From Gleimia coleocanis DSM 15436 (GTDB taxonomy: Bacteria > Actinomycetota > Actinomycetes > Actinomycetales > Actinomycetaceae): 64,000 bases of DNA. Below are positions 1 through 64,000 of the stretch, in pieces. Each line of letters begins with the position of its first letter. Position 1 is the first letter of the stretch. The stretch is from assembly GCF_000159015.1 (NCBI RefSeq), contig NZ_DS999544.1, forward strand, positions 1-64,000. Reading direction: 5' to 3'. The notes under the pieces are model-generated. The model was not told the DNA's origin. It saw only the letters and a list, made by a program, of their open reading frames with translations, and made no database searches. Both the position numbers and the translations under genes were made by a program.

Positions 1-101
1 AAACAAACAACAAACACACAAAACACACGCCAACACGAACTCCCACGCAGGGGGTAGTGTTACACAGTGTGAGATTAAATCTCTGTCTACATGAAATGAA
101 C

Positions 102-125
102 CGCCCTCGGAAAAATCCGAGGGCG
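102..125. terminator. Inverted pair of word A (hairpin)
   Basis: CGCCCTCGGA at 102-111 and its exact reverse complement at 116-125 enclose four A residues, giving a 10-bp perfect stem. It lies just past the stop of the small reverse-strand gene at 132-320, where a terminator is expected. No long T-run follows, so termination strength is uncertain. It is built from two copies of the dispersed word A. Confidence 0.6.
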
Positions 126-131
126 ATCATA

Positions 132-320
132 TTAGGACTTGAAAAGGGAAGCAATCCGCGCGAACAAGCCCGGACCCTGAGCAGCCTTAATTTCTTCCGG
201 CGTATGCTGCTTATCGCACCACTCGCTACGGGGAACACCACGCTTCACCTGGGCAACATGCTGGCCGCAGCCTGCCCACGTAGTCTTGCCACAAATCTTA
301 CATTGAACTGGACGACACAT
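132..320 (-). CDS. Small Cys-rich (zinc-ribbon-like) conserved protein
   Basis: This 62-residue protein begins MCRPVQCKICGKTTWAGCG and contains CxxC, a CGQH motif and a further Cys, a pattern typical of small actinobacterial proteins with a probable zinc-binding knuckle and no assigned function. The ATG at 320 is chosen over an upstream ATG at 365 because GAAGGAAA sits at ribosome-binding distance and the Cys-rich core starts there. The C-terminal part (IARIASLFKS-like) is basic and amphipathic. It is monocistronic, with a word-A hairpin directly downstream. The metal-binding role is inferred from cysteine spacing only. Confidence 0.7.
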   Translation of the reverse strand: MCRPVQCKICGKTTWAGCGQHVAQVKRGVPRSEWCDKQHTPEEIKAAQGPGLFARIASLFKS

Positions 321-482
321 AGTAATTTCCTTCGGTATTTTCTTTAAAAATACATATAAACACATCCTTCTGTGTGCTAGTGTAGCAAAGTTTTCACACT
401 CTGGAATAGGGGAGCAGATAAGCGCATGCAGGATTTACGTCAAAGAAGAGTAAAATAAGACTAAAGATATTAAGGAGTAAGC

Positions 483-1907
483 ATGCGCGTATCACCACAA
501 TACTCAGCAACCTACCGCGTAGAAGTAGATGAAACCCAAGCCAAACTAGCCGACGTAGTAAACGTAGTCACCGGCACCGAAGCCTCCATTACCGGTCTGG
601 ACGTAATCGACTCAGACAACGGCGAACTCAGCTTCGACCTCACCTGTAACACTAAAGACTCTGCACATCGTCGTGAAATCCTCGAACTACTGCAAGAACT
701 ACACGGTGTAACGGTTGTATCCGTGCAAGATGCGACCTTCCTGGCGCACGTAGGCGGTAAACTCTCAGTCGAACCAAAGACGCCAATCCGTAACCGCGCA
801 GACCTCTCGCGCGTCTACACCCCCGGCGTTGCCCGCGTATGTACCGCAATCCACGACAACCCAGCGAAGTCCTTCTACTTCACCCAACGCGCAAACACCG
901 TCGCAGTCGTCTCAGACGGTACCGCAGTGCTGGGCTTAGGTGATATCGGCCCAGAAGCTGCCCTGCCGGTAATGGAAGGTAAAGCAGCCCTCTTCAAACA
1001 GTTCGGCAACGTAGACGCCTGGCCAGTAGTATTAGCAACCAAAGACGTAGACGAAATCGTCAACATCGTCAAAGCTATCGCCCCAGGATACGGCGGCATC
1101 AACCTCGAAGACATCTCTGCTCCACGTTGCTTTGAAATTGAAGCGCGCCTGAAAGCAGAACTAGATATTCCAGTATTCCACGACGACCAGCACGGAACCG
1201 CAGTAGTTGTACTGGCCGCCCTCATGAACGCCCTTAAAGTCGTAAATAAGCGGATCGAGGACGTTCGCATTGTCGTCTCTGGCGTTGGTGCTGCCGGCAC
1301 AGCAATCATTAAACTGCTGCTCGCACAGGGGGCGAAAGATATTGTCGGATACGGGCGCACCGGCGCACTCGCCGCAGACGAAACCGAAGGCATGAACCCA
1401 GCACGAAAAGAACTCGCCGAAATCACCAACCCACGCCTAGTGCATGGTGACCTCAAGAGTGGTCTAAAAGATGCTGACGTATTCATTGGCGTCTCCCAGG
1501 GGAATATTCTCACCGCAGCAGACATCGCCACCATGGCAGATGACGCAATCGTGTTCGCTCTGGCAAACCCAACTCCCGAAGTTGATCCAATCGCCGCTGC
1601 CAAGTACGCAACTGTCGTAGCAACTGGCCGCTCAGACTTCCCGAACCAAATCAATAACGTATTGGCGTTCCCCGGGCTATTCCGTGGGCTCTTAGACGCC
1701 CACGCAACCACCATCACTACGGAAATCCTGCGCGTCACCGCAGTTGCTATTGCTGAAGTAATCAGTGAAGCGGAACTGTCCAGCCACTACATCATTCCAG
1801 GTGTATTCGATGACCGCGTAGTCCACGCAGTACAAAAAGCCGTACGTAAAGCTGCAGCAGACCTGCCAAAGCATCAGATTCCATTCCAGGAACACGCGCA
1901 ACTGTAA
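483..1907 (+). CDS. NAD-dependent malic enzyme with N-terminal ACT domain
   Basis: Catalyses oxidative decarboxylation of malate to pyruvate in the cytosol, linking C4 acids to pyruvate. The 474 residues show an ACT-like regulatory domain (about 1-80), then the malic enzyme core: YTPGVA (112-117) with the catalytic Tyr, EGKAAL (165-170) with the catalytic Lys, EDISAP (209-214) and FHDDQHGTA (232-240) for metal and substrate, and a Rossmann GVGAAGTA (267-274). Length fits the short bacterial NAD-type class, not the MaeB-phosphotransacetylase fusion. TAAGGAGTAA precedes the ATG. A strong terminator follows. It is likely monocistronic. The ACT domain suggests amino-acid feedback, but the ligand cannot be told from sequence. 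Confidence 0.93.
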   Translation: MRVSPQYSATYRVEVDETQAKLADVVNVVTGTEASITGLDVIDSDNGELSFDLTCNTKDSAHRREILELLQELHGVTVVSVQDATFLAHVGGKLSVEPKTPIRNRADLSRVYTPGVARVCTAIHDNPAKSFYFTQRANTVAVVSDGTAVLGLGDIGPEAALPVMEGKAALFKQFGNVDAWPVVLATKDVDEIVNIVKAIAPGYGGINLEDISAPRCFEIEARLKAELDIPVFHDDQHGTAVVVLAALMNALKVVNKRIEDVRIVVSGVGAAGTAIIKLLLAQGAKDIVGYGRTGALAADETEGMNPARKELAEITNPRLVHGDLKSGLKDADVFIGVSQGNILTAADIATMADDAIVFALANPTPEVDPIAAAKYATVVATGRSDFPNQINNVLAFPGLFRGLLDAHATTITTEILRVTAVAIAEVISEAELSSHYIIPGVFDDRVVHAVQKAVRKAAADLPKHQIPFQEHAQL

Positions 1908-1919
1908 CTGTAATAAACT

Positions 1920-1949
1920 AATCCCCCGTAGAAAAACTACGGGGGATTT
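1920..1949 (+). terminator. Rho-independent terminator after malic enzyme
   Basis: ATCCCCCGTAG and CTACGGGGGAT flank a short A-rich loop, forming a perfect 11-bp stem 13 bases after the stop codon, followed by TTG and mixed T-rich sequence. It has no word A or B, unlike many other terminators here, and may also serve the converging small gene at 1967-2182. Confidence 0.85.
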
Positions 1950-1966
1950 GCTATCTAAGTTTAAGT

Positions 1967-2182
1967 TCAGCGGGTAATGCCCAAAGTGGCGCGTACCTGG
2001 TAGGTTACGAAACCGGTTGCCAGTACGAAAGCAGCAATCAAACCACCCATTGCGACAGAGGAAGAAGCGGTGAAAACGCCGCTGAGGATGAAAACAAAGG
2101 AAACCGCCAGGGCGAAAGCAAAAACGCGGGCGTAGAACATTTCCATAGAGTTTTCAGAAGAAGTAATCGGGGTGATAATCAT
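1967..2182 (-). CDS. Small two-helix membrane protein of unknown function
   Basis: This 71-residue protein has two hydrophobic stretches (about residues 18-36 and 44-62) separated by a short polar turn, with a charged C-terminal end. No catalytic motif is visible. The start at 2182 is supported by GAGGAG six bases upstream. It converges with the malic enzyme gene. The unusually long structured stretch upstream (2183-2420) may be its 5' leader. No function is proposed. Confidence 0.6.
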   Translation of the reverse strand: MIITPITSSENSMEMFYARVFAFALAVSFVFILSGVFTASSSVAMGGLIAAFVLATGFVTYQVRATLGITR

Positions 2183-2332
2183 GTTTGCTCCTCAATATCT
2201 CAATCCGTTGATGATGCGGGAGCCCTCGATCTGTGCTTCCGCACGGACCGTTGTGCTTATCGTTTGATACTTCAATTAGTACGCGGTCTGGGACCTTTGG
2301 GCAATCCAATTCAGTTGACTGTGAATGGACAG

Positions 2333-2390
2333 ACCGGCGTGCAAGGCTAACAGTTTTCTGGAAAACAACTGCACGCCTGTGCACGCCGGT
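2333..2390 (-). promoter_or_regulatory. Long imperfect hairpin in the leader of the small membrane protein
   Basis: The 238-base gap 2183-2420 has no convincing gene. It holds an 11-bp perfect inverted repeat, ACCGGCGTGCA (2333-2343) with TGCACGCCGGT (2380-2390), enclosing a second stem CAGTTTTC with GAAAACAACTG, and a third small stem near 2240. Read on the reverse strand this would be a structured 5' leader for the gene at 1967-2182. I cannot match it to a named riboswitch. It could also be a terminator for upstream transcription or a small RNA. Confidence 0.35.
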
Positions 2391-2420
2391 GAGTCAGGGG
2401 ACTAAAAAGCCCGAAATTCC

Positions 2421-2549
2421 TTAGTCTTCCTCAGGTGGAAGCACAATTAGCTGGTCTTTTGGAGGAGTAATCACTAAAACTGGCACGCAATCAGCGGACA
2501 AAGTGCTGAAAGTTTGCGATTGATCAGTGCTGTAACCGTTGGTACTCAT
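2421..2549 (-). CDS. Possible small hypothetical protein
   Basis: This is a 42-residue reading frame just downstream of the permease stop, with a hydrophobic stretch VPVLVITP and an acidic PPEED end. A longer start at 2609 would overlap the permease by 29 bases. Neither start has a ribosome-binding site. It may be translated as part of the permease transcript or be non-coding. Confidence 0.25.
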   Translation of the reverse strand: MSTNGYSTDQSQTFSTLSADCVPVLVITPPKDQLIVLPPEED

Positions 2550-2580
2550 ATGAAAATCATATGTGATTAATGGGAAGCTG

Positions 2581-4063
2581 TCAGTCGATAGTGCGGGAAA
2601 GATCCGCATCAGTTAGTTTCACGCCCGGAGACTTAGTGATGAGCTTATGGCCCACCCAAAGAGCCAGGAACGCTAACAAACCCACGTAAGTAGAGAAAAC
2701 AGTGAGCCAGTCGGCGCGCCCCTGCCAGACTTCCAGGTTCTGTCCGGCGATTACCACCAGAACCATTACGAGGGCGACGATTGGACCTAACGGATAGAGT
2801 TTAGACCTAAACGGCAGTTCAGACACGTCGTGTCCCTGTAGTTTAAAAGCGCGACGGAAGCGGTAGTGGCTCCATGCAATACCAGCCCAAACAATGAACC
2901 CCGCTAAACCGGATACCGTGATTAGCCAAACGTAAGCAGTGCCGTCACCAATTAGGGAAGTTAGGAAAGCGAATCCGCCAATTGCAGTAGTAGCGAGTAA
3001 AGCTGGCATAGGTACGCCACGGCTATTTACTTTGGCGAAAATCTTTGGTGCTTTACCAGAGACTGCCATGGAGTAAAGCATGCGTGAAGAGGCATAAAGG
3101 CCAGAGTTGCCAGCGGAAAGAATCGCGGTAAGAATTACTGCGTTCATTACGGAGGCGGCACCAAGAATGCCCGCCTTTTCAAAGATGAGCGTGAAAGGGG
3201 AAACGCTCACTTCTTCGATTTCGACTGCCAAAAGGTGCGGGTCGGTATATGGCAAAGAGGAAGCCGATAACAGCGATTGCTCCGATGTAGAATAGCGTGA
3301 TGCGGAAGAATACGGTGCGCACAGCACGAGGGATACTTACCTCAGGGTTCTTAGCTTCGCCGGCGGCAACCGCTAAAAGCTCTGTGCCTTGGAAAGAGAA
3401 ACCGGCAATCATCATGATTGAGAAAGTGCCGAACCAGCCGTTTACGAAAGGAGCTTCACCGCTGGTCCAATTTGAAAAACCAGGGGAGGGTCCCGCCAGG
3501 ATGCCGAAAATCATGAGCACGCCAGTGGCAAGGAAGACAATAACGGTTACTACCTTAATGGAGGCAAACCAGAATTCGGTTTCCCCGAAACCGAGTACTG
3601 TGAAAGCGTTGATTGCGAAAAGAATTAGGAGGAATAGCCCCGACCAGATGAATGCTGGTACTGATGGAAACCAGTAGCGCATCACGATAGCTACGGCAAC
3701 GAGTTCTGCGGCGAGTGTGATTGCCCAGTTAAACCAGTAGTTCCAGCCAGAAGCAAAGCCGAAAGAGGGAGATACCCAGCGGCTTGCCCAGGTTTCAAAT
3801 GAGCCTGATGCTGGCAGCCAGGTGGACATTTCGCCCAGGGATTGCATGAGTAGGTAAACCATGACGCCGATAGTGGCGTAGGCGACGAGGGCGCCTCCGG
3901 GTCCGGCTTGGGAGATGGAGCCACCGGAGGCTACCAGCAATCCAGTGCCGATAGCCCCTCCGATGGCAATCATGTTGAGGTGGCGTGCGCTTAAGCGACG
4001 CTTCAGGTTGCTTCCTTCTGGGTGGTTAGGTGCAGAGTTCAGTTCTGCTTGAATGTCGCTCAT
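2581..4063 (-). pseudogene. APC-family amino acid permease (LysP/GabP type), frameshifted
   Basis: Membrane symporter of the amino acid-polyamine-organocation superfamily. The first part has the family N terminus (RRLSARHLNMIAIGGAIGTG, then GEM and E-rich loops) and the second part has PYTDP followed by NAVILTAILSAGNSGLYASSR, the classic helix-8 region. The two halves are in different frames: the coding strand reads TTT-G-CCATATACC, where removing one G (position 3253) would restore FLF-PYTDP in step with LysP. Start ATG at 4063 is chosen for AGAAGGAG upstream. Intact length would be about 494 residues with 12 membrane helices. It is either a recent loss-of-function mutation or a sequencing indel. 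The family is certain, the substrate (basic amino acids or GABA) is not. Confidence 0.85.
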
Positions 4064-4192
4064 TATCACGCTCCTTCTGAAGTTTGGGAATTAATACGTG
4101 ATAGTGAAACTACACTCTTAGTTAGTTATGTGCAAAAATCCTTATGAATATTCCACACTTTGAGAACTAAATAAATACCTTTTACTTTAATT

Positions 4193-6819
4193 TTACTTTT
4201 GGGTGGTTTTGCTGCCCGCCCTCAAGAATCGCAAAGAGCCACCCGGCAAAAGCAAAGCACCCAATAAAAATAGCGAACCAGCCACGAAAATCATCCACGC
4301 TAAACCGCTCACACCAGTATTAGGAAGAGAAGGTGGCGTGTTACGCTCCGCCGGAGACTGAGGCTGCTCAGAAACTAACCCAGGAGTGTTACGCTCCGGG
4401 GTAGGTGAGGTAACAGAACCGCCCTCGGGAACAGTATTCCCAACCAAAGAATCAGCAGACTCTGCAGCGTCACCCGAAGCGGAATCAGAACCAACCTGTG
4501 GAATCAAAGGCGTAACCTGATCAGTAGAAACCTCGCCCGGCTTGCCCACCACAAAAGTCAGCGTAGCAGGCTCAGACACAAGCGGAGCAGACAACCCCAA
4601 AGAATGCGCAACAGAACGGAAGAAACCAACCGGCTGGGATTCTGGAACCACCGCGCGAACCTGCAGACGATACGTGCCCGGAGTTGTAAAAGCCCAATGC
4701 AAATGCATGTGCGTACGCTGCGGGTTCTTAAGAACCAGAGGCTTCTGAGAATCAAAAACAACTTCCCCTAAGCCCCCCAAAGGAGCAGAAGTGAAACCCC
4801 ACCAGTTTGCGCCCGCAGGAGTTTCCAACGCGGAAAGCTCTAAATCAACTCCCGCGGGGAAACGCTGGTAATCAAAATCCTCAGTTGAAAAACCTGGCCA
4901 CGCGCGGCCCGCCTGCTGAGTTGCCCCTAAAACAAACAGGGGAGTGCTCTCTTCGCCTAAAAAATCAAAGGACTTATCGCCAAAAATACGCGAGCTACGC
5001 TTCACCTGAGCGGCATCCGGAACCGCAATAGAAACAGCCGCAGGGTCACGCAAAACCGTACTAGTAGCGTGTTGACGAGAATCATCCTTAACTGCAATCA
5101 CCAGTTTATCCCCACTAAAATGTGGACCAATATCTAAATGACCATCAGAAATCGTCACCTTATCCTGGATTAGTTTCAACACGGCAGGTTCCGAGGGCGT
5201 TACCTCTGGGGTATCAGTTTCTGCAGAACCATCAGTGCTGCCTGGAGTTTGCGGGTCAGCTGGAACAGTTGGAGTTTCTTCTTCAGCGTCGTCAGAATTA
5301 GTAGCTCCAGAAACGAAAGGTGTGTCGGTAAGCTGCAGGGGATGAGTCGCAGATTCACCTGTAGCTGGAGTATTAACTGTTAGTTCCGCGCCGCCGTAGG
5401 GAGAACGTGAATCCGGAACTACCTTTAGTTTCAGCGTAGTAATGTCATAACAGTCATCGGTAGAGAAGTTAAATGAACGCACTCCTGGGAAAGAAATGAA
5501 GTTTACTTCGCAGGTGGGGTACTCGTCAGCAGGGTCAGCATAGAAGCCACCCGAAACGTGTAGTGGCAAATATGCTTGTGCCGGGCTGACGTTAAGAGTG
5601 TAGTGAGAGTCCGTCGCGGCAACGCTAACAGTCACCTGCTTATCGGTAATCACGCGGTCATTGAAGTCAAAAGCCGGCAGAGTGGAATCGACTTGAGGAA
5701 CCGGATAGGTTCCGGTGGTCTGGGTAGAAAATTCAGCCTGCCCCTGCGCGTAAGACACTGGGGTGGAAACCCAACGTGGGCTTGGGGTGCCGTGCGCAGG
5801 AATGAATACTACTTGCAGATTTGCTGGGTCAGCACCTAAGAGTTCTTGCCATTTTGCCTGTCCCTTAGAAACTGGAGTTTCCGTGAGGTAATGACCGTTA
5901 ATGAAGAAAACGGCGGTACCGGAATCTTTAGCATCACCTGTGGTGAAGCGTAACTCGCTAAGTTTAGCTTCTGCATAGTCACTGGTGTCCGCAGCGGGTT
6001 TAACTGTGAAAGTTGGAGAGAAGTCTGTGGAGTCGGTAGTGGCTGGCGCATTGTTGTAGGCAGTCGCTAGGTTGATGGGGTCAGAGTTTTCTGGATTAAT
6101 GCCACCGACTTGCCAGTAAACGGTTTGGGGGCTGAGGCTACCAGGCGTCCCTGTTTGTCTCGTGCGGAAGCGCGGTAGGTGACTTCGTAGCGACCTGGCT
6201 GACTGAAAGTAGTGTGATTGTGGGTATGTAGACCAGGCTTAATCCAGGTGGAACGTAATCCAGGTTCATGGCTGGAAAGTAAGCGCGTAACCGGATTTTC
6301 TAGCATGAAAGCAGGGTCTAGTGTGGATACAAACAGGTCCATGCGTCCAGGGCCAGAAAAACCTACTAAGTCAAGTGTGAATGATTGGTCGCGGAATGCT
6401 TCTATCGGGATCTCTGTGTCAGCACCAAAACCAATCCAGAGTTGCTTGGAACGTGGAACTACAGTGTTGGGTGCCCAGAATACCTGTGTTCCAACTTTCC
6501 CGAGGAATGCTTGGCGTGGGTCAGAGGGAATAGTGTAGTAAAACTCTTGAGTGGAGCGGGATACCACTTTATCTAGGTAGTTAATAGTGTGGTGAAGTGG
6601 GTCAAGTGTGTCACCTTTGGCTTTTAAGGTAAAGTTTTGTGCCTGTTGATCCCAGAAGATTTTTGGTGAATCTACGTGCCCTTGCTGGTTTATTATGCGG
6701 TTTGTTGGGTTTTCGGAAGCGCTCGCGGAGATTGTGTAACTACTGATTCCGAGGGTAGTTGCAAGGAATGAAATTGCGGTCAGTGAAGTTAGGGTTTGTT
6801 TTAAGGTTGGGAGCAGCAC
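4193..6819 (-). pseudogene. Zinc-regulated choice-of-anchor M surface protein, frameshifted
   Basis: Cell-wall protein of the family tied to zinc/manganese ABC importers in Actinobacteria. From a GTG at 6819 (GGAGAG upstream) it has a signal peptide, a first anchor-M domain ending in the HTHNHTTF...G.YEV motif, YWQVGGINP, a second anchor-M domain with THMHLHWAF, a Pro/Ser/Glu-rich stalk, LPNTG, a hydrophobic segment and a basic tail, so it is sortase-anchored. The frame breaks at the G5 run 6127-6131: one more G would join SAP to QTVYWQVGG and give about 875 residues. The coding strand downstream stays open to 4193. The stalk contains two ERNTP peptides encoded by word B, and word A twice. 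A Zur-like box lies just upstream. Confidence 0.8.
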
Positions 6820-6837
6820 GGTAAACTCTCCATTTAT

Positions 6838-6852
6838 TGAGAATGATTATCA
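6838..6852 (-). promoter_or_regulatory. Zur-like box upstream of the surface protein gene
   Basis: TGAGAATGATTATCA is a 7-1-7 palindrome (TGAGAAT, G, ATTATCA) matching the TGAnAATnATTnTCA pattern of actinobacterial Zur operators. It ends 18 bases upstream of the GTG start, so a bound repressor would block transcription. A Fur-type regulator could use a similar site, but the zinc association of the protein family favours Zur. Confidence 0.6.
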
Positions 6853-6935
6853 GTTTCAATTTACTGGAGAGGGAAACGAAACGCAAATAACAACACCCGG
6901 TAATACTGCTAAAATCACATGAGAAAGCGCGTTCG

Positions 6936-6993
6936 CATATGAGTTTTGTTCCACCAAAACAAAAACTCATATGGCAACCGCTGTTGCCATATG
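6936..6993 (+). promoter_or_regulatory. Two overlapping hairpins in the leader of the pseudouridine synthase
   Basis: CATATGAGTTTTG (6936-6948) pairs with CAAAAACTCATATG (6960-6973), and CATATGGCAAC (6969-6979) pairs with GTTGCCATATG (6983-6993). The two stems share the CATATG at 6969-6974, so full formation of one disturbs the other. They sit just before the ribosome-binding site of the next gene, and could act as an attenuator or translation switch. Function is inference. Confidence 0.4.
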
Positions 6994-7016
6994 TGAGGTG
7001 GAAACAAGGAGGAGTA

Positions 7017-8015
7017 ATGCAGGAAAAAAGTCGCCAGAAAATCCGCCCTCCGAAACTGCCTGCCCGCGACGGACTGCACCCCGTACGCCTAGGAAAACGC
7101 ATAAACAGTAAAGAAGCACGTGCCCTCAAAGGCAGCCTTGGGGACTGGATTATTAAAAACGTTCCCACTATCGACCCAGAAGAACTACGCAAATACTTTG
7201 AAATCGGAGAAGTAGTTGACTGGTGGGGGAATCCGCAAACCTGGGACACCCCAGCCACCGCCCTCGAAAACCCCATCTATATTTACCGACCCGCCACCGA
7301 CGAAATCGCAGAACACATTCACATTCCAATCGTTCACCGCGGAAACGGTTGGCTCGTCATAAACAAGCCGAAAGATATAGCCAGCACTCCGCGTGGATCC
7401 TACATCGTGCGAACTGCCACCATTGCGCTACGTCGCCAAGAAGGAAATGCAGACCTCACCCCCGCACACCGCCTCGACCGCGCCACCTCCGGGCTACTAC
7501 TTTTTACCGAACGCCCCGAACTGCGAGGCATGTACCAAGACCTCTTCCAAAATCGGCAGGTTACGAAAACCTACCGAGCCACCGCGAAAGCCATTGACTT
7601 TAACTACATCAAAAGCTCTGCGCTGGTAAAAATCACCGTAGACCCAGAAGAACAACCCGGCTGGGTAAAAATCGAAAGCCGGATTGAAAAACGCCCAGGC
7701 GACCCGGGAGCGCAACATGCCTTCGGAAAAATAAATGCCGTCACTTACCTGCGACCAGTAAAAACTGTCACCATAGAGGGACAACAGTTTGTTGAGTACG
7801 AAGTGCAACCGCAAACTGGTAAAACCCACCAGATTCGACTACACTTTGCTAGCTTAGGAGCTCCCCTGGTGGGAGATCCACTCTATGGCGGTTTCAACGC
7901 TGCACCATTTGGGCTCGAAAAAGTGCCCGCTGGTTATCAAGAATTGCATTTAGAAGCATGCAGACTTGAGTTTAAAGATCCACAAACTCAAGAAATGGTT
8001 AAGATAGAGCTGTAA
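7017..8015 (+). CDS. RluA-family RNA pseudouridine synthase
   Basis: Isomerises a uridine in rRNA or tRNA to pseudouridine. The 332-residue protein has an S4-like N-terminal part (WIIKN...RKYFEIGEV), the catalytic HRLDRATSG with Asp at about residue 154, GLLLFT, and the C-terminal TGKTHQIRLHFASLG motif, in canonical order. The ATG at 7017 is preferred because AAGGAGGAG lies five bases upstream; an ATG at 6939 falls inside the leader hairpins. The target base cannot be deduced; this is a RluA/RluC/RluD-type member. A RidA gene follows 24 bases downstream and is probably cotranscribed. A word-A variant and a word-B variant (GAQHA peptide) lie within the gene. Confidence 0.88.
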   Translation: MQEKSRQKIRPPKLPARDGLHPVRLGKRINSKEARALKGSLGDWIIKNVPTIDPEELRKYFEIGEVVDWWGNPQTWDTPATALENPIYIYRPATDEIAEHIHIPIVHRGNGWLVINKPKDIASTPRGSYIVRTATIALRRQEGNADLTPAHRLDRATSGLLLFTERPELRGMYQDLFQNRQVTKTYRATAKAIDFNYIKSSALVKITVDPEEQPGWVKIESRIEKRPGDPGAQHAFGKINAVTYLRPVKTVTIEGQQFVEYEVQPQTGKTHQIRLHFASLGAPLVGDPLYGGFNAAPFGLEKVPAGYQELHLEACRLEFKDPQTQEMVKIEL

Positions 8016-8039
8016 ACCAGAACAAAAAAGGAGTTGGAA

Positions 8040-8489
8040 ATGCTAGTTAGTGAACGCCTAGTTGAGTTAGGTATTGAGCTTCCTGAAGTTGTGCCCCCAG
8101 TTGCAGCCTATGTTCCGGCGCGAGTTATTGGTAATACTGTGCGCACGTCCGGTCAGTTACCTATGCGGGCCGGAGAACTGATTGCAACCGGTCGTTTAGG
8201 GGTAGTTTCCGTTGAGGATGGTTATGCCGCGGCTCGTCAATGTGCCTTGAATGCGGTGGCTGCAGCGGCAGCAGTAGCTGGTGGTGTAGATAAGCTGGGA
8301 GGCGTGTTGAAGGTTACTGGCTTTGTGGCTTCCGAACCTGATTTTTATGCGCAACCAGCAGTTGTGAACGGTGCTTCGGAAATTCTAGGAGAAATTTTTG
8401 GCGACCAGCACATCCGCTCTGCCGTGGGGGTAGCAGCTTTGCCGTTGAACGCTTCTGTGGAAGTGGAAGTCGAATTTGCGCTTGTTTAA
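8040..8489 (+). CDS. RidA/YjgF family protein
   Basis: Members hydrolyse reactive enamine/imine intermediates released by PLP enzymes. The 149-residue chain follows the YjgF fold, with GNTVRTSGQLP near the N terminus, a GG-containing helix pair, and VEVEVEFALV at the C-terminal strand. The canonical Arg of RidA (in the IRxxV region) may be the Arg in HIRSAVGV. The ATG at 8040 has AAGGAG six bases upstream; a TTG at 8034 is too close. Length is slightly above the common 125-135 residues, as in the actinobacterial RidA-like subgroup. Exact substrate is unknown. Confidence 0.85.
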   Translation: MLVSERLVELGIELPEVVPPVAAYVPARVIGNTVRTSGQLPMRAGELIATGRLGVVSVEDGYAAARQCALNAVAAAAAVAGGVDKLGGVLKVTGFVASEPDFYAQPAVVNGASEILGEIFGDQHIRSAVGVAALPLNASVEVEVEFALV

Positions 8490-8495
8490 TAGGGT

Positions 8496-9200
8496 TTAAA
8501 GCTTTTCTTGTAAGTTGCGATTCGTGCGTTCCAGATTATCTAAAATGGGTTGGTAATGCTTATTTACCGCAGCGATATATTCCTCTAAATCTCCTTTTTC
8601 GAGGGCGGTGAGAATATCTCCGTGTGCCTGCGCAGTAACTTCTAAGTTATCAGGAGTGGAAATTTCTAAAAGCGGGTTAATTACTGAATGAATTTTCCAA
8701 AACGCCTCAATAAACTGGGCTTGCATGGTGTTGTCTATGCGGCGAGCTAAAGAATTGTGAAATTCCTGGTCGAAGGCTGAAATATCTCGACCTGTCGCAG
8801 CATAGGAAACCATTTTTTCAACCAGTTTTTTCAATTCTGGATTAGAAGTATTTTTGAAGCTTGAGATAAGCTCCGGACCGGCGTTCTTGTCAATAGAACG
8901 ACGAATCTCAACGATTTCTCTAAGGGTTTTTAGATCGTCCGTTGCTGACATCGCGGCTCGGAAAACTAAAGCGTCCACCAGGGGCTGTAAAGACATCTGA
9001 CCTACGAAAGTTCCCCGTCCATGTCGTACATCAAGAATGTCTAAAGCAGTTAAGGTGCGGACTGCTTCACGAACTGATGATCGAGAAACATTTAAGATTT
9101 CACAGAGCTCAGATTCGGTTGGGATAGCATCTCCGGGCTGTAAATGGCGCTGTAAAATCAAGTTTTTTAGCTCAGTGATGGTAGTTTTCAGGCTAGACAT
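8496..9200 (-). CDS. nanR: FadR-type GntR regulator, probable NanR of the sialic-acid cluster
   Basis: The 234-residue protein has an N-terminal winged helix (PTESELCEILNVSRSSVREAVRTL, GRGTFV) and a C-terminal all-helical FCD domain whose metal/ligand residues fit DQEFHNSLARR and the later AQAHGDIL and H residues. It is divergent from the sialic-acid transporter with 164 bases between, the usual position of a local repressor; in Corynebacterium a GntR regulator beside an ABC sialic-acid importer plays this role. A perfect 7-7-7 inverted repeat in the shared promoter region is its likely site. The ligand (sialic acid or a ManNAc derivative) is inferred from context. It converges with RidA, ending six bases from it. 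Confidence 0.75.
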   Translation of the reverse strand: MSSLKTTITELKNLILQRHLQPGDAIPTESELCEILNVSRSSVREAVRTLTALDILDVRHGRGTFVGQMSLQPLVDALVFRAAMSATDDLKTLREIVEIRRSIDKNAGPELISSFKNTSNPELKKLVEKMVSYAATGRDISAFDQEFHNSLARRIDNTMQAQFIEAFWKIHSVINPLLEISTPDNLEVTAQAHGDILTALEKGDLEEYIAAVNKHYQPILDNLERTNRNLQEKL

Positions 9201-9286
9201 CTTTGTCTTTCAAAATTTAGTAGTCGAATTGTTATCTATTTGAAGTTTAATAAAATACGGGCAGGTACCATAATTGATGTTGTTGG

Positions 9287-9307
9287 GTGTACTCACATAT
9301 AGTACAC
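9287..9307. promoter_or_regulatory. Candidate NanR operator
   Basis: GTGTACT, seven bases, then AGTACAC is a perfect inverted repeat in the 164-base gap between the regulator and the transporter genes. It ends 58 bases before the transporter ATG, where it could overlap the promoter. FadR-type proteins bind such short GT...AC palindromes. Assignment rests on position and symmetry alone. Confidence 0.5.
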
Positions 9308-9364
9308 TGGACACTGTCGTATTAAATAGACATCAGACGTCCGACCTTAAAATAGGAGACTTCA

Positions 9365-10987
9365 ATGACGAAATCAATCGGAACCACCGACCGCCGTGGA
9401 TTCTTGAAACTGGCTGGCACCATCACCGCAGCAGCGGGCATTGCAGCTACTTTGGCAGCATGTGGAAACAAGGCAGAAGAAAAGGGCAAGGCAGCAGAAA
9501 AGCCAGCTGAAGAACTACCAAAGGGTGGCACCATCACCGCTGGTATCTCTTACGAATTGGGTACAAACGGTTACGACCCAATGACCACCACTTCTGCACT
9601 AACCATTGCAGCTAACTGGCACACCCTCGAAGGCCTCTTCGAAATCATGCCAACCGAAGACCGCACTTGCTACGCAGCGCTGTCTAAGGATGCAGAACCA
9701 GTTAAGGTAGATGACACTACCTACGAAGTAACCCTACGTGACGGTGCAAAGTTCCACAACGGTGCTGACGTAACTGTAGAAGATGTAGTATTCTCCTTCG
9801 AACGCGTTTTGAACCCAGAAAACAAGTCCCTGTACGCTTCCTTCCTTGGCTTCTTGGAATCCGTAACCAAGAAGGACGACAAGACCGTTACCCTGAAGCT
9901 AAAGTACCCATTCTCCCTGGTAAAGGAACGCTTGTCTGTAGTTAAGGTTGTACCAAAGGCAGTAGTTGAAGCCGATCCAAAGGCATTCGACGCTAACCCA
10001 GTAGGTACCGGCCCATTCAAGATGACTGATAATGGCGCAGCATCCGCAAAGGTAGTCTTTGAAAAGTTCGCTGACTACAACGGTCCAAAGCCAGCAAACG
10101 CTGACAAGATGGAATGGAAGATTCTGCCAGACGCAGCAACCCGCACCAACGCGATCACCTCTAAAGATGTTCAGGCAATCGACTCCGTTCCATACCTGTC
10201 CATCGATCAGGTTAAGGGCTCCGCTTCTGTTGAATCCGTACAGGGCTTCGGCTTGCTGTTCATGATGTTCAACAACGGCGATAACTCCCCAATGAAGGAC
10301 GTTAAGAACCGTCAAGCAGCACTGTACGCACTGGACATGGAAAAGGTTGTAAAGACCGCTCTGCTGAACCAAGCAACTCCAGCAACCTGTTTCGTACAGG
10401 AAAACCACCGTGCATACAAGAAGGCAAAGAACGTTTACACCCTGGATGCAGAAAAGGCAAAGAAGACCTTTGCTGAAACCGGTCTAACCAAGGTACGTAT
10501 GCTGGTTACCAACCATGACTGGGTAAAGCTCTGCACCCCAATTCTGAAGGAATCTTTGGAAGCAGCAGGTCTGCAGGTAGAGTTCACCGAATTCAAGTCT
10601 TCTGACCTGTACAACACCATCGGTCAGTCTGCTGACTGGGATATCGTAGTAGCACCTGGCGACCCATCCGTATTCGGTGACGACGCTGACCTGCTACTGA
10701 GCTGGTGGTACGGCGGTGACATCTGGACCGATACCCGTATGCACTGGAAGGGTACCGAATCCTACACCAAGGTACAGTCCCTGATGTCTGCTGCTGCACA
10801 GACTACCGGCGATGAACAGCTGAAGGCATGGCACGAAATCTTCGACGTAATCTCTGAAGAAGTACCACTGTACCCACTGTTCCACCGCAAGAGCCCATCC
10901 GCATGGGATGCAGCATCCCTGCCAGGATTCAAGCCAATCTCACTGACCGGTCTTTCCTTCGTGGACGTAGCAACCACCAAGGCCTGA
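9365..10987 (+). CDS. Peptide/sialic-acid-type ABC transporter substrate-binding lipoprotein
   Basis: Extracytoplasmic binding protein of the SBP_bac_5 (cluster C) family that delivers substrate to the importer encoded next. It starts with a twin-arginine signal (DRRGFLK, residues 9-15) and a lipobox LAAC with Cys33 as lipidation site, then a charged linker and the family body (GTGPF, KDVVFSFERV-like). Length 540 matches the family. AGGAG stands six bases before the ATG. Although DppA/OppA-like in sequence, its place directly before NanA-NanK-NanE points to sialic acid, as in the SatABCD and Corynebacterium Sia systems. Codon choice is very narrow (AAG, CCA, GTA, TCC), suggesting abundant expression. 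Confidence 0.85.
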   Translation: MTKSIGTTDRRGFLKLAGTITAAAGIAATLAACGNKAEEKGKAAEKPAEELPKGGTITAGISYELGTNGYDPMTTTSALTIAANWHTLEGLFEIMPTEDRTCYAALSKDAEPVKVDDTTYEVTLRDGAKFHNGADVTVEDVVFSFERVLNPENKSLYASFLGFLESVTKKDDKTVTLKLKYPFSLVKERLSVVKVVPKAVVEADPKAFDANPVGTGPFKMTDNGAASAKVVFEKFADYNGPKPANADKMEWKILPDAATRTNAITSKDVQAIDSVPYLSIDQVKGSASVESVQGFGLLFMMFNNGDNSPMKDVKNRQAALYALDMEKVVKTALLNQATPATCFVQENHRAYKKAKNVYTLDAEKAKKTFAETGLTKVRMLVTNHDWVKLCTPILKESLEAAGLQVEFTEFKSSDLYNTIGQSADWDIVVAPGDPSVFGDDADLLLSWWYGGDIWTDTRMHWKGTESYTKVQSLMSAAAQTTGDEQLKAWHEIFDVISEEVPLYPLFHRKSPSAWDAASLPGFKPISLTGLSFVDVATTKA

Positions 10988-11030
10988 TAAATCAGTGCAG
11001 GCTTAATAAAGCCTCCAACTATTGAAGAAA

Positions 11031-11064
11031 TGTGGGGGTCGGATCATTAAATCCGGCCCCCACA
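11031..11064 (+). terminator. Intercistronic hairpin after the binding-protein gene
   Basis: TGTGGGGGTCGGAT and ATCCGGCCCCCACA form a 14-position stem with one G-U pair, 43 bases after the binding-protein stop. A smaller stem AGGCTT/AAGCCT lies at 10999-11014. No T-run follows the main stem, so it more likely stabilises the binding-protein mRNA or gives partial termination, as is common between binding-protein and permease genes. Confidence 0.6.
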
Positions 11065-11159
11065 GTCTTCACTAAAATCGACATTTAACACGAATGTAAC
11101 ATCAGATCCCGACAATCTAGTTGGGAATAAGCGCAGCAAGTGCAAGGGAGTAACGCAGC

Positions 11160-12128
11160 GTGTCAAACCTCATCCGTCTTATTGGAAGACGACTAGTTGC
11201 CCTACCAATCATGGTATTAGGTGTAACTTTCCTAGTCTTCTTCGTAATGTCATTCTCACCAGCAGATCCAGCGCAGCTGGCACTTGGTGAATCCGCATCA
11301 CTGGAAGCACTCGAACAGTACCGTGTAGAACATGGCCTGAACGACCCGCTGTTGGTTCGTTACGGTTACTTCCTCTACGGTCTGATCACCGCATTTGACT
11401 TGGGAACCTCAAAGGGTAACACCGCAGTAACCACCATCGTGGCAAACGCCTTCCCAATCACCCTGCAGCTGACCTTCATCGGTCTTGGCATTGCACTGGT
11501 TATCTCCTTCGTATTTGGCGTTATCGCGGCACTCTACCGCGATCGCTGGCCAGATCAGCTAATCCGTGTATTCTCTATCGCAGCGTTGGCAACCCCATCC
11601 TTCTGGCTCGCAATCCTGCTGATTCAGGCATTCGGTACCGTACCAGGTGGTACCGGTACCTTCCCAGCCCTGGTTGGTGAATGGGTACCATTCTTTGAAG
11701 ATCCAGCAACCTACCTAAATAATATCGCTCTGCCAGCATTCGCATTGGCAGTGCCAGTGGCTGGCTCCCTCACCCGTGTAGTTCGTACCGCAATGGTTGA
11801 AGAACTCGACAAGGACTACGTACGTACCGCAATCGGCGCTGGTATTCCAAAGCACGTAGTTATTGGACGTAACGTTTTGCGTAACGCCCTCATCACCCCA
11901 ATCACCGTAATCGGCCTGCGCGTCGGCTACCTGATGGGTGGTGCAGTCATCATTGAAATCATCTTCAACATCCAGGCAATGGGTCAGCTGATCCTCGACG
12001 GCGTTACCCGTAACGACGTCTTCCTGGTACAGGGCGTAACCCTCACCGTGGCACTCGCCTTCATCATCATTAACATCATCGTTGACATGCTTTACGTACT
12101 GGTCAACCCACGCATTAGGAGCGTCTGA
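11160..12128 (+). CDS. ABC transporter permease, DppB/OppB type (sialic-acid importer)
   Basis: First inner-membrane permease of the importer. The 322-residue protein has six predicted helices and the family N terminus (RLIGRRLVALPIMVLGVTFLVF), a large loop, and the EAA-like coupling motif (RTAMVEELDKDYVRTAIGAGIP) that contacts the ATPases. Start is GTG at 11160 with AAGGGAG nine bases upstream. It is separated from the binding protein by 172 bases containing hairpins, and from the next gene by two bases. Substrate assignment comes from the following nan genes. Confidence 0.85.
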   Translation: MSNLIRLIGRRLVALPIMVLGVTFLVFFVMSFSPADPAQLALGESASLEALEQYRVEHGLNDPLLVRYGYFLYGLITAFDLGTSKGNTAVTTIVANAFPITLQLTFIGLGIALVISFVFGVIAALYRDRWPDQLIRVFSIAALATPSFWLAILLIQAFGTVPGGTGTFPALVGEWVPFFEDPATYLNNIALPAFALAVPVAGSLTRVVRTAMVEELDKDYVRTAIGAGIPKHVVIGRNVLRNALITPITVIGLRVGYLMGGAVIIEIIFNIQAMGQLILDGVTRNDVFLVQGVTLTVALAFIIINIIVDMLYVLVNPRIRSV

Positions 12129-12130
12129 TA

Positions 12131-14197
12131 ATGCGTCGTAAACTAACTGAACGTCTTAGCGTACCAGGACTGAAATTCAATAAGTCCCGCATGCCTCTTG
12201 GCTCCCGCATCGCTGTGGGCGCACTGCTAGTAGTAGTATTCCTGGCAGTCTTCGCACCAGTAATCTCCCAGTTTTCCCCACTGGCAACCTCCCTGCCATT
12301 CGAAGAAGCCATCGTTGGTAAAGCAGCCGCATCGGAAGCAACCAGCCCAGTAGTTGCACCAAACTCTGTCTTCTGGTTCGGCACCGACGCAACCGGTCGC
12401 GACATCTTCGCCCGCGTAATGTACGGTGCACGCTACTCCCTGGTAATCGGTCTGCTCTCCACTGCCATGGCACTGGCAGTAGCAGCAGTCCTCGGTTCCA
12501 TCGCAGCAACCGCACACAAAGCAGTCTCTGAAGTTCTGATGCGTATCCTGGACATCATCATGTCCTTCCCAGGTATCGCACTGGTAGCCGTATTCGTTGC
12601 ATCCCTTGGCAAGTCAATCGGCGTTATCGTCTTCTCCATCGGCTTCCTCTACGTTCCACAGCTATCCCGTATCGTCCGCGCAAACGTGCTGGCACAGTTC
12701 GGTGAAGACTACGTAGCAGCCTCCCGCGTTATGGGCGCACGCACCTCTTGGATCCTCTTCAAGCACGTAGCTCGTAACTGTATTGCTCCAATCATGGTGT
12801 TCGCAACCGTTCTGGTAGCAGACGCAATCGTATTGGAAGCATCCCTATCCTTCATCCAGGCAGGCGTGCAGCCACCAGAACCATCCTGGGGTAACATCCT
12901 GGCAGACGGTAAGGCACTGGTAAATTCCGGTTACTGGTGGCCAACCCTCTTCCCAGGTCTGATGATCCTCATCACCACCCTGTCCCTCAACGTTCTAGCT
13001 GAAGGCCTGACCGACGCACTGGCAGCTCCACGCGCTCGCGTAAACACCAAGAAGGGCGCCCTCACCCCTGAAGAACTCGAAGCACGCAACCAGGAAATGG
13101 TTGAAGCACACCTCTCTCAGGAAGCAACCCTACGCGAACGCCTCGACGCACTGGTAGTATCCGAATCCCACCGCGGTGACCGCCTGGTCCTCTCTGCAGA
13201 ACAGGCCACACAGGCACCACTGCTGGAGGTAAAGAACCTTTCCATCTCCTTCCCAGCAGCACACGGTGACGTTCGCATCGTCGACAACGTCTCCTTCTCC
13301 GTACGTCCAGGCGAAACCATGGGTTTGGTAGGTGAATCCGGTTGTGGTAAGTCCATTACCTCCATGGCAATCATGGGTCTGCTTCCAGAAACCGCCAAGA
13401 TCGAAGGTGAAATCCTCTTCGAAGGAAAGAACCTGGTCGGTATGGATCCTAAGGAACACAATGCCCTGCGTGGACACAAACTGTCCATGATCTACCAGGA
13501 CGCACTCTCCTCCCTGAACCCATCCATGCTGATCCGCTCCCAGATGGCTCAGCTCACCAAGCGTGGTGGCACCCGTACCGCAGAAGAACTGCTGGAACTG
13601 GTAGGTCTGGACCCAGTACGTACTCTGAAGTCCTACCCACACGAACTTTCCGGCGGTCAGCGTCAGCGTGTTCTAATCGCAATGGCACTCACCCGCGACC
13701 CATCCCTGATCATCGCTGACGAACCAACCACCGCACTGGACGTAACCGTTCAGAAGCAGGTTATCGACCTGCTCAACGAACTCCGTGAAAAGCTTGGCTT
13801 CGCAATGGTCTTCGTAAGCCACGACCTGGCACTAGTTGCTTCTGTATCTCACCGCATCACCGTAATGTACGCGGGTCAGGTAGTAGAACAGGGTCGCACT
13901 CAGGAACTTCTGGGTCAGCCAGTACACGAATACACCCAGGGGCTGCTCGGTGCAGTTCTCTCCATCGAATCCGGTGCAGGACGTCTGCACCAGGTTCCAG
14001 GTACCGTGCCATCCCCACGCGAATTCGTTGTCGGTGACCGTTTCGCACCACGTTCCTCCCAGCCAACCGTTGGTCTGGATACCCGTTCCGAAATGGTACA
14101 CATCCCAGGCACCGAACACGTCTACGGACAGCACCCTGACCGTGAAGATGCCCTGGCTAAACTCAACAACCATATGACCGAGGAGGCAGGCAAATGA
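12131..14197 (+). CDS. Fused ABC permease (DppC type) and ATPase (DppD type)
   Basis: One 688-residue chain joins two subunits usually encoded separately. Residues 1-300 form a DppC-like permease with the EAA motif (EDYVAASRVMGARTSW). After a charged linker, an ATPase begins near residue 360, with Walker A GESGCGKS (401-408), signature LSGGQRQR (about 506), Walker B LIIADEPTTALD and the switch His in FVSHDLA, followed by the oligopeptide-transporter C-terminal extension. Such fusions occur in actinobacterial sialic-acid importers and some peptide importers. It couples ATP hydrolysis to uptake together with the separate ATPase encoded next, with which it overlaps by four bases (ATGA). Confidence 0.88.
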   Translation: MRRKLTERLSVPGLKFNKSRMPLGSRIAVGALLVVVFLAVFAPVISQFSPLATSLPFEEAIVGKAAASEATSPVVAPNSVFWFGTDATGRDIFARVMYGARYSLVIGLLSTAMALAVAAVLGSIAATAHKAVSEVLMRILDIIMSFPGIALVAVFVASLGKSIGVIVFSIGFLYVPQLSRIVRANVLAQFGEDYVAASRVMGARTSWILFKHVARNCIAPIMVFATVLVADAIVLEASLSFIQAGVQPPEPSWGNILADGKALVNSGYWWPTLFPGLMILITTLSLNVLAEGLTDALAAPRARVNTKKGALTPEELEARNQEMVEAHLSQEATLRERLDALVVSESHRGDRLVLSAEQATQAPLLEVKNLSISFPAAHGDVRIVDNVSFSVRPGETMGLVGESGCGKSITSMAIMGLLPETAKIEGEILFEGKNLVGMDPKEHNALRGHKLSMIYQDALSSLNPSMLIRSQMAQLTKRGGTRTAEELLELVGLDPVRTLKSYPHELSGGQRQRVLIAMALTRDPSLIIADEPTTALDVTVQKQVIDLLNELREKLGFAMVFVSHDLALVASVSHRITVMYAGQVVEQGRTQELLGQPVHEYTQGLLGAVLSIESGAGRLHQVPGTVPSPREFVVGDRFAPRSSQPTVGLDTRSEMVHIPGTEHVYGQHPDREDALAKLNNHMTEEAGK

Positions 14198-14994
14198 GCA
14201 CTGAAGCTCCAGTAATCGAACTACGTAACGTACACGTAATTCACACCTCCCGTACCGGCAAACTCTTCCGCCCAGACAAGGTACACGCAGTAAACGATGT
14301 CTCCCTCACCGTTTCCCGCGGCGAAACCCTGGGTATCGTAGGTGAATCCGGTTGTGGTAAGTCCACCACCGCACGCGTAATGGTCGGCCTACAGAAGCCA
14401 ACCTCCGGTGAAGTTCTTTTCAAAGGCAACCCAGCGAAGTTTGACGCAAAGTCACGTATGGAAATGGGCCGCTCCATCTCCGTCGTCTTCCAGGACCCAG
14501 CCACCGCGCTGAACCCACGTATGATTGTGCGCGACGCCCTCATCGACCCACTTAAGGTCCACGGCATCGGTAACGCAGAATCCCGCCTGGCACGCGTTAA
14601 GGAACTTCTCGCCCTGGTAGGTCTGCCACAGTCCGCCCTCGAAGTACTCCCACGTCAGATTTCCGGTGGTCAGCGTCAGCGTGTCGCAATCGCACGTGCG
14701 CTGGTACTGGAACCAGACGTAATCATCGCGGATGAACCAACCTCAGCACTCGACGTATCCGTGCGCGCACAGGTACTGAACCTGCTGACCGACCTAAAGG
14801 CACAGCTGGGTCTGGGTCTGGTATTCATCTCCCACGACATCAACACCGTCCGCTACATCTCCGACAAGATCGCGGTTATGTACAAGGGCTCTGTTGTTGA
14901 AGAACAGCCAACGTACGATATCTTCCACACTCCGCAGGATCCGTACACCAAGATGCTGCTTTCTGCAGTGCCATCCCTCGTACAAGAATTCTGA
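14194..14994 (+). CDS. ABC transporter ATPase, DppF type (sialic-acid importer)
   Basis: Second ATPase of the importer, 266 residues. It has Walker A GESGCGKS (50-57), Q-loop VVFQDP, signature ISGGQRQR (about 156), Walker B VIIADEPTSALD (about 176) and the switch His in FISHDINTV. The start overlaps the upstream stop by four bases, implying translational coupling and stoichiometric production with the fused subunit. The next gene, NanA, begins 28 bases downstream after a GGAGATTTAA ribosome-binding site, so the transporter and the catabolic genes are probably one transcript. Confidence 0.87.
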   Translation: MSTEAPVIELRNVHVIHTSRTGKLFRPDKVHAVNDVSLTVSRGETLGIVGESGCGKSTTARVMVGLQKPTSGEVLFKGNPAKFDAKSRMEMGRSISVVFQDPATALNPRMIVRDALIDPLKVHGIGNAESRLARVKELLALVGLPQSALEVLPRQISGGQRQRVAIARALVLEPDVIIADEPTSALDVSVRAQVLNLLTDLKAQLGLGLVFISHDINTVRYISDKIAVMYKGSVVEEQPTYDIFHTPQDPYTKMLLSAVPSLVQEF

Positions 14995-15022
14995 GATTCA
15001 CAACCAAAATCTGGAGATTTAA

Positions 15023-15940
15023 ATGACTAACAAGTTCCGTGGCGTCGTCCCACCAGTAGTAACCGCTCTCACCGCAGAAGGCGAGTTCGACTACGCATCC
15101 TTCGCAAACAACATCAACCGCATGGTTGACGCAGGCGTAGACGGCCTGTTCGTACTAGGCTCCTCCGGTGAAGTAGTATTCTCCACCGACGCTCGCCGCC
15201 GCGAAATCATCTCTGCAGCAGTCGAAATCGCAGCCGGTCGCGTACCAGTACTGGTAGGTATCATCGACACCGAAACTGCTCGCGTAATCGAACACGCAAA
15301 GGTAGCTAAGGAACTCGGTGCAGACGCACTGGTAGCCACCGCACCTTTCTACGCACTGCAGGGCCAGGCAGAAATCGAACGCCACTTCCGCCTCATCCAC
15401 GAAGCAGTTGACTTGCCACTGTTCGCATACGACATCCCAGTTTGCGTACACACCAAGCTAGACCGCAACATGCTGATCCGCCTGGGCGTAGACGGCGTAC
15501 TTGCAGGTGTTAAGGACTCTTCCGGCGACGACGTATCTTTCCGTTTCCTCTGCCAGGACAACGAACGTGCTGGCCACCCACTGACCATCCTCACCGGCCA
15601 CGAAGTAGTCGTAGACGGTGCATACATGTCCGGTGCTGACGGCTGTGTTCCAGGCCTGGGTAACATTGACCCAGCTGGCTACGTTCGCCAGTGGCGTGCA
15701 TTCCAGGAAGGCGACTGGGAAACCGTACGCAAGGAACAGGATCGCCTGTCTGACCTGATGCGCATCGTATTCGTACCACAGGGCATCCAGGGCTACGGCG
15801 CTGGCGTAGGCGCATTCAAGGGCGCTCTCAAGGCACTGGGCGTATTCGAATCCAACCGCATGCCAGAACCAGTACGCACTCTGAATGAAGAAGAAATCGC
15901 TGGAATCGCAGAAGTTCTGAAGCAGGCTGGTCTGCTGTGA
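15023..15940 (+). CDS. nanA: N-acetylneuraminate lyase (DapA/NanA family)
   Basis: Class I aldolase that splits N-acetylneuraminate into N-acetylmannosamine and pyruvate. The 305-residue TIM barrel has GSSGE (pyruvate carboxylate binding), catalytic Tyr136 in LFAYDIP and Schiff-base Lys164 in GVKDSSGD. Sequence alone leaves it among DapA-like aldolases (dihydrodipicolinate synthase, KDG aldolase), but the following NanK and NanE genes complete the sialic-acid route, making NanA by far the best reading. Its stop overlaps the NanK GTG start by four bases. Confidence 0.85.
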   Translation: MTNKFRGVVPPVVTALTAEGEFDYASFANNINRMVDAGVDGLFVLGSSGEVVFSTDARRREIISAAVEIAAGRVPVLVGIIDTETARVIEHAKVAKELGADALVATAPFYALQGQAEIERHFRLIHEAVDLPLFAYDIPVCVHTKLDRNMLIRLGVDGVLAGVKDSSGDDVSFRFLCQDNERAGHPLTILTGHEVVVDGAYMSGADGCVPGLGNIDPAGYVRQWRAFQEGDWETVRKEQDRLSDLMRIVFVPQGIQGYGAGVGAFKGALKALGVFESNRMPEPVRTLNEEEIAGIAEVLKQAGLL

Positions 15941-16899
15941 GCAATCACCTCACTGTTGCCGTCGCAATCGACATTGGTGGCACCAAAATTGCCGGTGCCC
16001 TGGTTGATAGCGACGGCAACGTCGTAGCTAACCACAAAGACCACGCCCAGTGGACTTGCCCCACACCCCGTATCGGCGGTAACGATGTAGCTAAAGCAGT
16101 AGCTAAAATTGTCGCCCTCGTGAATGAAAAAGCGCAGGAACTGGGATACGCACCCGTCGCCTGCGGAATTGGAAGTGCTGGCGTAATCGACCCGAGCGGA
16201 CGCTTCATCGCTTCAGCTACCGAAGCCATCCCCGGATGGACGGGCACGCAGCTTGCTGACATTGTGGAAGCCGAAACCGGTCTGACCACCATCATTGAAA
16301 ATGACGTGCACGCACACGCCCGTGGCGAAGCCTGGCTGGGAGCCGGAAAAGGCCACAAGTCAGTTCTCATGGTCGCAGTAGGCACGGGGATTGGCGGAGC
16401 TTTCATCGTCGATGGGGAAATCGTGCGCGGCGCAGCTGGCTTGGCAGGACACGTTGGACACCTGGTAACTTCCGTAGGGCGGGGCTTCGAATGCTCTTGT
16501 GGAGTTGATGGCCACCTTGAGGCAATCGCTTCCGGACCCGGCATGGTACGCCTCGCAAACCACCGCGGAGCAACCGTAACTGACGGTTACGACCTGGTAG
16601 CCCAAGCAACTGCTGGTAACGAAATCTGCATGCAGACCATTACTGACGCTGCCACCGCAACCGGTGAAATCATTGCTGGCTTAGTGAACTGTTTTGACCC
16701 AGAAATCGTGATTTTGGGGGGCGGTATCGCTAATGCAGAAAATGAACTGTACTGGAATGCTCTGGTTAGCGCCTACGGTGAACAGCTCATGCCAGCGTTG
16801 AAGAAAGTACCAATGGTAGTAGCTTCTCTGGGTGGAGCAGCTCCACAGGCTGGCGCAGCACAGCTAGCTTTCGCGCACGTGGCTAAGCGCGCGGGCTAA
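15937..16899 (+). CDS. nanK: ROK-family N-acetylmannosamine kinase
   Basis: Phosphorylates N-acetylmannosamine to its 6-phosphate with ATP. The 320-residue chain carries the ATP-binding DIGGTK (12-17), the catalytic END of the sugar site (IIENDVHAHARGE), GTGIGGAFIV, and the ROK zinc-binding Cys cluster in GFECSCGVDGHLEAI (about 183-197). The GTG start overlaps NanA by four bases. ROK kinases share this signature with glucokinases, so the substrate is taken from gene order. Confidence 0.85.
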   Translation: MSNHLTVAVAIDIGGTKIAGALVDSDGNVVANHKDHAQWTCPTPRIGGNDVAKAVAKIVALVNEKAQELGYAPVACGIGSAGVIDPSGRFIASATEAIPGWTGTQLADIVEAETGLTTIIENDVHAHARGEAWLGAGKGHKSVLMVAVGTGIGGAFIVDGEIVRGAAGLAGHVGHLVTSVGRGFECSCGVDGHLEAIASGPGMVRLANHRGATVTDGYDLVAQATAGNEICMQTITDAATATGEIIAGLVNCFDPEIVILGGGIANAENELYWNALVSAYGEQLMPALKKVPMVVASLGGAAPQAGAAQLAFAHVAKRAG

Positions 16900-16923
16900 A
16901 AGATTAAGAAATTAAGGAAAATC

Positions 16924-17613
16924 ATGGCAGATCAAGTAGATATCACCATTGACGGCATTATCGCCGCTTCTAAAGGCCTGATTGTTTCATGCCAGGCTTA
17001 CCCAGGTGAGCCACTGCGCACCCCAGAAGTTACTGCTCGCATGTGCCAGGCAGTAGTTGAAGGTGGAGCAGTAGCTGTTCGCGTTCAAGGCGTGGTGGAT
17101 ATTGCAGCAGCCCGTCAGGCTGTTACCGTGCCGGTCTTAGGCTTGATTAAGTACGGTCACGACGGCGTTTACATCACTCCTTCTGAAGCGCATGCTCGCG
17201 CTTGCGCAATGGCAGGAGCGTCTATCGTGGCAATCGACGCAACTGGTCGTGAACGCCTCTCTGGTAGCTTCGCTTCCGCATGCAAAGCTATTCACGATGA
17301 GTTCCCAGGCGTAGCCGTAATGGCTGACTGTGGTTCCTTAGAAGACGCTTTGCGCGCAGAAGACGCTGGCGCTGACCTGATTGGCACCACTCTGGCAGGT
17401 TACACCGGTGATCGTCCTAAGACCGCTGGTCCCGACTTTGAGTTGATCGACCAGGTTTGTGAACGAATCACTAAGCCAATCGTAGTGGAAGGTCGTATTC
17501 ACACGGTTGAGCATGTTCGTCAGGTATTTGAACGCCCAATCCACGCTGCTTGTGTGGGCACGGCGATTACGCACCCAACGACGATTACTCGTTGGTTCGC
17601 TGACGCCATCTGA
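16924..17613 (+). CDS. nanE: N-acetylmannosamine-6-phosphate 2-epimerase
   Basis: Converts ManNAc-6-phosphate to GlcNAc-6-phosphate, feeding amino-sugar metabolism. The 229-residue TIM barrel matches NanE with LIVSCQAYPGEPLR at the N terminus, VKVRVQG-like AVAVRVQG, the catalytic Lys in LGLIKYGHDGVYITP, MADCGSLEDAL, GTTLAGYT and VVEGRIHT. GGAAAATC precedes the ATG, 24 bases after NanK. NagA and NagB, needed downstream, are not in this window. A strong terminator closes the operon. Confidence 0.92.
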   Translation: MADQVDITIDGIIAASKGLIVSCQAYPGEPLRTPEVTARMCQAVVEGGAVAVRVQGVVDIAAARQAVTVPVLGLIKYGHDGVYITPSEAHARACAMAGASIVAIDATGRERLSGSFASACKAIHDEFPGVAVMADCGSLEDALRAEDAGADLIGTTLAGYTGDRPKTAGPDFELIDQVCERITKPIVVEGRIHTVEHVRQVFERPIHAACVGTAITHPTTITRWFADAI

Positions 17614-17660
17614 GTACTAACTAAAATGAGGAGTTAATAAGGACGCCCTCGGAAAAATAG

Positions 17661-17703
17661 GTAAAGAGTCGGGATGTTTCTAAAACACCCGACTCTTTAC
17701 GTT
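17661..17703 (+). terminator. Strong terminator of the sialic-acid operon
   Basis: GTAAAGAGTCGGG pairs with CCCGACTCTTTAC and the inner TGTTT pairs with AAACA, giving a stem of about 18 bp at 17661-17700 followed by GTTT. A word-A copy (CGCCCTCGGAAAAA) lies directly before it at 17644, and a single word-B-free context is typical of this region. Confidence 0.85.
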
Positions 17704-17723
17704 TACGCACATGAAAACCTAAG

Positions 17724-17770
17724 TTTTCGTATTGGTAAACGTAAACGGTAAACAGATACCAATACGAAAA
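17724..17770. promoter_or_regulatory. Long inverted repeat before the acetyl-esterase gene
   Basis: TTTTCGTATTGGTA (17724-17737) and its exact complement TACCAATACGAAAA (17757-17770) enclose GTAAAC repeats (GTAAACGTAAACGGTAAAC). An outer imperfect pair CACATGA/TCATGTG extends the symmetry. It lies 45-90 bases upstream of the esterase start, so it is probably an operator or a cruciform-forming element; the GTAAAC repeats resemble half-sites. No regulator can be named. Confidence 0.45.
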
Positions 17771-17803
17771 AGCGATTGCTCATGTGAAAGAACGTGAACC
17801 AGG

Positions 17804-17809
17804 TAGACT
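17804..17809 (+). promoter_or_regulatory. -10 element for a probable leaderless transcript
   Basis: TAGACT ends six bases before the ATG at 17816 and there is no ribosome-binding site, so transcription would begin at or next to the start codon. Confidence 0.4.
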
Positions 17810-17815
17810 GAAAAT

Positions 17816-18790
17816 ATGGCTTACACAGATTTAACCCCCGCAGAACTCTACCAGTACCGTTCGGACGTAAAAGAACCCGCAGACTTCCTAGAATTCTGGA
17901 ATGACACCCTAACAAAAGCACGCGAACAAGCGCAACCACTGCGCCTCGAAAAAGTAGAAACCCCCTTCCCACAACTAGACTTCTACGACGTGACTTTTAG
18001 CGGCTTCAACGGAGACGAAATAAAAGCCTGGCTCAGCGGCCCAAAAGATTTCATGAAAGCACATAACCTGCCAGTAGTCGTTGAATACATCGGCTACGGA
18101 GGTGGACGAGGCAAAGCCGGACACCAAATTAAGTGGCCATCCGCAGGATACGTCCACTTCCACATGGATACCCGTGGACAAGGTGGTGATTGGGGCGTAG
18201 GAGGCGATACATTCGACCCACACCCCACTTCACCAGCAGCATTAGGACACTTAACGAACGGTATTGAAAACCCTGAAACCCTCTACTACCGTCGCCTAAT
18301 TGCCGATGCGGTACGAGCCATCGACGAAGTACTAGAACTACCCTGCATTGATCCTAAAAAGGTCGTACTAACTGGCATCAGCCAAGGAGGCGGTCTGGCA
18401 CTCACAGCAGGCACACTCCACCCACAAGTGAAAGCGATTCTGCCAGACGTAGCATGGCTATGCGACTACCACCGCGGAGCGACCCTCATCGACGTTCCCC
18501 CTTATCGAGAACTACGCCGCTACCTCATGTCATATCCGGAACGTGTAAACACCGCCCTCGGGAATCTCGCGTACGTGGACGGCGTAAACTTTGCCCGCCA
18601 CTCCCACGCGAAAGCCCTTTTCAGCGTGGCACTTATGGACGACTGCGTACCACCATCCACCACCTTTGGCGCATTCAACGAATACCAGGGGGAAGCTGAA
18701 ATGGTCCTCTACCCATTTAACGGGCACGAGGGCGGCACCTACCACCACTTCCTCAAGCAAATCGAATGGCTAAAGCAGGTACTGGCATAA
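17816..18790 (+). CDS. Acetyl xylan esterase / cephalosporin-C deacetylase family esterase
   Basis: Alpha/beta hydrolase of the AXE1 (CE7) family, which removes O-acetyl groups from small acetylated sugars. The 324 residues are full family length and show RGQG near the N-terminal third, nucleophile Ser189 in GISQGGG, Asp in LMDDCVPP (275/276) and His304 in GHEGG. No signal peptide, so it acts in the cytoplasm on imported substrates. It follows the nan operon after a terminator, from its own apparently leaderless promoter. Removing acetyl groups from O-acetylated sialic acids would fit the location, but that is inference. Confidence 0.85.
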   Translation: MAYTDLTPAELYQYRSDVKEPADFLEFWNDTLTKAREQAQPLRLEKVETPFPQLDFYDVTFSGFNGDEIKAWLSGPKDFMKAHNLPVVVEYIGYGGGRGKAGHQIKWPSAGYVHFHMDTRGQGGDWGVGGDTFDPHPTSPAALGHLTNGIENPETLYYRRLIADAVRAIDEVLELPCIDPKKVVLTGISQGGGLALTAGTLHPQVKAILPDVAWLCDYHRGATLIDVPPYRELRRYLMSYPERVNTALGNLAYVDGVNFARHSHAKALFSVALMDDCVPPSTTFGAFNEYQGEAEMVLYPFNGHEGGTYHHFLKQIEWLKQVLA

Positions 18791-18836
18791 AATACCCGAA
18801 ATCGTTTATTCGCGAAGCCTAAAATCAGTAGCTTGC

Positions 18837-19955
18837 TTATTCCTGAGCGAATAAGCGCGACCACAGTATTCCGCGGCCCATAGAAGCCAAAAGTTCACGC
18901 TTTAGCTCTTCAGAATACTCTCTGCCGTGAGTGAGGCTGGCGCGGACAATATCGCGCGCTCCAATAGTCTTAAATACTTCATGAACTTCATTAGATGAGC
19001 TGTGAAGTATATCCACCGAGTACCCAATTGGAATGGAACGCAGGTAGTAAACAAGATTCGTTGCTCGCTCGTCAAACACTGGAATTGCAGGACGCAGGAA
19101 ACGCGGCGCAAAAAGGGTAAGTTCATAGAGCTTGTTGTAGTTCGGAACAATATCTTCTTTAACTAATTGCTCTGCGGACGTAGCCGCAGCCACCCCGTTG
19201 AACTGCTGTCCTTCAGTTGCCAAAGGACGGGGAACAAACCCGCAACCATTACCAAGCGTGATATTAGGATACGTGTTTAACAAATCGAGAGTATCCGGGT
19301 GATTCGACGAAACTTCTAAAGAAACGAAAACCGTAGCCGGAATAAGCTGTTCGCTGAGGAAATCAAGCAAACTCCAGTCAACTTCAAAGCCCGTGTGCGC
19401 ACCTAAATCAAAAGTTAGGTAGGTGCTTTTCTTACCCTGATGGTTAAAAACGTAGTCAAGATTTTGGTTAAAACTATGAACTTCAATCTGAGCGGCTTTT
19501 TCTAAAGCTTCCTCAATGACCGCTTCATCTAATCGTGAATCAAGCGGTAACTTTTTGAAAAAACTCGGGGACTTTACTTGCCCGTAAGACAAATCATAAT
19601 CAGGTGGCGTAGCGTTTTTATAGATTTTTACGCCACCGTAAGTTGCCCCCGCAAGTACGATGATAGTTTTAAAGAAAAGTCGTCGCCCCAAAGAAATTGC
19701 CGGTTTTGAAGTTTTTACATCAGTGGTAGCAGGTTTAGTTGGAACAGGTGTCTTTAGATCACTAGGTGCAGGGAGAACTGACGTTGAGGGAGCTGGCTGG
19801 TAAATGTCATCTAAAGTCTGGTCGTTTCGGATGGCAGGGCCAGAAATTGCAGAGCCGTTAGAAACTCTTGAACGACTGTTGCCACGCCAAAACCAGCTGC
19901 GTGACTCGTTATGCGAAATCGGAGAGTCATATGATTCGGAGGAATTAGTAGCCAT
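18837..19955 (-). CDS. Degenerate polysaccharide-deacetylase-like membrane-anchored protein
   Basis: The 372-residue protein has a long polar N-terminal cytoplasmic part, a single membrane helix around residues 92-108 (RRLFFKTIIVLAGATYGG) and an extracytoplasmic NodB-like domain. Alignable blocks to the next gene include TYLTFDLG, LIPATVFV and the IPIGYSV strand, but the metal-binding NHGTAH of its neighbour is replaced by GNGCGF, so catalysis is unlikely. It lies 61 bases downstream of the active-looking paralogue in the same orientation, suggesting a duplicated partner that binds glycan or regulates. Start at 19955 has a weak AGGGACAGG upstream. Confidence 0.65.
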   Translation of the reverse strand: MATNSSESYDSPISHNESRSWFWRGNSRSRVSNGSAISGPAIRNDQTLDDIYQPAPSTSVLPAPSDLKTPVPTKPATTDVKTSKPAISLGRRLFFKTIIVLAGATYGGVKIYKNATPPDYDLSYGQVKSPSFFKKLPLDSRLDEAVIEEALEKAAQIEVHSFNQNLDYVFNHQGKKSTYLTFDLGAHTGFEVDWSLLDFLSEQLIPATVFVSLEVSSNHPDTLDLLNTYPNITLGNGCGFVPRPLATEGQQFNGVAAATSAEQLVKEDIVPNYNKLYELTLFAPRFLRPAIPVFDERATNLVYYLRSIPIGYSVDILHSSSNEVHEVFKTIGARDIVRASLTHGREYSEELKRELLASMGRGILWSRLFAQE

Positions 19956-20010
19956 TACCTGTCCCTGGCATAGAAGTACCTTACTTTACAAAGATTATTT
20001 TTCCGAGGGC

Positions 20011-20025
20011 GGAGAGTTACGCTTC
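20011..20025 (-). repeat. Word B supplying a stop codon, joined to word A
   Basis: Read on the reverse strand this is GAAGCGTAACTCTCC; its TAA is the stop codon of the deacetylase gene, giving the C-terminal EA. Word A (CGCCCTCGGAAAA) follows immediately on the same strand. Confidence 0.7.
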
Positions 20026-20916
20026 ATCCAAACGAGCGAAAGACACTCCGCGAGAAAGTGCTTCAGTTACCCCAATTCGCAGCCCTTCAGCGGTAGAACC
20101 ACCCGGCTGATTAGCGTGAGCAATAATAATATCGCCAGCTACAACTGTGCTCATTTCCAAAACAATCTGCTCCACGTTAAAAGTTGCTCCACCGTCAGCA
20201 TTCACACTGAATCCCACAGGGACTTCCTGCAGTGCAGTAACAATAGAAATACCGACCTCGTCATAATGTGCCGTTCCAGAACGGAAAAACTGCGGATCGT
20301 GACCGGTTAAAGCAAATAATGCCAAATGATTATCAGCAACCTCATGCGCCGCTGCAGAAGCATCAGCGGTTCCCGCAATGCCATACGCGTCTCGACCATT
20401 CACTGTAACCGGTGCATGAGCCGTACCGTGATTAGCAATCAGAAACAAGCTATCAGCGGTTAAATCCATAAAAAGCTCTGGGTTAGCCTGCAACCACCGG
20501 TTATTCACAAAAATAGTCGCCGGCACCTGCTTTTCACGTAAGAACGCAATTAAATCAGTATCCAGATTCGCCCCATTTGGACCACCGCATAAGTCCAAGG
20601 TAAGGAACGCATGTGAACTTTCCTTACGCTGCAAAATCCCCGGTAAGTCAAGACCAAACGCTACAGGGACTCTGCCGGCGTGGTTAGAAATCACTTGTTG
20701 AACCAGTTCAGCATTCACGTTACTAACTGGAGCTACAGGTGATGGAGCAGGGGAGGGCGCTGGCGTAGGTGTAAATAGTTTCGGTGTGTTACGCTTCGCG
20801 ACAGGAGGCACCTGGTTTTTTAAGTGATACCAGTAGGAAGCGCCACCCCCAATCGTGCCAGCCACAATCCCCGTACCCAACAGCTGCAGGAATCGTCTAC
20901 GCGAAGTTCCACCCAT
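20017..20916 (-). CDS. Polysaccharide deacetylase family protein with twin-arginine signal
   Basis: Predicted secreted NodB-fold hydrolase that would remove N- or O-acetyl groups from cell-wall or host glycans. The 299-residue chain starts with a twin-arginine signal (SRRRFLQLLG), a Pro-rich spacer (TPAPSPAPSP), then LTLDLCGGPNG (metal Asp region), VPATIFVNNRW and IANHGTAH (metal His residues), as in an actinobacterial deacetylase subgroup. The spacer contains KRNTP, encoded by word B, and the stop codon also lies in word B. It begins 23 bases after the FtsX stop, so it belongs to the MacA-ATPase-FtsX transcript. Confidence 0.75.
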   Translation of the reverse strand: MGGTSRRRFLQLLGTGIVAGTIGGGASYWYHLKNQVPPVAKRNTPKLFTPTPAPSPAPSPVAPVSNVNAELVQQVISNHAGRVPVAFGLDLPGILQRKESSHAFLTLDLCGGPNGANLDTDLIAFLREKQVPATIFVNNRWLQANPELFMDLTADSLFLIANHGTAHAPVTVNGRDAYGIAGTADASAAAHEVADNHLALFALTGHDPQFFRSGTAHYDEVGISIVTALQEVPVGFSVNADGGATFNVEQIVLEMSTVVAGDIIIAHANQPGGSTAEGLRIGVTEALSRGVSFARLDEA

Positions 20917-20939
20917 CTTCTATCTCTCAGACCATGAAC

Positions 20940-22316
20940 CTAGAAACGAATCGCATCAATCGGTTTAACACGAACTGCGATAGTTGCGGGAATAATACCT
21001 GCCAACGCACCCACACCTGCAGCGATTAACACACCCAGTAACGCAGCCTGCATAGGATACGCCAGAGAATTAATATCCACCGGAACCTGCATCCAAGAAA
21101 TCAGTGGAGAAATGCGGATAGTGAGAATCGACAAAATCACACCGATGAAACCAGCCACCGTAGTTGCCACCACAGATTCCATGAAAACTGAGAGGAAAAT
21201 ACGTTTAGCTGACGCGCCCATCGCACGGCGAATACCGATTTCACGAACGCGAAAACGCACTGTAACGATAGAAACAGTGAGTAACCCCAGTGCACCCAAA
21301 GCAATCACAACACCACCGATAGCAGCGATAATGCCTGTGACTGCATTTTCCAAATTTCCAAGACCATCGAAACCATTATCCTGGTCATTAATAGTCCACT
21401 TTGGCCCTAGCTGCCCCTTTAAAGTCGCAACAATCGCTTCAGTAGCTTGCTTCTGTTTACCCTCAGGAGCAACCACAAGAAGAGTTCGACCCGCAGTTTG
21501 GGCTAGTAATTCATCCGGCAAAGAAGCCATGAAAGTCTCATAGTTTGTGTAGATCATTGGTTGATCCCACTCAGTTTTAGACTTAATTACACCAACTACC
21601 GTGTAGGAAATGTTCTGGTCCGCACCTAAACGAAAACGAGGGAAAGAATTTAAATCGGGCTTATTCATAAGCTCCCAAACAATTTCATTCACAACCACTG
21701 GATTCATCTGAAGCTGAGCGTCCCGCTCATTTAAAAAACGACCTAGTAAAAGTTCATGTGAAAAAATCTTCACATAACCAGGGTCGATTCCATAAAAACT
21801 TGGACTCTGTTCGGCGCATTCGCCATGGCGCTCAACACACTCAAGCATATTCGGAGCCTGAATCCTCACGCCCCAAACATTAACTTCTCTGCTCCAGTAG
21901 TTAGACTTCAATAAATCGACAGTACGTAAAGCCGCGTCAGCGAAAGGATCAATCACCTGCCCATTAATATCACGCAAATTCGTAAGCTCTGAAGTAGGCT
22001 CAGAGAAAGACGGTTCCGAAAACTCATCAGCAAAAACACCGCCGCCCTCGGGTCCAGATGTTTCCTCTGAACCACCCGGCTGTGCGAACACGCGAACCGT
22101 GCCCGAACGGCCATTCCACTGAGCAAAAGTTTTTTCCTGCACATCAGAAATAATGCCACCTAAAGCAATAACAGTAGCCATCGCCCAAACAGCTGCAGCT
22201 ACGCCAGTAAGAGACAGTATCACGCGTCCCTTATTGATAATCAGCTCTTCCCAAGCCTCAATAATCGCTCCCCACACGGAAAGTGGGTTAAAAGACTTAA
22301 AGTTAGGCTTCTGCAT
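20940..22316 (-). CDS. FtsX/MacB-type ABC permease
   Basis: Membrane component of a MacAB/LolCDE-like exporter. It has one N-terminal helix (RVILSLTGVAAAVWAMATVIAL), a large extracytoplasmic MacB-type domain (about residues 60-300) and three C-terminal helices with the FtsX-typical RVREIGIRRAMGASAKRIF motif. Start ATG at 22316 is chosen because GAGGGGG sits six bases upstream; it overlaps the ATPase stop. With the preceding ATPase and adaptor it forms a tripartite exporter, probably moving lipids, peptides or lipoproteins. About 458 residues, longer than usual through an insert containing word A (the GPEGGG stretch). Confidence 0.85.
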   Translation of the reverse strand: MQKPNFKSFNPLSVWGAIIEAWEELIINKGRVILSLTGVAAAVWAMATVIALGGIISDVQEKTFAQWNGRSGTVRVFAQPGGSEETSGPEGGGVFADEFSEPSFSEPTSELTNLRDINGQVIDPFADAALRTVDLLKSNYWSREVNVWGVRIQAPNMLECVERHGECAEQSPSFYGIDPGYVKIFSHELLLGRFLNERDAQLQMNPVVVNEIVWELMNKPDLNSFPRFRLGADQNISYTVVGVIKSKTEWDQPMIYTNYETFMASLPDELLAQTAGRTLLVVAPEGKQKQATEAIVATLKGQLGPKWTINDQDNGFDGLGNLENAVTGIIAAIGGVVIALGALGLLTVSIVTVRFRVREIGIRRAMGASAKRIFLSVFMESVVATTVAGFIGVILSILTIRISPLISWMQVPVDINSLAYPMQAALLGVLIAAGVGALAGIIPATIAVRVKPIDAIRF

Positions 22317-23103
22317 CAGCGACCCCCTCAATAACTGCAGCTACAGGAGCAACATTGTCTGCCTCATCAACTACCTCAGATAGTTGAGAAGATTCCAACT
22401 GGTTTAACGCAGACTCAGCAGTAACCCTATGTAAACGTCCGTCGATAATCTCATACACTGTGTTAGCGCGGGCAGCTACACTCATATCGTGAGTAATCAC
22501 TATTAGAGCAGCATTCTGTTCAGCAGCAACCTCTTCTAGTAACTCCATAACTAGCTTGCCAGTATTTAAATCCAACGCACCCGTAGGTTCGTCCGCAAGA
22601 ATTACTTTAGGCCTACGTACCAACGCGCGTGCGATTGCTACGCGCTGCTGTTCACCGCCAGAAAACTCGCTTGGCATAGAATCTAAACGATCCCCCAGCC
22701 CCACTCGATCTAGCATTTCTGCCGCTAACGCATGGCGTTTCAACAAGCGTAAATCACTAGCATAAAGCAAAGGCACCTCAACGTTACTCAGAGCTGAGCG
22801 CGTCATAAACAAATTGAATTGCTGGAAAACGAAACCGAAAGAATCACCGCGCAAAGTTGCGCGAGAACTCTCAGAAGTAGATGCCACATCCTGACCGTTG
22901 AAAAAATAACTACCAGAATCAGGTAAATCCAGCATCCCAATGATATTAAGCAAAGTAGACTTACCAGTACCAGACTGACCGACAATTGCTACGCGCTCGC
23001 CCTCAGAAACCGATAAATTTACACCTTTTAAGATCTCTAGAAAAGATCCATTGGGAAGTGCAACGGTGCGCGTAACATCCTTAAGCTCAAGCAAACTGCT
23101 CAT
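22303..23103 (-). CDS. ABC transporter ATPase, LolD/MacB type
   Basis: Powers the neighbouring FtsX-like permease. The 266 residues include Walker [11 protein letters not shown]-loop FVFQQFNL, signature [15 protein letters not shown], Walker [13 protein letters not shown] and the switch His in VITHDMSVA, all in standard spacing. A C-terminal tail of about 30 residues beyond the usual LolD length is acidic ([13 protein letters not shown]). It overlaps the permease start by 14 bases and the adaptor stop by four, indicating translational coupling. Confidence 0.88.
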
Positions 23104-24119
23104 TTTCCGAAACCTTCATCAGAACCCTGCTTATTCTGATCATCTTTATTAGACGGAGCAAACTCAAGGACAGTATCGCCTTCCTGCAAGCCCTCCAGAA
23201 TCTGAATGAACTTACCATCAGTAATACCCAGCTTCACAGTCTGCTTCTTAGGCTTCGACTTACCGTCCTCGGAAGGGAAATAAACGAAACCCTCACGGAA
23301 ACGACCCTCAACCGCGGAAGTCGGCACCGTCAAAACACCCGTCGCAGAACTACCCGCAATCCGCAGGCTCGCCTTCACACCATCAAAAACCTTCTGGTTA
23401 GCAGGAATCGCGCAACGCAACTGCGGACCCGAAGCACTCGCCTGCTCACCCTCCTTAGCTGGAGCAGAAGCAGAAGAAGTAATCGTCTGCAAGCCAGTAC
23501 ACTCAAACGGAGCGGGACCATCCTTAATGGAAACAGTCGCTACATTCGGAATGCCCTCCAGAGAATACAACTGTTCAGGATTAACTGAAACCTGCGCATG
23601 GAAAGTCGCTGGCACAATCGAACCCACCGAAGAACCAATCTCAACCTGCTGACCAACCAAAGCATCCAAACGCAAAGTGCCAGAAGCCGGCGCATAAATA
23701 TCATGCCAAGACTTCACCTCAACCTGCTCTGCTTCACCGGGAACAACATTGCCTTCCTCATCCTTAGTAGGCTGGCCCTGGACTTCCTTCATCGTCTTCT
23801 TAACGACCTGCAGAATCGGTGCCCCCTGCTGCACAGCAGTACCATCAGCTACGTAAATCGTTTCAATCTCACCAGACTCAGTAGACTTAACCGGCTTAGA
23901 TTCATCCCGCAGAATCGTCGCATTCAAATCAATCGAGTTCTCAATATCGCCAATCTCTGCAGTTACAGTCGGCAGCTCGAAAACCCCCTGCGGGTGTAGT
24001 TCCTCAGCAGTTTCCTGCGTCGGGAAGAAAGCAAACTTCACCATAGAAGCAGCAATAATCGCCCAAAAAATCAGCTTTAATACCTGGAAAACAGTATTAC
24101 GAGTAGTATGCGGTTTCAT
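23100..24119 (-). CDS. MacA/HlyD-like membrane fusion (adaptor) protein
   Basis: Extracytoplasmic adaptor of the tripartite exporter. The 339-residue protein has an N-terminal membrane anchor (VLKLIFWAIIAASMVKFAFF), a lipoyl-like half (IETIYVADGTAVQQGAPILQV), a hinge, a second barrel-sandwich half (SWHDIYAPASGTL...VGQQVEIGSSVGSI) and a beta-barrel/C-terminal domain (VTVPTSAVEGRFREGFVYF, VKLGITDG). It is first in a reverse-strand operon that continues with the ATPase, permease and two deacetylase-like proteins. In Gram-positive cells such systems act without an outer-membrane partner. Substrate unknown. Confidence 0.8.
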   Translation of the reverse strand: MKPHTTRNTVFQVLKLIFWAIIAASMVKFAFFPTQETAEELHPQGVFELPTVTAEIGDIENSIDLNATILRDESKPVKSTESGEIETIYVADGTAVQQGAPILQVVKKTMKEVQGQPTKDEEGNVVPGEAEQVEVKSWHDIYAPASGTLRLDALVGQQVEIGSSVGSIVPATFHAQVSVNPEQLYSLEGIPNVATVSIKDGPAPFECTGLQTITSSASAPAKEGEQASASGPQLRCAIPANQKVFDGVKASLRIAGSSATGVLTVPTSAVEGRFREGFVYFPSEDGKSKPKKQTVKLGITDGKFIQILEGLQEGDTVLEFAPSNKDDQNKQGSDEGFGK

Positions 24120-24178
24120 GAGGTTTCCTAACTTGAATACAGTAAGACTAACCTAAGTGTAACCTGTAACACTTAAAA

Positions 24179-24208
24179 GGGGCTATCAGGGAAAACCCTG
24201 ATAGCCCC
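24179..24208 (-). terminator. Terminator of the SpoIIM gene
   Basis: GGGGCTATCAGGG and CCCTGATAGCCCC form a perfect 13-bp stem with an AAAA loop, 15 bases beyond the reverse-strand stop of the SpoIIM gene. T-rich sequence (CCTTTTAAGT on the reverse strand) follows. Confidence 0.85.
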
Positions 24209-24222
24209 AACAAAACTAAAAG

Positions 24223-25218
24223 CTACTCAACCGCAATACTCTGCTCAGCCTTCTGCCAATCCAATACATCACCATCAGCCCCAGCCAACGCCTGCTGTCG
24301 GCCTAACACCAGTGAATACAAAAGGAAACCAGTTAAAGCCAAAACGCCAATACCGACGCGCACAAAAGTAGGTAAACCAGACGGAGTCACAAAACCCTCA
24401 ATAAACCCAGCCACCGCTAAAACCGCGATCAAACCTAAAACAATCGTCATAACTGAACGCCCCACTCGCGCAAAATTCTCAAAGGGGCGCATCGGCCCCG
24501 GAGAAACCCACGACCAGAACAATCGGAAACCTGCTCCACAAGCAACGAATACAGCAGTCAGCTCTAACAAACCATGAGGCAAAATCAAACCCCAGAACAA
24601 AGTTCCCTTACCGTAGTAAGTCATCAAAGCAGCATTTACGCCCAAACTCAACATATTGTTAAACAAAACGTAAACAACATGCACGCCAGAGACACCAAAA
24701 ACAATCGCCTGTGCCGAAACCCAAGCATTATTCACCCACACAGAAGCCGCAAAATGAGAATGCGCGTACTCAGAATAGTAAGCCTCAAAATCATGATTCA
24801 CCAGCTGCTTAATCTGCGCTGGAGAGCCAATCAAATCATGTAACTCCGGATGGAAATAAATCCACAAAGCCACGATGAACGCAAATAGGTAAGAAACAGC
24901 CATAGTGCCCAGCCACCACTTACGCATCAAATATAATTCAGCTGGGAAAGACGAAACAAAGAAATACTTAATCGACGCGAAAAAAGACTCCGAAGAAGTC
25001 CCCAAACGCCGCCGCGACCGAGCCACAATCGACGACAGTGACATCACCAAAGTAGGATCAGGAGCCTGTGAACGCAACGTCGACAAATGCGTCGCCGTCT
25101 GCTGATACAACTTCACCAAACGGTCAGCTTCAGCAGCCGTCAAAGAATGCTGGCGCGACAGATAATCCAACTCTTCCCAAGTTGACTGGTGAGTAGCAAC
25201 AAAAGCATCAAGATCCAT
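24223..25218 (-). CDS. Stage II sporulation protein M (SpoIIM/DUF95) family membrane protein
   Basis: The 331-residue protein has a charged N-terminal cytoplasmic region with a coiled helix and the family motif YLSRQHSLTAAEADRLVKLYQQTATHLS, then about six membrane helices including FNNMLSLGVNA and LPHGLLELTAVFVACGAGF, the most conserved DUF95 block. This non-sporulating lineage retains SpoIIM proteins of unknown role, often beside RDD-family and wall-related genes; here it stands alone. No ribosome-binding site is obvious before the ATG at 25218. Confidence 0.85.
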   Translation of the reverse strand: MDLDAFVATHQSTWEELDYLSRQHSLTAAEADRLVKLYQQTATHLSTLRSQAPDPTLVMSLSSIVARSRRRLGTSSESFFASIKYFFVSSFPAELYLMRKWWLGTMAVSYLFAFIVALWIYFHPELHDLIGSPAQIKQLVNHDFEAYYSEYAHSHFAASVWVNNAWVSAQAIVFGVSGVHVVYVLFNNMLSLGVNAALMTYYGKGTLFWGLILPHGLLELTAVFVACGAGFRLFWSWVSPGPMRPFENFARVGRSVMTIVLGLIAVLAVAGFIEGFVTPSGLPTFVRVGIGVLALTGFLLYSLVLGRQQALAGADGDVLDWQKAEQSIAVE

Positions 25219-25264
25219 AACAACAGATTAACTTAAAAAACCGAAAAACCAGGGCATAAAAATA

Positions 25265-25313
25265 CCCGAGGGCGTTTTCACCAGTCTAAAAGACCAGATC
25301 AAACGCCCTCGGG
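25265..25313 (-). terminator. Inverted pair of word A between SpoIIM and a decayed gene
   Basis: CCCGAGGGCGTTT (25265-25277) pairs with AAACGCCCTCGGG (25301-25313), with an inner GTCT/AGAC stem. It lies just beyond the decayed reverse-strand gene and upstream of the SpoIIM start, as expected for a terminator built from two word-A copies. Confidence 0.7.
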
Positions 25314-25321
25314 AAAACAAA

Positions 25322-25693
25322 CTACTTTTCAGACAAACGAACGATATTCATCGTACGTAAGTTAATAAACCAAAACGAATAAGCAATCTCGGAATAAAAC
25401 GCCACATAAATATGGCAGCAGAACCATTCAATACATTCAAACCAAAAGGCTGCCCGTGTGAGGAGGAACAGGCACTAACAGTGTGCCGTTCTTAGTTGTG
25501 TGTGGTTTAGAAATTACGCGAGTTCGAGCAAATACCATCCAAATTTTTGAAGGAACCTGGTTCCAGGTTAGGTTCGGTGAAATCACCATGACTTTGTATT
25601 GAGTACATTCTGGTTACTTTTGTAATACCACTGCAGCAGTATGCCCAGCAATGACAGTAAGAGGGAAAGCGATAACAGTGTAAATGTAGTCAA
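25322..25693 (-). pseudogene. Decayed remnant of a membrane-type protein
   Basis: This 480-base gap (25319-25800) lacks an intact gene, but the reverse strand shows consecutive protein-like fragments in different frames: a hydrophobic start (LLSLSLLLSLLGILLQWYY), then a middle part (SPNLTWNQVPSKIWMVFARTR), then aromatic or basic hydrophobic tails in two possible frames. At least two frameshifts would be needed to join them. The end abuts a word-A terminator, as for a real gene. I do not recognise the family. Boundaries are approximate. A word-B copy lies at about 25701. Confidence 0.35.
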
Positions 25694-25741
25694 AACAGAG
25701 TGTTACGCTTCGAAAGTCTAAAGCTCACGCACCAGGCAAAT

Positions 25742-25791
25742 ATAAAATGTGTCTGGCGAAAGTCTTACGACTCTCACCAGACACATTTTAT
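25742..25791 (-). terminator. Terminator of the lactate-utilisation operon
   Basis: ATAAAATGTGTCTGG pairs with CCAGACACATTTTAT, a 15-bp stem, with an inner AGTC/GACT stem. It starts 10 bases past the LutC stop on the reverse strand and is followed by T-rich sequence (TTTTATATTTG). Confidence 0.85.
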
Positions 25792-25801
25792 TTACACTAT
25801 A

Positions 25802-26467
25802 TTACTTGGTGACGATAATAACCCACAGAGTACGTGGTCCGTGGACCCCATCAACACGAATCAGCTCGATGTCAGAAGTCGCAGACGGACCCGCAATCCA
25901 AGTAGTTGGACGCTGCGGGTTTGACTTCAAAATCTCTACCGCTTGAGGAACAGTAGGATAAACGGTGTCCGCATCCACCACTACCACGTGACGGTCTGGA
26001 ACCAAAGTAATCGCACGGCGACCCTGATCTGGTTCACCATCCAAAATGATGGTGCCGGTATGGCTGACAGAACAACGAGAGTAAGTAACAACAGCGTCAG
26101 TGTTATCCAACTCTTCGTGAGTCAGCTGTGCGTCTGGCAGGTCAACGCGAACGTCAACACCTTTCAGAGCAGACAGCCACTCCTTATCCAAGCCCTCAGG
26201 AACAACTACGGAAGAGCAACCTTCCAAAGCTTCCTTAACGGCAGCTGGAATACCATCAGCCTTGGTGCGCAGTACGTGTGCCTTGTAATCAACCAAAGCG
26301 CCTTCAAAAACATCCAGCACATGGTCAGAGCCAGCAGCATGTTCAGAAGAAGAAATGTATTCGCGAGGAACTTCAATATCTTCAACCTTGCTCTGGTTCA
26401 AAGCATGCTTCACGCGGCGAAGGATCTCTGCCTTGGCCTGTGCGTCCTTAACACTACGGTTAGACAT
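25802..26467 (-). CDS. lutC: Lactate utilization protein C (LUD domain)
   Basis: Third subunit of the LutABC L-lactate dehydrogenase complex that oxidises lactate to pyruvate. The 221-residue protein is a LUD domain with the VTYSRCSVSHTGTIILD strand-turn region and a GPSATSDIELIRVDGVHGPRTLWVIIV C-terminal signature typical of LutC (shown here in parts). Last gene of the reverse-strand lctP-lutA-lutB-lutC transcript; its ATG abuts the LutB stop. Codon use matches the highly expressed set. Confidence 0.92.
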   Translation of the reverse strand: MSNRSVKDAQAKAEILRRVKHALNQSKVEDIEVPREYISSSEHAAGSDHVLDVFEGALVDYKAHVLRTKADGIPAAVKEALEGCSSVVVPEGLDKEWLSALKGVDVRVDLPDAQLTHEELDNTDAVVTYSRCSVSHTGTIILDGEPDQGRRAITLVPDRHVVVVDADTVYPTVPQAVEILKSNPQRPTTWIAGPSATSDIELIRVDGVHGPRTLWVIIVTK

Positions 26468-28008
26468 CAGTGTGCTTCCTTTCCAAGATCCTTACCTTCT
26501 TCCTGCCACCACTGACGGAAGGTCTTAGCTGGTGGAGCAGGAACATCGTGTGCAGCAGTCCAAATGCTTGCGATAGGCAGTGGAATATGACCAATGCGCT
26601 TAGACTTACCACCCAAGAAACGACCCTTGGTAGCAGCCTTACCAGCCAACTCCATATTCTTACCGGAGCTCATCACCACGGAAGCAGCCTTCATGGAAAC
26701 ATCCCACAGGTTTGGAATGCCACCACGGTTAGCGTCCTGGTAAGCACGACGACGGTCCACGATAATACCTGGCAGGTCAATGTGAGCAGGGCAGGCATCT
26801 GCACAAGCATTACACAGAGAACATGCGAATGGTAGGGTGGAATCTGGGTCGTGGTGGTCAGTTGCTTCCTTCAGCTGAGGAGTCAAACAGATACCGATTG
26901 GACCTGGGTAAACAGAGTTGTAAGCGTGGCCACCGACCTGTTCGTAAACAGGACAGATGTTCAAGCAAGCACCACAGCGGATACAGGACAGAGCTTCGTG
27001 ACCAACTGGGTCAGCCAAAACCTTAGTACGGCCGTTATCCAGCAAAATCAAGTGGAATTCCTGTGGGCCGTCACCAGGGGTAACACCAGTCCAGCCAGAA
27101 GTGTATGGGTTCATACGTTCACCAGTTGCGGAACGACCCAGCAACTGTGCGAAGACTTCCAAATCTTGGTAGGTAGGAATCAGCTTTTCGATACCCATGA
27201 TGGTAATCAGAGTCTGAGGCAGGGTCAGACACATACGACCATTACCTTCAGATTCGTAAACATACAGGGTACCGGATTCAGCTACCGCCATGTTTGCACC
27301 GGAAATAGCTACTGGAGAAGTCAGGAACTTCTTACGCAGGTGGGCGCGAGCAGCCATGGTGAGGGTACGTGGTTCAGTAGTCAGGTTCTCTGGTACTGAA
27401 GGCATCTTAGCCTGGAAAATAGCACGAACTTCGGCGCGGTTACGGTGCAGTGCAGGAACCACGATGTGGGAAGGCATATCTTCACCGAGCTGAACAATAA
27501 GTTCTGCCAAGTCAGTTTCCCACAGGGAGATACCGCGCTTCAGCAGGTATTCGTTCAAGTTGATTTCCTGGGTAACCATAGATTTAACCTTAACGGCTTC
27601 GTCTACGCCCTTTTCAACTAGCAGTTCGTGAACGATTTCACAGGCTTCCTTAGCGTCGCGAGCCCAGTGGACAATACCACCACGTTCGGTGATGTTCTTT
27701 TCCAGCTGTTCCAGCAACTCTGGCATATTTGCCTGCACCTTCTGCTTAATTGCAGAAGCAGATTCACGCAGGTTCTCCCAGTCTGGCATTTCCGCTACAC
27801 GCAGTGCGCGCTTGTTACGAATCGCAGTGGTTGCACGGCGAATGTTACGACGCAACTGAGTCTTAGGAAGCTGTTCACGAGCAGACTCAGTGAAGAACTT
27901 ACCCCAACGCAATGGATCTTCTGGGATTTCTGCGCCAGGAGACCAGCCCAGTTCAGCTTCAGTGCGAACTGGCTTGGATGCAGACTTTGCAAAAGGATTC
28001 TTTAGCAT
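26467..28008 (-). CDS. lutB: Lactate utilization iron-sulfur protein B
   Basis: Central electron-transfer subunit of LutABC. The 513 residues contain an N-terminal LUD domain (about 60-300), then two 4Fe-4S clusters in SCIRCGACLNICP and CSLCNACADACP, and a C-terminal DUF3390-type region, the standard LutB order and length. The stop and start codons overlap those of LutC and LutA by one base each, so the three subunits are coupled. Acts at the cytoplasmic side, passing electrons to the quinone pool (family knowledge). Confidence 0.94.
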   Translation of the reverse strand: MLKNPFAKSASKPVRTEAELGWSPGAEIPEDPLRWGKFFTESAREQLPKTQLRRNIRRATTAIRNKRALRVAEMPDWENLRESASAIKQKVQANMPELLEQLEKNITERGGIVHWARDAKEACEIVHELLVEKGVDEAVKVKSMVTQEINLNEYLLKRGISLWETDLAELIVQLGEDMPSHIVVPALHRNRAEVRAIFQAKMPSVPENLTTEPRTLTMAARAHLRKKFLTSPVAISGANMAVAESGTLYVYESEGNGRMCLTLPQTLITIMGIEKLIPTYQDLEVFAQLLGRSATGERMNPYTSGWTGVTPGDGPQEFHLILLDNGRTKVLADPVGHEALSCIRCGACLNICPVYEQVGGHAYNSVYPGPIGICLTPQLKEATDHHDPDSTLPFACSLCNACADACPAHIDLPGIIVDRRRAYQDANRGGIPNLWDVSMKAASVVMSSGKNMELAGKAATKGRFLGGKSKRIGHIPLPIASIWTAAHDVPAPPAKTFRQWWQEEGKDLGKEAH

Positions 28009-28796
28009 TAGGCACCTACCTTAGTAGTGTGTTCTGGTGGGAACCATGGGTCGTCCTGGGTTGGAGCCAGCACTTCAGCGAGGTGCATGACGCGAACGCC
28101 GGAACGGTTACGGGACAGGCCGCCACCAATGTGCATCAAACAAGAGTAATCGCCAGCAACTAGGATTTCAGCCTTGGTAGAGATTACGTTAGCCATCTTC
28201 TGAGCCAGCATTGCGGTGGAAACATCTGGGTTCTTCAAAGAGAAGGTACCACCGAAGCCGCAGCAGGATTCTTCTTCAGGGAGTTCTACGAAGTCGATAC
28301 CGCCAACGTTCTTCAGTAGACGGTAAGGAGCGTCGCCCACCTTAGCAATACGCATGGAGTGGCAGGTTGGGTGGTAGGTTACGCGGTGTGGGAAATATGC
28401 GCCCACATCGTCGGTGCCCAGCACGTTAACCAGGAACTCAGAGAGTTCGTAGGTCTTAGCAGCGATTTCCTTAGCGCGACGAGCCAGTGGTTCGTTGCCT
28501 TCATGCTTAGCAACGATTTCCTGCTGGTGGCGCAGGGAGCCGGTGCAAGAACCGGATGGAACAACGATTGCATCCCATTCGCCATCCAGAACTGGTTCGA
28601 AAGTACGTACGTGGTTTTCGATCAGCGGCATTGCTTCTGGGTAGTAACCGGTGTTGATGTGCATCTGCCCACAGCATCCTTGCTGTTCTGGGAAGACTAC
28701 TTCATGGCCGAGGCGACGCAGCAAGTGTACGGTTGCCTGCGGAGCCTGTGGAAACATGACGTCGGAGATACACGTTGCGAAAAGTGCGATTTTCAC
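28008..28796 (-). CDS. lutA: Lactate utilization protein A (CCG-domain Fe-S oxidoreductase)
   Basis: First Lut subunit, 262 residues, with two cysteine-rich CCG domains: QGCCGQMHINTG in the first and EESCCGFGGTFSLK in the second, which bind a non-cubane or 4Fe-4S cluster as in GlcF/HdrB. GGAAAACG stands upstream of the ATG at 28796. An 88-base gap with a word-A hairpin separates it from the lactate permease. Lactate is the natural substrate by operon context. Confidence 0.92.
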   Translation of the reverse strand: MKIALFATCISDVMFPQAPQATVHLLRRLGHEVVFPEQQGCCGQMHINTGYYPEAMPLIENHVRTFEPVLDGEWDAIVVPSGSCTGSLRHQQEIVAKHEGNEPLARRAKEIAAKTYELSEFLVNVLGTDDVGAYFPHRVTYHPTCHSMRIAKVGDAPYRLLKNVGGIDFVELPEEESCCGFGGTFSLKNPDVSTAMLAQKMANVISTKAEILVAGDYSCLMHIGGGLSRNRSGVRVMHLAEVLAPTQDDPWFPPEHTTKVGA

Positions 28797-28840
28797 GAGT
28801 CGTTTTCCTTTCTGTTTGTTTTGGGTTTAGAGGAATATGA

Positions 28841-28878
28841 CCGAGGGCGGATTGTGAAGGTTTCCGCACCGCCCTCGG
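28841..28878 (-). terminator. Inverted pair of word A between lactate permease and LutA
   Basis: CCGAGGGCGG (28841-28850) and CCGCCCTCGG (28869-28878) form a perfect stem, with GTGAAGG..CCGCAC-like inner pairing. It lies inside the presumed operon, so it may give partial termination and lower LutABC relative to the permease. Confidence 0.6.
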
Positions 28879-28884
28879 GAAAAA

Positions 28885-30522
28885 TCAGGACAGGGTAGAG
28901 GTCAGGCCCACAATCAGACACAGAACTACCAGCAGAGCAGCGGAGATTGGAGCTGCCTTGCGCAACAGTTCAGGTTCAGCGCCTTCCTTGCCGATAGCGC
29001 CGGAAGCGATAGCCAAGTTCTGAGGGGAAACGATCTTACCGATACCGCCACCAATAGCGTTAGCGCCAACCAGCAGGTTAGGGTCAGCACCAATCTGCAT
29101 AGCCGCAGTGTTCTGCAGGCCAGCGAACAGTGCGCCAGCGGAAGTTGCCGAACCGGTAACCGCAGTACCAATCCAACCCAGAACTGGGGAGATGAAGACG
29201 AATGCGGTACCCGCGCCAGCCATCCACAGGCCGATTGCGCCAGTCTGGCCGGACAGGTTCATTACGAATGCCAGTGCCATGATGGTGGAAATCGTCAGGA
29301 TTGCGATACGCAGGTTGTAGATAGTGGTTGGCAGCAGCTTCATACCTTGACCGAAGGAGAATGGGTACTTGCCACCGGAAGAAGTTGCTCCGTAAACAAT
29401 GGAAACGATGATGGCAGTGAGAATAATCAGAGTGCCAGGAGAATTCAGGGTGGACAGGGTGAAGGTGGTTGCCTTAACTGGTTCGCCTGCGGCAGTCAGC
29501 AGGTTGCCGTCCAAGCCTGGCCAGCCGAACTTGTAGTCAGTGGACTTCAGCAGAGCTGGGAGGTCAACACCAATCTTCCACAGCTTGGCGACACCGAAGA
29601 CGATAACCACCAGCCAGTAAGGCATCAGACCTAAAGCTGCGCGAGAAGCGGTGAGGCCCTCAGCCTTGTCAGCCTTAACGTCGTCTGGGGTAGTTGGGGT
29701 CCAGAACTGCATGAGGATGGCGATGGAAGCCAAGCCCAGCAGGGAAGCGATAACGGCAGTGAGTTCGTAGGTGAAGAAGTTAGTTACCCAGTAGTGAGAA
29801 CCAGCGGTTACTGCACCAACCAGCAGAGCTGCTGGCCACAGCTGCTTCAGACCACGCATGCCGTCAGCAATAACCAGCAGAATCATTGGCACGAAAGCCG
29901 CAATGAATGGGGTAATGTGACCCATCTGAGCTGCTACGGTAGCTGGTTCCAAACCAACGGAGGTTGCTGGGGTGGTAACTGGGATAGCGATTGCACCGAA
30001 GCCCACGTTGATGGCGTTACCAACGATGGTGAGGATAGCTGCCTTGATAGGGTCGAAGCCGACGGTAACCAAGATAGCTGCCACGATAGCAACCGGAGCA
30101 CCGAAGCCAGCCAGACCTTCCAGCAGACCACAGAAGGAGAAGCCGATCAGCAGTGCCAGAACACGCTGGTCGCCTTTACCAACTAGGTTGAATGCCATAC
30201 GAACGTCTGCGGAACGACCGGAGCGTTCAGTCAGGTTGTAGAGCCAAACTGCGGCGATGATGATGTAGAGGATAGGCATCAGACCCAGGGCGATACCTTC
30301 GGTACCTGCCAGCAGAGCGTAGGTTACTGGCATCTTGAAACCAAGAACAGCTACCAGCAGGGAAACACCCAGGGAGATGATTGCACACCAGTGGGTCTTA
30401 ACGCCGAATGCGCCTAGCAGTACGAAGAAAACTAGGAGAGGCAACAGACCCGCCATGGCGGAGAGGAAAAGGGAGCCACCGAGCAGGTGGCTACCTGCCG
30501 TAAACGTCATTGTTGCTAGCAA
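28885..30522 (-). CDS. lctP: L-lactate permease (LctP family)
   Basis: Secondary transporter that imports lactate with protons. The roughly 545-residue protein has about 13 membrane helices and family motifs GFSFCGLLEGLAGFGAP, GNAINVGFGAIAIPVTTP and VLGWIGTAVTGSATSAGALFAGLQ (quoted in part). Start is uncertain: the open frame extends to a GTG at 30555, but AAAGGAAG lies four bases before a TTG at 30522, and an ATG exists at 30510; LctP proteins begin close to the first helix, so 30522 or 30510 is preferred. It leads the lactate operon. Confidence 0.9.
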   Translation of the reverse strand: MLATMTFTAGSHLLGGSLFLSAMAGLLPLLVFFVLLGAFGVKTHWCAIISLGVSLLVAVLGFKMPVTYALLAGTEGIALGLMPILYIIIAAVWLYNLTERSGRSADVRMAFNLVGKGDQRVLALLIGFSFCGLLEGLAGFGAPVAIVAAILVTVGFDPIKAAILTIVGNAINVGFGAIAIPVTTPATSVGLEPATVAAQMGHITPFIAAFVPMILLVIADGMRGLKQLWPAALLVGAVTAGSHYWVTNFFTYELTAVIASLLGLASIAILMQFWTPTTPDDVKADKAEGLTASRAALGLMPYWLVVIVFGVAKLWKIGVDLPALLKSTDYKFGWPGLDGNLLTAAGEPVKATTFTLSTLNSPGTLIILTAIIVSIVYGATSSGGKYPFSFGQGMKLLPTTIYNLRIAILTISTIMALAFVMNLSGQTGAIGLWMAGAGTAFVFISPVLGWIGTAVTGSATSAGALFAGLQNTAAMQIGADPNLLVGANAIGGGIGKIVSPQNLAIASGAIGKEGAEPELLRKAAPISAALLVVLCLIVGLTSTLS

Positions 30523-30736
30523 GATACTTCCTTTTATATACGATTTTTTACTCACTCTTCTGCCGTTAAATGCAGGGAAAGTGATTTTGGATGGCTAAAA
30601 ACTACCAGAGAGTCCAAATTTTGTAGAGCATGCCAGTGTTTGCAAGGAAAAGTAGGTGCCTAGCGTCTGGGTTTTTATGCACACGGCTGTTTTCTAAATG
30701 AACGGATGTAAAAAAATAGGATGAAAGCACTAGAAG

Positions 30737-30780
30737 AAAACGGGACCCTAGACCCGTTTTTAACCGAAGCGTAACTCGCT
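30737..30780. terminator. Orphan terminator and word B between divergent genes
   Basis: The 464-base gap 30523-30986 holds no gene. AAAACGGG (30737-30744) pairs with CCCGTTTT (30753-30760), followed on the + strand by a fifth T, and a word-B copy (GAAGCGTAACTCGCT) follows at 30766-30780. A terminator between two divergent genes has no obvious transcript to end, so it may belong to an unrecognised small RNA or stop antisense transcription. The rest carries the two promoters. Confidence 0.45.
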
Positions 30781-30986
30781 GAGGTCGCGAAAAAACCCGA
30801 AGAAACAACTTAAAAACCCCAAAAACTTTTCAGTAACTGCAGTAAAAACTCGACTCAAAAAGTGGCTTTCAGAAAAGAAGATAACGATTCGATTAAACCC
30901 CTCCCAAGAACTAGTGACGCGGGCTATACTCAATCGAATTTTCGTTTAGATTTTCCCCTCGATGATGATCGGAAAGTTAGGTCACG

Positions 30987-33900
30987 ATGAAAAATAAAAC
31001 CACCCCACCTGCACCCCTGGGACGCCGACTCGGCGGAGCCACCCTGGCAGGTTTAATCACCCTCACACTCAGCGTAACCCCCGGAATTACGCCAGTTCAC
31101 GCAGCTGGAAACGCTGCCTTCCTGGTCGGAGACTTCCAGCAAGAATTCGGCTGCTCCAAAGACTGGGACCCAGCTTGTACCAACACCCGAATGCAAGCAA
31201 ATGCAACGAAACACCAGCTGGAAGTAAATGTCCCTGCAGGTAAATGGAACTTTAAGGTAGCACTCAACGGCACCTGGGATAAGAGCTTCGGAAACGAAGG
31301 CAAAGACATCCCCCTGGTCCTCAAAGCAGACACGAAGATTCTCTTCACCCTGGATGAAGGCACCGGCAAAGTCGGTATCCAACTACCAGACCTCGGCGGA
31401 GCCTACGATGAAGCAACCGACCAAGTACTAATCCAGAAACCCGCCACCCACAACGGCGCCGGACAACAGTTCTACTTCGTCCTCACCGACCGCTTCAACG
31501 ACTCTGACAAAGACAACAACCAAGGTGGTTTAACCGGAACGAAGCTGGAACACGGCTACGACCCAACCGACAAAGCCTTCTACCACGGCGGCGATATTAA
31601 AGGCATCACCGAAAAACTCGACTACCTACAAAACCTGGGCATCACCGCTGTATGGCTGTCTCCATCCCTGAAGAACAAGCCAGTACAAGGTGAAGGCGAC
31701 CAGGCAACCGCAGGCTACCACGGCTACTGGATTACCGACTTTGAACAAATCGACCCACACCTGGGCACTAACGAAGACCTGAAAGCACTCATTGACGCAG
31801 CCCACGCACGCGGCATGAAAGTCTACTTCGACATCATCGTTAACCACACGGCAGACATGGTGGACTATAAGGAAGGCAACCGGACCTACCGCCCTCTGGA
31901 AAACTACCCGTATAAGGATGCTAACGGAACCCCCATCGACCTGGCTAAACTAGCTGGAAAACCAAAGTCGCAGTGGCCAACCCTGGACGTCAATAAATCC
32001 TTCCCATACACCCCAAAGTGGATTAAGGAAAGCGAAAAAGACACCCTTAAACCAGCTTGGTTAAATGACCTCACCCTTTACCACCACCGCGGTGATAACC
32101 TCTGGAAAGGCGAATCCGTAACCTACGGTGACTTTGCCAGCCTCGATGACTTAATGACCGAACACCCAGACGTCGTTAAAGGCATGGTAGATATCTACAA
32201 GAAGTGGGTAGACACCGGCCTGGACGGTTTCCGCATCGACACTGTTAAACACGTGAATAAAGAATTCTGGGTGGAATGGTCGAAGCAAATCAACGACTAC
32301 GCCCAGGCAAAGGGGAAGTCAGATTTCTTCACTTTCGGTGAAGTATATGACGCTGACGCAGGTCTGCTGGCCCCATATTTACGTGAAACCGACATGAGTG
32401 CCGTTTTGGACTTCGACTTCCAAGCAAAAGCTCGTGAGTGGGTAAATGGAGCTGACTTTAGTGGCAGAAATCTTTCCGCCATGTACCGCGCCGATGACCT
32501 TTACACTACCCCAACCTCTAACGCGGGATTCCTGCCAACCTTCCTTGGCAACCACGACATGGGGCGTATCGGCTACTTCGTAGGTGCCGGTAAGGACGCG
32601 AACGCCGGAGCGAAAGCCCAGCTCGCGCACTCCCTCATGTACCTGACCCGCGGCCAGCCAGTTGTCTACTATGGTGACGAACAAGGCTTCGCAGGTGAAG
32701 GCGGCGATAAGGACAGTCGCCAAGACATGTTCGCTACACAAACTGCGGACTTCCTAGGTGAAGTTAAGGTAGATGGCAAACAGATTGCCGCCACCGACCA
32801 GTTTGATGAAAACTCCTACATGTACCGTCACATTGCCGAACTTGGTAAGCTCCGCGCCGCCCACCCAGGGTTACGAAATGGTGCGCAGCTGGAACGTTGG
32901 AATGAAACCAGCACGGGCGTTTACGCATTTTCTCGCGTGGACCGTGACCAGAAAGTCGAATACCTGGTTGCGCTTAACAACGCGGGCGAAGCACGTACTA
33001 TTACCCCGTTTGCATTAACAGGTGACGCACAGTTCAACAAGATTTATTCTTCTTCCGAGGGCGTTGCACCAACTGTCAACTCTCGCAATGACGGTCAAGT
33101 TTCCCTCACCATTCCCGCCTACGGGGCAGTGGTCTACCAGGCAACTAAGCCAATCACAGCAGGTGAACTACCAGAAATTAAGGTAACGCCAAATGGTGGG
33201 AAACTAACTGGAACCGCTGAAATTACCGCCAATACTCCAGGCACTCACTGGAGCGAAACCTCTTTCGCAGTACGCGAACTGGGAACTTCCGAATGGGAAC
33301 ACCTGGGCGTAGACACCGGCGACAATGCACGCGTATTCCACGATATTCCAGCCTCCTACCCAGCCGGTACAGTGCTGGAATACCGGGCAGTAACCGTTGA
33401 CGCTGCCGGAAAGAAGGTCGCAGACTCCGGGTTCGGCGTAGTTGGCGTTGATCTTTCTTCAGAAGTAGATCCAAACGCATTAGACAACAACTTCGTAACC
33501 CTCCCAGGTACCTTCAACTCTGAACTAGGCTGTACTGGTGGAGCCTCCGGCGACTGGGACCCAGCCTGCCGCGCCATCCAAATGGATAAAGACCCAGTCT
33601 CTGGCTGGTATGTAAAAGAACTAGAAATCCCAGTAGGCGACCACCAATACAAGATCGCCCTCGCTGGAACCTGGAAAGAAAACTACGGTGTCGGTGGCTT
33701 AAATGGAGATAACTCTAAGTTCACCGTGACCGGCAGCCCACAAAAAGTGAAGTTCTACTTCGATCCAAAGACCAAGTACTTCTTCAACAACCTGCAACAC
33801 CCAGAATTCACGATTCCAGGTAACTTCGGGGACGCCCTCGGCTGTGGAAACTGGAAACCAGAATGTTTAGTCACCCTCATGCGGAAGGAAGCAGACGGCA

Positions 33901-36900
33901 CCTACGTATTTGAAACCGACAAGATTCCAGCTGGTGACTACCAGTTCAAGATCGCAGACAACCTTGACTGGAATGGCACCAACTACGGTGACCCACACGG
34001 TCCAGACGGAAACCGATTCGTCCGCGTCGAACCAAATAAGACCGTGCGCATCACCTTCAAAGACGGCGTCATCAACGTCGAACAGGTAAATAAAGTCCTG
34101 CTCGGCGAAAAAGAAGCCCGCGCACAATGGATTGACGCAGACACCTTCGCAATCACCTACAACCAGCTAGACGGACGCAGCCTCGTTGACGTAGAAGCAA
34201 CCCTGCTCATTAACGACGCAGGCGGCATTAACGTAGTCGGCTCACAGCCACAACACACCACTAAAACGGTGAAGCTAGAGCCAAGCGCCCTCGATAATGC
34301 CCAAGCCCAAAAATGGCCACACCTGCGCGGCCACGCCATCTACCGCATCCCAGCCGGAACGGAACTTGACCGCGCCACCGTTCTGCGTGGCTCCCTCAAA
34401 GTCCTCACCAGCGCCGGAGGCGAAGCCATTGGCCTCACCCGCGTGCAAATCCCCGGCGTACTGGACACCCTCTACGCCAACGCCGCAAAACCAGAACACC
34501 TAGGTGTCTCTTGGAACGGAGAAAACCCAACGCTGAAACTCTGGGCACCCACCGCTAAAAACGTGAAACTTCAGCTGTGGGACAACGAAGCCGGCACCGG
34601 AAACCCAACTGAACTGGCCATGACCCGCGCAGATGCCACCGGCATCTGGGAAGTCACCGGCCAGGCAGACTGGAAGAACCGCGCCTACAAGTACGCCGTG
34701 GAAGTATTTGTACCAAACCTCGACCGCGTCGAAATGAACTACACCACTGACCCATACTCAACCGGTCTCACCCCAGGATCCACCCACTCGGTAATCCTCA
34801 ACCTCCAAGACCCAGAGTTAAAACCAGCCGGCTGGGATAGCCTCCGCATCCCAGAAGTACCACGAGCAGTAGACCAAACCATCTACGAACTCCACGTGCG
34901 CGACTTCTCAATCACCGACAAGTCCGTACCAGAAAAGTTTCGCGGTACCTACAAGGCATTCACCGTAAAGAACTCCAACGGCATGCAACACCTGCAGCGC
35001 CTGGCGGACGCTGGAATTAACAGCATCCACCTGCTGCCAACCTTTGACATTGCCACCATCCCAGAACCACGCGAAACGCAGAGTATCCCACAGATTACAA
35101 AGCCAATCGCTGACCCGGCTTCCGAACAGCCACAGGCAGCAGTCGCCGCCGTAGCCGGAGAAGACGGGTTCAACTGGGGCTACGACCCATACCACTACCA
35201 GGCACCAGAAGGCTCCTACGCAGTCGATCCAAGCGCTCGCGGACGAGTCCTCGAATACCGTGAAATGGTAGCTGCCCTGGCAAACACTGGGGACAACGGT
35301 TTGCGACTCGTTGCCGACCAAGTCTTTAACCACCTGGCAGAATCAGGTCAAAGTGCGAAAGCCGTCTTTGACAAGGTCGTACCAGGCTACTACCACCGTC
35401 TCAACAATGACGGGCGCGTAGAAACCTCCACCTGCTGTGAAAACCTGGCAACCGAACACGCCATGATGGAAAAAGTCATGGTAGACACCGTGAAAATGTG
35501 GGCGCGAGACTACAAGGTCAGTGGCTTCCGTTTTGACCTGATGGGCCACCACTCCGCCGACAATATGAAAGCCATTAAGGCTGGATTAGCTGAACTCACC
35601 CTAGAAAAGGACGGCATCAACGGTGCCAACATCCACATGTACGGTGAAGGTTGGAACTTCGGTGAAATCGCTGACAATGCTCGTTTCATTCAGGCAACCC
35701 AAGGACAGTTGGATGGCACCGATATTGGTACCTTCAACGACCGCCTGCGTGACGGTGTCATGGGTGGACACCACAACGGTTTTGACACCAGCCAGGGTTT
35801 TGGCTCCGGACAGTTCACCAACCCGAACCCAGACGGAGGCAACAACGCTGACTACTGGGCACTCTCACGCAATGCTGACCTGGTCCGCCTTGGTATGGCC
35901 GGCAATCTGCGTGAATACGGTTGGGAAACTACTGACGGCTACCGTACCGGCAAGGACATTAAACAGGGCGGTAGGGCGGCAGGTTACGCGTTGGAGCCAG
36001 GAGAAAACGTCAACTACATTGACGCTCACGACAACTCCACGCTGTACGACCTGGCTGTTGCAAAACTCCCAGTCAACACCAGCATGGCAGACCGCGTCCG
36101 CTACAATACCCTGCAGTTAGCCACCGTTACCCTGGGACAGTCTCCATCCTTCTGGCATGGGGGTACTGACCTGCTGCGTTCCAAGTCGCTGGACCGCGAC
36201 TCCTACAACGCGGGTGACCACTTCAACGCTATTGACTGGGGACGCCAAAAACACAACTTTGGTGTGGGCCTACCTTCCTACGAGAAGAATGAAAAGGATA
36301 ACCACAACTGGAACAAGATGCGACCACTGCTGCGTAACACCGCACTAAAAGCATCCCCAGCTGACTTGGATAAATCCCACTTCATGGCACTAGACCTGCT
36401 GAAGCTTCGTAAGAATACTGAGCTGATGCGCTTGGGAAGCACCGAACTCATCAAAGAAAAAGTTAAGTTCCCTAACCAGGGTGCTCACTTCTACGGTGGC
36501 ATGATTGCCATGCACATTGATGACACCGTAGGTAAAGACGTGGATAAGAAACTTGACCACGTACTGGTAGTCATTAACGCTGACACTAAGACCGCCTCCT
36601 GGTCTTTCGAAAACCTGCGGGGCATTGAGTTCAAACTCAATGACATTCAAAAGAACTCCACCGCAGATGAACGCGTTAAGGAAACTAAGTGGGAAGCTGA
36701 ATCCGGTAAAGTCACTATCCCAGCACTTACCGTCGCTGTGCTTTACGCAGAGCAAAAGACCATGGCTGAGAAACATCAGCCAGTCTACGCAGACCAAAGC
36801 GTAACACGCGGAGTCTACCCAGAAACCCTGGGAAACACTGAAATCCCAGCCGGAACCGTGACTAAAGCAGGTGCAGCTGGACAAGCTCCAAGCGCTGCAG

Positions 36901-38348
36901 CTGATACTGATCCACTGCCGAAGGGAATCGTTTACACCCTGGGTGAAGATGCCCCAACCTGGGCGCACGTAAACCCAGAAACTGGTGTGATTACCGTATT
37001 CCCCGGTGCAGACGTGCCAGCTGGTGACGTACAGGTCCCAGTGAAAGCAACCTACCCAGATAAGTCCCAGGACGTTCTGAACGCGGTAGTTAAAGTAGCA
37101 GAAAACCAAGCAGAGAAAACCAACCCACAGTACCAGCCAGTCAAGGCAACTGTCGGCGAAGCAGTTCCTGCTAACCCAACGGTAACCACTGAAATCCCAG
37201 CGGGAACCCAAGTTACTGTAACCGGCGCGCCAGAAGTAGCCGGATTGACTGTTACTGCTGATGCTGCAACCGGTGCACTCACCGTAAACGCAACGGAACC
37301 AGGCGTAGACGCAACAGGAAATGGTGAAGAAAAGACTACTACCGCAACCGTCACCTGGACTTTCCCAGATGGCTCCACCGCGGTACGTGAAGTAACGGTA
37401 ACTGTTCCAGCTAAGGAAAAAGCACCGGAACCACCAGTAGACCCGAACCCACCCGTTAATCCAGAACCACCGGTAGGTCCAAACCCACCAGATAACCCAA
37501 CGCCACAACCACCAAAACCACAACCACACAAACAGAAGTACCCGGTAGCATATCCCGGTGAAACCCTGGAAACAGGTGCCACCCAGCCAGTCGTAAAACA
37601 CGAACTGCAAGCAGACAGCACCTGGACTCTAAAGCGTGAACCAGGACTACTTCCAGTTGGAACGAAAGTGACGGTAGTAGCGCCCTCGGAAATCAAAGAA
37701 AACTGGACCGTAACCGTAGCTGGGCAGGACGCGCCAGCCGGCGTGCAACCAGCCCTCACCGCCAGCGGATTCCGTTTCCGCATGGCCACCGTGGAAGCCA
37801 ACGACCCAGAATTCGGTGCCGTAACCGTGACCGCGCCAGCAAATGCAGCCACCGGTGAAACCAGCATCTTCGATGTTGCCTACACCTACCCAGACGGCAC
37901 CACCGACGTAACTCGCTTCGAAGTAAGCGCAGTCGCGAAGCCACAGGTAGACGACGGCAATGGGCAGCCAACTCCTCCGGACACCAACCCACAACCAAGC
38001 CCAGGAACCGGAGACAACACCGGAACCGGTGAAGGTACTGGAGAAGGCAACGGAACCGGTGAAGACAATGGTTCTGGCGACAACCAGCCAGGCACTGGTG
38101 ATGACGGCAAAAACGACCAAAAGCCAGGCGAACCAGTACCAGGAAAGTCTGAACCAGGTACGCAAAACCCAGGCCAACAGAAGCCAAATACGGTAGTTCC
38201 GGTTAAACCTAAGACCCCAGGCAAAGAAACTGGCAGTGCCAAGGGACTAGCGAACACTGGTGCGGATGCGCTTAGCGTAATGGGCGTAGCAACTCTACTA
38301 GCTTTGGCTGGTGCGGTTGCGATTCGCCAGCGTCGCCAGCGCTCATAA
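30987..38348 (+). CDS. Cell-wall-anchored bifunctional amylopullulanase
   Basis: Extracellular enzyme for starch and glycogen: an alpha-amylase and a pullulanase in one 2453-residue chain, like bifidobacterial amylopullulanases but longer. Order: signal peptide (1-40, cut after VHA); X25-type module; first GH13 domain with DIIVNH (from 282), nucleophile Asp418 in GFRIDTVKH, acid/base Glu452 in GEVYD, and Asp524 in GNHD; two more X25 modules (near 835 and 937, both with GC.W.P.C); a CBM48-like module (near 1171); second GH13 pullulanase domain with DQVFNH (1444), nucleophile Asp1517 in GFRFDLMG, Glu1554 in GEGW and Asp1682 in HDN; then Rib-like repeats, a Pro-rich stalk, and LANTG (2421-2425) with membrane helix and basic tail. 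Both catalytic sets are complete. GGAAAG precedes the ATG. Word A occurs at 33054 and 37681, word B at 36796. Confidence 0.93.
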   Translation: MKNKTTPPAPLGRRLGGATLAGLITLTLSVTPGITPVHAAGNAAFLVGDFQQEFGCSKDWDPACTNTRMQANATKHQLEVNVPAGKWNFKVALNGTWDKSFGNEGKDIPLVLKADTKILFTLDEGTGKVGIQLPDLGGAYDEATDQVLIQKPATHNGAGQQFYFVLTDRFNDSDKDNNQGGLTGTKLEHGYDPTDKAFYHGGDIKGITEKLDYLQNLGITAVWLSPSLKNKPVQGEGDQATAGYHGYWITDFEQIDPHLGTNEDLKALIDAAHARGMKVYFDIIVNHTADMVDYKEGNRTYRPLENYPYKDANGTPIDLAKLAGKPKSQWPTLDVNKSFPYTPKWIKESEKDTLKPAWLNDLTLYHHRGDNLWKGESVTYGDFASLDDLMTEHPDVVKGMVDIYKKWVDTGLDGFRIDTVKHVNKEFWVEWSKQINDYAQAKGKSDFFTFGEVYDADAGLLAPYLRETDMSAVLDFDFQAKAREWVNGADFSGRNLSAMYRADDLYTTPTSNAGFLPTFLGNHDMGRIGYFVGAGKDANAGAKAQLAHSLMYLTRGQPVVYYGDEQGFAGEGGDKDSRQDMFATQTADFLGEVKVDGKQIAATDQFDENSYMYRHIAELGKLRAAHPGLRNGAQLERWNETSTGVYAFSRVDRDQKVEYLVALNNAGEARTITPFALTGDAQFNKIYSSSEGVAPTVNSRNDGQVSLTIPAYGAVVYQATKPITAGELPEIKVTPNGGKLTGTAEITANTPGTHWSETSFAVRELGTSEWEHLGVDTGDNARVFHDIPASYPAGTVLEYRAVTVDAAGKKVADSGFGVVGVDLSSEVDPNALDNNFVTLPGTFNSELGCTGGASGDWDPACRAIQMDKDPVSGWYVKELEIPVGDHQYKIALAGTWKENYGVGGLNGDNSKFTVTGSPQKVKFYFDPKTKYFFNNLQHPEFTIPGNFGDALGCGNWKPECLVTLMRKEADGTYVFETDKIPAGDYQFKIADNLDWNGTNYGDPHGPDGNRFVRVEPNKTVRITFKDGVINVEQVNKVLLGEKEARAQWIDADTFAITYNQLDGRSLVDVEATLLINDAGGINVVGSQPQHTTKTVKLEPSALDNAQAQKWPHLRGHAIYRIPAGTELDRATVLRGSLKVLTSAGGEAIGLTRVQIPGVLDTLYANAAKPEHLGVSWNGENPTLKLWAPTAKNVKLQLWDNEAGTGNPTELAMTRADATGIWEVTGQADWKNRAYKYAVEVFVPNLDRVEMNYTTDPYSTGLTPGSTHSVILNLQDPELKPAGWDSLRIPEVPRAVDQTIYELHVRDFSITDKSVPEKFRGTYKAFTVKNSNGMQHLQRLADAGINSIHLLPTFDIATIPEPRETQSIPQITKPIADPASEQPQAAVAAVAGEDGFNWGYDPYHYQAPEGSYAVDPSARGRVLEYREMVAALANTGDNGLRLVADQVFNHLAESGQSAKAVFDKVVPGYYHRLNNDGRVETSTCCENLATEHAMMEKVMVDTVKMWARDYKVSGFRFDLMGHHSADNMKAIKAGLAELTLEKDGINGANIHMYGEGWNFGEIADNARFIQATQGQLDGTDIGTFNDRLRDGVMGGHHNGFDTSQGFGSGQFTNPNPDGGNNADYWALSRNADLVRLGMAGNLREYGWETTDGYRTGKDIKQGGRAAGYALEPGENVNYIDAHDNSTLYDLAVAKLPVNTSMADRVRYNTLQLATVTLGQSPSFWHGGTDLLRSKSLDRDSYNAGDHFNAIDWGRQKHNFGVGLPSYEKNEKDNHNWNKMRPLLRNTALKASPADLDKSHFMALDLLKLRKNTELMRLGSTELIKEKVKFPNQGAHFYGGMIAMHIDDTVGKDVDKKLDHVLVVINADTKTASWSFENLRGIEFKLNDIQKNSTADERVKETKWEAESGKVTIPALTVAVLYAEQKTMAEKHQPVYADQSVTRGVYPETLGNTEIPAGTVTKAGAAGQAPSAAADTDPLPKGIVYTLGEDAPTWAHVNPETGVITVFPGADVPAGDVQVPVKATYPDKSQDVLNAVVKVAENQAEKTNPQYQPVKATVGEAVPANPTVTTEIPAGTQVTVTGAPEVAGLTVTADAATGALTVNATEPGVDATGNGEEKTTTATVTWTFPDGSTAVREVTVTVPAKEKAPEPPVDPNPPVNPEPPVGPNPPDNPTPQPPKPQPHKQKYPVAYPGETLETGATQPVVKHELQADSTWTLKREPGLLPVGTKVTVVAPSEIKENWTVTVAGQDAPAGVQPALTASGFRFRMATVEANDPEFGAVTVTAPANAATGETSIFDVAYTYPDGTTDVTRFEVSAVAKPQVDDGNGQPTPPDTNPQPSPGTGDNTGTGEGTGEGNGTGEDNGSGDNQPGTGDDGKNDQKPGEPVPGKSEPGTQNPGQQKPNTVVPVKPKTPGKETGSAKGLANTGADALSVMGVATLLALAGAVAIRQRRQRS

Positions 38349-38374
38349 GGCGCGGACGCTAGTACCCTAACCCC

Positions 38375-38550
38375 CGAAGCGTAACACGCCGGGAACAACC
38401 CCAAAATAGCGGAGCGTAACACTCCTGACTCACTCAAGTCAGCGTGTTACGCTCCGCTATTTTGCATACGCTTTCAAGAAGCTGGACTTCCTGAGGTGAG
38501 TTACGCTTCAAAGAAAACAGGGGAAAGAAAAAGGAATCGGAGAGTTACGC
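38375..38550. repeat. Cluster of five word-B copies incl. terminator hairpin
   Basis: After the amylopullulanase stop there are word-B copies at about 38378, 38411, 38445 (reverse), 38496 (reverse) and 38537 (reverse). The second and third form a hairpin at 38403-38463: AAAATAGCGGAGCGTAACAC pairs with GTGTTACGCTCCGCTATTTT, bounded by ACT/AGT, ending in TTTT, which is a plausible terminator. The remaining 254-base gap holds nothing else but the next gene's promoter. Confidence 0.75.
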
Positions 38551-38589
38551 TTCGGGAAAAGAAAACGAATTTCTGGAGGACGAAACCGG

Positions 38590-38595
38590 TAAACT
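38590..38595 (+). promoter_or_regulatory. -10 element for a probable leaderless transcript
   Basis: TAAACT ends seven bases before the ATG at 38603, with no ribosome-binding site at normal distance. Confidence 0.4.
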
Positions 38596-38602
38596 CAACA
38601 AT

Positions 38603-39445
38603 ATGAATGAAACAGTATGGGATGAAAACGCACCAGAAAACGCTTTTGAAAAAGCCACCGCCGAATACTCGGCACTGCGTCCCGACTACCCATACGAATC
38701 AGTCCTAGCAGCACTACAAGGACCAAACCAAAACCTTCTAACCACACAAACCCTTACCGTCGCAGATATTGGGGCTGGAACCGGGAAACTTAGTGCACAG
38801 CTGACCGCCCTCGTGAAAAACCTAACCGCCGTGGAACCCGCGCACGCCATGCGCACCCAATGTGACACCTACCTACGCGCCCAAACCCACCCAAACAACC
38901 CGAAAAACTGGGAAATCCTTGACGGAACCGCAGAAAAAACCGGGCTGCCAAACCAGTCGCAAGACGTCATCACCTACGCGCAATGCTGGCACTGGGTAGA
39001 ACCCGAAGCCGCCGCTAAAGAAGCCAAACGCATCCTCAAACCCGGCGGCCACATCGCAATCCTCTACAACCAAATGGACGTGACAATACCGTGGGTGCAA
39101 CGACTCAGCCGCATCATGCGTTCAGGAGATATTCACTCGCACGACAAACCCCCGCGCATGACCACCACCTACCATGATCCGAAAACCGGATATCCAACCG
39201 GCGAATCAGTGAATCTGTTTACAGAATTCAGCCTCCACCAAGCGCGTTTCAGCGTTGAAATGGCGCCACAGCAGGTGCTGGGACTAGGGCGGACCCGTTC
39301 ATCCTACCTTAAATCAACCGCGAAAAACCGCGAAAAAATGCAGGAAAACCTGCGCTGGTACCTGTATGAACACTTGGGATACCAGCCGGGGGAAACAATC
39401 AGTATCCCGTATTACACTCTGACTTGGATGGCGAACGTTCGCTGA
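38603..39445 (+). CDS. Class I SAM-dependent methyltransferase (Methyltransf_11 type)
   Basis: The 280-residue protein has the SAM motif I VADIGAGTGKLSAQL, acidic motif II in TAVEPAHAM, and post-motif LKPGGHIAILYNQMD. The preceding FEKATAEYSALRPDYP resembles small-molecule methyltransferases of the UbiE/TAM-like group often found in Actinobacteria. Substrate cannot be assigned. It is monocistronic, preceded by word-B copies and an apparently leaderless promoter. Confidence 0.8.
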   Translation: MNETVWDENAPENAFEKATAEYSALRPDYPYESVLAALQGPNQNLLTTQTLTVADIGAGTGKLSAQLTALVKNLTAVEPAHAMRTQCDTYLRAQTHPNNPKNWEILDGTAEKTGLPNQSQDVITYAQCWHWVEPEAAAKEAKRILKPGGHIAILYNQMDVTIPWVQRLSRIMRSGDIHSHDKPPRMTTTYHDPKTGYPTGESVNLFTEFSLHQARFSVEMAPQQVLGLGRTRSSYLKSTAKNREKMQENLRWYLYEHLGYQPGETISIPYYTLTWMANVR

Positions 39446-39532
39446 AAACTACGGTTAGCTTTGGTATGCTCAAAAATCGTAATAAATATTAAGAATGAGC
39501 TCTATAACGGGTTTACATAAGATCGGAAGAGC

Positions 39533-40864
39533 ATGCCAAAACATAACCCACGGGTAATCCTAGTCATCGGGCTGGCACTATTTGCCCTCTACTTCGGAGC
39601 CGGCAACCTCATCTTCCCAGTCATGCTAGGCGCGGAAGCAGGAAACAGCCTCACTCCCGCCATGATCGGGCTAATCTTCACCGCCGTAGTCCTGCCAGTC
39701 CTTTCCCTACTAGCGTTAGCAACCGCCAGTGGAGGCATCACCGGCATCGCCAGCCGCATCGGAAAAATCCCCGGACTGCTATTTACCTCCGTCATTTTCC
39801 TCTCTACCGGTATGCTCTACGCAATTCCTCGTGTAGCCACCGTCAGCTTCGAAATGGCAGTGAAACCAGTACTCACGCTCATCAATAAGCCAATGGCGGA
39901 TTCCGTAGTAACGGTTCCCCTGTACATGCTGTTCTTCCTAACCCTCGCAACGATTCTGACGATTCGCCCCGGTAAAATGACACAGGTTATCGGCGGGTGG
40001 CTCACCCCAGCTTTACTAGCACTGCTCACCATTCTCATCATCGGCGTTATCTGGGTGCAACCGGTAGTAAACGTTGAACCGGCGGGAGATTTCGCAACCG
40101 CGCCACTAGCATCCGGTTTGGTGCAGGGCTATTTCACGATGGACGCGATTGCTTCCCTGGTTTTCGGAGCGATTGTGATCGACGCTTTCCGCCGTCGCGG
40201 CTACACTAACGACCAGCAGATTTTTGGTGGGGTAGCACTTTCTGGTGTGGTTGCTGGGTTGGCATTGGCGCTGGTTTACGTGGGCCTGGCAGAAGTCGGG
40301 CAGCGCGCAGTTATCGAGGGCGAAACCAATGGTGCTCAAGTTCTAGCGAATGCTGCCACCGCTATTTTTGGTTCTTACGGTCAGGTGCTGTTTGGCTTTA
40401 TTGTGCTGCTAGCCTGCCTCACCACTACGGTTGGTTTGCTTTCTGCTTCGGTAAAGTACTTCTCTCAGCTGATTCCACACGTTAGTGAAACTCAGGTACT
40501 GGTGGTACACCTGCTGGTTTCTTACATCTTGGCAAATCTGGGTTTAAGCGCAATCTTGGGGTTCGTAGCACCACTGAACCAGTTGATTTACCCGGTGGTT
40601 ATAGCCATCGTAGTGGTTACCCTTTTGGAAGCATTCTTTGACTTCCCATTCAACTGGTCTTACCGGACTACTGCGGGTTTAGCAGCGTCAGTGGCCTTAT
40701 TTGAAGCCCTGTGGTCAACGCAGTTTGCAGTCTTTGCGGGTTTCCGTGATTGGTTGGATTACCTACCTGCGGGGCCGCTGCATTTGCCTTGGATTGCTCC
40801 GGCACTTGTTGGTTTAGCAGTGGGGGTTTTTGTAGACCACCGGCTTTCCAAACGCGAAGCGTAA
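39533..40864 (+). CDS. brnQ: Branched-chain amino acid transport protein BrnQ
   Basis: Sodium-coupled importer of leucine, isoleucine and valine (LIVCS family). The 443 residues have about 12 membrane helices and the family N terminus LALFALYFGAGNLIFPVMLG, plus GYFTMDAIASLVFG and TTTVGLLSASVKYF blocks. GGAAGAG sits directly before the ATG. The final codons read CGC GAA GCG TAA inside a word-B copy, so the stop codon and last two residues are supplied by the repeat. A downstream word-B inverted pair probably terminates it. Confidence 0.92.
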   Translation: MPKHNPRVILVIGLALFALYFGAGNLIFPVMLGAEAGNSLTPAMIGLIFTAVVLPVLSLLALATASGGITGIASRIGKIPGLLFTSVIFLSTGMLYAIPRVATVSFEMAVKPVLTLINKPMADSVVTVPLYMLFFLTLATILTIRPGKMTQVIGGWLTPALLALLTILIIGVIWVQPVVNVEPAGDFATAPLASGLVQGYFTMDAIASLVFGAIVIDAFRRRGYTNDQQIFGGVALSGVVAGLALALVYVGLAEVGQRAVIEGETNGAQVLANAATAIFGSYGQVLFGFIVLLACLTTTVGLLSASVKYFSQLIPHVSETQVLVVHLLVSYILANLGLSAILGFVAPLNQLIYPVVIAIVVVTLLEAFFDFPFNWSYRTTAGLAASVALFEALWSTQFAVFAGFRDWLDYLPAGPLHLPWIAPALVGLAVGVFVDHRLSKREA

Positions 40865-41012
40865 CACGCCGCAAAACCTGAAAGGTACCACGCTGAGATT
40901 GGAAAACCGTTGAAGCGTAACACGCAAGACAGGTTTCAGCGTCGAAAAACTAATTAATAAAGCGGAGCGTAACACGCCGCAGATGAGTATCTGGGCGTGT
41001 TACGCTCCGCTT
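40856..41012. repeat. Word-B cluster between BrnQ and CPBP genes, with hairpin
   Basis: Word-B copies lie at 40856-40870 (containing the BrnQ stop), about 40911, and an inverted pair at 40960-41012: AAGCGGAGCGTAACACGCC with its exact complement, extended inside by CAGAT/ATCTG. The pair lies between convergent genes and can serve as a terminator for both. The reverse-strand gene stop is at 41011, inside the right arm. Confidence 0.8.
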
Positions 41013-41820
41013 AAAGAATCACCAAAAAAGCAGTGAAAAAAAGGAACTGCGCTAAAACAGCTGCCCACAAAGACGCAAACATTCGACGCAATCCAAAAGC
41101 TGGGAAAGTTAAGAAAACCCCCGCTAACAGCATGAAAAGCGCATTAGAAGAAGAATCAGCAGTAGCTGCAATTGGAATCATCCAAAAGAAAGTCAAAATC
41201 GCTGACGCCAGCAGCGGCCAACGTTGACGCTTAGTAAACCGCCGCACCTCAGCAACCACTAAACCACGTAACAAATACTCCTGCGCCAACGCTAACATCC
41301 ACGCTGCGAAAGTACCTGCTAGGACGCCCTCCAGAGTAATCTCCAAATTCGAAAGCGAAACAATAAAGACCATCGCCACCGCGAAAATCACCAGCATGCC
41401 AGCTAGCCACCACAAACGGGAAACCCGCGGCTGAATATTAATCTCAAACATGGGCTCAGGCTCATGTGAAAGCGCCGAAGCAAAAAACAAGTCATCGTAC
41501 GTATCCAAAGGTGGTGCCACAATCGGAGCTTTCCCACCCAAACGCGGGGAAACATACTCAGGTTCTTGCCACACCACGTACTCTAAACCTCGCCGGTGAA
41601 TTAGAAAACGCGTCAGCAGAATACAAACCAGTGCCGGGATAGCCACCTGCGTAATCGAAGTAATCGGATCATGCAGTTTAGAAAGTGCGGGAACATCCTG
41701 GTCCGTGAACCAGACAGAAAGAAAAAGCCCCACTCCAGCACACAAAATGGTTACCGCGTACACCAGAAAAAATTCTGCCGCGACACGGAAAATACCATTA
41801 CGTTGCGGAGTGGGGATCAT
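41011..41820 (-). CDS. CPBP (CAAX/Abi-type) intramembrane protease-like protein
   Basis: The 269-residue protein has about seven helices and the CPBP-like block ALAQEYLLRGLVVAEVRRF. In active members this block is EExxxR; here the pair is QE, so one catalytic Glu is missing and activity is doubtful. The later FWMIPIAA segment lacks the usual FxxxH, another sign. It follows CcdA by eight bases in the same operon. Its last codons overlap the word-B hairpin. The family is a good fold match, the function is open. Confidence 0.6.
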   Translation of the reverse strand: MIPTPQRNGIFRVAAEFFLVYAVTILCAGVGLFLSVWFTDQDVPALSKLHDPITSITQVAIPALVCILLTRFLIHRRGLEYVVWQEPEYVSPRLGGKAPIVAPPLDTYDDLFFASALSHEPEPMFEINIQPRVSRLWWLAGMLVIFAVAMVFIVSLSNLEITLEGVLAGTFAAWMLALAQEYLLRGLVVAEVRRFTKRQRWPLLASAILTFFWMIPIAATADSSSNALFMLLAGVFLTFPAFGLRRMFASLWAAVLAQFLFFTAFLVIL

Positions 41821-41828
41821 TTCCTACC

Positions 41829-42701
41829 TCACTTTGAGGACTTAAACTTTAATACTACTAAAGCTAGGATAACCCCAAAGAGAGCGACAAATAACCAACC
41901 CGGAACAGCGGCGAAAGCTCCTGCGACGGAACTTTCCAACTGAATCTGCTGTTCGCCGGACAGGATGGATGGCAAGCCTACGTGACCGTTGAATACCATC
42001 AAAATCAGGCCAAGGATTATGAAAATCGTACCCGAAACCACGTTCATAACCGTGGTCCAACGGCCGAAAATCTGCAGTGGGCGTGGACGCAGCCAAACAC
42101 GCTGGTTGCCACCCAAAGAATCCCACAACAGAGCCAGTAAAGCTACGGGGAATGCCATGCCTAAGCCGTACCAGACCATCAGCATGATTCCGCCGAATAC
42201 GGAGCCATTCAAAGAACCATAGGCTAAAACCGCGCCAAGGATCGGGCCGGAACAGCCAACCCCAGCCAGCGCGTACCCCAAGCCCAGCAGAAAAACAGCC
42301 AGTGCGGAAGGAGCAGAGTTGGCAGATTCAGTTTCCGAGGACGGGTCGCTAGCTGCCACCGCAGGAGCAGAAGTTGTACGAGTCATCAAGGAGGAAGCAA
42401 ACTTAGGCACTGGGAAAGCCAGTGAGAAAATCTGCATCACACCCAGGATGAGAACTAAAGCCCCGGCAACTACAGAGAAAGTAGTGGAGTTAGTGCGGAG
42501 GAAAACACCGAATGAACCAGCAAAAGCTCCGAAAGGCAGTAGCGCTAAAATCACGCCCACCGCAAAAACCGCGGTACGAGCCAACAGTACGCGACTGGAA
42601 GAGAAAGCGTACGCAAAGAAGGAGGGGAGCAACATAGCCGCACAGGGTGCGAAAAGGGTTAATGCCCCGCCTAGAAAGGCAATCAGAGCTGAAACTTGCA
42701 T
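41829..42701 (-). CDS. ccdA: Cytochrome c biogenesis/thiol-disulfide transporter CcdA
   Basis: Membrane protein that carries reducing power across the membrane to extracytoplasmic thiol enzymes. The 290-residue chain has six to seven helices with the two redox cysteines in place: Cys20 in LFAPCAAMLLPSF and Cys150 in GVGCSGPI. A polar Ala/Ser-rich loop (about 105-132) lengthens it. It starts two bases after the DsbA-like gene, forming a thiol-redox pair, while no cytochrome c genes are in the window. Confidence 0.88.
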   Translation of the reverse strand: MQVSALIAFLGGALTLFAPCAAMLLPSFFAYAFSSSRVLLARTAVFAVGVILALLPFGAFAGSFGVFLRTNSTTFSVVAGALVLILGVMQIFSLAFPVPKFASSLMTRTTSAPAVAASDPSSETESANSAPSALAVFLLGLGYALAGVGCSGPILGAVLAYGSLNGSVFGGIMLMVWYGLGMAFPVALLALLWDSLGGNQRVWLRPRPLQIFGRWTTVMNVVSGTIFIILGLILMVFNGHVGLPSILSGEQQIQLESSVAGAFAAVPGWLFVALFGVILALVVLKFKSSK

Positions 42702-42703
42702 TA

Positions 42704-43531
42704 TTACTTAGCTTCCACTGCCTGCTGGTTAATGGTGTTAATGAAGTACTCGGTAGGGTACGCGCCAGAAACAACTGCGTTGTTAATGATGAAGAATGGC
42801 GTACCAGTCAGACCCAGCTTTTCACGCGCATGCTGAGTTTCAGCCTGCACAGCCTGAACGATTTCGTCAGATTCTAAAGCCTTTTCGAAAGCGGACAGGT
42901 TTTCTACACCCGCCTGCTTAGCGATATCCAGAACTAGTTCCTTAGTGTAGTTAGGGTGGTTGCCGTTAGCAGTTTGAGCGAAAGCCTTATCAACGAACTC
43001 CCAGAACTTACCCTGCTGAGCGGCAGCACGCGCCCCCTGGTGAGCCAGCTGAGAATTGTAGTTAGGGAAGATAACCATATCGCGGAATTCCAGGCGTAGC
43101 TTACCTTCATCAACTAGTTTCTTCAGCGCAGGGTGAGTGTTCGTATTGAAAACTCCACACATTGGGCAAGAGAAATCTTCGTAGGAAACCAGTACAACTG
43201 GAGCGTCTGGGGAGCCCAGGGAACGCAGGTCGTCCTTATCGCGGTGAATCTCAGCTGCCATGAGCTTCAAAACTTCAGGGTCAGTCTGGCTTGGAGAATA
43301 ATCCTGGCCAGCAACTAAGTTAGGGTCAGCCACAGGAGCATCCTTAGATTCGGCAGACATTTCAGTCTTTTCAGCAGTCATAGCGGCAGTGCTAGGGGGC
43401 TTCTGAGAAGTCATTTCAGCAGAAGATTTACCAAAATGCATACCCATGTAAAAGGCAATAATAATAGCTAAAACGGCAGCTACAGCTACCAAAATCAGTT
43501 GTAAACGCTTATTAGTTTCCATAAAAAGCAT
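42704..43531 (-). CDS. Membrane-anchored DsbA-like thioredoxin-fold protein
   Basis: Extracytoplasmic thiol-disulfide oxidoreductase. From the ATG at 43531 it has 275 residues: an N-terminal signal anchor (LILVAVAAVLAIIIAFYMGM), a polar linker, then a DsbA/Thioredoxin_4 domain with CPMC (122-125) and the cis-Pro TGTPFF. Start is uncertain (ATG 43522 is also possible; the frame stays open to 43570), and no clear ribosome-binding site exists. The CcdA gene follows two bases later, suggesting that CcdA keeps it reduced or recycles it. Confidence 0.85.
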   Translation of the reverse strand: MLFMETNKRLQLILVAVAAVLAIIIAFYMGMHFGKSSAEMTSQKPPSTAAMTAEKTEMSAESKDAPVADPNLVAGQDYSPSQTDPEVLKLMAAEIHRDKDDLRSLGSPDAPVVLVSYEDFSCPMCGVFNTNTHPALKKLVDEGKLRLEFRDMVIFPNYNSQLAHQGARAAAQQGKFWEFVDKAFAQTANGNHPNYTKELVLDIAKQAGVENLSAFEKALESDEIVQAVQAETQHAREKLGLTGTPFFIINNAVVSGAYPTEYFINTINQQAVEAK

Positions 43532-43573
43532 ATTTTCACAGAATCCGCGTGCACGCACCCGGACGACCAAAAT

Positions 43574-44569
43574 TTAGACTAAGTCACGTTTTTGCAGATT
43601 ATTAAGTGCAAACCAACCTAGCGGGGCGCGTACATAAAAAGTTACTAACCGGAAAGTTAAAGTCGCTGAAATTGCGATAGATGCGGAGATATGGGCAATC
43701 CGTAAACCTGCTACTAAAGCGCCCTCGACTGGGCCAATCCCACCCGGAGCCGGCACCGCTGAACCCACGGAAGTCGCTACCAAATATGTCACTGCCAAAG
43801 TGGTTAAAGTAAGCCGCTGATTAAAAGCCAACAGGGTCGCACCAAAAGCTGCCACGTAGGAAACTGTCGTTAAAATATTGCCGAACACGCCTAAAACCAA
43901 GCGCTTCGGGGAAGTCAAAACCCAACGAAAATGCGTCACTGACTGCGTCCAAGTTGGCTCAATACGCACCCAAACCCACTGGCGTAAACGTGGGAAAACC
44001 CCTAAAACACCGGCAAAAATAGCTATAACAACAACACTAATTGCCACCGCTTTACCTGGGAAAGAAACCCCTGTGGAATAGTCGGTGATGAAAATAATTA
44101 CTGCCAGTAAAACCACTGTGGAAATAAACTGCGTGACCTGCACGATTGTTACGGTAGCTGCTGCTGTGACCGCTGAGATTCGTTGCTTCGTGAGGAAACG
44201 CAGGTTAAGGGCAGCTGGGCCGATTCCTGCAGGCGCCACCAGCGTGACTACTGACGCTGCCACCTGCGTTAAAATCACGTCCCACAGGTGCAATTTTTGG
44301 TTAGAAAATGCGACCAGCGGAATTGCGGCACCCACGTAGCTTAAGAGGGCGAATCCGAAGGCGGCGAGTAGCCAGAGGGGATTGGCATTCTCGAGGGCGG
44401 TTTGCAAAATCTCGAAGTCCAAAGAAACGTAGAGGTAAATGCCGATGCCAACCGCGAAAACCAGCATGATAGCGGTTTTAACCCGGGCTACGTTAAGAGA
44501 CTTAACGAAGGTCCCGGACTTAGATAAAGCCTGGGACCAGCTGGGCGGGTTGGTGAAAGGAAACGGCAT
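43574..44569 (-). CDS. Lysylphosphatidylglycerol synthase TM-region / UPF0104 flippase-like protein
   Basis: Integral membrane protein of the MprF-transmembrane (UPF0104) family, which moves or modifies lipids. The 330 residues from the ATG at 44569 have about eight helices and the family signature VGSAVPAPGGIGPVEGALVAGL. The open frame extends to 44836 but that part crosses four word-B copies and looks non-coding. TAAACT lies seven bases upstream of the ATG, suggesting a leaderless transcript. It ends 42 bases before the DsbA-like gene and may be cotranscribed. Confidence 0.8.
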   Translation of the reverse strand: MPFPFTNPPSWSQALSKSGTFVKSLNVARVKTAIMLVFAVGIGIYLYVSLDFEILQTALENANPLWLLAAFGFALLSYVGAAIPLVAFSNQKLHLWDVILTQVAASVVTLVAPAGIGPAALNLRFLTKQRISAVTAAATVTIVQVTQFISTVVLLAVIIFITDYSTGVSFPGKAVAISVVVIAIFAGVLGVFPRLRQWVWVRIEPTWTQSVTHFRWVLTSPKRLVLGVFGNILTTVSYVAAFGATLLAFNQRLTLTTLAVTYLVATSVGSAVPAPGGIGPVEGALVAGLRIAHISASIAISATLTFRLVTFYVRAPLGWFALNNLQKRDLV

Positions 44570-44576
44570 AGTAATT

Positions 44577-44582
44577 AGTTTA
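44577..44582 (-). promoter_or_regulatory. -10 element for a probable leaderless transcript
   Basis: TAAACT on the reverse strand ends seven bases before the ATG at 44569; no ribosome-binding site is present. Confidence 0.4.
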
Positions 44583-44632
44583 GGGTTACAGGTAGAGAAT
44601 CTACTATCGGCGCGCCCTAGGGAGATTCTGAA

Positions 44633-44733
44633 CCCGAAGCGTAACACGCCGCACCGGCGTACCGTAACACGCGCACCCGGATTTTGCCGAAGCGTAACAC
44701 GCCAAATCCGCGAAGCGTAACACTCCTGAGAGG
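44633..44733 (+). repeat. Four direct copies of word B
   Basis: GAAGCGTAACACGCC at about 44634, a CCGTAACACGC variant at 44658, GAAGCGTAACACGCC at 44688 and GAAGCGTAACACTCC at 44712 are all in the same orientation, with irregular 23-30-base spacing. They lie between divergent genes and do not form a hairpin. Confidence 0.75.
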
Positions 44734-44826
44734 AAACCGACACCGGCTCGCCCTCGAAAAAGGTGGAAACCCTGGCAACGACCAAGTAGGCTGATTTGAG
44801 AACTGTAATAAAAGAAAAGAGAAAAA

Positions 44827-45501
44827 GTGTTAGCACAGATTATGGACGCGGCAGCAGCCGACCCAATCTGGTTTGAAACCATCCTTGAATGGTTCAAAAA
44901 CCCAGAAACCCTGCTCCTAGCCTTAGGACAATGGGTACTCGCTGGCGTAGCGGCCATCGTCTTCATCGAATCTGGCGTCCTATTCCCAGTCCTCCCCGGC
45001 GACTCCCTAGTATTTTCTGCCGGTTTGCTCCACACGCAGTTAGGACTCAGCCTCATCGTCCTCGTCGCAACCATTGTTGTCTGCGCCCTGGCCGGCTCTG
45101 AAGTTGGCTACTGGATTGGCGCAAAATTTGGTCGCAACCTCTTTTCAGATGACGCTCGCATACTCAAAACCGAACACCTAGTGCAAGCCGAAAACTTCTT
45201 CGCCCGCTACGGTGGTCGCTCACTAGTAATGGGTCGTTTCGTTCCATTTGTACGCACTTTCGTGCCAATCGCAGCAGGAATCGCCGGTTACAACCATGCC
45301 TCTTTCCTACTGTGGAACCTGGTCGGAGCAGTCGCTTGGGGTGGCGGCCTAACGCTACTGGGATCACTATTAGGTGGCGTCTCTTTCATTCATGATAATC
45401 TCTCAGCTATCATCCTTGTAATCGTATTCGTATCCCTCCTACCAATGGTTATCGAATACTTCCTGCATAAACGTCGCAACGCGAAAAACCCTGAAGCGTA
45501 A
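44827..45501 (+). CDS. DedA family membrane protein
   Basis: DedA/SNARE-associated family proteins act as polyprenyl-phosphate or phospholipid flippases. The 224 residues show FIESGVLFPVLPGDSLVFSAGLL, the conserved GxxxGY block (GSEVGYWIGAKFGRNLF), and the catalytic-type F..R..P..R.F.P..AG motif (GRFVPFVRTFVPIAAGIAGY). The start is GTG at 44827 with AGAG upstream; an ATG at 44842 is possible. The stop codon is inside a word-B copy, giving the ending PEA. A word-B hairpin follows. Confidence 0.87.
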   Translation: MLAQIMDAAAADPIWFETILEWFKNPETLLLALGQWVLAGVAAIVFIESGVLFPVLPGDSLVFSAGLLHTQLGLSLIVLVATIVVCALAGSEVGYWIGAKFGRNLFSDDARILKTEHLVQAENFFARYGGRSLVMGRFVPFVRTFVPIAAGIAGYNHASFLLWNLVGAVAWGGGLTLLGSLLGGVSFIHDNLSAIILVIVFVSLLPMVIEYFLHKRRNAKNPEA

Positions 45502-45581
45502 CACGCCGACCACGCGCAAAACCTACTAAAACAACCGGAGCGTAACACGCCTGACTCACCAAGTCAGCGTGTTACGCTCCG
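45493..45581. repeat. Word B: DedA stop codon plus terminator hairpin
   Basis: GAAGCGTAACACGCC at 45493-45507 contains the DedA TAA stop (45499-45501). An inverted pair follows at 45536-45581: CGGAGCGTAACACGC...GACT with AGTC...GCGTGTTACGCTCCG. It lies between convergent genes, followed on the right by a word-A copy near 45634. Confidence 0.8.
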
Positions 45582-45656
45582 AAGTAATTTAGACACACGA
45601 AAACGCCCAGTGAAAACAAAAACAGTCACTGGGCGCCCTCGGGAAAAATAACTAGA

Positions 45657-48191
45657 CTACTTAAAACGACGCAAACGCAAGGAATTCGACACCACCAGCA
45701 CCGAAGAACAAGCCATCGCCGCCCCCGCAATCATCGGGTTCAACAAACCCGCCACCGCCAGCGGAATCGCAGCCACGTTATAAGCAAACGCCCAAAACAG
45801 ATTCTGCTTAATCACCCGCAGCGTCGCCCGCGAAATCCGAATAGCAGTTGGCGCACTCGCCAAATCAGAACCAATCAGCGTAATATCAGCCGCCTCAATC
45901 GCTGTGTCCGTGCCCGACCCCATTGCGATTCCCAAACCCTGCACGCCTGCCTGTGCCAGTGCAGCCGCATCATTAACGCCGTCGCCAACCATTGCTACGA
46001 CCCTATCCTGCGCCTGCAAATCAGCAATCCGATCACGCTTTTGCTCAGGCAAAACCTGCGCAAAAACGGTTTCAATTCCCACTTCAGTTGCAACCCGACG
46101 AGCACTTTGCGGATTATCCCCCGTAATCATAATCGGCTCAATCTGAAGCTCACGTAGCTGACTAATCGCCTGCGCGCTCGTCGGCTTCACCTGGTCAGCA
46201 ATAAACAAAACAGCACGTAACTGGCAGTTTTCAGGTTGCTGCGCTGCCAGAATCGTAGGTGCCTCCACCCAAAAATCGTGGGCGCGGGAAACTGGTTTCG
46301 GCGTGTTTTCTACATTTTCGAGGGCGGTGCTAGACAGCACCTGCGCAGAATATCCAGCTTTTACGATGGTTTCTACTAGCTCGCTTCCATCTGCAGAATA
46401 CTCTGCAGCTGGAAGCGTAACACGCGCAGTTTCCGTAGCTAGGTTAACTTCAGCTTTAACTCCGGGAAGTTTCCCAAGTTTACGTTCCACTCGGCGAACG
46501 CAAGAAGCACAAGTCATCCCTTGGAGGGAAAGTTCAAACACCTGCTGCGGAGCGTAACTCTCCGCACTGGTAGATTCCGTGGTTTCAACTGGGAGTTTTT
46601 CAGGGTTCTGCTTTAGATGCGGCGTGTTACGCTCCGGCGTATCAAGCTTATCCGCAGGGAAAACGCTTAGAGGTACAGTACCGACCGCAATCACCGTTGC
46701 ACCAGAAGACAACCCTGCAGACAGGTTTTGTGCAACAGCGGAAAAATCAAACCCTAAATCCTGTAAAAACTGCGGACTGCCAACAAAAACACGGTTGCTA
46801 CCAACAGTGGCAGACGCTCCGAAACCAGCATGGTTTACGAAATCAACACTAGTGGGGAAGACACTGGACGGCGTGTTACGCTCCGAAGATTGGGAAAGCC
46901 ACTCAGCAGCATCCGGCGTGTTATGCTCCGCGGTAAGAGAAGCAAAATCAACCACCGCAGCTGCAATCGGATGAGAAGAATGAGCTTCAACGGAAGCAGC
47001 TAACGCAACGCCCTCGGAAAAAGCCAACTCCCCAAGATCCCCGCTAACTGCACCAGACGCAGAAACCAAGAACCCGCCCGTCACGCGCATCTCGCCCGCC
47101 GTAATCGTGCCCGTCTTATCCAACAAAATCGTGTCAATCTGGCGGGTCGACTCCAAAATCTCCGGACCCTTAATCACAATCCCCAGCTGCGCCGCCCGGC
47201 CAGAACCTACCAGCAACGCAGTTGGAGTAGCCAAACCCAACGCGCACGGACAAGCAATCACCAAAACCGCCACCGCAGCAGTAAACGCCGCCTGCGTAGA
47301 CGCGCCCGCCAGCAACCAGCCAAGCAAAGTTAAAGCAGAAATCCCTAAAACCACAGGCACAAAAACGCCTGAAACCTTATCTGCCAACCGCTGCACCGGA
47401 GCCTTCCCCAGTTGCGCTGCAGTAACCATCGCGCCAATCCGCGCCAAAGTCGTCTCAGCCCCCACGCGAGTCAAACGCACCTGCAAAAGACCATCAGTAT
47501 TAATCGTCCCACCCGTAACCGCGTCACCTGCACTCATGAAAACCGGCACAGATTCGCCTGTTAAAAGGGAAGTATCAACCGCTGCGGAGCCCTCAATCAC
47601 CACGCCATCTGCGGGAATCTTCTCACCAGCTTTTACTAAAACCACGTCATCAACCAGCAGAGACTCTGCACTTACCTGCGTCACATTACCTGCAGAATCA
47701 ACGCGTAAAGCCTGTTTTGCACCCAGCTCTAACAATGAACGCAGAGCGTCACCCGCCTGCGCCTTCGTATGCGCCTCTGCAAAACGGCCCGCCAGTAGGA
47801 AAGTCGTGACCACCGCTGCGGTTTCAAAATATAGCTCCGGGTGCGCATCCGACGCGTGCTGGGGCAGAAAAGTCATATGCATGACGTGACCCCAGGTGCC
47901 AGCTTCCGTGAAAAATAACGCCCACAAAGACCAGCCCATTGCCGCGATAACGCCCAGGGAAACTAGCGTATCCATAGTGGAACCACCATGCCGCCCTGCT
48001 TGGAAAGCCGCCTTATGAAATGGCCACGCTCCCCACGACACTACGGGCAGAGCTAGACCCGCCATAATCCACTGCCAGCCAGGAAACTGCAATGCTGGAA
48101 TCATAGAAATCAGCATCACTGGCAGTGTTAAAACCGCAGAAACCAGTAGTCGAATGCGTAGCTGGCTGATGCGGGTGGATTGGTGCGACAT
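45657..48191 (-). CDS. copA: Copper-type P1B ATPase with an internal HMA domain
   Basis: Exports Cu+ (or a similar soft metal) using ATP. The 844 residues hold TGES (211-214), the metal-site CPC (314-316), DKTGT with phosphorylated Asp358, SSHP (405-408), TGDN (690-693) and GDGVND (736-741). Unusually there is no N-terminal metal-binding domain: the chain begins at the first membrane helix, and a complete HMA domain with GMTCASC (558-564) sits inside the cytoplasmic region, between the N-domain strand GATVIAVG (497-504) and the P-domain strand LRAVLFIADQVKPTS (658-672). The extra ~150 residues are edged by word-B peptides (ERNTP at 520-524, AESYAP) and a word-A peptide (TALEN). Strong AAGGAG before the ATG. 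CopZ is encoded 73 bases upstream. Confidence 0.9.
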   Translation of the reverse strand: MSHQSTRISQLRIRLLVSAVLTLPVMLISMIPALQFPGWQWIMAGLALPVVSWGAWPFHKAAFQAGRHGGSTMDTLVSLGVIAAMGWSLWALFFTEAGTWGHVMHMTFLPQHASDAHPELYFETAAVVTTFLLAGRFAEAHTKAQAGDALRSLLELGAKQALRVDSAGNVTQVSAESLLVDDVVLVKAGEKIPADGVVIEGSAAVDTSLLTGESVPVFMSAGDAVTGGTINTDGLLQVRLTRVGAETTLARIGAMVTAAQLGKAPVQRLADKVSGVFVPVVLGISALTLLGWLLAGASTQAAFTAAVAVLVIACPCALGLATPTALLVGSGRAAQLGIVIKGPEILESTRQIDTILLDKTGTITAGEMRVTGGFLVSASGAVSGDLGELAFSEGVALAASVEAHSSHPIAAAVVDFASLTAEHNTPDAAEWLSQSSERNTPSSVFPTSVDFVNHAGFGASATVGSNRVFVGSPQFLQDLGFDFSAVAQNLSAGLSSGATVIAVGTVPLSVFPADKLDTPERNTPHLKQNPEKLPVETTESTSAESYAPQQVFELSLQGMTCASCVRRVERKLGKLPGVKAEVNLATETARVTLPAAEYSADGSELVETIVKAGYSAQVLSSTALENVENTPKPVSRAHDFWVEAPTILAAQQPENCQLRAVLFIADQVKPTSAQAISQLRELQIEPIMITGDNPQSARRVATEVGIETVFAQVLPEQKRDRIADLQAQDRVVAMVGDGVNDAAALAQAGVQGLGIAMGSGTDTAIEAADITLIGSDLASAPTAIRISRATLRVIKQNLFWAFAYNVAAIPLAVAGLLNPMIAGAAMACSSVLVVSNSLRLRRFK

Positions 48192-48210
48192 GACGACTCC
48201 TTAAAACTAG

Positions 48211-48257
48211 CGGAGCGTAACTCGCCGCGGAAAACCTGTTCGACGTGTTACGCTCCG
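48211..48257. repeat. Inverted pair of word B between CopZ and copper ATPase
   Basis: CGGAGCGTAAC (48211-48221) pairs with GTTACGCTCCG (48247-48257). The two arms differ beyond the core (ACTCGCC against ACGTG). It lies between tandem reverse-strand genes and may cause partial termination after CopZ. Confidence 0.7.
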
Positions 48258-48264
48258 ATGATTA

Positions 48265-48495
48265 TCAAGCAGAAACGGAAACCAGTTCGTATCCGGCTTC
48301 ATCAACTGCATCAGCAAAAGCTGCTTCACTTACTTCTGCGTCTGCTTCAACGGTGGCTACGGAAACTGCTTCTTTACCGGCATTTAGTTCCACATTCACC
48401 GTGGTAACGCCAGCGATTTCAGAGATTTCCTCAGTTACAGAAGCAACGCAGTGTCCGCAGGTGAGGCCGCGAATTTCTAGCTGGTAGGTGCTCAT
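48265..48495 (-). CDS. copZ: Copper chaperone CopZ-like HMA protein
   Basis: This 76-residue free-standing heavy-metal-associated domain has the metal motif GLTCGHCVASV (Cys13 and Cys16) and ferredoxin-like beta-alpha-beta pattern with VNVELNAGKEAV and a final GYELVSV strand. It delivers copper to the ATPase encoded next. GAAAGGAAC precedes the ATG. The YibE/F gene lies upstream in the same direction. Confidence 0.9.
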   Translation of the reverse strand: MSTYQLEIRGLTCGHCVASVTEEISEIAGVTTVNVELNAGKEAVSVATVEADAEVSEAAFADAVDEAGYELVSVSA

Positions 48496-48534
48496 ATTTA
48501 GTTCCTTTCATTTAGGGGGAAAATATTTGGGTGC

Positions 48535-48615
48535 GGCGTGTTACGCTCCGAGAATTTTTCCTGCTTCCGAGGGCGCTTCATTTAACCCGCCATGCGAGTG
48601 CGGCGTGTTACGCTC
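48535..48615. repeat. Word B - word A - word B array at the YibE/F C terminus
   Basis: Word B (48535-48549, containing the stop codon), word A (about 48563-48574) and word B (about 48601-48616) lie consecutively and encode the last 25 or so residues of the YibE/F protein. This suggests that insertion of words extended or replaced the original end. Confidence 0.7.
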
Positions 48616-49848
48616 CGCTGTATCTTGGCGCGTCTGCGTAACTTTCACTAGCACTGCCGCAATCAAAGTTGTCAGAGGAATCGAAATAATCAAACCAATC
48701 GACGCAATCAACGTGCGTACGATTTCTTCCGCAATCTCTTCCGTTACCGCAATCTCATACAGAGGGCGGTCAATCATCATCGCTAAAAGTAACGCCGGTA
48801 AAGCCGTACCAGAATAAGCGAAAGCCAAAGTGTAAACCGTTGACGCAATATGATCCCGGCCAACTCGCATGGCATGCGCAAAAATCTGCATCTGCGACAT
48901 CTGCGGGTTAGCAGCATGAAGTTCCCACACGGTAGAAGCCTGCGTAATAGTCACGTCATTTAACGCACCCAAAGCTGCAATCACAATGCCGCAAACCAGA
49001 AGAGCCTGCAAAGATACTTCAGGAAGATAACCAAAAATCAAACGACCTTCTTCGGAAGCAGCACCAGACAAATGCACTGACTGCACCTGCCATAAAGCCA
49101 TCACCACCGTCAAAGCCATGCCACCGAAAGTACCCAGTAGCGCTGTCGTAGTGCGAATCGAAATCCCATGCGCGAAATAAACGGAAGCAAACAGCATCGC
49201 AGAAACACCGCACAACGTCACCAACAACGCGGGCTTACCCACCATTAGTGCCGGCATCACAAAATAAACCAACACGAGGATAGACGCGGTTAAACCAGCA
49301 ATCGCAGCTAAACCACGCAGCCGGGCTACCACCACAACCATGACTAAATACAAGGTAAGTAGAATCCACAGGGGAGAAGTACGCTGAATATCCCAATACG
49401 CGTGGATAACCCCACCTGAGTCACCAGTTTCAGTACGGAGAACAGTTAAAGTATCGCCCTCGGAAATAATCGGGAATTTTTCCGGCGGAATCTGAAGCAA
49501 AACGACTAAACCAGCCGACTTCCCATCCAAGATTTCCGCGCACAAATTTCCCAACTCAAAAGCGCGATTATTCTCGCCTGCCTGGGGTACGGGTGCTTCC
49601 GGAATCCCACCGACCGGCGCGCACTTATCCAAGTCGAAGCCAATGACGCGGGCGCTCGCGGTGGACGTTCCCGACGCATAAGGGTCAATAGAACCAACTA
49701 CAGAATTTCCCGAGGACGGCCATAAAAGTAGCATTCCCAGTACAGTCGCCAACGCCAGGGGGGCGACCACTGCGGTAAGGAAAATACGGATCTTCCGCAG
49801 GCGCTGCTGCGATAATTCTAAAGGTCCGTGGCTGTGAGAATGCGTCAT
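48541..49848 (-). CDS. YibE/F family membrane protein
   Basis: The 435-residue protein has a His-rich N terminus (MTHSHSHG), a signal-like helix, an extracytoplasmic domain and about eight C-terminal helices; SLQALLVCGIVIAALGALNDVTITQASTVWEL (here in part) is the family signature. YibE/F proteins are of unknown function; the His-rich start and CopZ-CopA downstream hint at metal biology. The ATG at 49848 is chosen over the open frame to 50007 because TAAAGT lies seven bases upstream, consistent with a leaderless message. The C terminus passes through word B (ERNTP), word A (EAPSEA) and another word B whose TAA is the stop codon. Confidence 0.8.
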   Translation of the reverse strand: MTHSHSHGPLELSQQRLRKIRIFLTAVVAPLALATVLGMLLLWPSSGNSVVGSIDPYASGTSTASARVIGFDLDKCAPVGGIPEAPVPQAGENNRAFELGNLCAEILDGKSAGLVVLLQIPPEKFPIISEGDTLTVLRTETGDSGGVIHAYWDIQRTSPLWILLTLYLVMVVVVARLRGLAAIAGLTASILVLVYFVMPALMVGKPALLVTLCGVSAMLFASVYFAHGISIRTTTALLGTFGGMALTVVMALWQVQSVHLSGAASEEGRLIFGYLPEVSLQALLVCGIVIAALGALNDVTITQASTVWELHAANPQMSQMQIFAHAMRVGRDHIASTVYTLAFAYSGTALPALLLAMMIDRPLYEIAVTEEIAEEIVRTLIASIGLIISIPLTTLIAAVLVKVTQTRQDTAERNTPHSHGGLNEAPSEAGKILGA

Positions 49849-49855
49849 GCATACA

Positions 49856-49861
49856 ACTTTA
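49856..49861 (-). promoter_or_regulatory. -10 element for a probable leaderless transcript
   Basis: TAAAGT on the reverse strand ends seven bases before the ATG at 49848; no ribosome-binding site is present. Confidence 0.4.
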
Positions 49862-50024
49862 GCAACTTTTTGGTTTAACGCATTTTGGGACGTGTGGATA
49901 ACCGAAGCGTAACTCGCCGAGGTGGCCAATTGTCCCGCCACTCGCACCAAAAATTCCCTTACAATGGAAACAGTCGGGTCAGCGGATGACCCACTGTTTG
50001 CAAACAACTGTGAGAGGAAACCTC

Positions 50025-50759
50025 ATGACTTACAAGCTCGTACTGCTGCGTCACGGCCAGTCCGAATGGAACGCCCTGAACCTGTTCACCGGTTGGGTAG
50101 ACGTTCCACTGTCCGACCTGGGCAAGGAAGAAGCAGCACACGGCGGCGAACTGCTGAAGAAGGAAGGCATTCTGCCAGACGTACTCTTCACCTCCATGCT
50201 GCGGCGCGCAATCATGACCGCAAATCTGGCTCTGGACGCTTGTGACCGCCACTGGATTCCAGTACAGCGCGACTGGCGCCTGAACGAACGCCACTACGGC
50301 GCTCTGCAGGGCAAGAACAAGAAGGAAATCCGCGACGAATACGGTGACGACCAGTTCATGCTGTGGCGTCGTTCCTACGACACCCCACCACCAGCAATCG
50401 AACTGGGCTCCGAATTCTCTCAGGATACTGACCCACGTTACGCTGGCGAACCAATCCCAGCAACCGAATGTCTGAAGGACGTTTTGGAACGTATGCTCCC
50501 ATACTGGGAAGAAACCATTGTTCCAGTAATCAAGACCGGCAAGACCGTTATGATCGCTGCGCACGGTAACTCCCTGCGTGCAATCGTGAAGCACTTGGAT
50601 GGTATTTCTGACGAAGATATCGCAGAAGTAAACATCCCAACTGGTATTCCATTGCTGTACGAATTGGATGAAAACCTGGTTCCACTGAAGAAGGGTGGCA
50701 CCTACCTGGATCCAGATGCACAGGCGAAGATTGATGCTGTAGCAAACCAGGGTAAGTGA
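50025..50759 (+). CDS. gpmA: 2,3-bisphosphoglycerate-dependent phosphoglycerate mutase
   Basis: Glycolytic interconversion of 3- and 2-phosphoglycerate. The 244 residues have the phospho-His loop [10 protein letters not shown] (His10), [20 protein letters not shown] with the catalytic Glu and second-site His in AAHGNSLRA, in exact family order. ATG at 50025 is chosen for GAGAGGAAA upstream; the frame extends to 49986 without support. Codon use is the strict highly expressed type. A strong terminator follows. Confidence 0.96.
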
Positions 50760-50776
50760 TTTAATAAATCCTTATT

Positions 50777-50810
50777 AAGTGAGGCTTCCGCTTTGGCGGG
50801 GCCTCACTTT
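50777..50810 (+). terminator. Terminator after gpmA
   Basis: AAGTGAGGC and GCCTCACTTTT flank a GC-rich inner hairpin (CCGCTTTGGCGG), with a trailing TTTT. It stands 18 bases after the stop codon. Confidence 0.88.
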
Positions 50811-50865
50811 TATGTTTTTATTGGGTTTTCTTTTCCGGAGGGCGGTTTTTTGGTTGCTTTTCCGC

Positions 50866-50966
50866 GGAGCGTAACACGCTGAGCTGGTCATAGAACTCGG
50901 AGCGTAACACGCGGGGAGCAGGTTGTAGAGTGTTACGTTGTGGTAGTGTCGGCGAGTTACGCTTGG
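50866..50966. repeat. Word-B array upstream of CarD
   Basis: Four words occur in 100 bases: GGAGCGTAACACGCT (about 50866), GGAGCGTAACACGCG (50899), a degenerate reverse copy GAGTGTTACGTT (50927) and a reverse GCGAGTTACGCTT (50952). Nothing else is seen in 50811-51037 except the CarD promoter (TAAAAT near 50998) and AGGAG. Confidence 0.7.
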
Positions 50967-51037
50967 GTGAATTCCCCTTGATTGAAGGGCGCAACTGGTA
51001 AAATAGAAGTGGTTTTGTCCATTGACAGGAGACCGTA

Positions 51038-51547
51038 ATGACCTTTCACATTGGTGAAACTATCGTGTACCCACATCACGGGGCAGCCACTATTGAAGAA
51101 ATTAACGTTCGCGAATTCAAAGGGGAAAAGCGCACGTATTTAACTTTGCGAGTGGCACAGGGGGACCTAACGATTCAGGTGCCTGCTGATAACGTGGAAA
51201 TGGTGGGCGGTCGCGACGTAGTAGATGAGGGTGGCTTCCAAGAAGTCGTTGACATTTTGCATGAAGATTCCACGGATGAGCCGGCTATTTGGTCGCGTCG
51301 ATACAAGCAGAATCAAGAAAAAATCGCTTCCGGGAGTATCCGCAGTGTCGCGGAAGTAGTCCGCGATTTAACTCGCCGTGACGCGGTGAAGGGGCTTTCC
51401 GCGGGAGAAAAATGCATGCTTTCGAAAGCTCGGCAGATTCTTACTTCTGAAGTGGCGTTGGCGCGGGGTATTGATGAAGCTGCAGCGCATATTTGTTTAG
51501 ATGAGATTTTAGAAGAGGTTGCTGGCGCGCATCAGCCGCAGGAATAG
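51038..51547 (+). CDS. carD: CarD-family RNA polymerase-binding regulator
   Basis: CarD stabilises open promoter complexes, mainly at rRNA and housekeeping promoters. The 169 residues begin with the RNA polymerase-interacting Tudor-like domain ([17 protein letters not shown]...[13 protein letters not shown]) and continue with the helical DNA-contact domain ([44 protein letters not shown]). Size and domain order match mycobacterial CarD. ACAGGAGACC precedes the ATG. The IspD gene starts two bases after its stop, a common actinobacterial arrangement. Confidence 0.95.
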
Positions 51548-51549
51548 CT

Positions 51550-52299
51550 ATGGGGAAACGAGTTTACGCTGTTATTACAGCAGCTGGAACGGGTACGCGC
51601 CTGGGTTACAATCAGCCGAAGGCGCTGGTTCCGTTGGGTGATAAAACTATCGTGGAGCATGCGGTGGAGCGGTTCTTGGCTCACCCGCGGGTGGCGGGCG
51701 TGGTAGTGACGGCTTTGGATGATGGGCATTATTTCGCGGATTTTCAAAAGATTTTGGAGGGCGATGCGCGTATTCTCGTGGTTCCTGGTGGGGGTAGTCG
51801 ACAAGAAAGTGTTTACCGGGGCTTACAGGCGGTACCGGGGTTAGCGCAGCAGTTGGAGCAGGACTTTGTGTCTGCAGAGACTTTGGTGTTGATTCATGAT
51901 GCGGCTCGTTGTTTAACTCCGGTGGAAGTAGTTGAACGCGTTGTTATGGGGTTGGAATCTGAAGCTAAAGCGGTTATTCCGGCGCTACCGGTGGTGGATA
52001 CTTTAAGTGAATTTAAAGTCTTGGAAACTGAGGGCTTAGAATTCTCTGGTGAAACTGTTGACCGCGCAAAGTTGCGTGCCGTACAGACACCGCAGGGATT
52101 CCACTATGACGTGATCATGGAGGGGCACGCCCTCGGGAAAGAAAAGAGTACGGAAGAAGAGTTTACGGATGATGCTTCGCTAATGCGGCTTACTGGGGAG
52201 CCGGTGCTGATGGTCCGCGGAAGTGAGTTGAGTCTGAAAGTGACCACGCCGTTTGATTTGCGAGTAGCCGCGGCGCTGCTGGCGGATCAAGGGGTTTAG
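51550..52299 (+). CDS. ispD: 2-C-methyl-D-erythritol 4-phosphate cytidylyltransferase
   Basis: Third step of the MEP isoprenoid pathway, joining CTP and methylerythritol phosphate. The 249 residues carry the nucleotide-binding AAGTGTRLG (10-18) with KAL, GGGSRQESVYRGL, VLIHDAARCL and the C-terminal TPQGFHYD and EEFTDDASL motifs. It is coupled to CarD. IspF, with which it is often fused, is encoded separately 1.5 kb downstream. A word-A copy lies in the gene (HALGKE). Confidence 0.94.
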   Translation: MGKRVYAVITAAGTGTRLGYNQPKALVPLGDKTIVEHAVERFLAHPRVAGVVVTALDDGHYFADFQKILEGDARILVVPGGGSRQESVYRGLQAVPGLAQQLEQDFVSAETLVLIHDAARCLTPVEVVERVVMGLESEAKAVIPALPVVDTLSEFKVLETEGLEFSGETVDRAKLRAVQTPQGFHYDVIMEGHALGKEKSTEEEFTDDASLMRLTGEPVLMVRGSELSLKVTTPFDLRVAAALLADQGV

Positions 52300-52369
52300 A
52301 GTAGGAACTTTGCTTAGTTTTCGATAAAGTAGAAAACACAAATAAGTTCAAATCTTTAAGGAAGATTTT

Positions 52370-53734
52370 GTGAGTGCATTAAACAACAAACCAGCAGGTA
52401 CAGCCAAACTGCTGAACAAGAAAGTAATCTCCTGGGCAATCTGGGACTGGGGCTCAGCCGCATTCAACGCTGTAGCCACCACTTTCGTATTCTCCACCTA
52501 CCTGGTTTCCAAACTCTTCGGCGACCACGACGCCTCATCCCTAAAACTATCCTGGGGCCTCACCATCGCCGGCATCATCATTGCCCTCACCGCACCAATC
52601 AGCGGACAACGCGCAGACCGTAAAGGCCGCGGCACCTTCTGGCTAGGCGCCAACTCCTTCGTAGTCTTCCTCGCCCTGCTCGGCATGTTCTTCGTCCGAC
52701 CACAATCCACCCTCGGCACCGAAGGCGCACTCTGGCTCGGCATCTTCCTCATCTCCGTAGGCAACATCTTCTTCGAATTCGCCTCCGTAAACTACAACGC
52801 GATGCTCTCACGCATCTCCACCCCAGAAACCATGGGACGCATCTCCGGCATCGGCTGGGCATCCGGCTACCTCGGCGGCATCATCCTACTCTTCGTACTA
52901 CTCATCTTCTTCCTCGGCGACAACCCAGTAGTAGCAGTATCCGGTGAAGACGGGCTCCCAGTCCGCCTCGCCATGCTCGTAGCCGCCTTCTGGTTCGGAC
53001 TCTCCGCCCTCCCAGTCCTCTTCGCTCTACCAGGACGCGCCGTTGAAGGACACGAAAACGACGAAAAAGAAACCCTCCGCGACTCCTACAAGCGCCTCTG
53101 GAAAACCGTGAAACGCCTCTACGCAGAAGCACCCCACACTCTCTCCTTCCTCGGCGCATCCGCAGTATTCCGTGACGGCCTCGCAGGCGTATTCACCTAC
53201 GGCGCTATCCTCGCAGCCGTAACCTTCGGCTTCACCCCCGGCGAAATCATCATCTTCGGTGTCGCCTCCAACGTCGTAGCCGGCGTCGTCACCATCGCCT
53301 TCGGCTGGGTAGATGACTTCTGGGGACCAAAACGCACCATCATGTTCTCACTCTCCGTCATGGTCGCTATGGGGCTAGTCGTATTCTTCTTCCACGACCA
53401 AGGAAAAATCGTCTTCTGGATCGCTGGCCTAACCCTCGCTGGCTTCGTTGGCCCAGCACAATCCGCATCCCGTTCCTTCCTCGGACGAGTCATTCCAGAA
53501 GGACGCGAAGGTGAAGTATTCGGACTCTACGCCACCACCGGACGCGCAGTATCCTTCCTCGCGCCAGCCATGTACGGTCTAAGCGTAACCATCGGACAAA
53601 ACTTCGTAGCAGACGGAGAATCCGCCACCCACTTCGGTATTCTCGGCATCATCTCCATCCTGCTCCTAGGCCTACTCATCCTCATTCCAGTTAAAGAAGA
53701 ACACGCATACCTAGATTCCTTCGACGGAAAATAA
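52370..53734 (+). CDS. UMF1-type MFS transporter
   Basis: The 454-residue protein has 12 predicted helices and the UMF1/Atg22-like N terminus ISWAIWDWGSAAFNAVATTFVF, plus GFASVNYNAMLSRIS-like FASVNYNAML and a VGPAQSASRSFLGRVIP segment in the second half. Members are often annotated as vacuole effluxer or amino-acid exporters; substrate unknown here. Start is GTG at 52370 with AAGGAAG upstream. Codons are strongly C-ending, unlike the preceding ispD gene. Confidence 0.85.
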   Translation: MSALNNKPAGTAKLLNKKVISWAIWDWGSAAFNAVATTFVFSTYLVSKLFGDHDASSLKLSWGLTIAGIIIALTAPISGQRADRKGRGTFWLGANSFVVFLALLGMFFVRPQSTLGTEGALWLGIFLISVGNIFFEFASVNYNAMLSRISTPETMGRISGIGWASGYLGGIILLFVLLIFFLGDNPVVAVSGEDGLPVRLAMLVAAFWFGLSALPVLFALPGRAVEGHENDEKETLRDSYKRLWKTVKRLYAEAPHTLSFLGASAVFRDGLAGVFTYGAILAAVTFGFTPGEIIIFGVASNVVAGVVTIAFGWVDDFWGPKRTIMFSLSVMVAMGLVVFFFHDQGKIVFWIAGLTLAGFVGPAQSASRSFLGRVIPEGREGEVFGLYATTGRAVSFLAPAMYGLSVTIGQNFVADGESATHFGILGIISILLLGLLILIPVKEEHAYLDSFDGK

Positions 53735-53743
53735 AACCCCACA

Positions 53744-53843
53744 CGGAGCGTAACACTCCGCACAGGTGAAACACATAGAAAAACAACTAAAGCCGGAGTG
53801 TAACACGCCGTTTTAGGAAAACAAGCGTGTTACACTCCGGCTT
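53744..53843. repeat. Word-B copies and covarying hairpin between MFS and IspF genes
   Basis: A single word B is at about 53745. An inverted pair follows at 53790-53843: AAGCCGGAGTGTAACACGC and its exact complement. Both arms carry GTG in place of the usual GCG, so the change is mirrored and pairing kept. It lies between convergent genes and probably terminates both. Confidence 0.8.
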
Positions 53844-53856
53844 TACACACAAAACC

Positions 53857-54345
53857 TCAACGCGCAATCAAAGCAGAAGCAATCCCCATAACACCTTCGC
53901 CACGACCCGCAAAACCCAAATGATCCGTCGTTGAAGCACCCAAATTAACCGGCGCCCCAATAACCTCAGACAAACGATCCTGCGCCTCCTGACGACGAGC
54001 CCCAATCCGAGGACGATTCCCTAAAACCTGCACCGAAACGGAAAGAACCCGCCAGCCGCCCTCGGAAATCAAACGCAACGTCTCCTTCAAAAGCGCCTCA
54101 CCCGACGCCCCCGTCCACTCCGGGCGAGAAGTACCAAAATGAGTACCCAAATCACCCAAACCGGCCGCCGCTAAAAGCGCGTCACAACAAGCATGGGCAG
54201 CAACATCCGCATCAGAATGCCCCTCCAAACCCACCTCACCGGGCCACTCTAAACACGCCAACCACATTGGGCGCCCAGAATCAGGAGCAGTAAAAGCATG
54301 CACATCAGTGCCAATACCAGTACGAATCTCAGGAAAATCAGTCAT
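53857..54345 (-). CDS. ispF: 2-C-methyl-D-erythritol 2,4-cyclodiphosphate synthase
   Basis: Fifth MEP-pathway step, forming the cyclic diphosphate. The 162 residues contain the metal motif GTDVHAF (Asp and His), [31 protein letters not shown] and the substrate loop [20 protein letters not shown] at 54345 is preferred to the frame extension at 54378: TAGAAT lies seven bases upstream with no ribosome-binding site, a leaderless pattern. A word-A copy encodes the ISEGG segment. Confidence 0.94.
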
Positions 54346-54352
54346 AACCCTA

Positions 54353-54358
54353 ATTCTA
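54353..54358 (-). promoter_or_regulatory. -10 element for a probable leaderless transcript
   Basis: TAGAAT on the reverse strand ends seven bases before the ispF ATG at 54345. Confidence 0.45.
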
Positions 54359-54390
54359 AATGACTCTTCCACCAACAATCAGCCAAACAC

Positions 54391-54484
54391 CGGAGCGTAA
54401 CACGCCAATCTCACCCACCACAGCGTGTTACGCTCCGAAAACCCAAACAAATGGGGAAGAAGAATCGGCGTGTTACGCTTCGGC
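54391..54484. repeat. Word-B inverted pair and extra copy between divergent ispF and cysS
   Basis: CGGAGCGTAACACGC (54391-54405) pairs with GCGTGTTACGCTCCG (54423-54437), and a third copy (reverse) lies at about 54469. The genes on both sides point away, so a terminator role does not explain this pair; it could block read-through into the neighbouring promoter or have a non-transcriptional role. Confidence 0.75.
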
Positions 54485-54510
54485 GGTAGAAGAACACCAG
54501 CAAAAACCGT

Positions 54511-54516
54511 TACCCT
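54511..54516 (+). promoter_or_regulatory. -10 element for a probable leaderless transcript
   Basis: TACCCT ends six bases before the cysS GTG at 54523; no ribosome-binding site is present. Confidence 0.4.
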
Positions 54517-54522
54517 AGAAAC

Positions 54523-55983
54523 GTGAATCTTCATTTATACAACTCAAAAACCCGTACCGTAGAACCACTGACCCCCGTACAGGAAGGCCACGTCGGCATC
54601 TACCTATGTGGAGCAACAGTTCAAGGAAGCCCACACATCGGACACATGCGCTCAGCCGTCGCCTTTGACACCCTCATCCGCTGGCTCAAGCGCAACGGAA
54701 TGAAGGTCACCTACGTCCGCAATATCACCGACATCGACGACAAAATTCTCCGTAAATCAGCTGAAGTTGGCGAACCATGGTGGGCATGGGCAGCGAAATT
54801 TGAACGCGAATTCAGTGCCGCCTACGATGCTTTAGGACTACTCCCAGCAACCTTCGAACCACGCGCAACCGCGCACATCACCGACCAGCTGAACCTCATC
54901 AACCGTCTAATTGAACGCGGCCACGCCTACGCCGACGGACAAGGAAACGTCTACTTTGACGTACATTCCCTGGACGATTACGGTTCACTAACCCGCCAAG
55001 ACCTGGCGAATATGCGCACCACCGAAGACGAATCCCAGATTGACTCCGCCACCGAAGCAGGGAAGCGTGACACGCGGGACTTCGCCCTCTGGAAATCTGC
55101 AAAACCAACCGAACCAACTACCGCAGCCTGGGATTCCCCATGGGGACGCGGCCGCCCCGGCTGGCACCTAGAATGCTCCGCCATGTCCGAACGCTACCTG
55201 GGTGAAACATTCGATATTCACGGTGGCGGCATCGACCTGCGCTTCCCACACCACGAAAATGAGCAAGCACAATCTCACGGAGCTGGCTGGGGATTCGCAA
55301 ACCTATGGGTACACAACGCTTGGGTTACCCTCAAAGGTGAAAAAATGTCTAAATCACTGGGGAATTCTCTGGTAGTGGCAGATATTTTAGAAACTGTTCC
55401 AGCCCCCGTGTTACGCTTCGCGTTGGGAACCGTACATCACCGTTCCACTGTTGAATACGGTGAGGAAACCCTCGCAGCAGCACAGGCAGCTTGGGATCGT
55501 TTGGCAGGTTTCGTAGTCCGCGCAACCCAACTACTGGCAGAAAACCAGGTGGCAGAAATTTCCGAGGGCGAACTGGCACAACACCCATTGCCAGAGGCTT
55601 TCGCAGCTGCAATGAATGACGACTTGAACGTAGCTGGTGCACTAGCATCAGTATACGAGCGCTTAAAAGCCGGTAACTCAGCATTAACTGCTGGCGATAC
55701 AGAAACTGTGCGCGTAGCTTTATGCGATGTGCGCGCAATGCTATCAATCCTCGGTTTAGACCCAGCCTCCACGCAGTGGGCGCCGTTCGTTTTCGGTAAC
55801 GGTTCTTCTAATAATGGAGCGCAACACGCCCTGGACACCCTCGTATCCGCAGTTATTGAGGAACGTGCGCAAGCACGCGCTGATAAAGACTGGGGTCGAG
55901 CAGACGCACTGCGAGACCGCTTAACAGTTGCGGGAATCGTAGTTGAAGACTCAGCTGACGGAGCTCGCTGGCACTTGGCCTGA
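54523..55983 (+). CDS. cysS: Cysteinyl-tRNA synthetase
   Basis: Charges tRNA-Cys with cysteine. The 486 residues have the class I HIGH (38-41) and KMSKS (274-278) signatures, the zinc and cysteine-binding LCGATVQGSPHIGH, WHLECSAM and GGGIDLRFPHHENE, and the DALR-type C-terminal helical domain. Starts with GTG at 54523, apparently leaderless. The gene contains two imperfect word-B copies (55061 region GAAGCGTGACACGCG; 55408 reverse) and a word A (SEGE), all in variable segments. Cysteinyl-tRNA synthetase and RlmB are usual neighbours in Actinobacteria; here a reverse-strand gene separates them. Confidence 0.96.
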   Translation: MNLHLYNSKTRTVEPLTPVQEGHVGIYLCGATVQGSPHIGHMRSAVAFDTLIRWLKRNGMKVTYVRNITDIDDKILRKSAEVGEPWWAWAAKFEREFSAAYDALGLLPATFEPRATAHITDQLNLINRLIERGHAYADGQGNVYFDVHSLDDYGSLTRQDLANMRTTEDESQIDSATEAGKRDTRDFALWKSAKPTEPTTAAWDSPWGRGRPGWHLECSAMSERYLGETFDIHGGGIDLRFPHHENEQAQSHGAGWGFANLWVHNAWVTLKGEKMSKSLGNSLVVADILETVPAPVLRFALGTVHHRSTVEYGEETLAAAQAAWDRLAGFVVRATQLLAENQVAEISEGELAQHPLPEAFAAAMNDDLNVAGALASVYERLKAGNSALTAGDTETVRVALCDVRAMLSILGLDPASTQWAPFVFGNGSSNNGAQHALDTLVSAVIEERAQARADKDWGRADALRDRLTVAGIVVEDSADGARWHLA

Positions 55984-56001
55984 TTAACTAATAGTTTTAG
56001 G

Positions 56002-56058
56002 GGAGCGTAACCCGCCGAAGAAGCAGTGTAACTGCGTGACTTCGGCGTGTTACGCTCC
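56002..56058. repeat. Word-B inverted pair after cysS
   Basis: GGAGCGTAACCCGCCGAAG (56002-56020) pairs with CTTCGGCGTGTTACGCTCC (56040-56058) with one mismatch (CCC against GTG). It lies between convergent genes with a following TTTTAC, a plausible shared terminator. Confidence 0.75.
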
Positions 56059-56109
56059 GCTTTTACATGAGAGGTAGCTCCCTCGGGAAAATCCTTTAAC
56101 CCAAAAGGC

Positions 56110-56994
56110 TTAAACTTTGCGTAACCAACGTGGGCGAGCAATGCCCAGCCGCGCACAAACCAAATCCACTAACTGCGGATCCCAAAACTCATCCGTACAA
56201 AACCGCACCACTTGCCAACCTAAACGGCGAATCTGCTTCGCGCGATACTTTTCCTTCAACTTAAACGGATCAGCAACATACTTTCCCTGGCCGTCCGCTT
56301 CCAAAACCGTACCTAAGCGCGGTAGCGCACCATCCGTATAGTATGTGGTTCGACCTGTATTAATCGGAAACTGCTGGGTATATGAAGTCTGGCGTAGCTG
56401 ACGCATTACCACATGTAATACGGATTCCAACGGCGACTCCGAACCAGCAGAAAGTAGCCTAATCCGACGTAAAACCCGTGCCTGATAATAGTCAGAAATG
56501 TAGGTTCGCGTGTAGTACTCCAATATTCCGCGCACGTATGCTTCGCGGATTTCTTGGGCTTCATCCGGGGTGCGACGGGCTTCTACAAGGCATCGGAAAA
56601 TAGCTTCCGCAGTTACGAAAGCTGCAAACGAGTTGCGTAGAGTTAGGAAATCAAGAAGCAGAAATGGGAGTGACAGTAGTGGCTGCTTGTCGATGAAAAT
56701 TACAGCGTGGGGTGGGAAATCGCGGAATTTGCGGCGGACGGTGACTCCGTTTCCGAACTTGTCTTTTCCAACTACGGTGGTTGAAAACGTGCGTTGGCGG
56801 AAATAGACGAGTTGGATTTCTTGGGGGATGCTCCAAATTGGCAGCCCGTATATTTGTGCTGCTACATAGAGAGTGAGTGCTACTTTCGAGGGCGTTCGGT
56901 GCAACACTTCTTTGGCGAGCTGAAGTACTCGGCTGGGAGAGTGTAGGAGTGATGGCTGGTGGGGTTTATCGAGGTCAAAGTTGCGGGTTCTCAT
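56110..56994 (-). CDS. DUF559-like (Vsr-type fold) protein with AbiEi-like N terminus
   Basis: The C-terminal half has a pattern typical of DUF559/very-short-patch-repair endonuclease folds: ESVLHVVMRQ, then VLEADGQGKYVAD, then KYRAKQIRRLGWQVVRFCTDEFWDPQLV. The N-terminal part (residues 1-150) is helical and like transcriptional regulators of the AbiEi group (ALTLYVAAQIYGLPI). The start at 56994 has AGGA seven bases upstream; the frame extends to 57084. Such proteins are common lone genes in Actinobacteria, with no proven role. Endonuclease activity is not certain. Confidence 0.6.
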   Translation of the reverse strand: MRTRNFDLDKPHQPSLLHSPSRVLQLAKEVLHRTPSKVALTLYVAAQIYGLPIWSIPQEIQLVYFRQRTFSTTVVGKDKFGNGVTVRRKFRDFPPHAVIFIDKQPLLSLPFLLLDFLTLRNSFAAFVTAEAIFRCLVEARRTPDEAQEIREAYVRGILEYYTRTYISDYYQARVLRRIRLLSAGSESPLESVLHVVMRQLRQTSYTQQFPINTGRTTYYTDGALPRLGTVLEADGQGKYVADPFKLKEKYRAKQIRRLGWQVVRFCTDEFWDPQLVDLVCARLGIARPRWLRKV

Positions 56995-57125
56995 GTCTAA
57001 ATCCTGGCAGTTACGGGGATTTAAGGACATGAGGTGGGATAAAAACTGTGGATAACTATATGGGGTGTAGTGTCCTGTGTACACGCCATTCGCAGCGTAA
57101 CACTCTGTAGCGGAACACTAAACTA

Positions 57126-57220
57126 AAAGCGTAACTCGCCAAGATGAATCATCTTGGCGAGTTACGCTTTGAAAAGTCGCGGCTTAAGCCATTTGTAGTG
57201 GTGTCGGCGTGTTACGCTTC
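57126..57220. repeat. Covarying word-B hairpin and RlmB stop-codon copy
   Basis: AAAGCGTAACTCGCCAAGAT (57126-57145) pairs perfectly with ATCTTGGCGAGTTACGCTTT (57151-57170). Both arms carry the ACTCGCC form. A reverse word B at 57206-57220 contains the RlmB stop codon (57212-57214). A degenerate copy lies near 57093. Confidence 0.8.
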
Positions 57221-58180
57221 GGCGCGCTTAGAAGCAACTTCGTATAGTGCAATACCGGTTGCTACAGCAGCGTTAAGAGACTCTACTGCGGAAGAAATTG
57301 GAATGGAAACAATCTGATCGCAGGTTTCACGTACCAGGCGAGACAAGCCCTTACCTTCTGCGCCGGTAACTACTACCAGCGGACCGGTTGCTAAGTCCAG
57401 GTCGCGGAGGGAAACGTCTCCGCCACCGTCAAGACCAACTACGAAACAGCCAGCTTCTTTGAGTTCGCCTAATGCGCGGACTAGGTTGGTTTCCCGAGCG
57501 ACTGGTACGCGAGCAGCTGCACCAGCAGAAACCTTCCAAGCAGCAGCGTTTACGGATGCGGAACGGCGTTCTGAAATGAGTACGCCGGTGATTCCGAAAG
57601 CACCACCGGATCGTAAAACTGCACCGAGGTTGTGTGGGTCGGTTACTTGATCTAGGGCTACGATCAGCGGAATTTGAGCGTTTTCTTTGGTGCGTTCCAG
57701 TAGGTCTTGTGCGCTGCAGTAGTCGTATTCAGGTACTTCAATGCCGATGGATTGGTGAGCGGATTCGCCGGATGCGTTTTCCAAGTCCATTTTGGTGACT
57801 TCGAGGACTGGCGCACCCAGGGCAGTTGCGGTGCGTACGACTTTGCCGATGCGTTCGTCGAGGGCATTTCCAGCAAGGAATACGCGGATAATATCGATAC
57901 CGGCGTCGACGGCTTCGAATACGGCGTTGCGACCGACGATGAGTTCGTTGCCGGCAGCAATTTTAATGGAAGTGCGCGTGCGGTGTGCTTCCGCCTGTGC
58001 CTTCTTTTTTTCAGCGATTTCTTTTTCTACCTTGCGTTTGTGGGCTGCGTGGTAGACGCGGTCTTCAGCTTTCGGAGTTGGTCCTTTTGGTTTCAGTGCG
58101 CGACGAGAGTGTCCGCCGGTGCCTTTGAGTGGTCCTTTTTTCTTTTTTACGGAACGGCGATTAGCGTCATTTCCAGCCAT
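57212..58180 (-). CDS. rlmB: 23S rRNA (guanosine-2'-O-)-methyltransferase RlmB (TrmH family)
   Basis: SPOUT methyltransferase acting on 23S rRNA (G2251 in E. coli). The 322 residues have a long basic N-terminal tail ([13 protein letters not shown]) typical of actinobacterial members, the SpoU substrate-binding domain ([16 protein letters not shown]), and the knot motifs [34 protein letters not shown] and [22 protein letters not shown] (in part). It ends EA with the stop codon inside a word-B copy. Annotated by fold and neighbourhood; TrmH/RlmB specificity is the usual call for this lineage. Confidence 0.92.
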
Positions 58181-58303
58181 TTTTGTGGGTTCTTTCTGAT
58201 TTTGCGTATAAATATCGATTCTGGGTTTATTCTACAGTTCTGTTGCGTCCTTATGTTGGACAGGACCGGCTTTGCGGATTTTATCACCGTATTGTGTGCT
58301 TTT

Positions 58304-59695
58304 ATGAATGCTGTTTTAGTTGCTGTGATTTTGATGCTGCTGTTGGCTTTGGCTCGCGTGCACGTGGTGCTGGCGCTTTTTATTGGTGCGTTAGTTGGCG
58401 GTTTGCTGGGGGGCTTGGGCTTTGATGGCACTATGTTGGCGTTCCAGGATGGTTTGGCTGGGGGCGCTAAGATTGCGCTTTCTTATGCGCTTTTGGGTGC
58501 GTTTGCGATGGCTGTGGCTGAGTCGGGGGTGCCGAATTTGTTGGCGGGTACTTTGATTCGCCGGATGGGTGCAGCGAGTTACGCTTCGGGGATTTCCGAG
58601 GGCGGTCGTTCAACTGTTTCCCATACTGAAGCGCAACACGCGGTGACGGAAACTAAGTGGTTGATGATTGGCGGCATCTTACTGATGGCGATTTTTAGTC
58701 AGAACCTGATTCCTGTGCATATTGCGTTTATTCCGTTGTTGGTTCCGCCTTTGTTGAGTGTGATGAATCAGTTGCGGTTGGATCGTCGTTTGATTGCTAG
58801 CGTTTTAACTTTTGGTTTAGTTACGACCTACATGTTTTTGCCGGTGGGTTTTGGCCAGATTTTCTTGCAGAATATTTTGCTGGGCAATATTAGTGATGCT
58901 GGTTTGGATGTGTCTGGCGTGAACGTTATGTTGGCTATGGCTATTCCGGCTGCGGGTATGCTGGTGGGGCTTTTGCTGGCGGTTTTCGTTTCTTATCGCC
59001 GCCCTCGGGAATATGCAAATCTGCCAATTGAGGGGGTTGCGAACGAGCCCGAGATTTCGAAGTATCGGATTACTTGGGCGGTGGTTGCGATTGTTGCGGT
59101 TTTCGTGATTCAGGTGGTCATGGGGCTGCTGGGTTCTAAGGCGGATGCGTTGCTGGTGGGTGCGCTGGTTGGCTTGGGTATTTTCTTGGTTTCGGGCGCG
59201 GTTAATTGGCGGCGTGCGGATTCAGTGTTTACGCAGGGTATGCGGATGATGGCGATGATTGGTTTCATTATGATTTCGGCGCAGGGGTTTGCGTCGGTTA
59301 TGAATGCGACTGGTCAGATTGAGCCGTTGGTGCATAATGCGACGGCGTTGTTTGCTGGTAATAAGGCTGTGGCTGCGCTGGTGATGTTGCTGGTTGGTTT
59401 GGTGGTGACGATGGGGATTGGTTCGTCGTTTTCAACTTTGCCGATTATTGCAGCGATTTATGTGCCTTTGTGTGTTGCGCTTGGGTTTTCTCCGTTGGCG
59501 ACGGTGGCTTTGATTGGTACGGCTGGGGCGTTGGGGGATGCGGGTTCTCCGGCGTCTGATTCTACTTTGGGTCCGACGAGTGGTTTGAATGCGGATGGGC
59601 AGCATGATCATATTCGTGATTCTGTGATTCCGACGTTCCTGCATTTTAATTTGCCGTTGCTGTTGGCTGGTTGGGTTGCGGCTTTGGTGCTGTAA
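58304..59695 (+). CDS. Na+/H+ antiporter family (NhaC-like) membrane protein
   Basis: The 463-residue protein from the ATG at 58304 has about 12 helices with [41 protein letters not shown] and a C-terminal [18 protein letters not shown] and [26 protein letters not shown] block of the Na_H_antiport family (both in part). The frame is open back to 57707 but that stretch is the complement of rlmB; an ATG at 58253 is a less likely start. A cytoplasmic loop (near residues 87-112) is made of word B, word A and word B. It probably exchanges Na+ for H+; amino-acid transport is an alternative for this family. Confidence 0.82.
58568..58645 (+). repeat. Word B - word A - word B inside the antiporter gene
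   Basis: GCGAGTTACGCTTCG (about 58568), TTTCCGAGGGCGG (58598) and GAAGCGCAACACGCG (58631) follow one another in frame and encode [14 protein letters not shown] and EAQHA, a polar stretch between two membrane helices. The last is a degenerate word B. Confidence 0.7.
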
Positions 59696-59812
59696 CACTT
59701 CCTCATAAGGTAAAGTTTTAGTAAAATAGAGTCAAATAAGAGCTAATTTTCAGCTTGAATCCAGATTAAAGTCCTAAAATGTATAACGATTAAATAACAT
59801 CAGGTGTGATTT

Positions 59813-59857
59813 GTGAGATATCTGTAGCGCCCTCGGAAAGAATCTCGCTACTCTCAC
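59813..59857 (+). terminator. Bulged hairpin with word A before PutP
   Basis: GTGAGA pairs with TCTCAC and GTAGCG with CGCTAC, separated by a five-base bulge; the loop is word A (CCCTCGGAAAG). It lies 118 bases after the antiporter stop and 105 before PutP, in a 266-base gap that holds no gene. Terminator or regulatory role is not settled. Confidence 0.45.
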
Positions 59858-59961
59858 ACCAAGAACAGTTTCGTATCACATAGGAAGTGAAGCCCTAAAC
59901 GGAACAAAAATCGCGTTAAAACATACACTAGTAAAACAGCGAAAAACGAAAAGGAGGCAAC

Positions 59962-61455
59962 ATGGAAGCAACTACATTCCAAGCAATTGCCATGATCATC
60001 TACCTCGTAGCCATGATCATGATCGGGTTGCTCGCATACAACCGCACCAACGACTTGGATGACTACATGCTGGGAGGCCGCCAACTTGGCCCCGCAGTCG
60101 CAGCGCTTTCCGCCGGCGCCTCCGACATGTCCGGCTGGCTACTCCTGGGACTACCAGGCGCAATCTACCTAAACGGCCTGATTGAAGCCTGGATCGCAGT
60201 AGGTCTCACCATCGGCGCCTGGCTCAACTGGAAAGTCGTCGCCCCCCGCCTACGCGCCTACTCCCAAGTTTCCGGAAACTCCATCACTATCCCATCCTTC
60301 CTAGGATCACGCCTAAAAGACGAAACCAACATTATCCGCATCATCGCGGGCATTATCATCATGGTGTTCTTCACCTTCTACGTGTCCTCAGGCATGGTTT
60401 CCGGTGGCGTATTCTTTGAATCCTCCTTCGGAATGAACTACCACCTGGGAATGGTGTTAGTCGCAGCGATTACAGTTATGTACACCCTCATCGGCGGCTT
60501 CCTCGCAGTGTCATGGACCGACGTAGTACAGGGGCTGATGATGCTAATCGCGCTGGTCATGGTCCCAGTCGTGGGCATCATGCACGTGGGCGGGCCAGTT
60601 CAGCTTTACCATGAAATTAACGCGGTGCAGCCTGGTTTGCTTTCCCTTTTAGGATCCAAGGGCGTTCTGACCGGTGCCACCTTATTCGGTATCATCTCTG
60701 CGATGGCATGGGGTCTGGGATACTTCGGTCAACCACACATTATCGTGCGCTTCATGGCGTTAAAGTCTCCAGCGGAAGCCGAAGCAGCGCGACGTATTGG
60801 CATCGGCTGGATGTTGCTTTCCATCATTGGCGCCGGAATGACCGCCCTCGTTGGCGTCGCCGTCTACCACCACGATAAAGGACAGCTGCCAAACCACGAG
60901 GCTGTGTTCATTAGCCTGGGACAAATGCTGTTCCACCCTCTGATTGCGGGGCTGATGCTCGCAGCGATTCTCGCAGCGATTATGTCTACGATTTCTTCCC
61001 AGCTGCTGGTGACTTCCTCTGCAATTGTGGAAGATATTTACCGCGCTTTCACAAAGGAAGAAATTTCTTCTAATGATGGGATTCTCTACGGTCGTATCGC
61101 AGTAGGTATTGTGTCGGTGCTAGCTGCAGCCCTGGCGTGGGTGCGTAATGACACGATCTTGGGGCTGGTGGCTTTTGCTTGGGCTGGTTTCGGTGCATCT
61201 TTTGGCCCAACTGTTTTGTTGGCTCTTTACTGGCGTAAGTTCACTGCTTGGGGTGCTGTAGCTGGTATGGTTTCCGGCGCTGTTACCGTTGGCGTGTGGG
61301 GAAACCTTAAGGGCGGAATTTTCGAAATGTATGAAATCCTCCCGGGGTTCATCGTAAACGTCTTAGTGGCAGTGATTGTTTCCTATGCAACTGCTAAGAA
61401 GAACCCCGAGATTGAAGCTGAATTTGCTGAGGCTGAAAGGCTTCTCACCCAATAA
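59962..61455 (+). CDS. putP: Sodium/proline symporter PutP
   Basis: Sodium-coupled proline importer (SSS family). The 497 residues have about 13 helices with LGGRQLGPAVAALSAGASDMSGWLLLGLPGA and GFLAVSWTDVVQGLMM, GYFGQPHIIVRFMA and ISSQLLVTSSAIVEDIYRAF (shown in part), all PutP signatures including the Na+-site Ser/Thr. AAAGGAGG precedes the ATG. PutA follows 218 bases downstream after a word-B hairpin, forming a proline uptake and catabolism unit. Confidence 0.95.
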   Translation: MEATTFQAIAMIIYLVAMIMIGLLAYNRTNDLDDYMLGGRQLGPAVAALSAGASDMSGWLLLGLPGAIYLNGLIEAWIAVGLTIGAWLNWKVVAPRLRAYSQVSGNSITIPSFLGSRLKDETNIIRIIAGIIIMVFFTFYVSSGMVSGGVFFESSFGMNYHLGMVLVAAITVMYTLIGGFLAVSWTDVVQGLMMLIALVMVPVVGIMHVGGPVQLYHEINAVQPGLLSLLGSKGVLTGATLFGIISAMAWGLGYFGQPHIIVRFMALKSPAEAEAARRIGIGWMLLSIIGAGMTALVGVAVYHHDKGQLPNHEAVFISLGQMLFHPLIAGLMLAAILAAIMSTISSQLLVTSSAIVEDIYRAFTKEEISSNDGILYGRIAVGIVSVLAAALAWVRNDTILGLVAFAWAGFGASFGPTVLLALYWRKFTAWGAVAGMVSGAVTVGVWGNLKGGIFEMYEILPGFIVNVLVAVIVSYATAKKNPEIEAEFAEAERLLTQ

Positions 61456-61460
61456 TTTTT

Positions 61461-61551
61461 CGGAGCGTAACACGCCGTAAACGTTGAGTCAGGCGTGTTA
61501 CGCTCCGGTAATTTCAGGGCAGTTTTACTGCCTTATCAGCGTGTTACGCTT
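61461..61551. repeat. Word-B inverted pair and extra copy between PutP and PutA
   Basis: CGGAGCGTAACACGCC (61461-61476) pairs exactly with GGCGTGTTACGCTCCG (61492-61507), five bases after the PutP stop; a third (reverse) copy lies at about 61537. The pair is a likely PutP terminator. The rest of the 218-base gap includes a degenerate word A at 61583 and the PutA promoter. Confidence 0.8.
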
Positions 61552-61673
61552 CGGGGGAAAACGGAAAAGAATCCGTGGAATAACCCTCGGAAAATAACAG
61601 AAAACCGCATAAGATAAAAGATATACAATCCGCGTAAACCAGCGGGGCAAACCCAATAACCGAAAGGAACATT

Positions 61674-64000
61674 ATGAGCGAGCCAACGAAGACGCTTACA
61701 ACTTTCGAAGAAATCGCCCAACGAGCTTTAGAGCGTGCTCGCCGCTGGGCAGACGCGTCCACCAAATACCCAATGGAATCCGCGGCGAAACTGCTGGCCA
61801 ACGTCCTCGATGACCCAGATGGCCTGGACTACACGGTAGCTTTCGTAGATGGGGTAGTGCGCCCAGAAGACAAGGAAGTTGCCGCCGGGCACCTCGCTAA
61901 AATCGGCGCTCAAAATCCTGGCTTCCTACCTTGGTACCTGCGTACACCAGCCCTGGTAGGCGGAACTGTCGGCAAACACGTGCCAGCACTTTCCGTACCA
62001 GCTGCCCGTAAAGTCTTCGCTCGGCTAGTAGGTGACCTGGTCGTAGACGTAACCGACGCGAAGCTAGGACCAGCCATTCAGCGTCTGAAAGCAAACGGCG
62101 CTCGCCTGAACATGAACCTACTGGGTGAAGCTGTGTTGGGCGACAAAGAAGCTTCCCGCCGTCTGGAAGATACTATGCAGTTGCTGCAACGAGACGACGT
62201 AGACTATGTTTCCCTGAAGGTTTCTGCAGTAACTGGCCCACATAATGCTTGGGGCTACGACCAGGTGGTTAATCACGCGGTTGAACAGTTACTTCCTCTA
62301 TACCAGTACGTGGCTGCTTCCGGTAAAGACAAGTTCATTAACTTGGATATGGAAGAATATCGTGACCTGAACCTCACTATCGACGTTTTTAAACGCATCC
62401 TTGACCGCCCAGAACTGCTGGGATTAGAAGCCGGCATCGTATTGCAGGCGTACCTGCCAGATACGTTGCTTTGCATGCAGGATTTGCAGGAGTGGGCGGC
62501 AGCTCGCCGCGCTCGCGGTGGGGCGCGTATTAAGGTGCGTGTTGTAAAGGGCGCTAACTTGGCGATGGAACGCGTGGACGCCCTCATGCACGGGTGGGAA
62601 ATGACTACTTGGGATTCCAAACAGGCAACTGACGCGAACTACTTGCGTATCCTCGACTGGGCAATGCAACCAGAGCGGATTGAAAATATTCGTTTGGGCG
62701 TGGCTGGTCATAATCTTTTCACTGTGGCTGCGGCTTGGGAATTGGCATTGGAGCGGGGCGTTACCGAGGGTGTTGAAATTGAAATGCTTTCCGGTATGGC
62801 CACTCAGCAGGCTTCCGCCGTCCGAGAAGATGTCGGCAACCTGCTGCTGTACGTGCCAGTGGTTCACCCGGCAGAATACGATGTGGCCATCGCTTACCTG
62901 GTCCGTCGTTTGGAAGAAAACTCTGCTGACGCTAACTTCATGGCCTCTATTTTTGACATTGGCACTAACGTGGCTTCCTTTGATAAGGAAAAGCAGCGTT
63001 TCTTGGATGCAGTTGAACAAATGCAGGTAGAGGGTACTAGCCGCGTGGGCTCTAACCGCCAGCAGAATCGCCAGACTGAAACTACTGAGTCTCTTTCCGC
63101 TGAAGCGCAACACGCCGATGGTGCTTGGAAGTTCACTAATACCGCGGATTCTGACCCGGCTATGCGGGCAAACCTAGAGTGGGCAAAAGCCATTGCAGAG
63201 CGTATCCCAACTTCAAAGTTGGGCGTGAAAACCGCTGCAGAAGCAGAAATCACTGACCACGCTGAGCTGGATAAGTTCATTCAGAAGATTAAGCTGGGGG
63301 CTCGCGCTTGGGCTGCTAAACCAGCAGCAGAACGTGCTGATATTTTGCATAAAGTCGGTGTAGAAATCACTCGCCGTCGCGCAGATTTGATTGAAGTAGC
63401 TGGTGCTGAACTGGGCAAGGGACTAGACCAGGCTGACGTAGAAGTATCCGAAGCAGCTGACTTCGCGCACTATTACGCCCAGCAGGCCCTGGAACTTGAA
63501 AAAGTTAATGGCGCAGAATTTAGCCCAGTGGACGTAACCTTAGTTACCCCACCATGGAACTTCCCTCTGGCAATCCCTGCGGGTGGTGTCCTCGCCGCCC
63601 TCGCCGCTGGTTCCGGTGCGATTCTGAAGCCCGCCTCAGTTTCCAAGCGTTGTGGCGCCATCATTGCTGAATGTCTGTGGGCTGCCGGCGTACCAGCTGA
63701 CGTATTCGGTTTAGTGAACGTCGGCGAAAAGGAGCTAGGTAAGGAACTGGTAACCGATAAGCGAATCGGACGCGTAGTTCTCACCGGCGGTGCAGAAACC
63801 GCGGAACTTTTCCGCTCCTGGGACCCAACTTTGAAACTGATGGCAGAAACCTCAGGTAAGAACTCCATCATCGTCACGCCATCTGCCGACCTGGACCTGG
63901 CAGTTAAAGACATTGTGAACTCTGCCTTCGGACACGCTGGACAGAAATGCTCCGCCTGTTCATACGCAATCCTCGTGGGCTCAGCCGGTTTCTCAAAACG
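61674..64000 (+). CDS. putA: Bifunctional proline dehydrogenase / P5C dehydrogenase PutA (3' end cut off)
   Basis: Oxidises proline to glutamate in two steps. The first 775 residues are present. There is no N-terminal DNA-binding domain. The FAD proline dehydrogenase barrel includes VSLKVSAV, FINLDMEEYRDL, IVLQAYLPD, RIKVRVVKGANL and GVAGHNLFTV; then a linker and the aldehyde dehydrogenase domain with PWNFPLAIPAGG, AETSGKNS and catalytic Cys759 in GHAGQKCSA. The linker carries SAEAQHAD, encoded by a degenerate word B. GAAAGGAAC precedes the ATG. It continues beyond the window end; the usual total is about 1100-1200 residues. Confidence 0.95.
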   Translation, partial: MSEPTKTLTTFEEIAQRALERARRWADASTKYPMESAAKLLANVLDDPDGLDYTVAFVDGVVRPEDKEVAAGHLAKIGAQNPGFLPWYLRTPALVGGTVGKHVPALSVPAARKVFARLVGDLVVDVTDAKLGPAIQRLKANGARLNMNLLGEAVLGDKEASRRLEDTMQLLQRDDVDYVSLKVSAVTGPHNAWGYDQVVNHAVEQLLPLYQYVAASGKDKFINLDMEEYRDLNLTIDVFKRILDRPELLGLEAGIVLQAYLPDTLLCMQDLQEWAAARRARGGARIKVRVVKGANLAMERVDALMHGWEMTTWDSKQATDANYLRILDWAMQPERIENIRLGVAGHNLFTVAAAWELALERGVTEGVEIEMLSGMATQQASAVREDVGNLLLYVPVVHPAEYDVAIAYLVRRLEENSADANFMASIFDIGTNVASFDKEKQRFLDAVEQMQVEGTSRVGSNRQQNRQTETTESLSAEAQHADGAWKFTNTADSDPAMRANLEWAKAIAERIPTSKLGVKTAAEAEITDHAELDKFIQKIKLGARAWAAKPAAERADILHKVGVEITRRRADLIEVAGAELGKGLDQADVEVSEAADFAHYYAQQALELEKVNGAEFSPVDVTLVTPPWNFPLAIPAGGVLAALAAGSGAILKPASVSKRCGAIIAECLWAAGVPADVFGLVNVGEKELGKELVTDKRIGRVVLTGGAETAELFRSWDPTLKLMAETSGKNSIIVTPSADLDLAVKDIVNSAFGHAGQKCSACSYAILVGSAGFSK

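Follow-up and report, generated by a model that had tools for sequence, protein, structure and literature searches.

A copper pump gene with an interior HMA domain

The window analysed here comprises the first 64,000 nucleotides of a contig from Gleimia coleocanis DSM 15436. On its reverse strand lies the gene of a copper pump, with the gene of a small chaperone-like protein just upstream. The features of the two genes are the following.

45657..48191 (-): gene of a copA-like copper P1B-1 ATPase (844 aa); from the open reading frame, Pfam and TIGR01511
48265..48495 (-): separate CopZ-like chaperone gene, 76 aa, just upstream of the pump gene; from the NF033795 and PF00403 profiles
47244..47252 (-): CPC transmembrane copper motif, residues 314-316
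47106..47120 (-): DKTGT phosphorylation motif, residues 358-362
46671..46697 (-): residues 499-507 (GATVIAVGT), the N-domain strand that leads into the insert and the last of this domain; from the predicted structure and uninterrupted relatives
46548..46670 (-): linker 1, residues 508-548, predicted to be partly disordered (519-544 below pLDDT 50)
46323..46547 (-): relocated HMA (residues 549-623 by the predicted structure, 554-614 by Pfam)
46500..46520 (-): GMTCASC copper-binding motif, residues 558-564; from the sequence
46224..46322 (-): linker 2, residues 624-656 in the predicted structure (626-635 below pLDDT 50; predicted helix 636-650)
46188..46223 (-): residues 657-668 (LRAVLFIAD region), the strand that follows the insert and leads back to the P domain; from the predicted structure and uninterrupted relatives
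45969..45986 (-): GDGVND P-domain motif, residues 736-741

The larger gene is complete by sequence and encodes a Cu+ P1B-1 ATPase. Its product scores 489 bits with TIGR01511, the model for copper-translocating ATPases (cut-off 397), and 537.9 bits with TIGR01525 (cut-off 346.25); with both scores above the cut-offs, the profiles class it as a CopA. The catalytic motifs are complete (TGE at residues 211-213, DKTGT, H407-P408, G456/G458 and GDGVND), and the transmembrane copper motifs CPC, YN and MxxSS are all found (C314-P315-C316, Y804-N805 and M826 with S829/S830). The N-domain positions which we take to bind ATP in CopA are conserved as well. The roles of the transmembrane motifs follow in part the account in PMC7558416 and are in part common knowledge. 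By sequence, the pump would be a copper-dependent ATPase that exports Cu+. When the genome was searched with the pump, two other ATPases were retrieved: one has a CPH motif and starts with a His-rich stretch, the other is a P-type ATPase of more distant kinship. The search thus gave no second CPC pump.

The protein starts at its first membrane helix. A reading made from the sequence only had concluded that an N-terminal HMA domain is missing, and we agree: upstream of the start the frame stays open for just three more codons (847 aa in all), and no HMA is hidden in it. Pfam detects the sole HMA of the protein (PF00403) at residues 554-614 with 54.3 bits (cut-off 24.8) and splits PF00702 into two stretches, the better of which covers residues 651-749. 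The same reading had placed the copper-binding motif at residues 558-564, where we also find it, and had proposed that the HMA was relocated into the ATP-binding region. This is borne out, as the Pfam match and the HMA fold of the model both fall inside an insert of residues 508-656. The insert counts 149 residues in the predicted structure, close to the roughly 150 estimated before between the strands GATVIAVG and LRAVLFIAD, and the interval first given for the domain (46330-46560) was right to within about 15 bases.

We then consider the fold. Foldseek returned 4bbj and 7r0g as top matches to the pump model; we take 7r0g and 3a1c to be structures of A. fulgidus CopA (AfCopA), and 3rfu and 4bbj to be structures of Legionella pneumophila CopA. 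VIA-align superposed the model on 7r0g over 631 residues (Z 33.9) and on 3a1c, the P/N-domain structure, over 264 of 267 residues (Z 24.4, rmsd 3.6). Thus, the insert interrupts the N domain without loss of parts. In the model, strands 499-507 and 657-668 are both arms of the last N-domain hairpin, and in most of the ordinary-order relatives compared a short turn (e.g. WDG or IDG) closes the same hairpin. The HMA had been thought to lie next to the nucleotide site. The model puts it on the turn of this hairpin, a place which need not adjoin the nucleotide pocket, between linkers of about 41 and about 33 residues that are in part predicted to be poorly ordered. Of three stretches of the model below pLDDT 50, two fall in the linkers (519-544 and 626-635).

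With the CopA-type Cu+ P1B-1 ATPases of A. fulgidus and Legionella pneumophila the pump shares the core fold and the motifs CPC, YN, MxxSS, TGE, DKTGT and GDGVND. It differs in that their metal-binding domains (MBDs) are N- or C-terminal, whereas its only HMA lies inside the N domain. Section 5.1.1 of PMC7558416 places the metal-binding sites of bacterial copper pumps at the N terminus and sometimes also at the C terminus, and part of PMC11970713 describes MBDs at the cytosolic termini. The pump departs from this layout, having a single HMA at 554-614 of 844 residues and none at either end. Two pumps from the same bacterial family, those of Actinomyces denticolens (L039) and of genome G030 (L155), have the HMA at the start (Pfam matches at 1-53 of L039, in our own translation, and at 76-134 of L155). 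The hairpin turn which bears the HMA in our pump is short in L039 and forms a long HMA-free loop in L155, whose genus includes pumps of the insert order too. In P1B ATPases with a C-terminal HMA (L070, L101, L103) the domain is likewise off the N terminus, but it sits at the end of the protein and not in the catalytic loop.

Distribution of the arrangement and the dispersed words

A profile of the HMA together with the P-domain stretch (profile A1, 15 rows) was searched in 213 genomes of the same actinobacterial family. The insert order is present in 62 of them, belonging to 9 of 36 genera, a count which leaves three genomes (G173, G202 and G164) unassigned. In 60 genomes a single match covers HMA and P domain together; G179 and G206 were added by reading the sequences, as their long linkers split the match. 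The joint matches are distributed over the genera as follows.

Own genus (g1): 11 of 11 genomes
g10: 31 of 35
g16: 5 of 6
g20: 4 of 4
g27: 3 of 3
g54: 2 of 2
g21: 2 of 4
g6: 1 of 1
g52: 1 of 1

The insert order is thus found in every genome of the own genus and, with all cases counted, in 33 of the 35 genomes of the largest genus having it. The weakest of the 60 joint matches scores 178 bits and the best match to the P domain alone 145 bits. The latter comes from G173, where the open reading frame is broken, 618 aa long and devoid of DKTGT, CPC and HMA. Reading the motifs gives the same picture: in all ten other genomes of the own genus and in members of four further genera an HMA motif stands between DKTGT and GDGVND and none stands before them. 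Pfam reports an interior HMA and a PF00702 in two stretches for six of six further insert-type proteins.

The own genome is a draft of 35 contigs, and an arrangement of this kind might come from faulty assembly or annotation. The same order recurs in 62 genomes, several of them single-contig, and on these grounds a chance occurrence is excluded and the artefact, which the sequence-only reading had named as a possible objection, is ruled out; we hold such an artefact to be extremely improbable. The sequence-only reading had also asked if close relatives have the same order; by these counts they do.

Outside the family, profile A1 found no case among 361 genomes of other families of the order (even sample, above 138.5 bits), 245 genomes of other members of the phylum (E 1e-44), and 348 and 349 genomes of two other phyla, those of G816 and G817, sampled around the L050 and L107 genomes (E 1e-40). 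These empty samples carry little weight because the profile is tuned to the family, missed 2 of the 62 cases within it and had no positive control outside, so that pumps with long linkers or an independent insertion could escape. Among at least 5000 plasmid records searched with tblastn, four (H1, H3, H4 and H10) were picked from the 20 matches listed for an apparent joining of HMA and P domain, and none of the four has an inserted HMA. In a collection of named genomes, the insert is present in only one of the best 80 of at least 591 loci, namely in L035 from an Actinomycetaceae MAG; in the other 79 the HMA motif is N-terminal, both N- and C-terminal (L070, L101), or absent by the pattern used. 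The match in L035 has coordinates identical to those in G004. Likewise, L039 of Actinomyces denticolens and G065 agree in their match coordinates, a hint that genus g4 is Actinomyces.

In the literature searched (titles and starts of abstracts, with subscription journals mostly outside the search) we found no description of an HMA inside the N/P loop, in line with the sequence-only reading, to which no described family with such an order was known. We conclude that the arrangement is real and conserved, and that it represents a variant, apparently not described so far, within a known family of pumps.

The region of the insert also carries copies of short words which are dispersed in the genome.

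46412..46426 (+): dispersed word inside the HMA, on the codons for RVTLP; passenger
46549..46563 (+): dispersed word at SYAP of linker 1; passenger
46621..46635 (-): dispersed word at ERNTP of linker 1; passenger
46870..46884 (-): dispersed word in the N-domain loop outside the insert, ERNTP; passenger
46915-46929: further copy of a dispersed word in the N-domain loop outside the insert
46316-46326 (-): word-A copy, overlain by TALEN

The word peptides ERNTP, SYAP and TALEN had been recognised correctly. The words had also been tied to the arrangement, and the dispersed words could be imagined to have carried or driven the HMA into the ATPase, since the own copy has them both in its linkers and in its HMA. 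The relatives argue against both. The exact word GGAGCGTAACACGCC occurs in only 3 of 11 genomes of the own genus (17 copies in the own genome, 45 each in G005 and G008; the control pattern has none in any genome), whereas in the other eight the inserted HMA is present and the exact word is absent genome-wide. Within copA the words lie in the N-domain loop; the own genome and G008 have them in the first linker too, and G005 and G008 close to where the open frame begins. The copies of the own genome and of G008 occupy shared places in the linker. The word in the HMA sits on codons which read GCG CGT GTT ACG CTT CC in the own genome and GCT CGG ATT ACC TTA CC or GCG CGC ATT ACA TTG TC in sister species. 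As two sister species spell the same codons differently, the own word arose by substitution. A word-driven move is therefore extremely improbable; judged from these genomes, the words are later passengers and no part of the architecture. Word A is found genome-wide and word B is restricted to one part of the genome, which makes a reading of word B as a DNA uptake signal ill-suited.

Conservation and origin of the moved domain

A profile scan of 159 ATPase open reading frames found 61 inserted HMAs in 45 genomes. A 62nd match, in L088, is a chance match of 3 bits. None of the 61 insert-type frames has a second HMA, with rows L115-L144 lacking the extreme N terminus. The CxxC motif is retained in all 61 inserted HMAs and in 120 of the 131 N-terminal HMAs from all loci; the ten exceptions printed are all from distant pumps (between L051 and L112). 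Pairs of insert-type pumps (n=435) have an identity of 0.59 in the HMA and of 0.66 in the P domain; for pairs of the N-terminal type (n=190) the values are 0.63 and 0.67. When bins of equal P-domain identity are compared, the inserted and the N-terminal HMA have identities of 0.52 vs 0.60, 0.55 vs 0.61, 0.59 vs 0.63 and 0.73 vs 0.73, and thus the inserted domain is slightly less conserved in three of four bins. By the measure of its residues, the moved HMA is constrained, and nearly as much as an ordinary HMA. The lengths of the linkers vary widely among insert-type pumps.

The 76-aa protein encoded upstream of the pump scores 55.9 bits with NF033795, below the cut-off of 91, and 45.9 bits with PF00403 (cut-off 24.8). 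The inserted domain has the HMA fold and the CxxC motif in common with chaperones of the CopZ/Atx1 type. In a tree of 104 HMA sequences (63 columns), however, the 47 CopZ-like frames are separated from the 57 HMAs of ATPases, terminal and inserted, by a branch with 97% SH-aLRT support, which the long row L032 adjoins. The ATPase HMAs of both orders are intermixed in one half of this tree. CopZ is ruled out as the source of the insert, and the insert is best read as the relocated domain of the pump itself and not as an inserted chaperone gene.

How often did the domain move? The genus g21 holds both orders, the insert in G162 and G163 and the N-terminal HMA in G030. In a tree built from the pump core with the HMA left out (60 rows, 638 columns), these three group together with 100% SH-aLRT support, and G162/G163 are placed apart from the other insert-type pumps. 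A single clade of all insert-type pumps was rejected by the AU test for the core (p 8.6e-44) and for the HMA alone (p 0.012), and a clade of all except G162/G163 was not rejected (p 0.72 for the core, 0.36 for the HMA alone), p values which are weakened because the groupings were picked from the tree post hoc. Compared with the unconstrained search, the core tree constrained without the G162/G163 pair came out better by 8 log units. The test of the HMA alone used 56 rows, from which CopZ and the long row L032 were left out.

We asked if recombination could explain the placement of G162/G163. This is unsupported: the trio with G030 appears in both halves of the core (SH-aLRT 100 and 96) and also in the tree of the HMA alone (100/96.6). 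In the half trees the remaining insert-type pumps form no clean clade, and 4 and 5 label changes are required. The first half places the N-terminal types L028 and L039 and the trio among insert-type pumps (support 79), and the second half also L018, L021 and L036 (support 85).

At least two moves are the simplest reading of these trees. Probably there were two or more relocations, in each of which a lineage moved its own HMA, and the target was always the same beta-turn. One early move followed by several reversals is an alternative which would need more changes. In the pump of G030 the turn is occupied by a long Ser/Pro/Asp-rich stretch without HMA. As this turn is already long and HMA-free, it suggests that a lengthened, tolerant turn preceded the move.

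Possible function of the moved domain

We favour the reading that the moved HMA senses copper and regulates the pump from its new tether on the N domain, and prefer it to near-neutral shuffling and to a copper relay; on balance we hold it to be slightly on the probable side. The HMA would keep the role attributed to the N-terminal metal-binding domain. At low copper it would dock on the soluble domains, at the A/N or the A/P interface, and slow turnover. Loading with Cu+, for which the CopZ of the neighbouring gene may be the donor, would release the HMA and let the pump run. The tether on the moving N domain would hold the HMA beside the presumed regulatory surface. A precedent is found in the parts of PMC11970713 which deal with the Legionella pump: NMR and nanobody experiments indicate that the terminal MBD senses copper, a flexible tail inhibits the pump when copper is low, with the interface of the A and N domains as the probable site, and a nanobody mimicking the tail binds the N domain.

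In a copper relay the HMA would instead take Cu+ from CopZ, swing on its linkers and hand the ion to the entry site at the MB' platform. The linkers of about 41 and 33 residues, longer in other pumps, would allow this, and a small CopZ-like HMA frame lies beside 29 of 29 insert-type genes examined (18 of 28 in the other loci fetched, the flanks differing between loci). However, the N domain is located away from the membrane and moves during the pump cycle. An HMA held on two N-domain linkers is well placed for sensing and less well for delivery at the membrane. From cryo-EM and simulation, part of PMC10973460 divides structural, delivery and possibly autoinhibitory roles among the terminal domains, with one MBD proposed to aid delivery in the pumps studied. 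In contrast, the account in PMC11970713, as far as it concerns A. fulgidus, has CopZ as a direct donor to the transmembrane domain. We consider a relay in our pump to be rather improbable.

The position may also be without new function. The turn would tolerate inserts, a tethered HMA would work anywhere, and near-neutral shuffling would account for the order. The long Ser/Pro-rich, HMA-free stretch in the same turn of the N-terminal-type pump L155 fits this idea, as do the widely varying linkers and an HMA conservation which is ordinary to slightly low. The linkers may be long enough for the location of the HMA to be unimportant. Moreover, as retold in part of PMC11970713, deletion of the terminal domains leaves the activity of AfCopA unaffected, and so the moved HMA may matter little. 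Yet the order is retained throughout the own genus (11 of 11) and in 33 of 35 genomes of the largest genus with it, CxxC persists in every inserted HMA, no protein was found in which an N-terminal HMA accompanies the inserted one, and the move into the same turn was apparently repeated. Shuffling of this kind thus appears unlikely to us, and copper sensing by a re-tethered domain remains the reading we prefer.

That copper binding is coupled directly to ATP hydrolysis, as first proposed from the sequence, is possible. We put forward only tentatively, and with some doubt, that copper binding to an HMA hung on the hairpin directly alters the movement of the N domain or its use of ATP, which would be a principle distinct from that of terminal MBDs and one reached at least twice.

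The role of the MBD in copper pumps, be it delivery, sensing or inhibition, is still argued, as parts of PMC11970713 and PMC10973460 attest. In the pumps described here the only MBD is carried by the N domain and has been retained in this place, to which it apparently moved on at least two separate occasions. One genus offers matched pairs (G162/G163 with the insert and G030 with the N-terminal domain) which make the role of the MBD directly testable, and a relocated HMA common to many related bacteria is a natural test of the function of this domain.

Copies of the clustered word

The word GGAGCGTAACACGCC, one of the two dispersed short words carried by the copper ATPase gene copA, is found in only one part of the Gleimia coleocanis genome, as all 17 of its exact copies lie on contig C30. 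Its core GCGTAACACGC is a 4-3-4 dyad and, allowing at most one mismatch, occurs 90 times in the 136 kb of C30, with the highest density at 40–70 kb and no occurrence past 110 kb, versus a single occurrence in the 80 kb sampled from contig C34. A similar clustering on one contig is seen in two other genomes of the genus, G005 (42 of 45 copies) and G008 (37 of 45); the word is absent from the remaining eight same-genus genomes.

Positions of the word GGAGCGTAACACGCC
C30, mainly 30000-110000 (window 30000-64000 and beyond): region of the word, from exact and one-mismatch counts
40964-41008: intergenic copies
54392-54436: intergenic copies
61462-61506: intergenic copies
46412-46426: copy over codons of the HMA domain in copA

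Between genes, for example at the three intergenic positions listed, the copies often form inverted pairs 30 bases apart, an arrangement like that of terminator hairpins. Within the copA genes of three species, we find single copies which are mostly translated as ERNTP or as SYAP/CYAP. Since two sister species spell the HMA codons at 46412-46426 differently, such words can originate by substitution within constrained coding sequence, besides insertion.

A word spread over the whole genome

The second word, CGCCCTCGRAA, is spread genome-wide, with 295 copies in the G. coleocanis genome versus one for the reversed control. Among its same-genus genomes G008 has 276 copies, G005 204, G002 163 and G010 103, and the other six have 11–32; reversed-control counts in these ten genomes are 2–8. 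CGCCCTCGRAA has the look of a putative genome-wide signal sequence.

Sites of CGCCCTCGRAA
18 sites over the whole window, for example 46316-46326 and 47009-47019

Other ATPases

G. coleocanis encodes a further ATPase on contig C34 (L002) that carries a CPH motif and is rich in His at its N-terminus, features as in CopB-type pumps.

Genome G173, whose genus typically shows the insert order, has an ATPase open reading frame of 618 amino acids (L145, contig C8) without DKTGT, CPC and HMA, probably through an internal deletion or an assembly fault. The CopA of genome G025 (L154, genus g16) clusters with Dietzia CopA (97% SH-aLRT), apart from the insert-type pumps. Because of this grouping, and because five of the six sampled g16 genomes have insert-type pumps, a replacement via horizontal transfer is suggested.

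In the N-terminal-type pump of genome G030 (L155), the last N-domain turn is a long, repetitive Ser/Pro/Asp-rich loop with SPERSDPSA-like repeats. The loop occupies the very turn that holds the HMA domain in its genus-mates and is possibly an intermediate in the relocation of this domain.
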